From contig OY811990.1 of NCBI GenBank assembly GCA_963681505.1, positions 2,863,382-2,927,381 of the forward strand: a DNA stretch of 64,000 nt, read 5' to 3'. Each line of letters starts with the position of its first letter. Position 1 is the stretch's first letter. Below are positions 1 through 64,000 of the stretch, piece by piece. The notes under the pieces were generated by a model, which searched no databases, was not told the DNA's origin, and worked only from the letters and a program-made list of their open reading frames with translations. This DNA is from Eunapius fragilis (taxonomy: Eukaryota; Porifera; Demospongiae; Spongillida; Spongillidae). The position numbers and the translations under genes are program-made.

Positions 1-763
1 TAGAACCACAATAAGAGTTACGCTCCCAGTAAGCTTAGTTCATGTTCAAAACTCACTTGCAGCTGTTATTGCCTCGTGCGGCTCGACGCGTTATGCCACC
101 AAAAGCGTATGGCAGAGCCCCATTTCTTCTAATAATAAAATTCTACAATATTGCAAATGATACAGCAGAAACAATATTTCTCATTATCCTAAAGCGCGCA
201 CTCTATTATTATGGCTTAAAATTATAAACGCTATTCCTATACAGTTGCGTGCATGCATGTGCTGCAAGTAATTTACGTTGTATCTATTTATTCAGCTATT
301 GTAGTTCACTAGGTACATCATTCATGGGGAGGTTGCGTCAATGAAGCCCAGCTGTGATGTCGACATCTTGCATATCGCGTGATCAAACACGCACAGCACT
401 GTAAAAAGTGAGTGAAAGCTATCCGATCACGTTTTGCAGTGTTGTAATAGCACTAGCGGTGAGCTACGGACGCACTTATCATTTCAAAACAACTAGAGAT
501 AGGCACTGCGGAATTTTTTTTTACAATGCTCAAGGGATTAAAATATAATTTTCGTTAGAAAGAGCAAAAAAAGCCGCGTTTAACAGTATTTCATGCGTCA
601 ACGTACTGAGCGTATGTAATTTAGCATCGAAGTGGCAACGTTTTAAATACAGCATGCAGTCAATGTGCAATCGCAATAAAACTGTGATGGTTGAGGAATA
701 ATAAGGCATAACCATACCGTAAGATATAAAATTCCAAATGGCAGCAGATCTGTTCAAAGAATG
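1..763. other. No gene recognised
   Basis: AT-rich sequence without a recognisable coding block, RNA gene or repeat on either strand. Short open frames here have no family-like composition. Confidence 0.5.
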
Positions 764-798
764 CCCCCCCCCCCCCCCCCCCCCCCACACACACACAC
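764..798. repeat. Poly-C tract followed by (AC)n
   Basis: A run of 23 C is followed directly by six AC dinucleotides. Long pure C or G tracts recur through the window and often sit just inside transposon ends, but no element end is visible here. Confidence 0.9.
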
Positions 799-845
799 TT
801 TAAATGTCCTTCCTATGCAGCCGCAACTGATAACTTGCTGGTGGT

Positions 846-1012
846 GAAGAACCAGCCAGGCCTCACATCAAGGTCATGAGGACTGCCTTGCACATGTTCA
901 CCATCCATTGTGATGAGGAGCTGGTGAGGACCAACAGCCTGAGGGGTGAGGGTGATGGTGTAGGTACCATCTCCATGGTTGTAGTGACTCTGTGATTGAG
1001 ACTGCGGCCACG
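846..1012 (-). pseudogene. Filamin-type Ig repeat fragment
   Basis: The minus strand reads through the core of a filamin/ABP280 repeat: a NHGDGTYTITLTP block, then GPHQLLITMDGEHVQGSP and DLDV. These are the usual strand D to G landmarks (DGTY, GPH, I-GxH, GSP). In animals such repeats occur in filamins and between the B-box and NHL propeller of TRIM2/3/71-type proteins. Only about 55 residues are recognisable. No flanking repeat, RING or B-box was found within a kilobase, so I read it as a relic or a lone exon of a gene mostly outside the readable part. An NHL relic on the same strand lies at 9690-10650, but the order is wrong for one gene. Confidence 0.6.
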
Positions 1013-1249
1013 CACGCGCTGCGCCAGAACTTCCGAGTTGTGGAGATTCTCAAATAGCCAAATCACAGCGGTACACACACAACACAAAGCATACACTCAG
1101 CATGCAACCACTGCTTGCAAAAGTTCCCACAATGCTTCTGCCTCTGCCTGGTTGTCACAGCTTTTAATAGTGCCGTTTCATCACGTGCGAAGATACTTCT
1201 AGATGCTCCTACAATTAGGGACATACAGTCTAGCTGCTTTAAGAGCAGT

Positions 1250-1375
1250 GTCACGAAAATTGTGGTCCGCCGAAAATTATGGTCCCGGACCAAATTTTTT
1301 GGAAAAAATTGGTCCGGGCGGACCAATATTATCAGGAAATTTTGGTCCGGGTAAGTAAAAATTGGTCCGGGCCCT
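1250..1375. repeat. Short interspersed repeat with TTGGTCCGGG motif
   Basis: About five direct or inverted copies of a GGTCCGG core alternate with AAAATT spacers in 125 bases (for example near 1286, 1311, 1343 and 1363). GGTCCGGACC-like pairs can fold back. No terminal duplication identifies it as a known element. Confidence 0.5.
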
Positions 1376-2095
1376 CCATTTACATGTAAAGCAGACGAAT
1401 CATCTCAAACACAACTCTAAATCCTGAACTCAGCTAGTGGGTGAACAGTAGGGTAGCTGCTTTTCTAAGCTACGAAGGCTATGGAACAGTAGGCCGAGTT
1501 CTGCGCGCCCCAGGTTAGCGGATTGGCCTTCCGGTCGCGATCGGACCAGTTCCCACTTGTTTTGTACAATTCATGTACACGTCATAAACAGTGATATTCA
1601 CGGCTGCAGACCTGCCTGGCCGGATCCCAGGCTCCCAGCTGCGCAGTTTGTCAGACCGGACCTAATTCCTGATGGATTTCAAAAAATAATTAATTCCTCA
1701 GCTGACATCTTGTTCAGAACTCTGCTTCGTCACAGGGGGATACTATAGGCGCTCGATGCAACGCAAACGGGCCGCAACAACTCGATAACAAAGCTAGAGC
1801 CGGAGTATATGTACAAACTGGTTTATCCGTTTGGCGCTTCGCCCGGCCATCATGCCCTCGTGCATACAGCTAGCATACACTACGATATCAAACTACTGTG
1901 TCTGGCTACGTGAAGCCTCTAGAAATTTTTAATGAAACCCCATCATGTTTTCGTGTCCGAGCACAGACATATTCAAACTATAAAAAACACAATACAGTTA
2001 AATTCTTAATTGCCATTACTCCTTGTGGTACAATTTCATTTCTGTCGAATTGTTGGGGTGGTCGTGTTTCTGACATGGATCTAACACAGAAGTCA
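1376..2095. other. No gene recognised
   Basis: Mixed-composition sequence with no coding block I can support and no clear repeat structure. It ends where homology to the right arm of the 2-8 kb inverted duplication begins. Confidence 0.4.
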
Positions 2096-2212
2096 GAAAT
2101 TTGCAAATAATTGATCAAATTAGGCGTCTGAACGTCATCATAGAGTGGTGCAATGCCACCGCGATTATGTCACGTGATCGGTCAATATACGCTCCCATGA
2201 ATGTATATATCG

Positions 2213-3323
2213 GAACCTACGCGAGTAGGTTCCATATAGGAATCCTGCAGTATCATGAATGTCATTAAAAAACGTCACTCGCGTCTAGCGGGACAGCCCA
2301 GAGTCGGGTCACTTCGCTTTTAGTGGCAATCGAGCAATATCAAAAAGGAGAACAGTTCTGCGTTATACATATGTCATAAGACGGTGTACTTTTAGAGAAC
2401 AAAAATACTCGTCCCCATCGTCCGTACCCAGTCCCACCTAAAATTTCTCCTCCGTCGTCGTCTTCTTCTTCCTTCGGGATAGCATAACTCACGACAGGAA
2501 CGTTTGTAAAGCACGCCATGTGTACCAATCGCTTCAGGATGTGTCCGCATGTTATCTTCAGGTATCTGTTAGACGCCTAACCGATCGGGCAATTAGCTCA
2601 ATTTAGCTGAAGCTAGTTGTACCTTATTTGGTGTTGATCTACAAATAGCACATTACATCAGCTATCACAATGTTCATGACGCACCAGTACAATATAACCA
2701 GCGTTATCAAATTCGATGGTTTTACCATACAATCTCATGAGGACAATTCTGATTCCACTCGAGCATCTAAAAGTGGAAAGATCCAGATGCTGCCAGATCT
2801 GCCAAACGTGCGTATGTCAAGCGCGGTACCGAAAGGAACAACAAAACGACCACCCAAAGGTACGTTTATACGGCATCGATAAATGTTGGATCGATAAATT
2901 ATGAGCATGCATGGTATATCGCTAAAGTGGAAGGAATAGTTTAGTTACAGCGGTAGAGATACTGCGTCTCTCCGTTTTATAGTAATATGCGCTGTTTGAA
3001 ATGTGTGTATAACGCCAAAGTTGCTTACGTCAATTTGGTCATGTATTGTGGTGCATGGTTTATCTGATTATAGCGTGCGATCAGTTTACTTAGAGTGCAT
3101 TTATCCTTTGTATTATATGGCTTCGCTTTTACATGTAACCTTTATCAATCCTTTGCTCCTCAATGGAGATAGTCTGGGGACTAGTGTAATATTTGGTACA
3201 CACCTCAACAGAATTGCAGATTTATAAACCTGTCATGCTCGCGCAAGTTGACGTTTATGCTACCTTATTCTATGCGTTTCAAGAACTAAATACAATACCA
3301 AATGCACCAGAAAAATTTAGGAA
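2213..3323. other. Insert unique to the left arm
   Basis: This stretch is missing from the right arm of the inverted duplication. It opens with a short palindrome at 2212-2233 (GGAACCTAC-GCGA-GTAGGTTCC). I see no coding region, no terminal repeats and no RNA gene. It is either an insertion, or ancestral sequence deleted from the other arm. Confidence 0.5.
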
Positions 3324-3612
3324 ACAAGTAATAAAAACATTCTCTACACGAGAAGGTTGGTGGTATATAGGAATCAAAGGTGAGATGGTGGTGTAAAAAG
3401 CAAGGGAACAAGGCTTCTGATTGAAAACGAAAAATGAAATAGACCTATATTAGCAGCATGTTGTCATATTTTAATGTGCGTGCTAATATAGGTCTATTTC
3501 ATTTTTCGTTTTCAATCAGAAGCCTTGTTCCCTTGCTTTTTACACCACCATCTCACCTTTGATTCCTATATACCACCAACCTTCTCGTGTAGAGAATGTT
3601 TTTATTACTTGT
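3324..3612. mobile_element. Foldback MITE, ACAAGTAA family, copy 1
   Basis: A near-perfect hairpin of about 289 bp with arms of roughly 130 bp around a loop near 3450-3485. It begins ACAAGTAATAAAAACATTC and ends with the complement. Both arms contain a GCTAATATAGG block next to the loop. Two relatives lie at 5924-6216 and 46074-46346. It has no coding capacity. Its right end sits exactly where homology to the other duplication arm resumes, so it belongs to the 1.4-kb insert. Confidence 0.85.
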
Positions 3613-3818
3613 GAATCTATAATCGCTGGTGATGGGTGTGTGTATTTAAGGTGCATATTCAGATATACGCTGTACAATACAACTGTCTTTGCGTCAACAT
3701 TCAGCTCTATAAACGAAGAATTAGCCACTCAATGATTAATCTTACGCAAATCGGCCTACTGAACAGAAATTGATTTTGCATTAATTAATTGTCATTCCTA
3801 TAGAAGCAAGATATAGAG

Positions 3819-4805
3819 TCAGAACGGTAATTCATTTTGCTTGCAACTGTATGAGTTGCATTGGAACTTCCACACACTCAGGCAGTTCCAACTTAGGTAC
3901 TTCTTGCAGCAGAGGTCGTGGTCGTAGCAGCCCTGGTGATAGCAGCAGTCCCCGCATACCCACGACCAACAGGTGCAGCCCGGGCCGCACATGCCAAGAC
4001 AGTTACCACCCAGGGGACACTTGTTGCAGCATGAGTTGGAGTTAGAACAGTATAACTTAGGAGCAGAGCAGCTTTGTTGCACAGCGTTTTTCAGAGAAAT
4101 GGCACCGGGAGCAGCGCCCTCATGTTTGGAGAGTCGCATTGCCATAACGTACAAGCTCATCGCTGCTGGGTATTCGCTTCCCAACACTCCATTGTCTCTC
4201 CCTAATTTCACCGTGGCGTGGACGAAACACGCGATCTCGAACCTTCGGTGCAGTTTTTTGTATGAACGCTGCATCACTGAGAGAGAATAAGCCTCATCTT
4301 CGGCAGAAAATAAACGTTCTTCTATTCCGTCGGGTTCGTCAAAAGTTCTCTCGATTGCGGCAACACTTCCTGCAGGAACCAAGCGGCCTTGGAGAATTGT
4401 GCGGCCTTCAGCGTTTTCATAGTTTTTGAGAAGGAAATCATTTCCCATGAGTAAGACACGGATGTCATTGTTGCGCGGACTAACAGCATGCACGGTATAG
4501 CTGTTCTCCCTCAAGGGTCGTGATAAGAAGGAAGCGCGAGTCCTCTTTTACCTCGCTGAGGAAATAAACTCCCCTATCGTCATCATTAGTAGCGACGAAC
4601 TCTCCCTCCACTTTCCCGGGCTCCAGAGTTGTGATTTTAAAAGGTCTCCTTCTATGCCAATGAGAGGATCACCCATAAAACCATCTTTCTCACGTTGGTC
4701 ACGTTGGTCAGCCTGTCGATTGGCAGCAGCACAGCTCAGAAAAAGAAAAGCGAACGCTCCAATGACACTGATGCAAACCATTTTGAGAGGGATAAACAAA
4801 TGCAT
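3819..4805 (-). CDS. Secreted Cys-rich protein, phospholipase A2-like motif, copy A
   Basis: The minus-strand product starts with a typical signal peptide (hydrophobic ISVIGAFAFLFLSC ending in CAAA). A middle region of about 150 residues has no recognisable domain. The Cys-rich C-terminus has more than 15 Cys in about 65 residues and includes CGDCCYHQGCYDHDLCC. The CxxHDxC-like core recalls the calcium/catalytic helix of secreted phospholipases A2 (CCxxHDxC), but the spacing differs and no Ca-binding loop is obvious, so enzymatic activity is unproven. Start chosen at 4805 or the internal Met at 4781. The reading frame is not continuous across the locus in either copy, so introns or decay are both possible. 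A facing paralogue lies at 6416-7350 at high protein identity in the C-terminal half. Confidence 0.6.
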
Positions 4806-4906
4806 GCATGCGACGTGTTTAAAAAATAATTTAAATTGGTATTTTAATAGCTATATTGGGGCAATTTGGAGGGTTTTTGTTGAAACCACAGATGCCGCAG
4901 CTAGAA

Positions 4907-5487
4907 CATACTAATTAGCAAGGCGCATGCCTAAGCTTCTTCAGTTGCATTAATACTAAGCCATTTAAAAATATAAACATAATTAGCCTGACTTTGATGC
5001 GAGCCAATTCAATTAACGCACGGGCACTCCTGTCTCGAGCATGATCATCTGTGGAAGATCCGTAGAACTTATTGTATGTTATAGTCCTTTTGTACATGTG
5101 TAAAAATGGTGAAGAATAAACATCTAGTAATACAAAGTTTTTGTCCAACCCTTTCTTTGCAAGATCAGCAGTATCGGAAGTCTGCTGGAGACTTCCATAT
5201 TGATTTTGACCCCGACTATGAATTTAATTAAAGTCCCGCGACCCTATCGTAGCTTCACTTTCGACGATCGGATCGTCTTACTTGTTGCGGCAATCGATCT
5301 AGAAGTCAAAACTGAGTGGTTTCGTGTTTGTTTCACGTCGTAGAACCGCGTGGTTGTCGAGAACGAAAAATACAGCTGCCCTCGTTCCCCTTCCAAAAAT
5401 AATGGGCGGGTCATCTGCTTCTTCTGCTTCTTCTTGAGAACTCATAAGTCGGGACAGGAACATTTTTAAGCAATGAAAATTGCACCA
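4907..5487. other. Spacer of inverted duplication with a diverged repeat
   Basis: No gene seen. Bases about 5225-5400 resemble the reverse complement of 21460-21660. Shared landmarks are CGACGATCGGATCGT and a GAACCGCGTGGTTGT block next to a GAGAAC run. That marks an old dispersed repeat of unknown class. Confidence 0.4.
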
Positions 5488-5715
5488 ATAGACAACTTCA
5501 CGATCTGATTATTTTGTACTCCGGATGTGATGTCACCTAGTCACTACGAAGAAGTCCGTTGTTGTCTCTTTGTTGTCTCTAGCTTTTACTGGGCCTCATA
5601 TAGTTACATCGTTGTGGGGCCCAATAAAAGCTAGAGACAACAACGGACTTCTTCGTAGTGTCTAGATGACATCACATCCGGAGTACAAAATAATCAGATC
5701 GTGAAGTTGTCTATA
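5488..5715. mobile_element. Foldback MITE, different family
   Basis: A hairpin of about 228 bp whose arms, starting ATAGACAACTTCACGATCTG and ending with the complement, are near-identical over about 100 bp around a GGGCC-containing loop near 5590-5620. It shares no end sequence with the ACAAGTAA family. It lies in the spacer between the two duplicated secreted-protein genes. Confidence 0.8.
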
Positions 5716-5923
5716 GCTTTACAATTTGCTGGAGGACTCGCCTTTGTCGATGTTAGGCTTTGATTCACAAAAGCTTAAAAGCCTATATAAGGTCTTATCA
5801 ATTCTAATTAAGCAAAAGTACCTAGAAAATTTTCACAATACGTCTGGATTGGATTAAATCAGTGAAATGAAAGGGAGAAACTTGCAATGCAACAGTGATT
5901 TGGGTGTTAAAAAAATTAAGGAA

Positions 5924-6216
5924 ACAAGTAAATAATAACATTCTCTCTGAGAAAGATGGTGGGATTTAGGTTTTGCAGGCAAATAGTATACTGGTGTAAA
6001 AAGCAAGGAAACAAGTTTTATCAGAAGGGAAAATGTAATAGTTCTATATTTAGCACAGAAACAGCATTTGCCTTAGTCGAAGTGTGCTAAATATAGGACT
6101 ATTACATTTTCCCTTCTGATAAAACTTGTTTCCTTGCTTTTTACACCAGTATACTATTTGCCTGCAAAACCTATATCCCACCAATTTTCTCAGAGAGAAT
6201 GTTTTTATTTGCTTGT
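5924..6216. mobile_element. Foldback MITE, ACAAGTAA family, copy 2
   Basis: A hairpin of about 293 bp with arms of about 135 bp, the same ACAAGTAA...ACATTCTC start as copies 1 and 3, and a GTGCTAAATATAGG block beside the loop. Its right edge lies within a few bases of where the right arm of the inverted duplication begins. It may therefore mark, or have taken part in, the duplication breakpoint. Confidence 0.85.
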
Positions 6217-6221
6217 AGTCA

Positions 6222-7680
6222 GTTTTAACTGCGGTGTCTGTGGTTTCAACAAAAGCCCTCCGAATTGACACAATATAGCTATTAATATAGCTATTAAAAA
6301 ATACCATTTTAAATAATTTTTTAAACACGTCGCATGCATGCGTTAGTTTATAAAGACTCTGCATTTTAGCTTCACAGCATTCTGGTCACCAGCACATTCC
6401 TCCAGCCCTCTCAAAATGGGTTGTATCAGTGTTATTGGAGCGTTCGCTTTTCTTTTGCTGAGCTGTGCTGCTGCCAATCGACAGGCTCACCTACATGACC
6501 AACGTGAGAAAGATGGCGATCCTCTCATTGGCACGGAAGGAGACCTTAAAATCACAACTCTGGAGCCCGGGAAAGTGGAGGGGGAGTTCGTCGCTACTAA
6601 TGATGACAGCAGGGGAGTTTATTTCCTCAGCGAGGTAAAAGAGGACTCGCGCTTCCTTCTTATCACGACCCTTGAGGGAGAACAGCTATACCGTGCATGC
6701 TGTTAGTCCACGCAACAATGACATCCCTGTCTCACTCATGGGAAATGATTTCCTTCTCAAAAACTATGAAAGCGCTGAAGGCCGCACAAATCTCCAAGGC
6801 CGCTTGGTTCCTGCAGGAAGTGTTGCCGCAATCGAGAGAACTCTTGACGAACCCGACGAAATGGAAGAACGTCTATTTTCTGCCGAAGATGAGGTTTATT
6901 CTCTCTCAGCGATGCAGCGCTCTTACAAAAAAACTGCACCGAAGGTTCGAGATCGCATGTTTCGTCCACGCCACGGTGAAATTAGGGAGAGACAATGGAG
7001 TGTTGGGAAGCGAATACCCAGCAGCGATGAGCTTGTACGTTATGGCAATGCGACTCTCCAAACATGAGGGCGCTGCTCCCGGTGCCATTTCTCTGAAAAA
7101 CGCTGTGCAACAAAGCTGCTCTGCTCCTAATTTATACTGTTCCAACTCCAAATCCTGCTGCAACAAGTGTCCCCTGGGTAGTAACTGTCTTGGCATGTGC
7201 GGCCCGAGCTGCACCTGTTGGTCATGGGCGTGCGGGGACTGCTGCTATCACCAGGGCTGCTGCGACCACGACCTCTGCTGCAAGAAGTACCTAAGTTGGA
7301 ACTGCCTGGGTGTGTGGAAGTTCCAATGCAACTCATACAGTTGCAAGTAAAATGAATTACCGTTCTGACTCTATATCTTGCTTCTATAGGAATGACAATT
7401 AATGCAAAATCAATTTCTGTTCATTAGCTGATTTGTGTAAGATTAGTCATTGAGTGGCTATTTCTTCGTTTATAGAGCTGCAAGGAAAGTTGTATTGTAC
7501 AGCGTATATCTGAATATGCATGCACCTTAACTACTCACACCCATCACCAGCGATTATATAGAGTCATATATACACTCATGGGAGCGTATATATGTTGACC
7601 GATCACGTGACATAATCGCGGTAGCTTTGCACCACTCTGTGATGACGTTCAGACGCCTAATTTGATCAATTATTTGCAGA
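6222..7680. repeat. Right arm of large inverted duplication
   Basis: This is the reverse complement of 3613-4906 plus 2096-2212. The arm is uninterrupted between about 7555 and 7590, where the left arm holds an extra 1.4 kb, so it acts as an empty-site reference. Identity is high through the secreted-protein gene and lower towards both edges. Confidence 0.85.
6416..7350 (+). CDS. Secreted Cys-rich protein, phospholipase A2-like motif, copy B
   Basis: Paralogue of the 3819-4805 gene on the opposite strand. The product opens with a signal peptide (GAFAFLLLSCAAA), continues through an acidic region with SLMGNDFLLKNYESAEGR, and ends in the same Cys-rich block with CGDCCYHQGCCDHDLCC. In the putative active-site-like motif the Tyr of copy A (GCYDHD) is Cys here (GCCDHD), which argues against a conserved catalytic role. 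The coding frame is not continuous over the whole locus; it looks interrupted about twice, or contains introns I cannot define. The product ends at a stop shortly after a CNSYSCK tail, whereas copy A extends a few residues further. Confidence 0.5.
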
Positions 7681-9028
7681 TTGCCGTTCTTGTGTACAAA
7701 ATTATTCAGATTATATTATGGGCGAACCTTTCTTGGATCGAGAAAGAGGCCGAGGGATGGGTGTGGTAGATGTACGGCGGAATATGAATGTCATGCATAT
7801 TATAATACGTACAGAATAACGCATACATTTGTACATCTATTTGATAACAAAGACAGCGTTCTAATTAAATAATATTTACATCACTGAGGAAAATGTGGGA
7901 GGCCTGCGCCATCATCATCCATGCCATGTCCACATTCATTTGACTACGGACCCACGCAAGCAAAGATTTGTCGCAAGTAAAATACAAAAGCCAACCGTCT
8001 CATTATGGTTTCCCGTCCTCCGACCGAGTCATTATAACCCCGCCCCCTCGCGTAATGTCACCATTATTTACGGTACATAAATTGTAGACTATAGTTAGCC
8101 TTGATGTGAATTCTTGTACAAATTACGAGCGACACATTACGCACGCTTAAAACCGGTTCCACTACGTAAATACTCAAAAGAGGCGGGCTGATGGCGGGCG
8201 AGCTTAAGGCATATGTGATGCACGTGCATAATATGATTTTAAAGTAAATAATGGACAACAGCCGCTCAACCGCATGGGGAATCAAAAAAAGGTCCGGACG
8301 GGAAACTATTTTCACATTTGGAATGGCCTTTCTTCAGACTTCTCTCACTTCAGTCCAATTTGGCCAACCAGGCACTTCATGAGCACGAGGTGTCGTGCAT
8401 CATGGCCGGCCATCGACAGAAACGACAAAGGGAGTAAATGAACACGTCTTTCATCAACAGCTGCTGAGTATTTTTATAAACCTTTCTGCATGCGCTCAGC
8501 TGAACACAGTACGGCATCAACAGTGCATGTGGCTAGTATAAGACTGTCTATGGCAAGAACACCTATAGCTGCAGTTGGTGCCTGCTTTTTGCGTTTTTGC
8601 GTAACTAATCATTTTACGCGTACCAGTTTAGCTCTTTGGATGCCATGCGTGCAAGTTAATGTATACTCTTATTAAAAGTGAAAAACTTCATGATCCTTGT
8701 TGCACCTGTAACGTTATAAGTACATACGGGTGATATGACACGCATGATTACTATTTATACACTTCTCAATTCAAGAACCCATGCCATGCATTTGCAGAGT
8801 GACGACTTCACTAATGCACCATTTCAGTACTCCCAAGCAATGTGTAACCAAAATCAGCGTAGTGCATCATGAATGTTTAAAATGTCAGCAGTTGACTCCT
8901 CCTCCGGCATTTTGCCAGCTAAGAATACATTACGCATGGGTTTTTACAACAGTATGTGCGCGCATACCCCCAAAATGGGTTGAAACGTGCATGTAGCATC
9001 TTTATGATACATGCATTTATAATATAAT
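7681..9028. other. No gene recognised
   Basis: About 1.3 kb with scattered short frames, no family-like protein, no inverted or tandem structure of note and no recognisable RNA gene. Confidence 0.4.
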
Positions 9029-9645
9029 ACCGGGTGTTCGCGAATGGTTAAACGGGAATAACTTTTGCGCGGATTGAGATAAAATCGGAGATTTTGAAAC
9101 TAACATTGTCACGCTAGGCAAAGTTGTTTGTCAACAAGTTTGGTTAATTTTTATTAATTAAAATTAATTGACTTTCTATTGCGCTTTCACTTGACCAGAT
9201 CGATGTAGATCCTTTTAACTGTTTCGTTTGTAACATAGAAAATATTTTATGACTTTTTATCACCGCGGAAAAGCTCGCAAATCCTTCAGTTACATTGGTT
9301 CGCTAAATGACGCATGCGCAGTGGATAGCGAAATGTCGGCGCCATTCCCAGGCCTAGTTAAGATCATCATTTAGCGAACCAATGTAATTGAAGGATTTGC
9401 GAGCTTTTCCGCGGTGATACGAAGTCATAAAATGTTTTCTAAGTTACAAACGAAACAGTTAAAGGGATCTACATCGATCTGGTCAAGTGAAAGCGCAATG
9501 GAAAGTCAATTAATAAAACTAACCAAACTTGTTGACAAACAATTTGCCTAGCGTGACAATGTTAGTTTCAAAATCTCCGATTTTATCTCAATCCGCGCAA
9601 AAGTTATTCCCGTTTAAAACCGTTGCTTTCATTCGCGTATAATAC
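9029..9645. mobile_element. Long foldback element
   Basis: The two halves are reverse complements over about 270 bp each, with only small indels. The left arm runs from about 9031 (CGGGTGTTCGCGAATGG) inward to 9310; the right arm runs back from 9640 to 9370. The loop holds a GC-rich ATGCGCAGTGG...GGCGCCATTCCC segment. It has no coding capacity. The flanks TATAATAC and TATAATACA may be a target duplication. Arms start with CGGGTGTTCG rather than a terminus I can assign to a superfamily. Confidence 0.8.
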
Positions 9646-9689
9646 ATCAGCATTACAACATTATACTGATTACTAAAAATACTTCATAA

Positions 9690-10650
9690 CTGCGTCAGGT
9701 TGATGAATTCGAACAGACAACCATTTGTAGGATCCAGAGCAGCACCAATGAGGTTGCCACTGTGTGCATGGATCGTGTTTCACTGAGGATTAAAGATTGT
9801 GAGACAATTGCCACGGTTTACACTGACATGCATATATGGCTGTAACCTACGTCATCAATTGTTATATTCCAGTTGGAACTTTACATCTCCGTATGACTTG
9901 ACATAGGTCCCCCTCTGGTGTGAAGACTTCGATGGTGTCAGAAATGCTGGCTATCACATGGATGTTTCCTCGTCCAAGGCAAGACTTCATGGATATATAA
10001 TACTGATAACCCGTATAACCAAAGACATCTCCTTTTATAATTGATTTCCAGTTGCCATTTGGAACCAGTATTACTACCTATTGGTCGCAAAGATTACACT
10101 GATCAGCATCCTATCTGCTTATTTCACTGATTCTGGGTTAATAACATACCTGCTCGCATGTTCTGCGTGTTTGCCTAACTTTTGTAGGAAATGTCACTCC
10201 CCCTTGCCACTTTCTGCAATATACATCACACCCTGACGGATGCCAGTTCGTGGGCTGAACTAAAATCACCACTCCCACTGTTCCAAAGCACTGTAACGCT
10301 GGAGAACACCTACTGAACAAACAATAATAACCAAAGCAATAATACAACTGCCAACTCTAACAAAAGCACAAGGCTTGACGCAAAACAAGAAACTTTTATG
10401 TATAGAAAGGGCAAATGTCAGTAAGTGGTTATCTCTATAATATGATGACAAGTGTTTTTTCAATCATTAATATTACAGCATCACTGATTACTAAAATTAC
10501 TTAATAACAGGATCAGGTTGACTGCTTGAGATAAACAGGTTACCACTTCTAAAATCCACCACGAGGTTCATGAAGGTTGTCCACTGGATGGCTATAGTCA
10601 ATGGTTGTCACTATAGCTAATGGTTGTCACTACAGCCAATTGTCTGCTGC
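9690..10650 (-). pseudogene. NHL-repeat (TRIM-type propeller) gene relic
   Basis: Several minus-strand blocks read as NHL beta-propeller blades. Near 10540 there is VDFRSGNLFISSSQPDPVIK after a LHEPRG turn. Near 10210, GVMYIAESGKG. Near 9925-9990, GRGNIHVIASISDTIEVFTP. Near 9700-9810, GNCLTIFNPQ followed by LIGAALDPTNGCLF. These match the xxPxGVxxDxxxGxLYVA pattern typical of sponge and other invertebrate NHL proteins. The blocks lie in different frames with stops between and in them. No filamin repeat, RING or B-box precedes them. I read a decayed propeller, possibly with some real introns. Confidence 0.6.
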
Positions 10651-11094
10651 TCCATGATCTCCTACACCATCACACAAATATACACAGGGCAGAACGTGCA
10701 ACGCTAATATGAGTTCATTTGTGGACACCCTGTAACTTTTTATCGAAGGTATATGATAATCAATGCTAAATTCTAACAATTTTCAATGAAAATAGCTGCC
10801 ATTAAATAGCTGAAATTACTTCCAAGTGTTAGGAATAAGGAATCTGGTGCAATAAATATACTTAGTCATTGAGTTGTATGTCATTGTATGCTCTTAATTT
10901 GTTCAGCAGCTCTACAGATCCAACTGCTCCCTTACCAAAGACCCAGTCATCCATCTTAAAGCCCACCAGACTAGAACCACTGCACATGGAGGCCAAGCTA
11001 CCTCCACTACTAGCCCCACCAGAAGCATTGTGGAACAGGCAGAAGGGGAAGGGACCAAGTGGAGGGAAGCAGGCACCAAAGAAGACACCTCCCA
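10651..11094. other. Flank of the long-inverted-repeat element
   Basis: No gene supported. A Pro-rich open frame at 10869-11183 crosses into the repeat arm and has no family features. The outer end of the left repeat arm lies at about 11095, where AAAGCCTACCTACACCC begins. Confidence 0.4.
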
Positions 11095-11689
11095 GGAAAG
11101 CCTACCTACACCCAGTGGACTGCACCTTCGTGCATGTACGTGTACTTACACAGTCATTTGCTAGTAGTTTGTTATACATCTAGTTGTGCAGCTGTGCACA
11201 CAGTACAATGTACGTTTATCATGTCCCCATAGGATTGAACCTCTACTCGTGCTTGCTTCTTGTCTCCACACATACATGCGCACAACACTTGTACACACAG
11301 CACTTGTACACAGTTTCGCTGCACCTATGCACTGCCATGTGTGCTCAACTTGTTTCTTCATTCCGTCAACAGGACTGTTTAGAACAGGAGTGATTGCAGG
11401 TTTTCCCTGCCTTAAAGCCTACCTACACCCAGTGGACTGCACCTTCGTACATGTACGTGTACTTACACAGTCATTTCCTAGTAGTTTGTTATAAACATCT
11501 AGTTGTGCAGCTGTGCACACAGTACAATGTACGTTTATCATGTCCCCATAGGATTGAACCCCTACGCGTGCATGCTTCTTGTCTCCACACATGCATGTGC
11601 ACAACACTTGTACACACAACACTTGTACACAGTTTCGCTGCACCTATGCACTGCCATATGTGCTCAACTTGTTTCTTCATTCCGTCAAC

Positions 11690-11722
<33 letters not shown>

Positions 11723-13052
11723 GCCAAAATCCTGCATCCGCCCGGCCCTGAATATTGAGGGAGGGCACCTATGGTTACCTCCAGCCGGGTCCCCATGTAG
11801 ACGTGCGACCAAGTGTTGATTACATCACAATGTTCCGAGCCACATGACCAGGGGGGGGGGGGGGGGGGGGGGGGGGGGTTGCAACCACCCCTTTCAAACC
11901 AGTAATGAATAATTATCATTAGTAACAATTAAGAATTACTGCGAAGTAAAGATGGCTGAAATTCGTAATACTACTGCAGCTCTGCGAGCAAACAAACGTC
12001 AAGGCAGTATCATGACGTTATGTAGTGTTGTGCGCATGTTATAATAAAAAAGGGTTGGCAGCTGGGGCTCCGCCACAGACCCCTCCCCCGCTTCATGAAT
12101 ATTAATTAGCAACCCCCCCACCCCTTTCTGAAATCCTGGACTGTTTAGAACAGGAGTGATTGCAGGTTTTCCCTGCCTTAAAGCCTACCTACACCCAGTG
12201 GACTGCACCTTCGTACATGTGCGTGTACGTACACAGTCATTTGCTAGTGGTTTGCTACACATGTATTGGTACGTGTACATGCATACATGTAATAGCATGC
12301 ATTCAGCTGACAGTTCTCATTTTTCCTCTCTAAATACTATTCCTATGTTCACCTTGAATTTTCTTTAGCTGTTTCTATGTGCACTCATTAGTGTCTTGTG
12401 ATTGGTCCTCTGTGCATAGAAATAGTGGTTACGGTTACATGTACATGTAGTTGTTCCATGGCAAGGACACAGTGCTCGATTTACTGAAGTGTCATATCAT
12501 GAGCATTATGTGTGTCCTCAAAGTACATGTATGTTGCTCCTTACAACTGGTCCTCTGCCACGTTCCCATATGATGGTGCTTCCTAATGTGTCACCAATGT
12601 GTGTTTGTAAAATGTTGTCAAACTTGTACATATACCCCCTAAGGATGAATTTACATAAGCAAAATTGATTAGGCCATGCCTATCAAGATAAGATAACCCA
12701 GGCAGGTGTTGTGTATACATGTACCTTACAGGGTCTCTTTTGGCACAATAGTATCTTATGATGCCTTTTGGCACAACTATCTGTTTTGGATGTGTAGAGC
12801 ATACCTTTACATGTATACCTTTATCTCACACTTTTACAGTTGTGACCAACTGTGTGCTTATGTGTCTGAATGTGCTATCAAAGACGAATCGTCATCTAGC
12901 AACAACTAGAGCTAACTGAGACTGAGGTTGTGTTTATGATGGTGTGTTTATGTCACATGATCACTTCCTGTCATAAATGTTGTGGTCCCACTTTGTGTAA
13001 TTGGCTGCTGTTACTTTCAGAATTATAGGTTGTATTTAAATTGTACATGTAT
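11095..13052. repeat. Left long inverted repeat with subterminal tandem units
   Basis: The inner 0.9 kb (12205-13052) is unique within the arm and matches 16907-17765 reversed. Outside it lie about two and a half tandem units of roughly 310 bp. Each has GGACTGTTTAGAACAGGAG, a CCTACCTACACCCAGTGGAC block and a CATTCCGTCAACA end. The units start near 11095 (partial), 11371 and 12139, the last two being separated by a foreign insertion. ACATGTACATGT-type palindromes are frequent. Short open frames across the arm are not genes. Confidence 0.85.
11691..12138. mobile_element. G/C-tract element inserted in the left repeat arm
   Basis: The right arm reads straight from CCGTCAACA into GGACTGTTTAG, while the left arm has about 448 extra bases at that point. 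The insert starts with a C-tract of about 28 and TCGCCAAAATCCTGCATCCG, which is the same subterminal sequence found at the right end of the 50947-51878 element. It also has a 28-G tract and an internal GGGGCTCCGCC...CCCCTTTCTGAAATCCTGGA end. It appears to be a composite or truncated pair of non-autonomous elements of the CAGGGGCGGAT family. Confidence 0.65.
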
Positions 13053-13126
13053 GGGACATTTACAAATTCGCACTGGGGCTGTGCATAATGTGTGCTGTAT
13101 AATATGTTATGATCCAAGTCAGCACA

Positions 13127-15709
13127 TTATTGCAGTGGATGATTCTTCTTCTTATGGCTATACAATGCTTGGTAGCTTGCATACTTTTTAGTGCATAGTG
13201 GGCATAGATGATTATATTCCAACTCTGACCTTTTCCTTCTTTTTCGCACTGATATTTGTTCACTGTTTTCATCTTGATTGATCTGTCTGCCTCTTTTTTT
13301 AATTTCTTTGCTACATGTACTTGATAGTGTTGAGCTTTGACATGATGCTCCTTGCAAATCACATTCTTCCCTTACCATGATATCTGGCCCAATCACAGTA
13401 GGATGGGCAGTATTTGATTCTTCATATGGATTTGGATTGGGACAAACCTTGTCTCTATTCGATGAACAATGCACATATTATCTTACTTTTTCATACAGGT
13501 ACTGCTCTCTTGCTGGAGTAAGTCCTTTCGGAACAATAGTTAGGGGCATTTCTTTATTGTGGAAAGCATTGACAATATCACAAATCTTGATTCCTTGTTT
13601 GAGCAAGCTTATCTCTCTACCTTCATCATCTGGTGTTTTTTTCATCATCATAACTCCTGGATTATGCTTATCGAAACAAAATATGTGGTATTTGTTTATC
13701 CCAACCAAAGGAACAAACCATTTGCTTAGGTATGCATCCCAATTGTAAAAGTCCAATCTCTGCAAAGCTGTGGTATACATGATACTTCTTTTCCGCACTC
13801 TTTGACGCATTTCACTAGTTCGTCAAGTGTGTCAATACAGTTCTGCACACGGTATTGCCTTTTAAATATTCCAAAATAGGAGTCAGATCTGAAGTTTGTG
13901 TGTCCAGGTAGCATGTATTGGATATCAATTCTATGGTGCTGATCAGTTATTATACGCCATGCTAGATACCACATCATTGTTTTGTTTTTATTCTGTCCTA
14001 CACAGTTGTCAGCTTGCAATGTTGCATACGTTTCCCTTATCCCATGAAGTTCGAAGAATGCATGCAATAAACTGACAACTGAATTGGATCCCTTTCTGAT
14101 CTGTTCTGACTCATCAATGAGAAAGAAAACTTGCCTGCATAAGGGCTCACAGCAGACACCAAAAACCTGCACTTTACGAGGAGATACAAAATAAAATGTG
14201 CCTCGTTGCTGGGAACTGTATGGAATGGATACATTTTGACAAAAGTCAAAGGAATATTGCATTTGTGTATTCAAGTAGGGGTAACTAGACCGATTCTGCA
14301 ATTCATCCATCTTCACCCCTTGTCTACAAAGAGCACGCCATAGAAGTGTGGCTTTATCAATATTGGTATTGTAGGCCTCTCGTAACACTTTAGCTTCAGT
14401 TATATGCTGAATGTTGATCCTAATTCTTTCACCCTCGCTTAGGCTGTGTCGTAATGACACTAAAGCCATATCGCAAACATCGCACAGATCACTTTTGCTG
14501 GGACAGAATTTTATATTGCTGCAAAACCTGTGCCATAAATGAGTAAATGCAATGTAGCTGACACATCTATATTGCTGTTCTGTAGATGCTGCTGGAGTAG
14601 GTGACTCTGATTGAGTAGTAGTATGCACAAGTGTGTATAGCCCACTTTTTTTCGGTCAGTGTTGTTAGATTTTGCACCTTTGATGGCTGAGTTGGTGGGG
14701 ATGCTTGGATTTGTATTGCCTGGCAATATTTGTTATACACTTCTCTCATAGTGACATTGCTCTCGAGCACATAATCTCGTATCGGTCCCTTTAGGCGTCC
14801 AGGGTCTGGGAGACCATTCGTTGCTGCATACTTTCGTATGAAATTCACTACAATGCTCTTATCCCGTAGTGACAATGCATGGTGAGGAATTTTTTTACTG
14901 TTACCATGCGTTTGAGGTACTACATCATTTTTTGAAAAGGATTTTTGCAATAACTTCATAGTTTTAACTTTGAAACCAGTTACAGCACAGAATGCTGAAT
15001 AGCAAATCCGAGAAGTCCAGTCAAGGCAATAGTTGAAAGATCTTCGAGAACGTTCACCACGGGAAACAAATTCAGACTCAACATGGATCATAGCCAGCAT
15101 CCCTAATATCACTGCCTTCTTTGTAGCCTTCCTTAGTTGGGACATTGCATAAGCACGCTTTGTAGCCAAATCTTTGTACTTAATCAGGCAATTACTACTA
15201 CAGCACCCTCCATTTTTTAAGTACTCACGAAGCAAACTGCTGAGCCTACCTGGTCTGTGTGAGTTTCGCTGGTCATTTTCATTATCATCTTCGGCATTTT
15301 CATTTTCATCATCATCACCATCATCATCATCATCACCATCATCACCATCATCAGACTTGTGGTCATCATTCTGCTCATCACTATCATGACCCTCATCAAC
15401 TTGCAGATGTTCATAATCCATGTCAATGTCATCATTTTCCTGGTCATCACTATCATTCTCACTGGCCTCTTCAGGACCATCACTTTCATTTTCACAACCC
15501 ACGTCAGGACCATCACTTTCGTTTTCACAAACCGCTTCGTCTTCACAGTCCTCGTCAATTGCATCGCTATCAGTCTGAAAATCATAAACTCTGCCCTGTT
15601 CTTTGCACTGTAGAACTCGGATTCCATCGGACGGAAGGGTTTTTGCATTTTCAAGAGCGTAACAGGTTGCTATTATTATGAATTGGAATTGAAATGGCTC
15701 TGCAGACAA
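13127..15709 (-). CDS. Putative transposase, 'DNCxGQNKN' (DUF7869-like) family
   Basis: The minus-strand product, roughly 800 residues over several frames, starts at 15709. Order: an extremely acidic D/E/N-rich stretch (15250-15600); a basic region with RGERSRRSFNY and VTGFKVKTMKLLQKSF; HGN...P-HALS and GLPDPGRLKG (14790-14930); HLWHRFCSNIKFCPSKSDLCDVC (14470-14550); then a core with FDFCQNVSIPYSSQQ, LIDESE, LQADNCVGQNKNKTMMWYLA and LPGHTNFRSDSYFGIFKRQ (13840-14260); a KYHIF-FDKHNPGV block; and a C2H2 finger CPLCTKKYASYQALYSHKKKNH at the C-terminus. This order matches a family I recall as DUF7869, widespread and repetitive in invertebrates; the Asp-rich core suggests an RNase H-like fold (inference). 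The frame changes near 14650 (an A7 run), around 13750-13800 and near 13475. These are disabling frameshifts or unrecognised introns. Confidence 0.6.
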
Positions 15710-15835
15710 AGGTCTTCGAAACTAAGAATGGCGAAAATATAGAAAAGAAACGTATGTGATTAATATTCAGAACGTGCGGATATTTATAGCCATAACGCAT
15801 CGCATATAATTGAAACTCCTGCATGTATAGCCGCT
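15710..15835. promoter_or_regulatory. Divergent intergenic region, probable bidirectional promoter
   Basis: Only 126 bp separate the start codons of the minus-strand transposase-like gene (15709) and the plus-strand CtIP-like gene (15836). Any promoter must lie here or in the coding ends. The segment is AT-rich with TATTTATAG and TAATATTCAG. I see no diagnostic core-promoter element. Confidence 0.4.
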
Positions 15836-16877
15836 ATGAGTCTGACAGCAATAATAAGGGAAGGAAAACAGCTTCTGGACACAGCGATGGAGCAGGCAAT
15901 CCAATATCTTGAAGAGAACGAGTGTAAGCGCATATACAGTTTCATGCGTGCATGCCGCTCAATTACTATGCTCAAGCCCTCAAACAAAACCTACAAGATG
16001 AGAAGAGTAGAAACAAGGAATTCAAAGAAAAAATTGCGAACTTAGAAGTGATTATATCAAAGTTAGTTTGAATACTACATGTAGTGATCAATAGTATCGC
16101 ATGGGCATGGCTGTACTTCCATGTAGGCAAAAGGTCGAAATCGAACGTACCAAGGAAGCCTTATATCTGACCTCCACCCCAATGATTCCCACTACGAGTA
16201 CTGAATCTCAATGTGAACCAATATCCCCTATCATTGGTAGCAGTAGGGTAGGTTATTGTAGTAGCAGGTACAGTGGTCTTAGTAATGATACCATGCATAA
16301 CCAGGTTGGAGTTTTTCATCACAAATGCAATGAGCTTGAGGTCTGGGAAGGATCACAGGAGCTCCTGAATACAGATGATGAAGAGTTAAACCCAGAGAAA
16401 ACTGTAGTAGAGGAAACCGACCTGGAGGATACAGATGTCAACATGCCAGAAAATAAGTAAGTGCATGGACTAGCATGTGAGATCATTCAGCAAAAGCAAT
16501 ACTTTTTACGGCATGATATTGCTGCATTAATTGCAGGAACACAAACCAAACAAATAAAAGAGTAAAGGGTCCCAGTTACAAGTACTTGGTCTGGCCCTAT
16601 CAGAAAAAAAAAAGATCGCGACAAGCTGAATGCCAAACCTTGCCATGATTGTGAAAAGGTACTGTTTAAAATGTTGTATACTCAAAAGCTTTAACAAATA
16701 GTTCCAATGCAGTGGTTTGCATCAGGAGCCGGTGGTATACACCAAGATCAAAGAGAACATCTCAGGAGTGTGTGCAGACACAAGCATCTTCACCTACCAC
16801 CTGACAGTGACCCTCGTGTGTGGGACATTAGTTTTTCTGACAGTGAAGAGTGTGAGCGCATCATGGCACCAAAGTGA
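15836..16877 (+). CDS. CtIP/Sae2-like DNA-end-processing protein encoded in element
   Basis: A spliced plus-strand gene. The N-terminal part (15836-16068) is helical, with an ALKQNLQDEKSRNKEFKEKI coiled-coil segment. The middle exon (to 16456) is acidic and Ser/Thr-rich. An 80-bp intron (16457-16536, GTAAGT...TTGCAG) joins in phase to an exon with KGPSYKYLV, KKK and DRDKLNAKPCHDCEK. A 54-bp intron (16659-16712) joins in phase 0 to the last exon with REHLRSVCRHKHLHLPP and DPRVWDISFSDSEEC. CxxC, then RH(R/K), then PPxxxPxxxWxxxF is the signature of the C-terminal domain of CtIP/Ctp1/Sae2, which binds DNA and stimulates Mre11 nuclease. The Cys before RHK is one residue closer than in human CtIP. 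Frame disagreement at an A10 run (16603-16612) and in exon 1 may be decay or assembly error. The family call is from memory, without alignment. Confidence 0.6.
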
Positions 16878-16906
16878 CTTTGTAGATCTGTCGTATTATC
16901 TTAAAC

Positions 16907-18235
16907 ACAACATACATGTACGATTTTGAAAGTAACAGCAGCCAATTACACAAAGAGGAACCACAACATTTATGACAGGAAGTGATCATGTGACATAAAC
17001 ACACCATCATAAACACAACCTCAGTCTCAGTTAGCTCTAGTTGTTGCTAGATGACGATTCGTCTTTGATAGCACATTCAGACACATAAGCACACAGTTGG
17101 TCACAACTGTAAAAGTGTGAGATAAAGGTATACATGTAAAGGTATGCTCTACACATACATCCAGCTACAAAACAGATAGTTGTGCCAAAAGGCATCATAA
17201 GATACTATTGTGCCAAAAGAGACCCTGTAAGGTACATGTATACACAACACCTGCCTGGGTTATCTTATCTTGATAGGCATGGCCTAATCAATTTTGCTTA
17301 TGTAAACTCATCCTTAGGGGGTATATGTACAAGTTTGACAACACTTTACAAACACACATTGGTGACACATTAGGAAGCACCATCATATGGGAACGTGGCA
17401 GAGGACCAGTTGTAAGGACCAACATACATGTACTTTGAGGACACACATAATGCTCATGATATGACACTTCAGTATAAATCGAGCACTGTGTCCTTGCCAT
17501 GGAACAACTACATGTACATGTAACCGTAACCACTATTTCTATGCACAGAGGACCAATCACAAGACACTAATGTGTGCACATAGAAACAGCTAAATAAAAT
17601 TCAAGGTGAACATAGGTATAGTATTTAGAGAGGAAAAATGAGAACTGTCAGCTGAATGCATGCTATTACATGTATGCATGTACACGTACCAATACATGTG
17701 TAGCAAACCACTAGCAAATGACTGTGTACGTACACGTACATGTACGAAGGTGCAGTCCACTGAGTGTAGGTAGGCTTTAAGGCAGGGAAAACCTGCAATC
17801 ACTCCTGTTCTAAACAGTCCTGTTGACGGAATGAAGAAACAAGTTGAGCACACATGGCAGTGCATAGGTGCAGCGAAACTGTGTACAAGTGCTGTGTGTA
17901 CATGTGTTGTGCGCATGTATGTGTGGAGACAAGAAGCATGCACGTGTAGAGGTTCAATCCTATGGGGACATGATAAACGTACATTGTACTGTGTGCACAG
18001 CTTCACAACTAGATGCATAACAAACTACTAGGAAATGACTGTGTAGGTACACGTACATGTACGAAGGTGCAGTCCACTGGCTGTAGGTAGGCTTTAAGGC
18101 AGGGAAAACCTGCAATCACTCCTGTTCTAAACAGTCCTGTTGACGGAATGAAGAAACAAGTTGAGCACACATGGCAGTGCATAGGTGCTGTGTACAAGTG
18201 CATGCGTGTACGTGTTGTGTGTGCATGTGTTTAGG
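16907..18235. repeat. Right long inverted repeat with subterminal tandem units
   Basis: This is the reverse complement of the left arm. The inner unique part (16907-17765) matches 12205-13052 with a few per cent differences and small indels. The outer part holds one full and one shortened 310-bp unit (17766-18070 and 18071-18235), against about two and a half on the left. Both arms carry the CAGGTGTTGTGTATACATG and TTGGCACAATAGTATCTTATG blocks. Confidence 0.85.
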
Positions 18236-19145
18236 GTGCAGCACAGGGGTAGGGTGGAGTCCACTCAATAGCTAACTTAAAAGAGGGCCTGCTCCATGGC
18301 TGACACTGTTCATGTAACTGTAGGGTGGGTGGAGTCCACTCAAAAGAGAGTCCACTCCATCGCTAACACTGTTCACTGTAAGGAATGGGTATAGGGTGCA
18401 GTGCGGGAGGTAGGGTGGAGGGGTCATAGCTGTACATGTGCATGTATCTGGCATAGGGGTCACGTTATGGCTTTTTGCAGTAGTGTCACTCCACAGCTGC
18501 TTGCTATAAGTTAGACACATGTCTGTCTGCTTCACATATGTCATTGCTGTGTGGTTCTGCCATATGGGCCACTCCACAGCTGTTTGCCTGCCGTATGCTG
18601 GTCCACTCATTATCGTCGAAGTCTGTCCACTGGGTCTGCAGTATAGGGTCCACTTCATACAGTAGATGTCCATATACAGTAGATGTCTGCCACAGGGTCC
18701 ACTCAGTAGGGTTCACTCGATACAGTATTCAGGTAGATATCTGCAGTAGAGTCTATTCCATATGGTGCAGTGTTGATGTCCACTACCTACATGTGTTGTC
18801 TACTATTTGGTCTGCTCCACACTCGTTTGTAGTTGTTCCACTGTCTTCTGGACACACCTATCTGCCTGCCATCTCTACAGCTGTTTACTGCTGGAGTCCA
18901 TTCCACAGCTCTGCCTGGTTTTGTTTCACAGTTATACTTATCCTCTGTCGTATTTTCTGCCATATAGGGTCCATTGCATAGCTGCCTGCCTTAGGGTTAC
19001 TCCATGCCGTCTGCTGCGGTGCTCATTCCACTGCTGTCTGCCGTAGGATAGTAGCTGCGTACTGCATGTAGTTACTCCACTGTCTGCCATACTCCACAGC
19101 TGTCCACTACGGGAACTCGTCTGCGGTGCTCCACAGCTAGTTACC
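18236..19145. repeat. Degenerate GTCCACT/CCACAGCTG minisatellite
   Basis: About 900 bp built from loose repeats of GTCCACTC, CCACAGCTG, CTGCCATA and TATAGGGTCCACT at irregular 25-60 bp spacing. Open frames through it are repeat translations. It abuts the outer end of the right repeat arm and has no counterpart beside the left arm, so it is probably flanking DNA. Confidence 0.6.
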
Positions 19146-20025
19146 GCTACCGCTCTCAAACTTCTTTGATCTTCGTCTTCGAAATCACAGGCGAAAAGCA
19201 AATTATTCAGGTCCCCAGACAACTTACATTGCGTCACAGTGATGGTGGGTGGGGTGGTTGTGATGTAGTTGAATATTCATGTATACATCGGTGAATGGGA
19301 TCGGTTCGCGCAGATACAACGGCGCGATTCGAGCGGGAAACTTGTACTTACTTTGCACAGCTGTATCTCCGCAATGGATAACATAAAATTTAACGAACAG
19401 AACAAATCAATAGCTGCAGGACCTCTCTACCGACAAACCGAATTTGGAGCGATTTGATTACTCCTGCCGAAAGTTATGGCGGGTTTGAACCCCTTGGGGT
19501 ATCGGACATCGCGATACTGGCATGGAGCATGTTCAAGATCCCAATGTATTTTACAATAGAGAAATGGTATAGTATGAAGTGCTGAAAATAGGAAGACGAT
19601 AGCGTTAACCGTTCGGAAGTTATAGCAATTCAAACGTAATGCATTTTTATTATGCTTTATAATAATACACGCTAGGTCCCTTTTCTCGGAAACTTTCCCA
19701 TTTGTAGCTTTTATTCTATGCAATGGAATAAAATGGAGGTGGACACTAGTATAATTTATGCTTTTAAAGTGTAAGTGGCTTAACTGAAATGAGATTATAG
19801 TCAATTTATAGAAATAGCTGTTCAGCATTGGGTAAGATTCACGCAGTATGTAGAATAACACGCTCAGCTATTATCCCTAGAAACCTTCAAATAGAGTAAA
19901 AAATAGTCTAGGGATAGCCATAGAACACCGTTCTGTTTTGTTTCTAATTAACGGTACTACATCAATTAAACGTAATTTTGCAAGGAAATAATCTCACCAT
20001 TTGGTATGATATCACCCTCACGAGT
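19146..20025. other. No gene recognised
   Basis: No protein family, RNA gene or repeat structure is visible. A 144-residue minus-strand frame (19427-19861) has no recognisable domain. Confidence 0.35.
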
Positions 20026-21066
20026 TCCGCCATTGATTATAGAATACAGGGATTGGAAACGGTATATGGGGCAGTGCAAAAGAAAATTGGGCTTTTGCAA
20101 GTTTTTTCAAGTTGTCAAATTTAACGGTTTTTGGATACAGGATAGCGCTCTCTACAAAACAGTTCTTATGCATCCAAAATTGGACAGTGTATCATAGAGC
20201 TACAAAGCGCTGAATTTTTAAAAAGCCATACATTTCAATGGCAAGCATTACTTTCTTTTAGTTGTCTTGGAATTTTCTCAAAATCCTACATAAGCCCGAA
20301 TTTCTCTTGCACTGACATTTATTTGACGTGACGTTACGTGACCGTGCTTCGCATCGAATCCTTTGGTGGGCGTGTGAGCTGTTAAACATCCTTCTGTAGA
20401 GAGCTTCTTCCGGCGTTGTTTAGCCTATAACTGTGTGAGGCAGCCTCTTTCACATCAAAGAATCGTTTAACTATTTCTTTTTACAGAGTTTCAGTTGAGC
20501 CAGCGAGCGATCGTAGCTACCACGTGATCGGGTAGTGGTTGTGGCATTTTCCCTGGACACAGGAAACATTATAAATCCATTTTGGGAGTTCCCATATAGA
20601 TTACGTAGTTGGTAGTAAAGTTCTGGAGTACCTGCGAAGGGTTCTGGCTTTGTAAATCGTAAATATGTCATATAATGATATCCAAAAAGGGTAAGTTTGT
20701 GTACTTTTCCCAGAAAAGTGATCAGGGTTCTAGAATATTTGAGGACATATATTGAATCAGAGATGCATACTGAGTGGCGTGATCAAAATTTCGTGGTGTG
20801 CATGTGTTGTAGGAGCAAATGGCTCGCAAGTTCGTTTGGGTCGAAGCTCAGATATATCCGTGTTGAATGGAATTGCTCCACAAATGCCTCTTCTTATTGT
20901 ATTTTTACCTTTTGGATAGCCAGATCGGCACAGGTTTCTCAAATGTACTGACTATTTTCTCGGCAAAGCTCACAATAGTGCCCTGGCCAGGGTACGTAAT
21001 TTACGGAATGGTGAAATGCGGATGAATCCCGTAATCTTTACCGTTTCCAATCCCTGTACTCTATAA
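20026..21066 (-). mobile_element. Dispersed repeat R1, copy 1 (contains a MITE)
   Basis: Ends are inverted: ATTATAGAATACAGGGATTG at about 20036 and CAATCCCTGTACTCTATAAT at about 21067. Bases 20375-21066 are the reverse complement of 30594-31320 at roughly 90 per cent identity, so this is a repeated unit of unknown class. Two short frames are shared by both copies (for example IRRGICGAIPFNTDISELRP), but they do not resemble a known transposase. They include a GTCACGTG-type site and may be fortuitous. Confidence 0.6.
20071..20317. mobile_element. MITE with CAGTGCAAGAGAAA termini, copy 1
   Basis: Begins GCAGTGCAAAAGAAAATTGGG and ends CCCGAATTTCTCTTGCACTG. Another copy lies in opposite orientation at 49468-49715, with matching interior landmarks (GAACTGTTTTGTAGAGAACG, TTCAATGGCAAGCAT). 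It is non-coding, about 247 bp, and sits inside repeat R1. Both copies have TATATGG-like sequence at the outer edges. Confidence 0.7.
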
Positions 21067-21690
21067 TCTATGTTCCGCGAGGTACCTAATGAACAATTTC
21101 ACCCTCACGAGCCCCGTAACTTAATTTACGAGGAATGTCATGAAAAATTTCCCCCACATAAATAAATTACTATTTTTGGCACGGATTCCGCACCATAGAT
21201 TCAGGACTCTCTCAATCACATTGCCTTTCAGCGGACCGTTTCTCTTCTTGACAACGCTTGCGTTCAGTGGACCGTTGCTATTTTTGGGTTTGCTTGATAA
21301 CCGCTATTTAGATATATAAAATGTTATCGCGTCTCACATTTACCAAAAAAAATAATTAACATCGGTTATTTTATATGAAAGCGGCTCTTCCAGCCTATTC
21401 TGAAGCTATTGGTGAAATTATCATTGCTTAAAATTGTTCATGGTTATGGAAGACCATGTTCCTGGACTGGGTACGAGGGCGGGCAGAACCCTTTTGTTCT
21501 CTACAACCACGCGGTTCTGTGACATAAAAAAAAAAGACAAAACTGCTCACTTTTGACTTTTAGTTCGATTGCTATGACAAGCTTTACGATCCGATCGTCG
21601 GGAGTCTCGTTAGAGACGGTCGAGTATTTTAAATGAAATTCATAGTTAAACCACCGCATGACTTAATAGCATTCATCTTCTAATTAGTCC
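21067..21690. other. Diverged dispersed repeats, no gene
   Basis: Bases 21460-21660 match the reverse complement of about 5225-5400 in scattered blocks (AACCACGCGGTTCTGTGAC, GATCCGATCGTCGG). Nothing else is recognisable. Duplication copy A begins at 21691. Confidence 0.4.
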
Positions 21691-21939
21691 GTGCTCGGAG
21701 AAGTATGGGATTACTTCAGAGTGTCGTTTATATTATTGTGGTCTAACATATGACTAACATTTGTAAAACATACTTGTGCCCTCGGAGGGCGAGTTATACG
21801 TATCAAAAGTACCAAAACTATATTTCCGAGCACCAATATGGCGGACTATAAAGCAATTAAAGCCCACGCGTCTACGGTCATGTGGCCATGAAAGAGCTCT
21901 ATACATGTATGGAAGTTTCTAGCGAAACTTCTGATAGGC

Positions 21940-22050
21940 CAAGTGCGGGACCCCCAAAAGCGTCGCGCCACACCCGCTCCGGCCCTCCCTCCTATTGATT
22001 ATTCACGTCCGACACCCTATGTAGAATTCCTGTATCCGCCCCCTGGATTG
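21940..22050. mobile_element. Transposon end relic upstream of GTPase gene
   Basis: A GGCCCTCCCTCCTATTGATTATTCACGTCCGACACCC block followed by CCTGTATCCGCCCCCTGG resembles the right terminus of the CAGGGGCGGAT family at 51820-51878. The same relic precedes GTPase copy B (about 42990-43085). It ends about 70 bp before the start codon, so the GTPase 5' flank is transposon-derived in both copies. Confidence 0.5.
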
Positions 22051-22119
22051 CGTAGGTGTTGGCAGTGTGTTCAAATCGTAGCCGTTTAGAAGGCTGAAAG
22101 ACGTTCGTTCTGATACGTG

Positions 22120-23256
22120 ATGGCTGAAGCTGTTGGCAGCGAAGCTGGAAGTATTGATATTATGGTTTGTGGAAAAACAGGTATTGGAAAATCCACCCTT
22201 CTTAACATTCTACTTGGAACGAAAGATAAGTTTGTCGTAAATGGCCCAGGCAGTGAGGGTGATGATTGCATGGCAGCAGGAACAGAAGACGTGATCAGCG
22301 TTTCTGAAAGAATTCATGGCATTAAAGTCACAATGTACGACACACCTGGGCTTCAGTCTGACCACGAAGACGAAAAATTCATTAAATCGATGGAAAAGGT
22401 ACTGGCAAAGATTGACCTAGTTTTGTTCTGCATAGATAGCACCTCTACCAGGTGGGTGGCCGAAGCTCAAACAGTGAAGACACTACATCTAGGATTTGGG
22501 AACGAATTTTGGACGAACGCTATCTTTGTACTAACTAGATCAAATATGTCCCAACAAGCACTCGTCGAAGATGACGATCTTTCACCGGAACAAAAGATTG
22601 CCAAATGTGAAAAAGCTGCTACAAGTATCTTCAAATATTACTTACAAGAATTGAAAAAGTGCGGTGCATTAGCTGGTGTTGTTAATAAAATTCCACTCGT
22701 TGCGGTAGGAAGCCATAAGAAGAGAAAGCTTCATTTCGTTGCTCCAAAGGTGTACGATGAAGATTTTTTACCAGAGCTTTGGTCCTTAGCTGTAAAGCGA
22801 TGTAGGGGTCAAAAGAAATTGCTCTTTGCAATGGCCAGCAATTACAAGCAAATGCGTTTTATTTTACAAGATGACTTTGCCACCCTTTCTCCTGAAGAGC
22901 AAGATCAGATTAGAAAAGAGATTCAGGAACAAAATCTTTTGATCAATGCACTCTCATCAGCCTCAAATGAAGAAACAGACAGTATTTCACAATGTCAACC
23001 TATACAACTGAGTAAAAAACAGTCTAATCGTGTACACAAGTCACTTGCAACGGGCCTAGGAGCAGGATTAGGAGGAGGTGCTGCTGCATTAGGTGCTTTT
23101 ATTTCCCTCAGTGTGCTTGGTGGACCAATTGGTTTAGGGGTTGGTGCCGCTGTGGGTCTTATTGGATATAGTGTGCTCACTGGGGTGTTGGTCTACCACT
23201 TTATTAAATCCAAAAAGAAGGCGGCAATGGCTATCCAGATGGAGACTACTCTGTAA
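22120..23256 (+). CDS. AIG1/GIMAP-type GTPase, copy A
   Basis: Intact single-exon frame of 378 residues. GTP-binding motifs: P-loop GKTGIGKST at 18-26; a conserved Thr (AAGTEDV) near 55 for G2; G3 YDTPG at 73-77. The N/TKxD position is replaced by TRSN, about residues 143-146. This spacing matches AIG1-type (GIMAP/Toc-like) septin-superfamily GTPases, which oligomerise on membranes and act in immunity or organelle traffic. Residues about 305-365 form a Gly/Ala-rich hydrophobic hairpin followed by KSKKK, a likely membrane anchor. The start is the ATG at 22120; an upstream in-frame GTG is not needed. The paralogue at 43159-44296 is broken and the one at 47158-48372 intact. The function in this organism is inferred only. 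Confidence 0.85.
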   Translation: MAEAVGSEAGSIDIMVCGKTGIGKSTLLNILLGTKDKFVVNGPGSEGDDCMAAGTEDVISVSERIHGIKVTMYDTPGLQSDHEDEKFIKSMEKVLAKIDLVLFCIDSTSTRWVAEAQTVKTLHLGFGNEFWTNAIFVLTRSNMSQQALVEDDDLSPEQKIAKCEKAATSIFKYYLQELKKCGALAGVVNKIPLVAVGSHKKRKLHFVAPKVYDEDFLPELWSLAVKRCRGQKKLLFAMASNYKQMRFILQDDFATLSPEEQDQIRKEIQEQNLLINALSSASNEETDSISQCQPIQLSKKQSNRVHKSLATGLGAGLGGGAAALGAFISLSVLGGPIGLGVGAAVGLIGYSVLTGVLVYHFIKSKKKAAMAIQMETTL

Positions 23257-24252
23257 TTAAGAGCAAATTGACCACGTCTGAACACATGGCATGCATGTGG
23301 ATATTACTAGTAGGATATATTGTTTAATTGCGTAATTGCGTTCATCTAAACATGCCATTCATATTTGTGAAAATTTTAAAATATTGAATACAAAAATGTC
23401 TGAAGCTAAGTATTCTTTTTTTCAGCCCTTTCATTGGTAAATAACACTGTGCAAAAAACCTAGTATACGCTAGCGTATATTTTTGCGTATATTTCGCGTA
23501 TACCATCAATATACCAAGGGTAGTGTATATTTCGAATATCCACCTGGTAAATTTCAAGAATCCCTAGGTGACAATTATTCATTGTGCGTATTCTCGAAAT
23601 ATCACGAATACGCACACCGCAATGAATTATGCAACGCATTCAAATCTAAATAACTTACATGTATAACTTTGATATGAATAATTTGAAGCCTCCTATGTGA
23701 ATTCGAACGTAGAGCATTATGGACGTTTACCACATGAACTATAAGCGTCGGTACGTATCTAAGATATTAATGATGCATGGCATGGCTTAACAAGTGGTTA
23801 AGATAAGTGAGGAGGACAGGAATGGGGGGGTGTATGCCAGGGTTATGTGTTATCGCATGCGCGCGTCACGTGTGTTATGCTGTGCGATATTGACCAGTGC
23901 ATGGGTACTTTTGGCAACACTAGCTAAGTTAACGAATGCGTAATTGTATGCTGTATACCAATGGGTCAATGTGTCTACCGGATGGTAGGAAGCATGGGAG
24001 GCCATGTTTGACCGGGGTCAATCTTTGTAACCAGGTAGCCCAGCAGGGTGGTGAATTGGCCGCCCATACAACCATATATTTGCAGCTCATCATTTACATC
24101 AGCCATTGTTTTAAAGTGTGTGAGGGAGCAGGAGTATGGTCACGATCCTCAGTGAGAAGTTCCTAGAGTTGCAGAGGTTAGCTGATATGGTTCCTGACAA
24201 ATAGGCCAACAGTATGATCACCACTGAAATAGCAGTGACACCTTGTGGTCTT

Positions 24253-25870
24253 GGCACTTGAAAGGTGAGTTGTACCATTGAATGTATTGCACACTGGCAC
24301 GTAATCACCACCAGACGTTGAGGACAGTATGTCCCTAAAGCTTTTCATGCTTTGAGACCTTTCAACCTTGATGGGGTCATTGGAGTCACGTGACTTTGGT
24401 GGGCGTGGTACTTGAAAGGTGAGTTGTACCATTTAATATATTGCACACTTGCATGTAATCACCACCAGACGTTGAGGACAGTATGTCCCTAAAGCTTTTC
24501 ATGCTTTGAGACCTTTCAACCTTGATGGGGTCTTGGAGTCACGTGACTTTGGTGGGCGTGGCACTTGAAAGGTGAGTTGCACCATTTAATGTATTGCACA
24601 CTTGCACGTAATCACCACCAGACGTTGAGGACAGTATGTCCCTAAAGCTTTTCATGCTTTGAGACCTTTCAACCTTGATGGGGTCATTGGAGTCACGTGA
24701 CTTTGGTGGGCGTGGTACTTGAAAGGTGAGTTGTACCATTGAATGTATTGCACACTGGCACGTAATCACCACCAGACGTTGAGGACAGTATGTCCCAAAA
24801 GCTTTTCATGCTTTGAGACCTTTCAACCTTGATGGGGTCATTGGAGTCACGTGACTTTGGTGGGCGTGGCACTTGAAAGGTGAGTTGTACCATTGAATGT
24901 ATTGCACACTGGCACGTAATCACCACCAGACGTTGAGGACAGTATGTCCCTAAAGCTTTTCATGCTTTGAGACCTTTCAACCTTGATGGGGTCATTGGAG
25001 TCACGTGACTTTGGTGGGCGTGGCACTTGAAAGGTGAGTTGTACCATTGAATGTATTGCACACTGGCACGTAATCACCACCAGACGTTGAGGACAGTATG
25101 TCCCTAAAGCTTTTCATGCTTTGAGACCTTTCAACCTTGATGGGGTCATTGGAGTCACGTGACTTTGGTGGGCGTGGTACTTGAAAGGTGAGTTGTACCA
25201 TTGAATGTATTGCACACTGGCACGTAATCACCACCAGACGTTGAGGACAGTATGTCCCTAAAGCTTTTCATGCTTAGAGACCTTTCAACCTTGATGGGGT
25301 CATTGGAGTCACGTGACTTTGGTGGGCGTGGTACTTGAAAGGTGAGTTGTACCATTGAATGTATTGCACACTGGCATGTAATCACCACCAGACGTTGAGG
25401 ACAGTATGTCCCTAAAGCTTTTCATGCTTTGAGACCTTTCAACCTTGATGGGGTCATTGGAGTCACGTGACTTTGGTGGGCGTGGTACTTGAAAGGTGAG
25501 TTGTACCATTTAATATATTGCACACTTGCATGTAATCACCACCAGACGTTGAGGACAGTATGTCCCTAAAGCTTTTCATGCTTTGAGACCTTTCAACCTT
25601 GATGGGTCATTGGAGTCACGTGACTTTGGTGGGCGTGGTACTTGAAAGGTGAGTTGTACCATTGAATGTATTGCACACTGGCACGTAATCACCACCAGAC
25701 GTTGAGGACAGTATGTCCCTAAAGCTTTTCATGCTTTGAGACCTTTCAACCTTGATGGGGTCATTGGAGTCACGTGACTTTGGTGGGCGTGGTACTTGAT
25801 AAGGTGAGTTGTACCATTTAATATATTGCACACTTGCACGTAATCACCACCAGACCTTGAGGACAGTATG
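24253..25870. repeat. 154-bp tandem array, about 10.5 units
   Basis: The palindrome GTCACGTGAC recurs at 24384, 24538, 24692, 24846, 25000, 25154, 25308, 25462, 25615 and 25769: nine intervals, eight of exactly 154 and one of 153. Units differ by only a few bases. Each unit also carries CTTGAAAGGTGAGTTG, a consensus-like splice donor on the plus strand. Because 154 is not a multiple of three, the minus-strand frames shift each unit and the repeated peptide is not a protein repeat. Spacing close to nucleosomal DNA length may be coincidence. Confidence 0.95.
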
Positions 25871-26940
25871 TGACCATATCTTCCTCTTCCCCCCCCCCCC
25901 CCCCCCCATCTCTCTTTCCAACCCCTCTCTTTCTATTTCACTCTTACTGGATATCCATAATGCTCCATTTATACGCAGCACCCATTTATTAATACAAAAT
26001 TCAGTTAGTAATTTCAATTGGAGCCAAGCACAACGTGGCTTGAGCGGAAAAATTACCGTTCAACGTTCTATTCGTCGAGATGAGAAACTGTTGGTGTTGG
26101 TTAGTTGCAAAATGCATTGGCTAATTGGCGGCTCTTCATCCGACAGATTGTACAATGCCCCATTTGCTGAACGCGCGTGGTTGGCTTCAATCTCTAAGAC
26201 CGTTTCGAATCTTGAGAACGTAACTGCATTGTGTCGCGATCAGGTATCTCATTCTCTCACCATTATGATTTCCCGTAACACGTGGATAGTACCTCAACCG
26301 GTGGTAAGTAATCATCACCTTTTTTTTCTCGAGTCAAATTTAGAGACGTCATAAAAACTAGCAAAGGCAGAGCGGGTAAGAGATTGCGTTTTCATTCACA
26401 CTTGCTGTTTATCAGTGTCTGTTGTCAGAATTGAATTGAATACAAATTATACGAAGAGCGGAGATAGAGAAGTAGCGGATTGCTTTGGAGTATAAGGTAA
26501 AGGCTTCGTTTGTTTTAACCCTGTATATTCCCTGCAGCTAGACAAGGAAAGCTCAGATTCAGCTGAGCTTGTCAAGCAATCCCGCCGTCAGTGTAGGCCT
26601 CTGTTTGCATTTGTATCGTATGGATGCTCTATTTTGCTGTAGCTATATGGACTATGGTGACAGTACAGGGAAGCAGTTTGAAGCCTACGATCAACTACTG
26701 CCGCGCGTTTCGTTAGAAGAGGTTGCAATGGATTTCTGAGCAACTCGTGGCAACGGCGGGTTGGAGGGCCACTACTGGAGTATCTCCTTTCTTGATGGCT
26801 GGAGAGTTTGAACGTTGTCTATTGATTGTATTGCTTTATTTATTATTGATAATAATTTTAATACTAATCAAGCCAGTATACAACGAACATAATCGGGTGG
26901 CGTACCCAATACAGTATACGGTCAACGTAGGTACTGTGTA
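25871..26940. other. Unassigned interior of the CACTA-like element
   Basis: Opens with a run of 18 C at about 25890. A 181-residue frame (25809-26354) has no recognised domain; its first part is repeat and C-tract translation. Nothing resembles a CACTA transposase or a captured host exon I can name. Confidence 0.4.
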
Positions 26941-27496
26941 GTATCCGGAGACATTAATTAGAGAATCCTCCATAAGCGCACGTGATACATTTGAGGATAC
27001 TCGAAATATACGCAGTGCGAAATTGGTTCTATACGCAAAATATACCAGTGGGATACTTCGCGTATACGCACGCGTATATTCATGCGTATACTCGAAATAT
27101 ACGCAAAATATACAATAGCGTATATCCTATTTTTTGCACAGTGTAATGCATATCTGTGTACAGTTTTAAACGTTAATGTCATTCCTTAGCAAGCATCCTA
27201 AAAATCAAAGAAATACACCAAAATACATAGATTCAAGCTTTTCAATGATAGTTCTTCCAAATCATTGAATAGTTCACTTTAGATCAGACAGTGTTTATGT
27301 TAGTCTGTTGATATGCTTTTGCAAGCAAGCATGGTGCATGCAGCATTGAAGAGGTACATTGAGATGCTAGGATATTAAGATTGGTTTCTAAGGCTTCATT
27401 ATCAGCAAATTATCAGATACATGTAATGCACACCTTGATACAGGGTTTCTGTGTTCACTTATAAGTTTAGATCACTGCATACACAATATTTACACC

Positions 27497-28869
27497 ATAT
27501 AAACATATTGAATAGGCACTTACAGGATTAATATATGTACACATAAATTGTTGTTGCTACTATTACACAATGTACATACATAGAGAAACTAAGCCAAATT
27601 GCATGCTCTGCTTAGCTCTGGCATTGCACCTCACTAGGGTTAAGTTTAGCTTCACATAGATCTCTACGAAGGTCTTTGACTTCTGGTGTTCTGTGCCAAA
27701 GGACAGGCGCGAGGCCAAATGGGAATAAGCCTGCCTGGCTTCAAGACCTCAGTTTCCATAGCTCTCCACAGCAAGAGGGATACATTTCCATCCAAGGGTA
27801 TCACACTTGGGGTCATTCGCCTGGTCCTTCCTCTGCTCTGCCAGTAGAGCAGCTGTTCCTGCAGTGACGCTTGCTTCACAAAGTGACACAAGCGAGGAGA
27901 TGTCACAGTTATATCAAAAGCAGCAGAGAGACCACCTATCCAGTTGTTCACTAGGGCATCCATAGGATGAGACCTAGAAAGGTCAGGGGTAAGTGCACTA
28001 CCTGCCTCGATCCTCACACCAAGGTTTGCCTTGTGGCAAATATCTACAAAGACATCTCGCAGCTGGTTGTGTCGGAGAACCACATCACCACCTCGTCTGC
28101 ATGACAGTGCATGATGCCCCAGGGAGTCCAATGCTATTTCTGGACATAGCAGACAGCAGGAGGCTGTTGTTGTTTCTAAACCCAGCCACCATGAAATAGG
28201 TGTGCGGAATTCACTTGGGTCAAGATGCAGGCCAGGCTCACCCGAAGGAAGGACTGAAACTCATAAAGTGGCCAAGGAAGCAGAGGTAGAGAGGAGGCGA
28301 GCTTTGTTTGCTGGAGAAGCTGAGTCGTACAAACTACTGAGGCCAAGGGAGAGAGCACATCTTGCCAACAAGGCTCTAGCCATAGCCCGAACCAGAGTGA
28401 AGTTCAGGTAAGTTGAGCTATCCAGCGTATCTCCGTGAGGGAGGAGACTCAATGGCAGAATCTGGAGAGATGGCATCTGAGGTAGAGACTATGCTATTGA
28501 AGGTATTAACCGCATGAATCAGATGATGGTTATTTGCAGTGGCAAAACCAGATGAACAAAAGGATGCAATGACGGCAGCACTTGAGTGATGAGAGAGTGA
28601 GCGAAGGCCGAACCTCCAAACCTTAGGCTCAGTTGAGATTGGCACCAGGCGGCCTCGGTGAGATCTAAAGATAAACACTTAGAGAAGCAATTCCTTAAAT
28701 CCAAGTCAAGTATCTTCAGAGAATCAGCAGCCACTCTAAAGGGGGGGGGGGGGGGGGGGGGGGGGAGGGTTGATCTGGCTAAATGCACCATCTTACAAAA
28801 ACCACTGCAAAGCCATAGCAAACTAAAGGCCACCTGGGGTTCAATATCTGAAACATCTTCCAACTCACC
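27497..28869 (-). mobile_element. RT-associated retroelement fragment, C-terminal part
   Basis: Inserted in duplication copy A relative to copy B, with CACC at both junctions. The minus strand has MDSLGHHALSCRRGGDVVLRHNQLRDVF, then IEAGSALTPDLSRSHPMDAL, NNWIGGLSAAFDITVTSP and WRAMETE (27664-28131). Upstream blocks include NKARLLSTSA and LNFTLVRAMARALLARCALS. This is the region downstream of the reverse transcriptase in a group of invertebrate and fish RT-bearing proteins with a GHHAxxCxxGGDxxxRHNxLRD motif. The RT fingers and palm are absent. Frames change several times, so it is a decayed fragment. A 25-G tract interrupts it at 28741-28765. Confidence 0.6.
28741..28765. repeat. Poly-G tract
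   Basis: About 25 uninterrupted G. It lies within the RT-associated fragment and, on the opposite strand, would encode a Pro run. Confidence 0.9.
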
Positions 28870-29260
28870 ATGTATATCATTTTATCCAGGGCATTTCCGA
28901 TTGACATTGCTGGATTCACAGTTAGTGTGGAATTATTCAAACAATATCCTAATGTGTGGATGTGGGTTGGAAAGAAGAATCGGAGAAGGAATGGCCTCAA
29001 TACCTTCCCTCAGTAACAGTACATACAGGTACAAGTGAGTGAGAGTGTTTTAATTATGTTAACCAGTGATGTCTACGCAAATATGCTTATAGTACTGGAG
29101 CACTCAACCCACACGATATGTGAGACATAAAGAGAATGATGATAATCTACTCTATAAAAAATGGAGGCATGCACTGCATTAGTGATTTTAAAAAAAGGAA
29201 AGTAACAATGATTTTTTAAAAAGCAAAATTCAAACAAGTAATCTGACAGAGATGAATTAA

Positions 29261-29649
29261 CCCTTGAATTGCTGAAGCTGCCTTTTGTTGCTGAACAGAA
29301 TTTGCAAATTTGTAATGCAACAAGCAGCCCTGCCAATGCATGAATGCACAATGGTATGCATTCATAACCTAGCAAGATCTTCGTCGCCTTGCCTTTAAAG
29401 GCTTTCCACGAAACATGCGTAGATAGCAGCCCCATGCTGAGGTAATGATTTGTATTGCGTTGCTGAGCAAATCAGCTCTACAAAGATCATAATGAATACC
29501 AAAACTAAGTTCACGTACAAAGATACACTCTAGTTTACACAAGTCATTCCACAACAGTTACGTTAAGTTAGGCATAAAGACAACTAAAAGAGCTGCTATT
29601 AAACAATGCATACATTTGACACTAAAAGGTACCATTCGCAGTTCAAGGG
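29261..29649. mobile_element. piggyBac-like MITE
   Basis: 389 bp flanked by TTAA on each side (29257-29260 and 29650-29653). Ends are CCCTTGAATTGC and the inverted GCAGTTCAAGGG. Copy B of the duplication has a single TTAA at the equivalent place (about 45266). A TTAA duplication with CCC/GGG termini is the hallmark of piggyBac. The interior is non-coding. Confidence 0.85.
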
Positions 29650-29699
29650 TTAACTCAACTTCATGGACCTCTCAGTTCTAGTGTGCCAGACAAGCACCT

Positions 29700-30585
29700 T
29701 GGAGAGAACAGGAAGAGAAAGGGAGGTGGGAGTAGGAAGGGGGTGGTGAGAGAGAGAGTGAGAGAAAGAGAGGAGAGAAGGGAGAAGGGAGAGAGGGGAT
29801 ATGATAAAATAAATAAGCTTCACAAGCCTCTGCTGGATTCTTCTGCATTCTACTGATTCCTTTGTGGTTTCAAAAATTTAGTCTCCATGTATCCTATCTT
29901 AACCAGCATGTAGTGATAACCATTGGCCACGTCTTCAAATCATCATAACCTCCCCTCCACGGACATTCAAATCTGTTCATTGGATCTGTGATACTTTATC
30001 TTCCCCATCTACACTATATATACATGTGTGTGCTGGTGTGTGACAAGAGGATGGATTGAGTGCTAAGAGTGACCACTGTCCCCACACACTCACATTGAAG
30101 GCTATGACGGACCAGAGAGCACACAAATCTCATATCCACAAGTAGACACACGTACATGTACTCAGACAGACATAAATAGATTATCGATACATACATATAT
30201 ACAATGACTATTATACATACATAAATACATACATACATAACTACATACATACATACATACACGCACTACGCACACGCACACACACACACACGTGTTACAT
30301 ACATACGAACGTACGCTCAAGCGCTCACGGGCGTTGTGCGAATGGCTTGAATTCTTCCTCTCTCTCTCACTCTGCATGCATTGAGTGCGTGTGCGTGTGT
30401 GTCTGTGTGAGCGCGCGCACACATACACACACGCACTCACACACATAGGCTTACATGTAGACACACATACCAACACATGCCAAACTCTAGATCTCGCGCA
30501 CACGTATACTCTCATTTGGCATAGTCAACGACTAATGTATTGTTGTAGTCCAGCGCAGCGCTGTTATATGTGAACAGACACCATG
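29700..30585. repeat. Purine-rich, CATA and CA simple repeats
   Basis: GAGA-rich low-complexity sequence at 29715-29800 matches the far longer GA array of copy B. CATA/TACA tetranucleotides lie at 30190-30260, followed by interrupted CA/GT runs up to about 30480. The translated Cys/Val/Tyr- and His/Thr-rich frames are repeat artefacts. Homology to copy B ends near 30160. Confidence 0.8.
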
Positions 30586-30589
30586 ACAT

Positions 30590-31345
30590 CATAGATTATA
30601 GAATACATGGATTGGAAACGGTAAAGATTACGGGATTCATCCGCATTTCACCATTCCGTAAATTACGTACCCTGGCCAGGGCACTTTTGTGAGCTTTGCC
30701 GAGAAATAGTCGGTACAATTGAGAAACTTGTGCCCGATCCGGCTATCCAAAAGGTAAAAATACGTTTAACAATAAGAAGAGGCATTTGTGGAGCAATTCC
30801 ATTCAACACGGATATATCTGAGCTTCGACCCAAACGAACTTGCGAGCCATTTGCTCCTACAACACATGCACAACACATAAGAAATTTTGATCACGCCACT
30901 CAATATGCATCTCTGATTTAATATATGTCCTCAAATATTCTAAAATCCTGATCACTTTTCTGGGAAAAGTACACAAAAAGTACCCTTTTTGGATATCATT
31001 ATATGACATATTTACGATTTACAATGCCAGAACCCTTCTTAGGGGCTCTAGAACGTTACTACGCCACGCTAACAACTACGCAATCTTTATGGGAACTCCC
31101 AAAATGGATTTATAATGTTTCCTGTGTCCAGGAAAATGCCACAACCACTACCCGATCACGTGGTAGCTACGATTGCTCGCTGGCTCATGCAACTGAAACT
31201 CTGTAAAAAGAATAGTTAAACGATTCTTTGATATCAAAGAGGCTGTCTTCACACAGTTATAGGCTATACAACCCCGAAAGAAGCTCTCTACAGAAGGATG
31301 TTTAGCAGCCCACCAAAGAGTTTGCAAGAGCACCATAACATTATA
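30590..31345 (+). mobile_element. Dispersed repeat R1, copy 2
   Basis: Begins ATTATAGAATACATGGATTG and matches 21066-20375 reversed, including the TCACGTGGTAGCTACGA block and a shared short frame at 31003-31206. It lacks the MITE-containing 300 bp of copy 1 and has no obvious right inverted end, so it looks truncated. The coding status of the shared frame is unsupported. Confidence 0.6.
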
Positions 31346-32583
31346 GGTACTGGATAGATATGTCCAGCTAGGCTTATAATAAGGCATTTATAATTTTGCT
31401 ATTGTAAATTAGATATTTATACTTATAACGTGTGCTTACAATTCTCGATTTTTCCTCAGAAACTGCGATTTCGACGTGTCTGTACGACGTCAGCATAATC
31501 AGGGATACGATTCAGTTCTACCGTGTCGTTCAGTTCTTTTCTGGCAGCTTTGACCTTGTGATCCAAGTCATATCTCTGCAGTGCCAATAGCATCCTCTGT
31601 AGTCGCCGTGGTGCTGACAAAAGGGACTTCTTAGTGATGACTTCCAATGGTTTGTGGTCTGTCTCCACCTTTTTCATTTTCCCATAGATGTAATGGTCGA
31701 ACTTGCGACAGGCAAAAACTATCGCTAGACATTCCAGTTCGATTGCCACATAGTTCTTCTCGCTCTTGGTTAAAGACCTGGATGCTGATGCCACGGGTCG
31801 GCCTTCCTGCAGTAGAGTGGCTCCAAGTCCTTCCGTGCTGGCATCACACTGAATCACCACTGGCTTCTTAACATCATAGAACGCCAGAAGCTGATCACTG
31901 CTAATCTGGTCCTTGATGTTGCTAAATGCCGCTTGCTCTTCCGGTCCCCATGTGAACTCCACATTGCCCTCTGTCAAATGTCTGAGTGATTCACTGGCCC
32001 GGGAGAGGTTTGGGATGAACCTTGCTAGGTAATTGCACATTCCCAAGAATCTCCGAACCTCTGATGCTGACTTCGGGGTAGCCATGTTCTGGATAGCCAA
32101 CACCTTTGATGGGTCTGGCCTCACTCCCTTTCCTGATATCCGGTGACCTATGTAGAGCAGCTCAGACATGTGCAGTCGCATCTTGTCCTTGTTGAACTTG
32201 ATGTTCGCTTTGCGAGCTCGCACGAGTAACTGTATCAGTGCCTCATCATGATTACGACAGGCCTCTTCCATAGTGTCGCCTTTCCCAACCACCAGAACAT
32301 CGTCTGCCACTACTGCTACTCCTTCCAAGTCGTACAACGCTGCTTGCAGTCTCCGCTGAAATTCCTCAGGTGCTGACGAAATGCCAAATGGCAGTCTCAG
32401 CCAGCGGTACCGACCTGTGGGTCCCCAAAAGGTGGTCAGGAAACTGGAACGGTCGCTCAGCTTAACATGCATGAACCCATCCTTCACGTCTAACAAACTG
32501 AAGACCTTGGCGTTGTTTAATGTGGGCAGCACATCATCCAGGGTCGGCATGTTAAAATGGCTTCTCTTGATGGCTCTATTCAG

Positions 32584-33401
32584 CTCAGGGTAGTTAAGGC
32601 TGCCTCACAGGAAAAATCATGTTAACATATTGTCAACATTCATGTTCGTAATTACATCATTATGACGTCGTGTGATTCACTACGTTTCGGTCTTCGTTTA
32701 GCGCAAGGACACTATTTTAGTATCATATTCATTCATGTTACGACGTTACAGTGATCTAGAGTAAACCTTGCACGAAATGCAAACAAACGCACAAAGGAGT
32801 AACGAAAAGAGCATGCAGCTGCCAAGCAATACAAAATTGACGGGTGGTTATATATTAATAACCACTGTACTTAGTATGGGTATATTGGAGATTCAAAACG
32901 CGGGGATGAAAACGCAGCTCTCAGGTACATTTATTCAGCTAGGCAAGCTCATCTAGGGTGCTATTTATTCACCGCGACTGGATATTTCGATAACTGCATA
33001 GGGTATCGAAGATTTATCACATTTCGTTCAAGTCGTCGGCCATTTTGACCCTTGTTAACGTTTGTTGTGACAACACCAAGCAAAGAATTTCCTGCATCCA
33101 GTCGATTTAGTGTGTATGAGCATAGAGAGATTGTTTGTAGCCAATTTGTTTATTAAAAAATGTACCGCAGAATCCCCGCCTACAGCCGTATTTGTTTACA
33201 TAGCCGTTTTCCAAACAGTTCCGTACGATAAGTGTGTTAAAGAGCATACAACATAGCCATTAGAAGTAGCAGTATTTAACACACATATATGCATCAAGTT
33301 GTAAGCAAGTGGATGGTCCTTGCGTGAAATATAACTTTTTGGTACTAGCCGCCATTTTATATGACGTAAAATTATTTGGTGGCAGCCTTAACTACCCTGA
33401 G
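32584..33401. mobile_element. TIR element nested in the old Gypsy RT region
   Basis: 818 bp with perfect 21-bp terminal inverted repeats starting CTCAGGGTAGTTAAGGCTGC, flanked by AG on both sides (32582-32583 and 33402-33403). The retroelement coding sequence on either side resumes as expected for a 2-bp duplication. The interior has no transposase. I cannot name the superfamily: a 2-bp AG duplication is unusual, and the internal TTAA within the TIR is not at the insertion junction. Confidence 0.7.
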
Positions 33402-33674
33402 AGGTCCCGAGGATCTAAACACACTCTGACCTGAGCCTTGTCTGCTTTCCACACAGCCGTAAGGTTACTTATCCACTCTGTGGGTGTGTCGACCTTGGCG
33501 ATCCAACCATCTTTCTCCATGGTTTGTAACTTCTCTTGGACTGCAGCTCTCATGGTGTGGGGAATCCTGCGAGGTCGGTTCTGGACAGGGGGTACTGAGT
33601 CATCCAGCTCAATGTCATATACACCTGGCAGGGCCTCTATTCCACTGAAAATGTCCTTGTAGTCCTTTAGTATC

Positions 33675-33883
33675 TGTGATGGACTGGGGACTCAATGTAT
33701 TGTTCATTGTACGCGGCTCCTATTGTTACGTCGGCCTGACCTCAGGGTCAGCCGGCCTATTCATGTGTATGCGTATATATGTGCATGGATAGTGATGAAA
33801 AGGGACCTGTTGAATGAAACTTAGCGTCATATTCCTCTCGAGCGTGTCAGTCATCGCGTAGTTACACTAGGTGGTCCGTTACA
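33675..33883 (+). repeat. 5' LTR of the Gmr1-type element
   Basis: Starts TGTGATGGACTGGG and ends GGTCCGTTACA, with TG...CA boundaries. It is followed directly by GTTGGTGGCAGCGTCGGG, the position of a primer-binding site. It nearly matches 38625-38842. Confidence 0.9.
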
Positions 33884-36800
33884 GTTGGTGGCAGCGTCGG
33901 GATTTAGAGTCTTGGTGGTAGCTAGATTTGGATTTTTCGCCATCGGTGGATGACAACACGTCGGGGAACTGTCTACAACAGCAGCAGAGACAACGTTAAC
34001 GAAATGGGAGAGGAGGCGACTATGTCGAACGTGATGCTACTGCTGCGGACGATGCTGGAAGAGAGGAAACAGAGAGACGAGGAAGACGCAAAGAGACGCG
34101 AAATGGAAAGGCAGGAGCGAGAGGAGGAAAAGAGGAGGTCCGAGGAGGCCAGGGAGAGAGAAAGGCAGGAGCGAGAGGAGGAAAAGAGGAGGTCCGAGGA
34201 GGCCAGGTTGAGAGAAAGGCAGGAGCGAGAGGAGGAAAAGAGGAGGTCCGAGGAGGCCAGAGAGAAGGAAAAGCAGGAGCGAGAAGAGGAACGGAAAAGG
34301 CGCGAAGCGGAAAAAGAAGAAGAGAGACGTACGAGGGAAGAGGATAGGCGGCAACGCGAGGAGATGGAGCGAAGACGCCGCGAAGAGGAGTGGCAACAAC
34401 GTGACAGGGAGCTTCGTGCTCAATTAGACTTGTTGTCAAAGCTTGCAGAAGCAAAATCTGACTCGCCCAAGTCTGGGAGCGAGAGCGAGTTTCGGGTGGT
34501 GAAACTCAGCGAGAAAGACGACATAGTGGCTTATTTAACTACCTTTGAGCGTCTGATGACTGCTTACGCAGTAGCAAAGTCTAAATGGATTTTCAAGCTA
34601 GCGCCCCAACTCACGGGGAAAGCCCAACAAGCTTACGCAGCGCTGCCTACGGATCAAGCGCTGGATAACGACGTGGTGAAGGCAGCAATCTAATACGGCG
34701 ATATGACATCACCGAGGAGACTTACCGTCAACGGTTCCGCGCGAGTACCAAGGGTGTCGAAGAGACGCATCGGGAGTTAGCGACTCGGCTTGGCGATCTG
34801 GCGAACAAGTGGCTGAAAGATGTTGCCACGGTGGAACAGGTCAAAGATACTGTTGTTTTGGTGGATTAAGGAGAGGAAGCCCAAGTCCGTCCTGGAAGCC
34901 AGTCAGTTGGCTGATGATTATACGGAGGCCAGAAGGCAGGTGAAAGAGAAGAGTGGCAGTGGTGACACTATTCAGAAGGGAAAGCCAAGTACACCTACCC
35001 CAGAGGAAGCTCAACCAGTGAAAGGAGGCAACAAAGACAGGCGTAACCAAGGGCAGAGATGGGGGAGTGAAGATTCAAACGTGACATGTTACAACTGCAA
35101 CAAGCGTGGCCACGTCACGTCGAGGTGTCCATACAAGGCACTGTACTGCGGGCTGAGGAATGCACACGACTCAACGTTGGAAAGGAGCGGGTTGGTGGAA
35201 GGGAAGTACGTCAAAGACATCCTTTTGGATACAGGATGTTCAAAGACCCTTGTCCATCACAAACTGGTTCCAGAACGCAAGGTGTTATCTGGAGAGGTTG
35301 CTACAATTCATTGTGTTCATGGGGACACTGTGCTCTACCCTGTCCCTAATCTTAAACTGGAGGTTGATGGTGTCCCAGTGTCGGTAAAAGCAGCAGTGTC
35401 ACAGACTTTGCCAGTATCTGTGTTGTTGGGGACCGACGTCCCTGAACTTGGAAGACTGCTAGGAGTCAAATCATCGACATTTGGAGAGAATGGTAGACAG
35501 GGAGCAATGATGGTGGTGACGAGAGCTGGTGCTAGGAAGCAAGAAGAGGAAGAGGAGCTTCGCCGACAAAAGGAGGTTACCTCTCAGGTGACAGCATCAC
35601 CAGTTCAGCTCAGCCAGGAGGTTGCAGAATCACAGCATAGTAGTCCAGAGGAAGGTGGCGAAGAGGAGGCAACAGCAGAGTCTGTCTGTGAAGAGGGGGT
35701 TGTGGGACAGCAGAGCTCTGAACCTCTCTTCAACTTGGATGATGATCTGTTTGCTGGAGGCCGGGAGAGGCGTAAACTTACGTGGAGTCAGAAACGTATT
35801 CAGAGGGGGGCACATCAATCCTTAGAAGCTATGTGTCCAAGCGGCAACCCATTGGACATATCTGCTGGTGAATTGAAGCAGTTGCTTAATTCAGATCCCT
35901 CTCTGGAGAACCTGAAGACCACAGGAACAGACAGTAGCAAGACACACTACTACTTAGAAGAAGGTCTGCTGTATCGTAGATGGATCCCCAAGGATCGGGG
36001 ACCAGAGTATGCATAGGATCAACTTGTTCTACCCACTCAGTGCCGGAAGGCTGTGCTACAGTTGGCACATGAGGTGCCAATGGCAGGACATTTGGGGAAG
36101 CACAAAACTGCCAAACGGATCACTCAAAGATTCTACTGGCCAACTCTGTACAAAGACGTGGAAGAATTTTGTAGGTGTTGCCGAACGTGTCAAAAGTCTT
36201 CAAAGGATAAGGTGGTTCGGGCCCCACTCATCCCACTTCCAATCATCACGGAACCTTTCCGAAGGGTGGCCATGGATATCGTAGGACCGTTGCCGAGGAC
36301 GACTTCTGGGAAGAGGTACATCCTAGTGCTGTGTGACTATGCCACGAGATATCCAGAAGCGGTGGCAGTGAAAGCCATAAACGCAGAGTGTATTGCTGAG
36401 GAACTGGTGCAAATCTTTGCGAGGGTGGGGATACCTGAAGAAATCCTCACAGACCAAGGCAGCAACTTCACATCCCAGCTATTGTTTGAGATTTATCAAC
36501 TTCTGCATGTACATCCGATCAGAACTAGCCCCTACCACCCACAGACCGATGGACTTGTGGAAAGGTTCAACAAAACTCTCAAAGCTATGCTGAGGAAGAT
36601 AGCAGCAGATGACATCAAAAACTGGGATAAGTGGCTTCCATTTTTGTTGTTTGCCTACCGAGAGGTGCCACAAGCTTCAACAGGATTTGCACCATTTGAG
36701 CTGTTATATGGTAGAGCAGTCAGAGGACCACTCGACATTGTCAAGGAGAGTTGGAAGGAGACGAAGCGGGTGAAGGAAAATGTGGTGTCCTATGTACTGG

Positions 36801-38624
36801 GGGTGCAAGACAAGCTAGCAAAGATGTCGAGCCTAGCTGCTGAGAATCTCCAGAGAGCTCAGAAACAACAGAAGATGTGGTACGATGGAAATGCGCGACA
36901 GCGGGAATTTCAAACCGGTGACCTGGTTTTGGTGCTACTACCAACCTCAACTGGTGCTCTAACAGCTCAATGGAAGGGTCCTTACCCTGTATTGCAGAAG
37001 ATTGGGGCTGTGAACTACGTTGTGGATATGCACGGCACACGGAAGAGGGAGCGCACGTTTCACATAAATATGTTGAAGCGGTGGAACACAGCAAAGGACA
37101 GAGCATATTTCTCAGGAGGTATGGAGGAAGAGGCTGAAGAGGAAGATATCCCTGAATGGAGAGGAGGGGAGGTCGGTGAATCGAGAATGGGCAAACAGTT
37201 AACAGTCGCACAATTGGAACAACTGCAGGGACTGCTACACGAGTTCCGAGATGTCATGAACAGTGCACCAGGACGCACAACCATGGCAGAACACAACGTC
37301 AGGCCTACAGATTCCAAACCCATCAAGCTCACACCTTACAGACTTCCACATGCCTACCGTGAATTGGTGAGAAAGGAAATCGATGATATGCTGGCGGCAG
37401 GTATTATCGAACCATCAAAGAGTGAATGGGCTGCTCCAATTGTCCTCGTGAACAAAAAGGACAGTACCATGCGTATGTGTGTGGACTACAGGAGGCTGAA
37501 TGCTGCTTCTTTGTCGGATGCATACCCCATGCCCAGAATTGAAGATCTCATCGATGGACTGGGCAAAGCCAAGTTTATCACAACAATGGATCTCTCTCGA
37601 GGTTACTGGCAGGTGCCAATGGTGGAAGGAGCCAGACACTTGACAGCATTCTCTACGCCCTTTTGCTTGTATCAACAACAGAAGATGTGGTACGATGGAA
37701 ATGCTTTGGCCTGAAAGTGCTCCTGCAACAATCCAACGCTTGATGGACACAGTACTGCAGGGTCTACAAGGTTTCTCAGCGGTGTACATAGACGACCTGG
37801 CAATCCACAGTGACTCATGGGATAACCACTTACGGCATGTAAGAACAGTGTTACAACGTCTACGGGAAGCAGGTTTCACGGCCAAGCCCAAAAAATGCCA
37901 GTTTGGCATGGACCAGTGTGTTTACCTGGGGTACGTGGTGGGCAATGGAGTGATACAACCGGAGAGGAGTAAACTTCAAGGTGTGGATTCCTTTCCTACC
38001 CCAACCACCAAGACTCAAGTGCAGTGTTTCCTTGGCCTAACAGGCTACTACCGGAAGTTTATTCCCAACTATGCCAGTCTTGCTACACCTCTCACTAACC
38101 TAATCAGGAAATGTGCCCCTAACAAAGTTGTGTGGACTCAGGAGTGCAAAGAAGCGTTCCAGAGGTTGAAAGCCTTGCTGTGTGCCAACCCGGTATAACG
38201 GAGCCCAGACCTTGGGAAAGAGTTTATCTTGCAAACGGATGCGTCTGAGTTTGGTGTTGGTGCAGTGCTGAGCCAAATAGACGACACAGGGTCAGACCAC
38301 CCAGTCGCCTATTACAGTAAGAAACTCCTCCCAAGAGAACAGAGATACTCTACAGTTGAAAAGGAGTGCTTGGCCATAAAGCTGGCCACGCAGGCATTTA
38401 GGGTATACCTCCTGGGCAGACCTTTTGTGATACAAACTGATCATAGAGCACTCGAGTGGCTCGACAAGCTACGTGAGAATAATGCCAAGCTCTCAAGATG
38501 GAGTTTAGCTCTACAGCCCTTCCAATTCCAAGTGCAACACCGGCCCGGAAAGGAAAACGGAAATGCCGATTCCCTGTCCAGGTCTACGACAAAATAGATT
38601 TTGTCGAGGAGAAGGGTGAGGAGA

Positions 38625-38842
38625 TGTGATGGACTGGGGACTCAATGTATTGTTCATTGTACGCGGGCCGTGCGGCTCCTATTGTTACGTCGGCCTGACC
38701 TCAGGGTCAGCCGGCCTATTCATGTGTATGCGTATCTATGTGCATGGATAGTGATGAAAAGGGACCTGTTGAATGAAACTTAGCGTCATATTCCTCTCGA
38801 GCGTGTCAGTCATCGCGTAGTTACACTAGGTGGTCCGTTACA
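38625..38842 (+). repeat. 3' LTR of the Gmr1-type element
   Basis: Same boundaries as the 5' copy, preceded by a purine-rich tract (GAGGAGAAGGGTGAGGAGA). It is followed by the GTATC target duplication, after which the invaded older element continues on the minus strand. Confidence 0.9.
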
Positions 38843-39479
38843 GTATCGTCTCTTTGTTAGGCTCTGAGTCGCTTCCGCCATGCATACTGATTCAGCTTCA
38901 TTGGACAACACCTGCAGGTTCAAGGATGTATCAAGTGACAACAGAGTCGGATGCATTGTCTCTAACAACTCAAACTCCAACCACATCGACTTCTCCTGTC
39001 GGTTATGTACCTGAACTCGACACCGCCCCAGGGACTTCCTCACGGTCCCATCATACATCATCAGAGTAGTCCTACTTTCTTTGGTAGGCAAGCTTCCCAG
39101 CTTCCTATGGTCCGACAGTGACAGAATATTGCAAGAGGCTGCAGTGTCCAGTTGGCACACAATCACCTGAGTACACCCACTGACTCGGAAGGGCACCTGA
39201 GCCAACAGCTTCTTGCCCACCTTTTCCACTGCAATCATCAATACTTCTTCATCCGACCCGGTTGGAGTAACAATTTCCTCCTCTACCAGGTGCGCACTGC
39301 TCCCCTTTCTGCAAACCCTTGCAAAATGGTTGAACCCCTGGCACTTCTTACACCTCTGGCCATAAGCTGGGCACTGTCTAGGCTTATGTGATCGCCCGCA
39401 GCGAGAACACAACGGTGCTCCAACCTCTTGGTCACCTGGCAGTCTTTCCTTTGGTTTACTCATTCTCTTTGCTGGAACA

Positions 39480-40243
39480 GTATCAATATGTATGACTCCT
39501 ACTGGAGTCAAGTATATACCTATATGTATGACTCCGCCAGGAGTCAAGGGTATCTATATGTATGACACCTGCAGGAGTCAAGTATATCAATATGTGTGAC
39601 TCCTTCAGGAGTCAAGAGAGTCTGCATGTCTGACTCCTGCAGGAGTCAAGTGGCACCATGTATGACTCCTGCTGGAGTCAAGTATCTTTATGCATGACTC
39701 CGGCAGGAGTCAAGGATATCTATATGTATGACTCCTGCTGGAGTCAAGTATATCTATATGTATGACTCCTGCAGGAGTCAAGTATCACCATGTATGACAC
39801 CTGTAGGAGTCAAGTATTAATGTATGCATGACTCCTGCAGGAGTCAAGTATCCATATTTATGACTCTGGCAGGAGTCAAGGATATCTATATGTATGACTC
39901 CTGCAGGAGTCAAGTATATGTGTATGTGTGACTCCTGCAGGAGTCAAGTATATCAATATGTATGACTCCTGCAGGAGTCAAGTATCTCAATGTATGACTC
40001 CTGCAGGAATCAAGTATCACCATGTATGACTCCTGCTGGAGTCAAGTATCTATATGTATGACTCCACCAGGAGTCAAGTATATCAATATGTGTGACTAAG
40101 TATAAGTATATCAGTATGTATGACTCCACCAGGAGTCAAGTATATTAATATGTGTGACTAAGAATAAGTATATCAATATGTATGACTCCTGCAGGAGCCA
40201 AGTATCTGTTTGTATGACTCCTGCAGGAGTCACACATATTGAG
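39480..40243. repeat. Palindromic minisatellite, about 20 units
   Basis: Units of about 31-35 bp are each centred on the palindrome TGACTCCTGCAGGAGTCA, separated by AGTATATCAATATGTA-type AT spacers. About 20 copies are present, some with CTGCTGG or CCACCAGG centres. Each palindrome can form a short stem and contains a TGACTC/GAGTCA half-site that resembles AP-1/GCN4 sites. Translation of the array at the old Gag boundary is not coding. Confidence 0.9.
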
Positions 40244-40779
40244 GATGCAGACATGAGAAAGTAAGTTTTCTCTAGTACTTGCAGTGGTTTAGTAATATGT
40301 TACTTGATGTGCACCAAAACATAAGCAGTTCTATCCCTTCAACTACACTGCATGTACCATCCAGGAATCAGAAAAGTTATGAGGAGAGTGCGTTTCAACT
40401 TGTTAAACTCATCATGGAGGTCATCATTGATGATCACAAAATCACCTCCACACACTTTCCTTATTATAGGTGATTCTCCAAAGTACATTCGGTAATCTAT
40501 CCAAAGAGACACGTGTCAGTTAGATCTTTACTCAGGGCAAATTCATCCTCCGGCAAATGCAAAGTTTTTTCCTGTGCACATAATGAAGAAGGTTCCATTG
40601 AAATTTAAATGTGTAATGAGTGAGAACTTACATCTAATTCTTCATCACATTCATCAGCTCAGTAAAACAGCTCACATGCACCAGTTCGTCATAAAAGCAA
40701 CAGGTGTGGGGAATAAAGCTGTTCATAAAGTTCATTGTGATTTAATTCACTTTTGTTTTCATTGCCTTTGTCCACAACC
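40244..40779. other. Foreign DNA inside the old Gypsy fossil, unassigned
   Basis: AT-rich sequence between two minisatellites. One minus-strand stretch (about 40330-40470) reads VCGGDFVIINDDLHDEFNKL and could be an exon, but I cannot assign it. Confidence 0.35.
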
Positions 40780-41005
40780 TCAGGTGGTGTGGACTGATAA
40801 GAAGATGCCGATGGTGTGGGCTGAGGGGATGCAGGTGGTGGGGACTGATGAGGGATGCGGTGGTGTGGACAGGTGAGGGGATGCTGGTGGTGTGGACTGA
40901 TGAGGGGATGCCGGTGGTGTGGACAGGTGAGGGTGTGAACTGGTGAGGAGATGAAGGTGGTGTGGACAGGTGAAGGTGTGGACTGGTGAGGAGATAAAGG
41001 TGGGC
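40780..41005. repeat. GGTGTGGACTGATGAGGGGATG minisatellite
   Basis: About nine imperfect units of 20-25 bp with GGTGTGGAC and GTGAGG(G/A)GATG cores. On the minus strand it gives Pro/Ser/His-rich frames, which may extend a neighbouring coding exon but are most simply repeat translation. Confidence 0.8.
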
Positions 41006-41241
41006 ATAGGTATAACTTGAGGTGAGCACCACTGATCCTCTTGGTCACAATCTTCTTTTGATCTAATGTCACAAGAGAGTAAAAGCCTAAAGGTCATTAG
41101 TTATCAGGCTTGGGCTTGGCCATTTGGGATCACTTTTTCCTCCTTTACGTTTACACAACCTGAAATTCATTTGAAGCACCTCCATGCCCACCTGTGGAAT
41201 ACGCACAATAAAAACATGAATCTACATGTCTGCAATTATAA

Positions 41242-41800
41242 TTATGCATACTTGCACCAACCTGAAATTTGCATGGATTGGCATGCTTCCGGCCATATGC
41301 AGTTTTTTGCCTTTTCTGCGCAATTGATATGTTTTCTCTCCACCCTCTCAAGTATCTCCTGCCTATGCTTATTCAGACCACCTACATAATCAATCTGAAA
41401 GAAAAGGATTGTGATCACATATATCAAAATGTATACAAGATAAAGTTTTGCATAGAAAATACACAACACTATTACGTTTACCGGCACAACACTTTCTGAA
41501 GACTTCATGTAATTGCTCAACAATTGGCTTCCTGGATCCAAATATGTCAGCTCAATAGAAATGACAGCTTTTCGGCCAAACATCGTTTCAAAGGGTGTGT
41601 GTAATGATGGCTCATGGTGACTTGTATTGTATGCAAACACACATGTGTCCAGATGTTCATCCCATAACTCTTTTGTTGAAATGACATATTTCACGATCAT
41701 ATTTTTCAATGTTTGGTTCCTTTCATCTAACCCATTAGCCTGACAAGCCAATGCAAGATTAATCAGTACAAAATTCATGCACTGTATTACTTGTGGGAGG
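41242..41800 (-). mobile_element. Integrase-core fragment with an intron (Ginger-like?)
   Basis: The minus strand reads ANGLDERNQTLKNMIVKYV, WDEHLDTCVFAYNTSHH and PFETMFGRKA: the end of an rve integrase core and what follows it. A minus-strand interval of about 90 bp, GTAAACG...TTTTCTTTCAG (about 41395-41482), has the form of an intron and separates it from a helical DYVGGLNKHRQEILERV segment. Intron-bearing, Gypsy-like integrases are known from Ginger DNA transposons and from host genes derived from them. It lies between the Gag parts of the old Gypsy element and is not its own integrase, being out of order. The fragment is incomplete. Confidence 0.5.
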
Positions 41801-42580
41801 TATGGTGTGGTAAAACTATGATGCTTAATTCCTAAATGTTTTCATCATCTCTCTGTCAAGATATCGCCTTTGAATTCCCCTCTTGGTCGCATGTCAGTAA
41901 CCTGGGAAACCTATTCAAAATTTCTAGTGACATTATTCATCAATCAGTTTTTGCTGTGTAGGCACCGCTGCCACACCTTCACTTGCCTCCGTCTTCTTTC
42001 CTGCCAGGCATTGCAAGTCATCTGCCATCGCTTCCATACTCTGGCACATACGTATTGCCTTCGGTAAGTCCAAGTTCTCTGCTTCAAACAGCCTCCTGCA
42101 CATTCTTTCATTGTCCACACCTCTGATCAGAACGTACAGCATGAGATCATCCTTTAGATCCCCAAACTGACAATCTTTGACCTGTTTTCTTAGTTCCATA
42201 ACGAACTGATCTACACTCTTCCCGTCTTGCTTGAGCTGGAAGAATTTGTCTCGGATAACGTGTTTCTCGACCTCCTGGCACACAGACCATCCAGCTTCCT
42301 GGATACCACTTCAAATTTGCGGCCATCTTCGTTTCCCTCAAACCTCATCGTCTCGACCAAATCGTTCACTCTCGGGCCGACAATTCTCAAAAATATTGCC
42401 AGCTTTACCTGCTCGGTGGCCTCCTCTTTACCCACCGCTACTAAGAATTGGGCGAATTCTCTTTTGAAGCGTAACCATTGGTCAGAGCGTTCCCCCTCTC
42501 CAATAGCTTCGGGCGCCAGATATTCTTCCATTTCCGCTAACTGCCACTGCATTAGAGAAAGGATCCCACTCCTGACACCA

Positions 42581-42736
42581 TGTTTCGCATAAAGCGCGTA
42601 GTCAAGGCTCGGGGACTTGGTTGCACAAAGATCCTTTCTCTAGACAGCAAATCCGCAACAACACTACACAACACGAGTGTATCACACGACCCTGTAACAT
42701 CGACCCGCCCACAACACACACGTGACACCCCAAACA
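42581..42736 (-). repeat. LTR of the old Gypsy element
   Basis: On the minus strand it runs from TGTTTGGGGTGTCACG to TTATGCGAAACA and is followed by a recognisable primer-binding site. Its outer edge lies two bases from the start of duplication copy B, so the element edge coincides with the duplication breakpoint. Confidence 0.6.
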
Positions 42737-43158
42737 AGGTGCTCGGAGAAGTATGGGATTACTTCAGAGTGTCGTTTATATTATTGTGGTCTAACACATG
42801 ACTAACATTTGTAAAAAAAACTTGTGCCCTCGGAGGGCTAGTTATACATATCAAAAGTACCAAATCTATATTTCCGAGCACCAATATGGCGGACAATTAA
42901 GCAATTAACCCAATTAAAGCCAGCGCGTCATGTGACCATGAAAGAGCATGGATGTTTATAGCGAAACTTCCGATAGGCCAAGTGTGGGACCCCCAAAAGC
43001 TTCGCGCTCCGGCCCTCCCGCACCCTCCGCCTATTCATTATTCACGTCCGACACCCTTTGTAGAATTCCTGTATCCGCCCCCTGGATTGCGTAGGTGTTG
43101 GCAGTATGTTCAAATCGTAACCGTTTAGAAGGCTGAAAGACGTTCGTTCTGATACATG

Positions 43159-44296
43159 ATGGCTGAAGCTGTTGGCAGCGAAGTTGGAAGTATTGGTATC
43201 ATGGTATGTGGAAAAACAGGTATTGGAAAATCCACCCTTCTTAACATTCTACTTGGAACGAAAGATAAGTTTGTCGTAAATGTCCCAGACAGTGAGGGTG
43301 ATGATTGCATGGCAGCAGGAACAGAAGACATGATCAGCGTTTCTGAAAGAATTCACGGCGTTTATGTCACAATGTACGACACACCTGGGCTTCAGAATGA
43401 CCACGAGGACGAAAATTTCATTAAATCGATGGTAAAGGTAATGGCAAAGATTGACCTGGTTTTGTTCTGCATAGATAGCACCTCTACCAGGTGGGTGGCC
43501 GAAGCTGAAACAGTGAAGACACTACATTTAGGCCTTGGAAACGAATTTTGGACGAACGCTATCTTTGTACTAATTAGATCAAATATGTCCCAACAAGCAC
43601 TCGTCGAAGATGACGATCTTTCACCGGAACAAAAGATTGCCAAATGTGATAAAGCTGCTACAAGTATCTTCAAATATTACTTACAAGAATTGCAAAAGCG
43701 CATCAGATGATGTTGTTGAACATATTCCACTCGTTGCGGCGGGAAGCCATAAGAAGAGAAAGCTTCATTTCATTGCTCAAAAGGTGTACGATGAAGATTT
43801 TTTACCAGAGCTTTGGTCCTTAGCTGTAAAGTGATGTAGGGGTCAAACGAAATTGCTTTTTGCAATGGTCAGCAATTACAAGCAAATGCGTTTTATTTTA
43901 CAAGATGACTTTGCCACCCTATCTCCTGAAGAGCAAGATCAGATTAGGAAAGAGATTCAGGAACAAAAACTTTTGATCAATGCACTCTCATCAGCCTCAA
44001 ATGAAGAAACAGACAGTACTTCACAATGTAAACCTATACAACTGAGTAAAAAGCAGTCTAATCGTACTCTCAAAGCTCTTGCAACGGGCCTAGGAGCAGG
44101 TGCTACTGCTGCATGGGCTGCTACTTCCCTAGGTTTGGTTGCTGCTGGACCAATTGGTTTAGGGGTTGGTGCTGCTGTGGGTCTTATTGGATTTAGTGTG
44201 CTCACTGGGGTGTTGATCTACTGCTGTAAGAAATCCAAAAAGCAGGAGGCAATGGCTATCCAGATGGAGACTACTCTGTTATTAAGAGCAAATTGA
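43159..44296 (+). pseudogene. AIG1/GIMAP-type GTPase pseudogene, copy B
   Basis: Over 90 per cent identical to the gene at 22120-23256. P-loop GKTGIGKST and YDTPG are present. The frame is lost near 43698, where bases are missing relative to copy A at QKRIR. Further on, a CGA codon of copy A is TGA here (43832-43834). The C-terminal hydrophobic Gly/Ala-rich segment is still open from 43853 to 44296 and has drifted (AWAATSLGLVAAGPIGLG), and the natural stop is replaced by a short LLLRAN extension. A truncated N-terminal GTPase domain of about 183 residues could still be made. Confidence 0.8.
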
Positions 44297-45352
44297 CCAA
44301 GTCTGAACACATGCATGTGGATATCACTAGTAGGATATATTGTTTTATTGTGTAATTGCATTTTATGCTCATCTAAACATGCCATTCATTTTTGTGTATT
44401 GTGAAATGTCTGAACTAAACTAAAGTATTCCTTTTTTCAGTCCTTTCATTGGTAAATAATGCATATCTGTGTACAATTTAAAACGTTTGACAAATAAATG
44501 TCATTCCTTAGCGAGCATCCTAAAAATCAAAGTAATACACCAAAATACCTAGATTCAAGCTTTTCAATGATAGTTCTTCCAAATCAGAATAGTTCAGTTT
44601 AGATCAGACAGTGTTTATGTTTGACTGTTGATACGGTTTTGTATTTTATGCAAGCAAGCATGGTGCATGCAGCATTGAAGAGTTACATTGAGTTGCTAGG
44701 ATATTAACATTGGTTTCTAAGGCCTCATTACCAGCGAATTATCAAATAAATGTAATGCACACCTTGATATAGGGTTTCTGTGTTCTCTAATACGTTTATT
44801 AATATAGATCACTGCATACCAACACAATATTTACACCATGTATATCATTTTATCCAGGGCATTTCCGATTGACATGGCTGGATTCACAGTTAGTGTGGAA
44901 TTATTCAAACAATATCCTAGTGTGTGGATGTGGGTTGGAAAGAAGAATCGGAGAAGGAATGGCCTCAATACCTTCCCTCAGTAACAGTATGTACAGTTGC
45001 AAATGAGTGAGAGTGTTTTAATTATGTTAATTAATGCCAGTCATATCTACACAAATATGCTCATAGTACTGAAGCACTCAACCCACACGATAGGTGAGAC
45101 ATAAAGAAAATGATGATGATCTACAGTTTGTGTTCAGGTCACGTGGAACATTCTCTACCATCAGAGATGGAGGCATGCACTGCCATTTGTGATTTTAAAA
45201 AAATGGAAAGTAACAATGATTTTTAAGAAGCAACATTCAAACAGTAATCTGACAGAGATGAATTAACTCAAATTCATGGACCTCTCAGTTCTAATGTGCC
45301 ACACAAGCACCTTGGAGAGAACAGGAAGAGAAAGGGAGGTGAGTAGGAAGGG

Positions 45353-45458
<106 letters not shown>

Positions 45459-46073
45459 GAGAAAGAGGGGATAGAGAAGGGAGAAGGGAGAGAGGGGATA
45501 TGATAAAGTAAATAAGCTTCACAAACCTCTGCTGGGTGACTTCTGCATTCTACTGATTCCTTTGTGGTTTCAAACATTTAGTCTCCATGTATCCTATCTT
45601 AACCAGCATGTAGTGCTAACCATTGGCCATGTCTTCAAATCATCCTAGCCTCCCCTCCACGGACTAGTCGCACATTCAAATCTGTTCATTGGATCTGTTA
45701 TCTTCCCCATCTACACTATATATAAATGTGTGCTGGTGTGTGACAAGGGGATGGAGGGAGTGGTAAGAGTGACCACTGTCCCCACACACTCACATTGAAG
45801 TCTATGACATACCAGAGAGCACACAAATCTCATGCCCACAAGTATAGACACACATACGTGGTTGTCAATCAGTGCTCTTTGTGGTCTTCTACACAAACAC
45901 AGGTTGATGAGATCATATAAATTCACACCACCCAACACAGGAAATTAGGGCACTTCACTCCACCCATTGACATACCAACAAACATATTAAGGTTTGCATG
46001 TCACTATTGTTGCAATGAGATAGACATTGTGGCTAGCTCCAGTGATAGGGATGGGTGAGGTACGTAAGAGTGA

Positions 46074-46346
46074 ACAAGGAAAGCAAAACATTCTCTAACG
46101 AGAAAGTTGGAATTGGAGGCAATGATGGTGTGAAAAGGGAACAAGGTTATGAGAAAAGGGTAAGGAGACAACAATCCTATATTTAGCACTTCTTTTGGTT
46201 CTGTTACATCTACACGTGCTAAATATAGGATTTTTGTCTCATTACCCTTTTCTCAAAACCTTGTACCCTTCCTTTTTACATTACCATTGCCTCCAATTCC
46301 TACATCCCACCAACTTTCTCGTTAGAGAATGTTTTTCTTTACTTGT
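46074..46346. mobile_element. Foldback MITE, ACAAGTAA family, copy 3
   Basis: A 273-bp hairpin with the ACATTCTCT-ACGAGAA...TTCTCGTTAGAGAATGT arms shared with copies at 3324 and 5924, and a GTGCTAAATATAGGA block beside the loop. Its arms are more diverged from each other than in copies 1 and 2, so it may be older. Confidence 0.8.
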
Positions 46347-46402
46347 TTCCTCTATTTAATAATCATCATTTTTTAAAAATCGATTATGAATACTGGAAAG
46401 TT

Positions 46403-46408
46403 CCCCCG

Positions 46409-46440
<32 letters not shown>
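46403..46440. repeat. Poly-C tract
   Basis: Thirty-eight bases, all C except one G. The Pro-rich frame across it is not a gene. Confidence 0.9.
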
Positions 46441-46441
<1 letters not shown>

Positions 46442-46741
46442 CCCTTCCGCTTCAATTACCGTCACGAGCAGAAGCCCGCTTTTTGGGGGGATCACTGTAC
46501 GGAACGCGGGAGAATTCTAACACGTCGTCTGCTCTGCTCTTTTATTTGCACAATTCTAAATATACGTAAATGTCGCCATGGGAACGCTTCTATTTATCAC
46601 TAAACATTTCGCAATGATTGCAGTTTTATTCATACATCTGATACTTGAAGATGTCCTTCCAGGAGATTCTAAAGCGATTGGTACAATTGGCGCTCTTTAT
46701 AACCATTCCTATACCGAGTTATACTCACCCGAGAAGAAGAA

Positions 46742-46773
<32 letters not shown>

Positions 46774-47157
46774 AAAAGACTTGGCCTGAGGACGTAGTAA
46801 AACACGAACATTTTTGTTCTCTTAAAGCAAACAGTTTGAAGACTGGAACAAAACATTAAAAAGACCGCCTTTGCCTTCTGGATCGATAGGAACAAAGAGC
46901 TAAACTATCAGTTTCTTACTACGCGAGTTATATGCTGGTCGCATTTTTAAAATGATATGCACTACCCGGGTCAATTACTATATAGGAACTACTATCGTAG
47001 TTCCTGATAATGAATTATATCCTCCGCCCCCCACCCCTCCCCCATCTTACATCTTGTTTTGAAAACAGGTGGACTAGAATATAATTCTTAAAGTTTGGAT
47101 GGCCTTAAATTACGGTACTAGAATTAAATATGTTCACTCGACCTTTTTGTGCCTGGT
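46441..47157. other. No gene recognised; ACG triplet repeat
   Basis: A GAA/ACG triplet repeat at 46730-46772 gives a Lys/Thr run in a 93-residue frame (46578-46859). That frame has a hydrophobic start but no other gene-like feature. The rest is the 3' flank of the minus-strand GTPase. Confidence 0.4.
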
Positions 47158-48372
47158 TCACTTGGTAGAATTCATGCCCACACTTCCTGGCTCCGCATGT
47201 TGATCCGTTGCCTCCAGCTTTTTGAATTTCTTATATTGGTAGATCAACACTCCGGCGAGCACACCTCCTCCAATGATCCCAATTACAACACCAACCCCTG
47301 CACCAATTGGTCCAGCAACAACCGCACCGAAGGAAGTAGCAGCCAATACAGTAGCACCTACTGCTGTTCCAATCCCACTAGCAGCTCCTGCTACTGCTCC
47401 AGCAACCCCAAGACTAGTTCCAAGTGCCTTGTGAATACGATTAGACTGTTTTTTACTCAGGATAACAGGTTGAGGTTCTGTTTCTTGACTCTCTGGTGAT
47501 GGTGTATCATTGAATGGTTCAGGAATACCCATTACCCTAGCAATCTGCTGTATCTTAACTTGATCTTCAGGGGATAAGTTGGTGATGCTGTTTTGTGAAA
47601 TAAAGCGCCCTTCTTTGTAATTGCTGACTATTGCAAAGGGTATTCTCGTTTGAACCCTACATCGCTTTACAGCTAGGGACCATAGCTCTGGTAAAAAGTC
47701 TTCATCGTACACCTTTGGGGCAACAAAATGAAGCTTTCTCATCTTATGGCTTCCAGCTGCAACTAGTGGAATATCTTTAACAACCTCAGATGCTGCACCC
47801 AGCTTTAGCAATTCTCGTTTGAAGTAGTTGAAGATAGCTGTAGCTGCTTTTTCACAACGAGCAACCTTTTCTTCCGGTGTAAGATCGTCATCTTCGAATA
47901 TAGCTTGTTGAGCCATATTTGATCTAGTGATTACAAAGATACAGTTCATCCAAAATTCGTTCCCAAAGAATAAATGTAGGTTCTTCACTGTTTGAGCCTC
48001 GGCCACCCACCTGGTAGTGACGCCATCTACACAGAACAAAACTAGGTCAATCTTACCCTTTACGTTCTCAATCGCAGTAATGAACCGGTTATCGTTATGG
48101 TCAGACTGAAGCCCAGGTGTGTCGTACATTGTGACTTCAATGCCATGCATTCTTTCAGAAACGCTGATCACATCTATTGTTCCTGCTTCCATGCAATCAT
48201 CACTCTCACCCCCTGGGCCATTAACGTGAAATTTATCTTTCGTTCCAAGAAGAACATTTAGAAGGGTGGATTTCCCAATACCTGTTTTTCCACATGCCAT
48301 TATACCGATCTTGTTAGCTTCGGTGTTCTCGGTGCCAACAACAGTGCCAACAACTTCAGTTGCTTCAGCCAT
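47158..48372 (-). CDS. AIG1/GIMAP-type GTPase, copy C (intact)
   Basis: Intact 404-residue single-exon frame. P-loop GKTGIGKST at 28-36, YDTPG at 83-87, and TRSNMAQQ at the G4 position; the strongly conserved block KVYDEDFLPELWSLAVKRCR is shared with copies A and B. A linker rich in Pro/Glu/Thr precedes KKQSNRIHKALG and a long Gly/Ala/Val hydrophobic segment (about 330-385) ending YQYKKFKK, a likely membrane hairpin. Compared with copy A, the N-terminus is about 10 residues longer and the C-terminal tail has an extra ATDQHAEPGSVGMNSTK. It is not part of the copy A/B duplication and is the closest relative of the tail fragment at 59438-59735. Confidence 0.88.
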   Translation of the reverse strand: MAEATEVVGTVVGTENTEANKIGIMACGKTGIGKSTLLNVLLGTKDKFHVNGPGGESDDCMEAGTIDVISVSERMHGIEVTMYDTPGLQSDHNDNRFITAIENVKGKIDLVLFCVDGVTTRWVAEAQTVKNLHLFFGNEFWMNCIFVITRSNMAQQAIFEDDDLTPEEKVARCEKAATAIFNYFKRELLKLGAASEVVKDIPLVAAGSHKMRKLHFVAPKVYDEDFLPELWSLAVKRCRVQTRIPFAIVSNYKEGRFISQNSITNLSPEDQVKIQQIARVMGIPEPFNDTPSPESQETEPQPVILSKKQSNRIHKALGTSLGVAGAVAGAASGIGTAVGATVLAATSFGAVVAGPIGAGVGVVIGIIGGGVLAGVLIYQYKKFKKLEATDQHAEPGSVGMNSTK

Positions 48373-48599
48373 CTTGGGATCGGTAGAGAACTTCCGTACT
48401 GAACTATACTCAACCTTCCGAGTTCAGATTAATTTAGCTGTGCAGGCCCGTAACACTAGAGGGCGTGTACTTAAAATTTGTCACATTACCCATACATAAT
48501 ATCAACAATACCATATGTGGGTATTGTGCACGTGAGTGGTGAATACACTTTGTGTACACGCCATCATGTATGAGTTTGCCCATAGATACATGTATTATA

Positions 48600-48670
48600 G
48601 TTTCGTACCCAGACCCACGCATTATCATTATGCGATAATGCTTACGTAAGCGTGGGTCTGGATACGAGAC
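48600..48670. repeat. Short hairpin, GTMTCGTAYCCAGACCCACGC arms
   Basis: Arms of about 21 bp with one or two mismatches around an AT-rich loop that itself contains GCATTATC-ATTATGCGATAATGC symmetry. It may be a tiny MITE or a solo foldback. No copy elsewhere in the window. Confidence 0.7.
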
Positions 48671-49467
48671 TACATGTATTGTAAGGTACTGAGGATTGGA
48701 AACGGAGCAGCACGTGAGCCATTGAGCCTGGTAGATTTCAAGGCGCTGACTCCACAATGGTGCTAATTCGATGAAGTGGACGCCTCGCCCCTCTTGAGAA
48801 GAAAATAAGTTGAGAGCTGAGTAACTGAAATCTGACAGAAGAAAACGATAGCACGACATGCGTACGTTCGGGCAAATCTGTCGCCATGTTAATAGTCCTT
48901 TTAGAACCCGAGATGCAGAATTTACAGCAGATACAACTCCCCTAAACTTCCCCCTTTTAAAATAAATAAGTAGCGTGGCCAGATGACGCACAAATTTTTA
49001 CGTATGGTGAGGTGTGTTGGAGGTTTTAGAGTAACTCCACATTTTACGTTTTTGACAAAACTACCCTGGCAAAACTTTTGTCTAATATCCAATACTTGTT
49101 TCAGATAGTAAATTAATTCTACACATGGTTGTACCATTTGCTAAGCAACTATGCTCTGCGTCTACAGTACATCATAAAGTGCTAGGTTTCTAAGTAATCT
49201 GTTGTTCCTATCGATAGATCTGAAAAAAAATTGTTTGTCACATGCAAGTTATGCCTACAGCTCGTTTGCATGTGTAAAGCAAGAAGGAATTGAGTTTGTA
49301 GCCCGTGGGCGATGATTCTGATTGTGCTTGTCATGTAATACTGCAACGCACTGCATGCATTTTTGGGATACTCGCGTTTTGGTGTCCAAATAGTTATCAG
49401 TAAAAAACATGAATTGTGATCTCTTGGTAAACTCGTTCGTATACTTCCGAAAAGAGTATATGGAGCA
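48671..49467. other. No gene recognised
   Basis: A 185-residue minus-strand frame (48434-48991) has no domain and crosses the short hairpin. A GGATTGGAAACGG block near 48694 recalls the ends of repeat R1. Nothing else is supported. Confidence 0.4.
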
Positions 49468-49715
49468 GTGCAAGAGAAATTCGGGCTTATGTAGGATTTT
49501 GAGAAAATTCCAAGACACTGAACTAAACGAAAGTTATGCTTGCCATTGAAATGTATGGCTAAATTAAAAATTCGGCGCTTTGTAGCCCTCTGATACACTA
49601 TTCAATTTTGGATGCGTATAAGAACTGTTTTGTAGAGAACGCTATCCTGTATGTATCCAAAAACTATGAAATCTTGAAAAAAAATTGTAAAAGCCCAATT
49701 TTCTCTTGCACTGCC
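49468..49715. mobile_element. MITE with CAGTGCAAGAGAAA termini, copy 2
   Basis: Starts GCAGTGCAAGAGAAATTCGGG and ends TTTTCTCTTGCACTGC. It is the reverse complement of the copy at 20071-20317 apart from scattered substitutions. Flanking TATATGGA and TCATATATCC suggest the TIR may extend a few bases further. Non-coding. Confidence 0.7.
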
Positions 49716-50510
49716 TCATATATCCATTTGGTTTTTCTTTTTTAGCTGCAATCTCATAGTTTTTACACAGCAAGACGCATACAATTGGCTTGTCACAATT
49801 AAAATTTGTATCGCATACATATATAACCTGTCGTAGAGTACTGTCTTAATTAACCGCATGCATATGTATAGGTTATTGTTTCACAAATGTCGATGCATGC
49901 CAAAACACATACCGTCATGTGGCACATGTTTTCATGTTATTGTTGATGCCAATTTATAATTGATAATGCATCAAAATTCAAAAACCTTCTTTCGTTTCAG
50001 AGTTTTTTTTTAACACATCCGTCTGCCCTATCTCCTTTCCATCCTCGTCAAGCATCTCTCTCCATCTGCACTAGTTTGATGGCTTACCGGGAATCTCCAT
50101 CTGCACTAGTTTGATGGTTTATCGGGAAGAGTTGTAAAGTGTGTTGGAAACGAAACACTTTCTAACTTTGTCTCCCCTTGCATGCGCCTTAATGTTATGG
50201 CCTTCTACACTGAATGTTAGTGTGACATCATCTTTGAATTCCACCTTATCAAGATACTGCTTTGGAAACATTCAGATTGCTGTCTTTACGAAGTGCATAC
50301 CATTCTTTCTACAAGCGAAACTTGTGGTGACACTATATCGAAAGCAATATCAGCACTAATAGCTCTTCAAGCTCTGAGACACCAAATAGTTGCGTTATTG
50401 GAACCTGCGAAAGCTGGTTCTATATACCTATACTGAAGTCATCTTAAAACCATGATTCGCATCTGGAGGGACAAAGGTGAATCTTTTTTGCTACAGAATG
50501 ATTCCTAGCT
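49716..50510. other. No gene recognised
   Basis: AT-rich sequence with a short direct repeat of CTCCATCTGCACTAGTTTGATGG (about 50060 and 50096). No coding block. Confidence 0.45.
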
Positions 50511-50512
50511 CT

Positions 50513-50582
50513 TCCTCCTCCTCCTCCTCCTCCTCCTCCTCCTCCTCCTCCTCCTCCTCCTCCTCCACCTCCTCCTCCTCCT
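50513..50582. repeat. (TCC)n microsatellite
   Basis: About 23 TCC/CTC triplets with a single ACC variant, encoding a poly-Gly run on the minus strand. The surrounding minus-strand frame (50444-50716) is otherwise unrecognised. Confidence 0.95.
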
Positions 50583-50946
50583 CTGTTGCATAAATGGTCC
50601 AAAAACTGGACCATCCTCATGTTCTCCTTTTCTAATATGTGGGAGAAGCCCTCCGAGTCCAGCCCACTTTTGGGATGAGTCTGTTCAGTTGTGCTGGGTT
50701 TATTAACCTTCCTCATAGTCTAGAAGCTGGGAGGAAGAGAACATATAAGTATTTCTGTCAGGCTCAGCATTGATTTTGTGGTGTTCAGTCATGGTTATAT
50801 TATTTGTTGTTTGTGAGTTTTTATCATGTGTGTGTACGTTTGTTAAGCTAGTCTATCCATGTAATCATTCGTTTATATTTTTTGCCTGTAGTAAGTAAGT
50901 ATATATTCACATGGCTCCATATAGGCTTCGGGTATGTGTCTGTGGC

Positions 50947-51878
50947 CAGTGGCGGATCCAGGGGGGGGGGGGGGGGGGTCCAGGGTGTCTGGACCCCCCC
51001 CCCCCCCCCCCTCGAACCTGAATATGAATATAATTAGCATATGACGCGTCGCACGTGAGATATACATTTCTACGGAGTGCACTTCGTGAAGTTGCTAAAT
51101 AGCTTATTCTTATTGCTTATTCGTTGGTTAGTACTATATTTTAGTTCTGTAAATTGCGAGATACGTAGTAGGCTGGTATTTATACGTAAGGTAAATGTAT
51201 TCCAAAATGCTAACCCACGGTCGTATTATAGAGCGATTCTTTCCGCAGTTATTTTGATTCGTGTTCTATTATTAGTACCCATCAAGGTTGAATGCACCTT
51301 GCTGCAAGACCATTGCAAATTTAAATTTTAAATTATAAATTTTAACAAAGAAACTAAGCCGGCGTACAATGCAAATCTGCGACGAAACACACTAGAGCCG
51401 TTTAAATCCGCAAAACCACAATAGCCTGGAAACCAGAACGTAACGGAGTGGCACGCATTAATTGGTTATGATTGCTTCCGTTTCTAATCCCCCTACATGT
51501 ACAATCTGTGGAATGTGTGCAAAAAATTTTTTCGCGCGCGAATGTTATACTGTTCACTGCTTGAAGTAGGTCATCTACCGGAGTGCGATGGTAAATTATA
51601 AGTGGTTCAAATAGCAATGGAACCGCATGCATGTAACAACACAGCCATTTAAATCCATACGACTACAATAGCCGGCAGAAATGTAACGGAATGTCACTCA
51701 TTTATTGGTGTTGATTGCCTTAGTTTCCAATCTCCGGCCGCCCCCTTACATGTACAATCTGTGGAAAAATTGGAATGCGTACCACAAAATTTTTCGCGCG
51801 CTTCGCGCGCGTCCCTCCTCCTCATCAATTATTCATGTCGGACCCCCCCCCCTCGCCAAAATCCTGCATCCGCCCCTG
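50947..51878. mobile_element. Non-autonomous CAGKGGCGGATCCAGG element with 5-bp TSD
   Basis: 932 bp. Left end CAGTGGCGGATCCAGG; right end CCTGCATCCGCCCCTG. Flanked by GTGGC on both sides (50942-50946 and 51879-51883). G- and C-tracts lie just inside the left end and a C-tract just inside the right. The interior has a tandem duplication of about 245 bp (51386-51600 and 51636-51800), each half ending in AAATTTTTTCGCGCGC. There is no transposase. Termini resemble the 6.2-kb element at 52560-58770, which could be its autonomous relative. Confidence 0.75.
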
Positions 51879-51959
51879 GTGGCGGACGTCTATTGTTTGA
51901 CAAGCCTTGTTTTTGGCTGTTTCTTTGCTTATAAGAACGCTCGGGTGCTCCGGGATTAA

Positions 51960-52066
51960 AGCTGGATGGGGACCAGTCGAGATCGTGCAAGGACGTGCAG
52001 CTGGATGGGGACCAGTCGAGACCGTGCAAGGACTTGCAGCTGGATGGGGACCAGTCGGAATATTCG
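51960..52066. repeat. 39-bp minisatellite, about 2.7 units
   Basis: Units read GCTGGATGGGGACCAGTCGA followed by GACCGTGCAAGGACGTGCA. Being a multiple of three, it keeps a frame open on the plus strand, but there is no gene context. Confidence 0.85.
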
Positions 52067-52559
52067 TGGCGGAAACCATCGGGTCCTCTTAAACCCTATT
52101 TTTACGTCAAAGCCATGTTGGTGTGACTGCCTCGTGCTGGAGTCGTTGCTATCTGAGAAATCAATGCTTCTCTTTTTTCTGTAATAGAGGTCCAGGTCAT
52201 TCTTTTTGTGCATGTATATAATTTTAGTCCGTTCCTTTTTTGGCTGCATGTTAGGTACATTCAATAGAATACACACAAAAAAAAACCACAACACCATATG
52301 AATATATACATACGTCATCGCCAGTTGTACTTGTAACAGTGTCCGTCTCATACTAGCCATCTTTCTTTATCACTCAGTTTATTCCGCGAATCACGACCGG
52401 TTTCGAGAAGCACAAAGTCAGTCCCTTCTTCAGGTGATGGAAAATGGCAGAAAAGAGCACATTTCAGTAGTGGTTTCCGGTCTGGTTAATTGGAACGTTT
52501 AGCGCAATAAATTGAAATTGCAATTATGGTCTGTCGGATGTCATAGTGTAGTGCTAGTC
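52067..52559. other. No gene recognised
   Basis: AT-rich flank ending in TAGTC, the left target duplication of the next element. A GGTTTCGAGAAGCACAAAGTCAG...CTTCAGGTGATGGAAAATG stretch shows no further structure. Confidence 0.4.
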
Positions 52560-53156
52560 CAGGGGCGGATCCAGGATTTGGGGAAAGGGGGGGTCCAATA
52601 AATATATTCACAACTGGGGGAGGGTACGGGAGGGGGCGTGAGCAAGGGGGTCTGGGGCGAAGCCCCAGCCGCTTTTTGCTTTTGCGTTTATTTAGCATGA
52701 AATTCATAGTGACATCCAATACAAACATCATGCGATATCCGGATTACTAGAGCCTGCACTTGCATGGATAGCGACGAGAAAACTCTTCATTTTTCACAAT
52801 GCTATGGTTCCTACTGCTACTTCGTGACGTAAAGCTTTTGTGAATTTGTGCCCGAAGTGTGCACGTGGCCATGCACCAGCTACATGTCGGTCTATACTAC
52901 AATATTAGTACTTTTAGTTTGTTTAGCTCTGTAATAACCTAGGAAAAGAATCTGAGATCCATCCCATTCACGTCTTTCGATCGCTTACCTCAATTCCTGC
53001 TCACACGCACCATTCGATTGATCGCGCGATTAAATTCTAATTAACCACACATGCAAAATTAAAATTCGTTAATAGGGGAGGATTTAGTTAGATCGATCTA
53101 GATCCCGCTTGGCTAGAACAATGTGCAAGCCTGCAAAGGATGGTAACATGCAGAAC

Positions 53157-54540
53157 GCTGCATAGATTACTACGGTGGCCCGGTAGGTCGCGCGCGCGAA
53201 CAATGCACGCAGATCCTAGAAACAGTAGACGCAGCGCAGCCAAACAGTAGACGCAGCGCAGCCAAACAGTCGACGGAGTGCACGAGCACGAAATGACGTA
53301 GTGCGTAGTGCAGTATTACGGAGTACAGTAGTGCGGAAATGCGGAGTGCAGTATTACGGAGTGCAGTAGTGCGGAATGCGGAGCGCAGTATTACGGAGTT
53401 GCGGAATGCGGAGCGCAGTATTACGGAGTGCAGTAGTGCGGAGTGCAGTAGTCGACTTGTGCGCTGTGCAGTGGTCGAATTGTGGGCGGTGCCTTGCGAA
53501 GCGTGTCAATTAGAATTCTCGTTGAATGGCTCTTCATCGTAACGACCCTCAAGTCGAAGGTAAGGATGCATACTATCGTTGTGTAACCAAGCCTATGGAG
53601 ACAGTCATTCTTTTATCCAGCTGTCATACGGAAGTACTGGAGGCAGGGAAAACCTATCGTGGTCATTCTTGCTTATTTGCGTCTGGTTCATGGTGTGGTC
53701 GGAGGGTTCGTTCATGGAATAAATTCCTGTCGTGTTACCTCTCGATATCATTTATAGAATGACTTGGCTGAAACGAAAGGTTGCAGTCTTGGATTGAAAA
53801 GGCGTGGTACGCCCGATACCCCCCTTGTAATGTTGCACAGTGCCATAATGGTTACGATAGTGATGTTTGTGTGTCAAACACAACAATCATGCCTCTGTCT
53901 ACGTATATGTTTATGTATAACTTGTGACAGGAGGAACTGAAAACTTCTAATTGCCTGCTTGGGTATCGTTCCATGTGGAGATTACTTCAAACGAAGTATG
54001 GATACACAGTGAAGAGGTATGTTATGGCCTTGATTTTTCCTCTTTTGATGACATTGCTACTCAGATCCACTGTGATGATGCTGCTGGCTGTGATGGACCC
54101 AGAAGGAACTCGGCAAAGAAGGACTCATCAACTGAAAAGGTGCACTTATGTGAACAAGGTTACATAGTAATTTGCCAGTCACTTGGTCACTTAGTAAACA
54201 CTGATTAGGGTCCTAACTGGTGCTGGCATATAGATGGGTACGACAAGCTCAAGCCATATGGGTTCCCAATCCATGCATGCATTGATGGGTATGTTGGCTT
54301 TAAAGTCTCAGGCTGTATATTCACGTCTTTTTTTGTGTTTTAGGTTTTCTAGGAAGATCTTATGGCTAGAATTGGCAACCACCAACAACGACCCCAGTGT
54401 TGTCCTTAGTTACTATTTGAGGACTGTATTTCAGTTGGAAGGTTTGCTGGTTAATTTCAGTTTGTGTTGGGTGTGCATCACAGATGATTTGCATGTGTCA
54501 GGTTGATGCATGCAGTGTTTAGGAATATGCCTAATTTGAA

Positions 54541-54545
<5 letters not shown>
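53157..54545. repeat. Left arm of central palindrome
   Basis: Practically identical to the reverse complement of 57288-58685; the encoded short frames match residue for residue. It contains 23-bp tandem copies of ACGCAGCGCAGCCAAACAGT (53229-53275) and a degenerate TGCGGAGTGCAGTAKTACGGAG array (53300-53460). Very low divergence points to recent duplication or to gene conversion between the arms. Confidence 0.9.
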
Positions 54546-54574
<29 letters not shown>

Positions 54575-55034
54575 TGGGTGGGAGCTGATGGACAAGTGTC
54601 ATATTTGGGTAGGAGTTCTGGGGAGGGTTTAATTGTTTCACACCAAATTTTAGATTTGCCATTATGGCTGTTGCTCAGGTTGATGCATGCAGTGTTTAGG
54701 ATTATGACAAATTTGAATGTGTGTGTGTCTGTGTGTTTGTGTGTGTGTGCGTGCATGCGTGTGTGTTTGTGTGTGTGTGCGTGCATGCTTGTGTGTCTGT
54801 GTGTATGTTCGTGTGTGCGTGCATGTGTGTATGTGTGTGTGTGTCTGTGTGTTTTCATTGGTGGGACTGATGGGTAGGACTTAACAGCTCTCCTAGAGAG
54901 GATTTATTGTATTCACACCAAAGGTGTCAGGTTGTATAGATTTCCATTATGGCTGCCCTTTTGCTCAGGTTGATGCATGCAGTGTTTTGGATTATGCCAA
55001 ATTTGAATTGTGTGTGTATGTGTGTGTACGTGCA

Positions 55035-55121
<87 letters not shown>

Positions 55122-56030
55122 TTTCATGGGTGGGAACAGATGGGCAAGTGTCATATCTGGGTCTTATCCTGGGGAGAGTTAAATTGTATTCACACCAAGA
55201 TATCAGATTTAGATTTGCCATTATGGCTGCCCAGTGGTTTGTGGTCATACTGTGGTACAGAGAACACAGACATAGCAGCTTGTCATTTGGCTTTCAGGCA
55301 TAGCCACCTTGATCTGTATACAGCATGCAGTAGTTTCATCAAAAAACACGACAATCTATGTTGTGATTGGAATATGATGACTGTTTGCAACGCATAGAAA
55401 GTTGGTGGTCCAGGTTAAGGATTTTAAAAACGGATTGGTGGTAGCTCTGTTTAAGTTGATATTTTTTATTAGATGAACAAGTTGCTCATCTTTGTTCTTT
55501 TTGCAGCAATTGCAGGATCAAGAATTATATGATCCCAAGAATACTGTGCACCGGTAGCTTGTGCACAACTTGCAACCCATTTATATTACCATTATGGTGT
55601 CCTGCAGTCATTCTGCTGCTTATGTCTTTGTGCCACTGTTGCGGACTGAGCTAGAGGAGTTCAAGAACAGGTGGAATCAGCACAGGATTCAGAAGTACAG
55701 ATATGCCTCTTGCTTGTGTGACATCCAGATTATCTCTTTTACCTTTCAAGCTGTTTAGGTACAATATTGTCATAATTCAAACAATGGTAATGCTGTGACC
55801 ATTATTGTTAACCAACAGGTGAAGACTACAAGCAGGATATTGTTTTGTTTTGTATACTTCACAGTTCACGTTGCTCGTGATCCTGAACCCTTCTATCCTC
55901 CAGAATTTAAAGACCTTGCAGATCATATCATGGATACTCTGGGCTGTACGCAGAACTCCATTACACCTGCTAACTGCAAATGTATTTATTATTATCTGCT
56001 TTATGTGTTAAATGTGTTACAGTAATGTAA
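53526..56030 (+). pseudogene. Integrase-like (WHIDGYDKLKP family) gene, spliced, incomplete
   Basis: Several plus-strand exons with canonical borders are visible. At 53931-54016: LLGYRSMWRLLQTKYGYTVK. At 54065-54158: VMDPEGTRQRRTHQLKRCTY. At 54209-54288: WHIDGYDKLKPYGFPIHAC. At 54344-54441: SRKILWLELATTNNDPSVVL. At 55507-55553 and from 55608: ELEEFKNRWNQHRIQKYRYA. This is the order of a metazoan integrase-core family (rve, RNase H fold) whose first catalytic Asp lies in WHIDGYD. The later catalytic region is not found between 54441 and 55507, where GT repeats lie. An upstream frame (53526-53762) may be the first exon. Introns are 48-60 bp in the arm. A partial inverted copy lies at 57360-58313. 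Confidence 0.6.
54540..55120. repeat. GT microsatellites in direct subrepeats
   Basis: Three copies of a 200-240 bp unit, each with GGTTGATGCATGCAGTGTT, ATTTGAATGTGTGTG and a GATGGGCAAGTGTCATAT tail. The third contains about 85 bp of pure GT (55034-55120). Inverted, more diverged copies occupy 56770-57300. Cys/Val frames are artefacts. Confidence 0.9.
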
Positions 56031-56224
56031 AAGTTTATATATATGATCACTTTTGCTGGTACAAGTAACGATTGTGGCATGGAAAGTGGAACCACCTCTG
56101 ACGATCGTCGGAGCAACGACGGAGTTACTGCTAGTGATCGAGTAGTGGCAAGCAAACGTACACTGACAGTGAGTAGTGTAGTAATAGCAAAAAAATAAAC
56201 ATTATGGCTCTAACAGTTTATCCA

Positions 56225-56593
56225 AGTAGGCCAAAAGATGCACATTGCCATTCAGGTTGGAAAGGCTCTGACATACATGCAAAGCAGAGTGCCAGCAGTC
56301 GTTCACCAAGACATCAAGTCTGCAAATGTGATGGTAAGGTCAAAATGTTAATATGATGTTATATTATTTCATATGTTACCAGCAACACTGAGGCATATGT
56401 GTGCGACCTGGGAGAGTTAAGTGCATATCAAATAACAGCCAAAGTTTGTGGGTCATACAACTCACCTCCACAGTCACCACTGATGTACAACAGAGATGCC
56501 AGAAGAGTGTAGAGAATTATGTTCTCTATGCACCCTCCTGAACGACCATCTGCATTAAGAGTTGTTGAAATTCTTAAAACTATACTCAGTTAA
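56225..56593 (+). pseudogene. Protein kinase C-lobe fragment
   Basis: Two plus-strand blocks: QVGKALTYMQSRVPAVVHQD running into IKSANVMV, then after a GTAAGG...TTACCAG interval (about 56333-56380), AYVCDLGEL. These are the catalytic loop (HxDIKxxN) and the DLG of a Ser/Thr or TKL-type kinase. The usual HRD Arg is Gln and DFG is DLG. A stop falls within the following YNRDARRV block, while PPERPSALRVVEILKTI near 56540 matches the last helix. No N-lobe. It is probably a captured or passenger exon pair inside the element and looks inactive. Confidence 0.6.
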
Positions 56594-56769
56594 CGCTATG
56601 TTTTGTGCAATGCATTCAGTGGTAATTGTACTTTAAGTATGAGTTCATATTACATTCAGTGATTTCTCAATAAGAATGATTAGGTTGTTGATTTCTATGT
56701 GCTGCAAATAGTCAACATGATCAAATGCACATGCATGCAAGTACAAATATATCCACCCCAAGAGAGCTC

Positions 56770-57287
56770 ATAAAACACACACACACAGATATACACACAG
56801 ATACATATACATTTATATTTGGCATAATCCTAAACACTGTATGCATCAACCTGAGCAACAGGGCAGCCATGATGGCAAATCTACTCTTGACACCTTTGGT
56901 GTGAAACGATTTAACCCTCCCCAAGAGAGCTGTTAACTCCAACCCAGATATATGACACTTGCCCATCAGTCCCACCAATCAAAACACACACACACAAACA
57001 CACGCATGCACACACACAAACAAACACACGCATGCACGCACACACACAAACACACACACATACACACACAGACACACACGCATGCACGCACACACACATA
57101 CACACAGACATGCATGCACACACACACACACATTCAAATTTGTCATAATCCTAAACACTGCATGCATCAACCTGAGCAACAGCCATAATGGCAAATCTAA
57201 AATTTGGTGTGAAACAATTAAACCCTCCCCAGAACTCCTACCCAAATATGACACTTGTCCATCAGCTCCCTCCCACACACACACACA
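56770..57287. repeat. CA-rich inverted counterpart of the GT subrepeats
   Basis: Interrupted CACACA/CATGCA runs with CCTAAACACTGCATGCATCAACC blocks, inverted relative to 54540-55120 but less similar than the arms proper. This shows the palindrome once extended further in, or the subrepeats evolved unequally. Confidence 0.8.
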
Positions 57288-58685
57288 CATTCAAATTAGG
57301 CATATTCCTAAACACTGCATGCATCAACCTGATACATGCAAATCATCTGTGATGCACACCCAACACAAACTGAAATTAACCAGCAAACCTTCCAACTGAA
57401 ATACAGTCCTCAAATAGTAACTAAGGACAACAGTGGGGTCGTTGTTGGTGGTTGCCAATTCTAGCCATAAGATCTTCCTAGAAAACCTAAAACACAAAAA
57501 AAGACCCCTCAAAAGTGAATATACAACCTGAGACTTTAAAGCCAACATACCCATCAATGCATGCATGGATTGGGAACCCATATGGCTTGAGCTTGTCGTA
57601 CCCATCTATATGCCAGCACCAGTTAGGACCCTAATCAGTGTTTACTAAGTGACCAAGTGACTGGCAAATTACTATGTAACCTTGTTCACATAAGTGCACC
57701 TTTTCAGTTGATGAGTCCTTCTTTGCCGAGTTCCTTCTGGGTCCATCACAGCCAGCAGCATCATCACAGTGGATCTGAGTAGCAATGTCATCAAAAGAGG
57801 AAAAATCAAGGCCATAACATACCTCTTCACTGTGTATCCATACTTCGTTTGAAGTAATCTCCACATGGAACGATACTCAAGCAGGCAATTAGAAGTTTTC
57901 AGTTCCTCCTGTCACAAGTTATACATAAACATATACGTAGACAGAGGCATGATTGTTGTGTTTGACACACAAACATCACTATCGTAACCATTATGGCACT
58001 GTGCAACATTACAAGGGGGGTATCGGGCGTACCACGCCTTTTCAATCCAAGACTGCAACCTTTCGTTTCAGCCAAGTCATTCTATAAATGATATCGAGAG
58101 GTAACACGACAGGAATTTATTCCATGAACGAACCCTCCGACCACACCATGAACCAGACGCAAATAAGCAAGAATGACCACGATAGGTTTTCCCTGCCTCC
58201 AGTACTTCCGTATGACAGCTGGATAAAAGAATGACTGTCTCCATAGGCTTGGTTACACAACGATAGTATGCATCCTTACCTTCGACTTGAGGGTCGTTAC
58301 GATGAAGAGCCATTCAACGAGAATTCTAATTGACACGCTTCGCAAGGCACCGCCCACAATTCGACCACTGCACAGCGCACAAGTCGACTACTGCACTCCG
58401 CACTACTGCACTCCGTAATACTGCGCTCCGCATTCCGCAACTCCGTAATACTGCGCTCCGCATTCCGCACTACTGCACTCCGTAATACTGCACTCCGCAT
58501 TTCCGCACTACTGTACTCCGTAATACTGCACTACGCACTACGTCATTTCGTGCTCGTGCACTCCGTCGACTGTTTGGCTGCGCTGCGTCTACTGTTTGGC
58601 TGCGCTGCGTCTACTGTTTCTAGGATCTGCGTGCATTGTTCGCGCGCGCGACCTACCGGGCCACCGTAGATTACAGTATGCATTA
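57288..58685. repeat. Right arm of central palindrome
   Basis: Reverse complement of 53157-54545. It ends about 85 bp from the right terminus of the element, whereas the left arm lies about 600 bp from the left terminus, so the left side has extra sequence (52690-53150). Confidence 0.9.
57360..58313 (-). pseudogene. Second, partial copy of the integrase-like gene
   Basis: Minus-strand copy of the exons seen at 53526-54441, with the same borders and encoded residues, running towards the palindrome centre. The downstream exons (equivalent to 55507 onward) are absent on this strand, so it is a 5' half only. Its near identity to the other arm implies recent copying. Confidence 0.65.
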
Positions 58686-58809
58686 CGTCATTCTTATGCA
58701 TTACGTCATTCTTCATATAGGAAAGGGGGGGGTCCGGACCCCCTGGACCCCCCCCCTAAATCCGCCCCTGTAGTCCTTGTGTCTGCTTGTTTGCGAATCT
58801 TTTTAGGGT

Positions 58810-59430
58810 AGCGTGCTGGGATGCTGCAATGTTGGTAAGTGTTGAAAGGTTGGCTATCCTTTGGTAGTGTACGTGGTGTCTGTTTTTTCAGTCTTGCTCT
58901 GACCAGCAGGTTGCCTAGCGATGGGTTCGTTTTTAGAGCAATGCGGGGAGGCTCAGGATACAGTTCGTTTAACAGCGGATCTTGTTTAAAGTCTTGCCTG
59001 ATCTCGGACTCGGGGTATGTGGGTGTTGTAAGGTAAGGACCGGGGTGGGCGTGCCCTTGCCCTGTTCCGTTTCCTTTTTGATTTTGTGGATGATTTAATG
59101 TCTGTCTTTATAGCGTACCCTTCTGAGTAGCGGTTTAATGACTCTGGCTTCGTACCCTCTTGACAGATGGTTGTTCTGGAGCTTGTGGATCTGGCTGAGA
59201 AAGTTTGTTTTGTCCGTGTTTGTGCGGAGATATCTGTATGATTCTCCCAGAGCAATGCTTTTTCCAATCCCGGGAGGATGGAAAGAAGAACCATGGACAT
59301 ACGTCTGTTTGTTTGTGGGTTTGATGTATGTTTTGATGTCTAGTATTTGCCGCTTGGTTTGGAAGTCTGTACCCTTGTACTGATATGGTCATGTCCAGAA
59401 AATTGATTTCAGTGGCAGGTTTTCCAAAGT
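58810..59430 (-). mobile_element. Penelope-like RT fragment
   Basis: The minus strand begins ATEINFLDMTISVQG, a motif near the end of the reverse-transcriptase palm in Penelope-like elements. Further on, near 58840-58960, it reads PSLGNLLVRARLKKQTP, the (R/S)xxNLKxLLVRA motif that follows in the same family. Between them frames change and the Tyr/Pro-rich block is scrambled. RT fingers and GIY-YIG endonuclease are missing. It is a short, decayed 3' piece. It lies between the 6.2-kb element and the GTPase tail fragment. Confidence 0.55.
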
Positions 59431-59437
59431 GTTAGCA

Positions 59438-59735
59438 ATCTAATCTTATCGTATTTGCAAGGCACTTGGAACTAGTCTTGGGGTTGTTGGAGCAGTAGCA
59501 GGAGCTGCTAATGGGATTAGAACAGCAGTAGGTGCTGCTGTATTGGCTGCTACTTCCCTCCGTCGGTATGGTTGCTGCTGGACCAATTGGTGCAGGGGTT
59601 GGTGCTGTGATTGGGATCATTGGAGGAGGTGTGCTCGTCGGAGTGTTGATCTACCAATATAAGAAATCCAAAAAGCTGGAGGCAACGGATCAACATGCGG
59701 AGCCAGGAAGTGTGAGCATGAATTCTACCAAGTGA
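59438..59735 (+). pseudogene. AIG1-type GTPase C-terminal fragment, copy D
   Basis: Matches the last about 95 residues of the gene at 47158-48372 on the opposite strand: KALGTSLGV...GAVAGAANGIR, then after a frame change near 59560, AAGPIGAGVGAVIGIIGGGV, YQYKKSKKLE and GSVSMNSTK with the same stop. Homology continues into the 3' flank (ATATTTAATTTTAGTACCGTAATTTAAGG). The whole G domain is absent and the 5' edge abuts the Penelope-like fragment. It is non-functional. Confidence 0.85.
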
Positions 59736-60003
59736 CTCGGGCATGAAAATGTTAAGTGAACATATTTAATTTTAGTACCGTAATTTAAGGGTGTTACTAA
59801 TATGTGGAACAAAACGGAACTTTTGTGGAACGTTCCGTTCCATTCCGCATACTAAAATGCGGAACGACTATGCAGTTTTTAAAAAACTTATCCAACAACC
59901 CAGTATGTCATGCATGTGTGTAACATTGCTAATCTGAGGAGCAGTATGATCATGGCATACATGTACATGTATCACATCAATTGCTAATCTCAGGAACTGT
60001 ATC

Positions 60004-60058
60004 ACAGTGGTGCCCTCTTGCTAATCTGGCAGGTTAGCAAGAGGGCACCACCACTGTG
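60004..60058. repeat. Hairpin with CACAGTGGTGCCCTC arms
   Basis: Arms CACAGTGGTGCCCTCTTGCTAA and the complement around TCTGGCAGG, essentially perfect apart from a 3-bp length difference. Its right end overlaps the CACTGTGCAAA start of a CACTA-like end, so one arm could derive from that terminus. Confidence 0.8.
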
Positions 60059-60180
60059 CAAATTGTTTGTTATACGATACTGTATACTTTGGACTATACT
60101 TGAAATATACGCCGGATCAGTACATTTGAAATATACGACGTTGTATATTTCACGAATACACAACCGCAAATGCATCACAG
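60052..60180. mobile_element. CACTA-like element end, solo
   Basis: CACTGTGCAAATTGTTTGTTATACG followed by GGACTATACTTGAAATATACG and AATATACGACG repeats resembles the subterminal region of the 23445-27143 element. No partner end is visible within the window. Confidence 0.5.
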
Positions 60181-62040
60181 TTTACATAGGCAGCCATTAA
60201 AATGTTATGACCAAGCAATAACCCGTTGTGCGCTTATTACACTTGCAAATTCATTGGCCACAGCTAAAATGCTCTTCTCATCTTACAGGCTAGTGTAGCC
60301 AAACTATAGTAAGTGCTCCGGTTATAACTATGGCCGGTATGTGAGGGCCGGTTAATGCATATGTCAGGGGGTCACAACTGTTTTTTCTTCCCTCGGGGAA
60401 TAAGTGCATGGTCCGGTTAAAACCGTACCTTGTCCTATAATCATACTTGTTTACAGATGCTGACATGGTCATTTTAGCATCCTTTTAGCGAACAAAAGTC
60501 AAGCTGTAGCCACTATCGGTCAACGAATGGAGCACTCCATGTATGTATACGTACTGGTTACTCGAAGCTATCCCTTATCAAATTTTTTACCACAGCCACT
60601 TGCGAGCGTGAGTATATATGTATTGTACTGGTACATGATCGCATGTTACCTGTATACTAAATTATGTATATAGCGGATATTGCATTTATACAAATAAACT
60701 TTAGAAGTAATTAGTTTCCACATTGTCAGATCCTTAGGCTGGTAAATATGATTTCGGGTTCTCCAGAAATCTCATCGAGGTGCCATCGCTTCCTTGCATG
60801 GTAACAGACATGCTATGATTCATTGTGTTGGTGATGATCTTTGGTGCTCTTTTTGACATGAGCGATGGTATAGGGCTGCTCCAATTAGGAATGTGATTTG
60901 CTTACCGCATGTGACTTGTAAATTTTAGGCGGGCTATTCCATTGCCGCGTGTTGATTGCTTTTAATGCGAAGACTCTGAAAATGGACTCTTAAGATCAGC
61001 GTATTGTTTTAATGGTAAGACTAAGTTGACGAGAAATAGTGTTGCTAATCACCTCTGACTATTTGCACCAGTTTGGCATGTCCCAAGTGTTCCTGTTGAG
61101 CAACCGAAACCGGCACAACGGAGCACGGTAGAAAAAGGTATGTCATTTCTTGTTTTGCGAAGTGCTGCTATACTCGTCCATTTGTCTAAAGTTGTTCGTG
61201 TAACTGGCTACGTGTTGGGCGAATCCGGACACTTTGACAAGTCGGGTATTATCAGACAGTTTCATCATGATTTGTTGCTGACAGGTCCGGTAAGCGTTGA
61301 ACCTCCTTGACCTCTCCCAACTGTTCACAATTTGCTAGATGAAACGTGACTAAAAGGTAAGCGTTGCCAATTTCGTTTTCATTTGAATGTGTCTGTTGTA
61401 TCAACACGACAGTTCATGTCCAGCAATTTCGGACATCCATAGACGTCTGTACATTGAAAATGCATGTAATGTATTTGATTTTTTTCTAACATGAACGCAG
61501 TAGGATTATTTTTTAAAATATAACTAATGCATTCTTTTATTTTTCACATTCATCTTGCGAGCAGAAGAATCAACAACAAAATTAATTACTTTTGTTAATT
61601 ACGTAATAATCTTATTTAGAGCGAATGATGATTAATAACATGCCAATGGTGGGTGCGCCCTTATAGAACAAGTTATGCTGGTGCGTGTGTGAGTGGGAGG
61701 AGCGTGTCGTTTTCTAAATGCTCGTCTGGTTCAAAACGTTTGAAAATTTCTTTCATCGGCCTACTAAATTGACGAAGATGCACTTGGCGTGTGTCAACCT
61801 GTTTTCTACGACTACGTAAGTTAACGGTCCGTTGCTATATCTTCACATGATCGCGCAGGACAAGTACACCACGCGCGCGCACACAAACATTCACACATAC
61901 GACCAGCTCTTTTTCCTGGGTGTATATTAGGAAGAATCTCTTTTAAGAATCTCTTTAGCTGATGCAGACTAACCGGTTGGGTTGGTCTGTACCCTGGGTT
62001 AAATACCTCTAGCCGCTAGTCATTTATGTCATCTGGGCGT
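60181..62040. other. No gene recognised
   Basis: About 1.9 kb without a coding block I can assign. A 61-residue minus frame (61143-61328) has no family features. AT-rich at 61450-61620. No inverted repeat noted. Confidence 0.4.
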
Positions 62041-62422
62041 GGTCTATACCCTGAGCAGGATTGTGTGTACTAGTATGTGTGAGTATGTGTGTGTGTGTGT
62101 GTGTATGTGTGTGTATGTATGTGTGTGGGCTCTTTTTCCTAGGATGTATGTTAGGAGAATGAGAATCTCTCTATGTGCACGTGTGTGTATGTGTGTGTAT
62201 GTGTGTATATGTGTGTGTGTGTGTTTCAGTGTATACACACAGACACACACACACATACTCCCAGCTCTTTTTTGTGGGATGAATCTCTTTATGTAACTGG
62301 TTGAGTTGGTCTGTGCCCTGGGCAAGAAGGAGTTAAATATCTCTAGACGCTAGTCAGTTGTATCATCTGGGTGTTGTTTGTACCCTGGGCAAGATTGGGT
62401 TAGTTGAGTTGCCTGGTTGTGG

Positions 62423-62464
<42 letters not shown>

Positions 62465-62935
62465 TGTGTGTGTCTTTCAGTGTATACACACAGACACTCA
62501 CACACACACATATACTCCCAGCTCTTTTTCCTAGGGTGTATATATTAGGAAGAATCTTTTTAGCTGATGCTGATGTAACCTGTTGGGTTGATCTGTACCC
62601 TGGGTAAGAATGGGTTAAATATCTAAAGCTGCTAGTCAGTTGTGTGTTGTGGGTGTGGTCTATACCCTGGGAAAGATTGGGTTAAATCTATCTAGTTGAG
62701 TTGCCTGGGTGTGGCCTGTACCATGGACAAGAATGGGTTAATGTTTAAATCTCCCAAGCTGCATGCTGGGCAGTTGGTCTGGGCAAGAATGATTCTCTAG
62801 TCATTTTAATGTCTGGGTGTGGCCTGTACCCCAGAAAGGGCCGCTGGTCATTTTAATACCTGGGTGTGGTCTGTGCACACGCACACACACACATATACAC
62901 ACACACACACACATACTCTCCCAGCTCTTTTTCCT
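62041..62935. repeat. Degenerate 250-350 bp repeats with GT/CA runs
   Basis: Four or so units with CTCTTTTTCCTAGG-TGTAT, GTTGGTCTGTACCCTGGG-AAGAATGGGTTAAAT and CTAGTCAGTTGT blocks, separated by GT and CA runs that face each other around TTTCAGTGTATACACACAGAC. Cys/Val and His/Thr frames are artefacts. Confidence 0.75.
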
Positions 62936-63261
62936 GGGGTGTTTTGTTCATATCCAATGCCTACATATGTACATATGTGGTTGTGTATTTGTCTGTTCCA
63001 GCTGCCTACATGTACCTTTATCTGATTGTGGATACTTGTACTTGTCTCTATTTTTATTGCAGGGATTAATAAAGTACATGGTATCTCCCAGCTAGCTAGG
63101 TGATTAAGAGAAGCTTATTGTGACCAGCCAAATATCATACTGACACCTGTGCTCTCTTCAGGATGGTGGATGGCCTGTAACAAGGTTGCTCTGGTTGTGA
63201 GTTCTATCTCTAAGTACTGTGTATGTGTATGTGTATGTCCCAATCCCCTCCTCCCCTTTGA
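62936..63261. other. No gene recognised
   Basis: Short unique stretch between two repeat arrays, with TGTACATATGTGG and CCAGCTAGCTAGGTG but no gene. Confidence 0.4.
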
Positions 63262-64000
63262 AGTGCTTAGTGTAGGAGAGGATGTGTGGTGAACTTTCTG
63301 GTTAAGGAACAGACTAAAAAGAGCCCTGTGGGTGTGGTGAATTTTCCAGGATTGTGAGGGGTTAAGTAACATAGCCGACAAAAAAGAGCCCTGTGGGTGC
63401 GGTGAACTTTCTGGTTAAGGTGTGAGGGGTTAAGTAACATAGCCGACAAAAAAGACCCCTGTGGGTGTGGTGTATTTTCCAGGAGTGGGAGGGGTTAAGG
63501 AACATAGCTGACAAAATAGAGCCCTGTGGGTGCGGTGAACTTTCTGGTTAAGGTGTGAGGGGTTAAGTAACATAGCCGACAAAAAAGACCCCTGTGGGTG
63601 TGGTGAATTTTCCAGGAGTGGGAGGGGTTAAGGAACATAGCCGACAAAAAAGAGCCCTGTGGGTGCGGTGAACTTTCTGGTTAAGGTGTGAGGGGTTAAG
63701 TAACATAGCCGACAAAAAAGACCCCTGTGGGTGTGGTGTATTTTCCAGGATTGTGAGGGGTTAAGTAACATAGCCGACAAAAAAGAGCCCTGGGTGCGGT
63801 GAACTTTCTGGTTAAGGTGTGAGGGGTTAAGTAACATAGCCGACTAAAAAGACCCCTGTGGGTGTGGTGTATTTTCCAGGAGTGGGAGGGGTTAAGGAAC
63901 ATAGCCGACAAAATAGAGCCCTGTGGGTGCGGTGAACGTTCTGGTTAAGGTGTGAGGGGTTAAGTAACATAGCCGACAAAAAAGACCCCTGTGGGTGTGG
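63262..64000. repeat. Tandem array, two alternating units of about 75 bp
   Basis: A GTTAAG(T/G)AACATAGCCGACAAA motif recurs every 70-80 bp. Type 1 units continue AGAGCCCTGTGGGTGCGGTG and CTTTCTGGTTAAGG; type 2 units continue AGACCCCTGTGGGTGTGGTG and TTTTCCAGGA. They alternate, giving a higher-order period of about 150 bp. The array runs past the window end, so its length is unknown. Confidence 0.9.

Follow-up and report, generated by a model that had tools for sequence, protein, structure and literature searches.

What kind of DNA holds two divergently transcribed genes between long inverted arms, and does it bring its own factor for the processing of DNA ends? CtIP/Sae2/Ctp1 proteins act together with Mre11-Rad50 in the processing of DNA ends and hairpins, and an earlier note on a stretch of the Eunapius fragilis genome (the window, 64,000 nucleotides in its whole length) had placed a CtIP/Sae2-like gene beside a putative DUF7869 transposase. 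The DNA at 11095-19700 is a damaged copy of a multicopy DNA transposon of this genome, and it most likely belongs to a family of cut-and-paste DUF7869 transposons with a CtIP-type accessory gene.

Structure and copies of the element

The element and its arms are composed of the following features, for which no strand is assigned:
11095..19700, transposon copy, left end truncated, right end complete (blastn against other copies, terminus search and flanks)
11097..13023, left arm without its outer part, in inverted orientation to the right arm
11691..12137, insertion of 447 bp within the left arm, an alignment gap (blast) in the other copies read (L009, L010, L011 and L013), which do not contain it
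16923..19700, right arm, complete, 2.8 kb (its outer part matches both arms in each of L009 and L013, together with parts of L010 and L011)
17688..18188, right-arm share of a 317-bp tandem array
19313..19700, outer 390 bp, with 76-78% homology to terminal sequences from two further DUF7869 families
19671..19700, terminal sequence, TGGG-N12-AAAA read inwards

The inverted arms reported around the gene pair are confirmed (11097-13023 against 16923-18188); their six longest inverted blocks are 96-99% complementary, and the shorter ones, which pair different tandem units, 85-92%. The end of the element, formerly set at 18235, has to be moved, since the right arm continues to 19700. The arm length in the element is thus at least 2.8 kb. 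In the window copy the left arm breaks off at 11095, which leaves the right end as the one true terminus. Units of 317 bp form a tandem array in the arms, and their number varies from copy to copy. Of the six CtIP-bearing copies, the C16 one has the inner 238 bp of the right arm once and the other five have it twice.

Pfam matches agree with the description of two divergent genes between the arms, DUF7869 on the minus strand and the CtIP-like gene on the plus strand, separated by 187 bp from ATG to ATG instead of the 126 bp given before. Four further loci (L009, L010, L011 and L013) are other copies or large parts of copies, matching the window element at about 92-98% (blastn), and copies are present at several unrelated sites. 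The CtIP-like gene lies beside all or part of the DUF7869 gene, in divergent orientation, in at least six copies on five contigs, and the pair recurs in these copies inside inverted repeats, the point that the earlier note had proposed to check. Both genes are intact in two copies (851 aa for the DUF7869 protein; 261 aa in five exons for the CtIP-like one). Since the four further loci match at about 92-98%, and the last CtIP-like exon at 95-100%, the structure seen in the window is neither due to chance nor a one-off.

The DUF7869 protein, the element ends and the bacterial relatives

13127..15648, minus strand, DUF7869 gene (putative transposase), broken in the window; open frame of 851 aa in L009 and L010

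In the window copy this gene carries a stop and three or more frame changes, and DUF7869 is still recognised there with a Pfam E value of 1e-14; in the protein of L009, PF25273 (DUF7869) scores 65.5 bits. The 851-aa protein is predicted to adopt an RNase H fold and has a conserved acidic D-D-D triad formed by D479, D558 and D600, with 41 residues separating the second Asp from the third; it ends in a C2H2-like finger. A deeper alignment gave the fold model, in place of an earlier one built from 15 sequences (pLDDT 42). Mos1 is among the top structural matches of the model; Foldseek against the PDB and viral models, a comparison that covers the families listed by VIA, gave none at E <=0.001. 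Pfam scans of DUF7869 proteins returned DUF7869, zinc fingers and weak unrelated matches, with no mariner/Tc1 or DDE model among them; no NCBIfam transposase model matched the two bacterial and two other proteins tested. No relatives were found in viral contigs, nor any paper on DUF7869 in the open-licence literature.

The element ends are TGGGAAAG...CTTTCCCA, located at TA sites. Nine of the 11 elements read at both ends are flanked by TA/TA, as in a target duplication of fixed length, one by AA/AA and one by mismatched bases, and many of the sites are TA repeats. Of the 41 matches in the search for termini, 29 stop at query base 122, equivalent to window position 19701, the base after CCCA. 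Terminal inverted repeats are represented by at least 14 pairs of facing termini, paired by position alone within 25 kb; the terminus counts come from the 40 of 341 candidates that were scored and are lower bounds. Among four other DUF7869 families of the sponge, two (891 and 991 aa) have a clear homologous terminus; L095 has only a 17-bp match to a tip, and L094 (C22) no homologous terminus in 1.2 kb.

Bacterial DUF7869 genes lie within insertion-sequence-like elements of 2.0-2.7 kb at seven of ten loci, and, where a target duplication was sought, a 2-bp match is found in three of these seven and not in the other four. The signature TGGG-N12-AAAA, which was noticed only after the ends had been seen, is common to bacterial and sponge DUF7869 element ends: the 128,524 positions covered by the ten bacterial loci contain it 20 times, 13 of the occurrences being, by pattern, the ends themselves, and one of the 14 bacterial ends starts with TGGC. 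L097 and L105 have neither a pair of terminal inverted repeats nor any trace of the signature; L104, whose contig starts inside the element, has no such pair and a single fitting end at 1798. The signature was also tried on held-out genomes: G058 has a fitting left end and shows no right end in the part read, and the contig of G180 turned out to be that of L099 itself. One neighbouring sponge end reads TAAA.

The predicted RNase H fold with its D-D-D triad, the homologous ends in two sponge families and the bacterial elements together indicate that DUF7869 is very probably the transposase of the element; fold model and sequence argue strongly for such an activity. The earlier proposal of a mobile element with a putative DUF7869 transposase is accordingly upheld by copies, ends and predicted fold. 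Tc1/mariner elements such as Mos1 share the TA target and the structural likeness, whereas the DUF7869 protein is larger, has a C2H2-like finger at its end and lacks a Pfam mariner/DDE match, and its element has TGGG ends and the spacing of 41 residues. For IS481EU (PMC10045372) and Zator (PMC7386202), one transposase family is described in both bacterial elements and eukaryotic transposons, a pattern seen here too; in the present case that family is DUF7869.

The CtIP/Sae2-like gene and the extent of the pairing

15836..15923, plus strand, CtIP-like exon 1 (GT-AG splice model, same in L009 and L010)
15977..16061, plus strand, exon 2, coil-like by eye (splice model)
16127..16456, plus strand, exon 3 (splice model)
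16537..16658, plus strand, exon 4, with CxxC, frame-shifted in the window copy (splice model)
16713..16877, plus strand, exon 5, CRHKH...PPDSDPRVWDISF, SAE2 domain

The window gene is disrupted by the frame change in exon 4. The kinship with CtIP/Sae2 claimed for it is substantiated by the SAE2 C-terminal domain (PF08573, cut-off 19.8 bits), to which the 261-aa spliced protein of an intact copy scores marginally (19.9 bits), its C-terminal part alone 24.7 bits, and the window exon alone E 0.08. The last exon is found in at least six copies, including that of the window. CxxC and CRHK...PP...WD, recognised by eye, are further points of likeness with CtIP/Sae2/Ctp1/COM1. However, the element protein has 261 aa, is encoded by a transposon and does not match CtIP_N (PF10482, animal CtIP) at E 0.1. 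Human CtIP has a TP site in its C-terminal domain, whereas no CDK-type TP/SP site is seen there in the element protein, which by eye has SDP; the gene at C3 has TDP at the corresponding place, also by eye. A search of solved structures with the CtIP-like protein gave one chance match only (E 0.78). No gene with CtIP_N above the cut-off was found in the genome, and the gene at C3:610977 (SAE2, 31.4 bits) is only a candidate for the host CtIP.

Repeated co-occurrence of the two genes had been put forward as support for the element. It holds in at least six copies, which answers the objection of the earlier note that other copies of the DUF7869-like gene might never have this neighbour. It is no general rule, however: a CtIP-like match within 10 kb is found at 5 of 46 DUF7869 loci and at none of the other 41. 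For the diverged relatives L012, L014, L015 and L016, the 4.4-5.7 kb of upstream sequence covered contains no match to CtIP (tblastn at E 0.1; profile threshold), nor is there any in the upstream stretches of the four other DUF7869 families (L092-L096; tblastn at E 0.1; profile threshold). These CtIP-less relatives, with the 5/46 loci, rule out the pair as a rule. CtIP-like repeats elsewhere have no DUF7869 match within 10 kb either. Because the pairing is limited in this way on both sides, the CtIP-like gene is a family-specific accessory gene. In the open-licence transposon literature, at the level of titles and the openings of abstracts, no CtIP-type accessory gene appears.

Possible role of the CtIP-like protein and competing readings

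DNA transposons mostly rely on the host to repair their cuts, but genes of a repair type are known from several lineages (YqaJ, exonucleases, RecQ). ISL2EU, of the PHIS superfamily, has an accessory gene beside its transposase as the present element does; it differs in its A|AT|T target and in YqaJ, as against TA, a CtIP/Sae2-type gene, another transposase family and very long arms. YqaJ was matched in neither gene of the element, where the matches are DUF7869 and SAE2. Kolobok (lineages D, E, P and H) resembles the element in having accessory nucleases where this one has a CtIP-like gene, whereas its target is TTAA and its transposase is not DUF7869; the term 'ctip' does not occur in the paper on those lineages.

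In the mechanism that we propose, a DUF7869 enzyme (RNase H fold, D-D-D) would recognise TGGG-type ends and insert the element at TA, and its family would have acquired a CtIP/Sae2-type gene arranged divergently to the transposase gene. Once the transposase has excised the element from the donor site, the CtIP-like protein and the host Mre11-Rad50-Nbs1 could act on the ends left by excision and on any hairpins or cruciforms into which the long arms fold, opening and resecting them; the donor gap would then be repaired by copying and not by direct joining, which would restore or multiply the element. The element may thus bring its own end-processing cofactor, as the earlier note supposed; the interaction with Mre11 and the repair bias are weakly suggested by the sequences. 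In a wider reading, which is less likely than not, DUF7869 would be an undescribed transposase superfamily of bacteria and sponges, and one sponge lineage, with arms of at least 2.8 kb and a CtIP/Sae2-type resection cofactor, would survive its own palindromic arms and steer donor repair to copying, as the first transposon known with its own end-resection activator. Such a gene would add, to the repair genes borne by transposons, the step deciding between joining and copying, and its product would be a compact natural test case for the abilities of the CtIP C-terminal domain. Moreover, Pfam DUF7869 would gain a likely function, that of a transposase, and sponge transposons would be tied to bacterial insertion-sequence-like elements through their common terminal signature.

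A gene captured from the host that travels without helping the transposase is a rather unlikely reading, with these points in its favour: the gene has introns, as expected of a captured host gene, it is present at just those 5/46 loci, its exon shows no constraint among close copies, and a recent, multicopy DUF7869 family with five near-identical copies lacks any match to CtIP in the stretch from its ORF to its terminus. Against this reading, the exon for the C-terminal part is conserved across diverged copies at dN/dS 0.07-0.15, two copies retain both genes in intact form, and Ephydatia muelleri has a related gene (61% over 73% of the query, with a second model too). The same conservation bears on the idea that the short protein is a dominant-negative or decoy against host resection or checkpoint signalling, favouring fast joining of cut ends or escape from surveillance. 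This is improbable: the protein is compact and has the C-terminal domain without a recognised CtIP_N, yet the part kept between diverged copies is the one that activates in CtIP/Sae2, and no sign of lost activity is seen.

It is equally hard to credit that the CtIP-like gene is a separate mobile unit, or spreads between elements independently, and is in the window element by chance. CtIP-like repeats without nearby DUF7869 do exist (C4/C15, 96% over 1.1 kb, and C12 against these, 84-91%; C18/C9, 94% over 1.8 kb); however, the arms of both DUF7869 families are unmatched beside these other copies (3-kb stretches), and within the element the position of the gene is identical and its exon borders are readable and identical in five of six copies. 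Finally, the arms could stem from an inverted duplication of local origin, with a pair of host genes between them and no transposon, and they look like one when the window alone is viewed. The chance of it is negligible: a one-off duplication, which the earlier note had named as fatal to its idea, is ruled out by the copies elsewhere, in which the structure recurs at TA targets between flanks that differ from site to site.

Copies of the element in the genome

The genome searched comprises 24 contigs (219 Mb), and the window corresponds to C20:2863382-2927381. With a probe of 601 bp taken from the transposase end, the window copy and three full-length matches at 98-99% were recovered, the remaining matches being shorter or diverged. 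The named protein matches of the transposase belong to Ephydatia muelleri. For the final exon of the CtIP-like gene the search gave at least six copies at 95-100% (C20, C23, two in C9, C7 and C16), besides at least 12 weaker matches at ten or more places. In all six copies a complete or partial DUF7869 gene adjoins the CtIP-like gene in divergent orientation, which bears out the gene pair that an earlier note had proposed from the window. Two of the six (L009 and L010) have both genes intact. The C7 copy has a DUF7869 gene without its first 187 codons; in the C16 copy the first 157-158 codons are legible as far as the edge of the locus, and neither a DUF7869 domain nor a left inner arm nor a match to the 601-bp probe was found there, the 3' part of the gene being missing or undetected. 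As for the inverted-repeat flanks, the inner arm occurs twice in five of the six copies and once only in C16; outside them it gave two partial matches.

The inverted arms described for the window copy are present, and its extent had been understated: comparison with other copies takes the element to window position 19700 and shows its left arm to be cut at 11095. The left arm also carries one feature that is not in the other copies read:

Window 11691-12137: insertion in the left arm, 447 bp, with long C and G runs

The right arm (2.8 kb) consists, from the inside outwards, of ~0.8 kb, two 317-bp tandem-array units, ~1.1 kb and, outermost, 390 bp; arms are longer in other copies because these hold more 317-bp units. 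Near the element there are nested inverted repeats (570 bp, window 9048-9617, arms of 75 and 148 nt), and a tandem array with a period of ~154 bp and units 95-98% alike lies at window 24245-25871.

Ends and target site

A terminus probe gave at least 41 matches (40 of 341 candidates scored), of which 29 of 41 share the same query end base. At least 14 pairs of facing ends, paired by position alone, lie 409 to 20,560 bp apart. Three of these 14 enclose a CtIP-like match and two a DUF7869 match; the remaining 11, judged by the position of matches, enclose neither and presumably moved in trans. Eleven elements read at both ends have the tips TGGGAAAG and CTTTCCCA; single-base variants occur just inside the tips, twice at the right end and once at the left. 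Nine of these elements have TA on both flanks, one has AA on both and one is mismatched; many insertion sites are within TA repeats. At L089 (C11:6384690-6384945) two facing element ends have only TATA between them (CCCATATATGGG), as if one element had inserted at the target of another.

The CtIP-like gene and its distribution

The CtIP-like gene has GT-AG introns of 53, 65, 80 and 54 bp and a spliced product of 261 aa, and the E. muelleri gene model P0009 reads identically across the last intron. Pfam recognises SAE2 alone in the protein (19.9 bits for the whole, 24.7 bits for the C-terminal part); CtIP_N was found neither in it nor in the genome search. In the last exon, simple counting across 40-50 codons gave dN/dS of 0.07-0.15 against the C4, C12, C15 and C3 copies (dS 1.25-2.7) and 0.22 and 0.44 for closer copies; the window copy and L010 differ by two amino-acid changes and zero silent ones.

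Clustering of 90 DUF7869 matches at 5 kb produced 46 loci, five of which have a CtIP-like match within 10 kb, all from the family of the window element. In four diverged relatives (L012, L014, L015, L016; 74-78% DNA identity over 1-2.2 kb), the 4.4-5.7 kb read upstream contained no CtIP match. The CtIP-like gene was thus gained by one lineage or lost from the others.

The remaining CtIP-like sequences include at least two repeat groups, and among the matches listed none to DUF7869 lies within 10 kb of any of these sequences, C3:610977 included. The groups L058, L060, L061 and L063, L064 carry decayed CtIP-like genes; L058, L061 and L063/L064 share the position of a short intron. The gene at L059 (C3:610977) scored highest for SAE2 among those scanned (31.4 bits) and is a candidate host gene or donor; its intron is longer, and the sequence upstream contains N letters. 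The 3 kb read beyond two of these CtIP-like sequences contain retroelement- or integrase-like frames, recognised by eye, and no DUF7869 match.

Known elements and a putative role

Accessory repair-type genes are known in Kolobok lineages and in ISL2EU, where the gene is YqaJ; searches of open-licence papers listed no transposon with one of CtIP/Sae2 type. The DUF7869 transposase group is possibly a new superfamily.

In yeast, the opening of hairpin-capped ends at inverted repeats is carried out by MRX and Sae2 (PMC3855049), and Mre11 and CtIP/Sae2 take part in resection (PMC3894167). Hairpin opening and resection would both be useful to a transposon whose arms are long and inverted and whose donor site has been cut. 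The internally deleted C7 copy and the variety of sizes among elements sharing these ends are compatible with copying repair that was interrupted, but are not diagnostic of it; the main rival to such a role is that the CtIP-like gene is a passenger.

Seven bacterial DUF7869 genes (L098-L103 and L106) are inside elements of 2.05-2.7 kb that may constitute an insertion-sequence family without a name; their inverted repeats measure about 40-60 bp, begin with TGGG (one with TGGC) and have AAAA at positions 17-20. In the sponge genome, the separate 891-aa DUF7869 family has five intact copies (L037-L041; C3, three in C6, and C7), 99.9-100% identical over 3.5 kb, a likeness that probably reflects very recent activity; a tandem array lies downstream of the gene.
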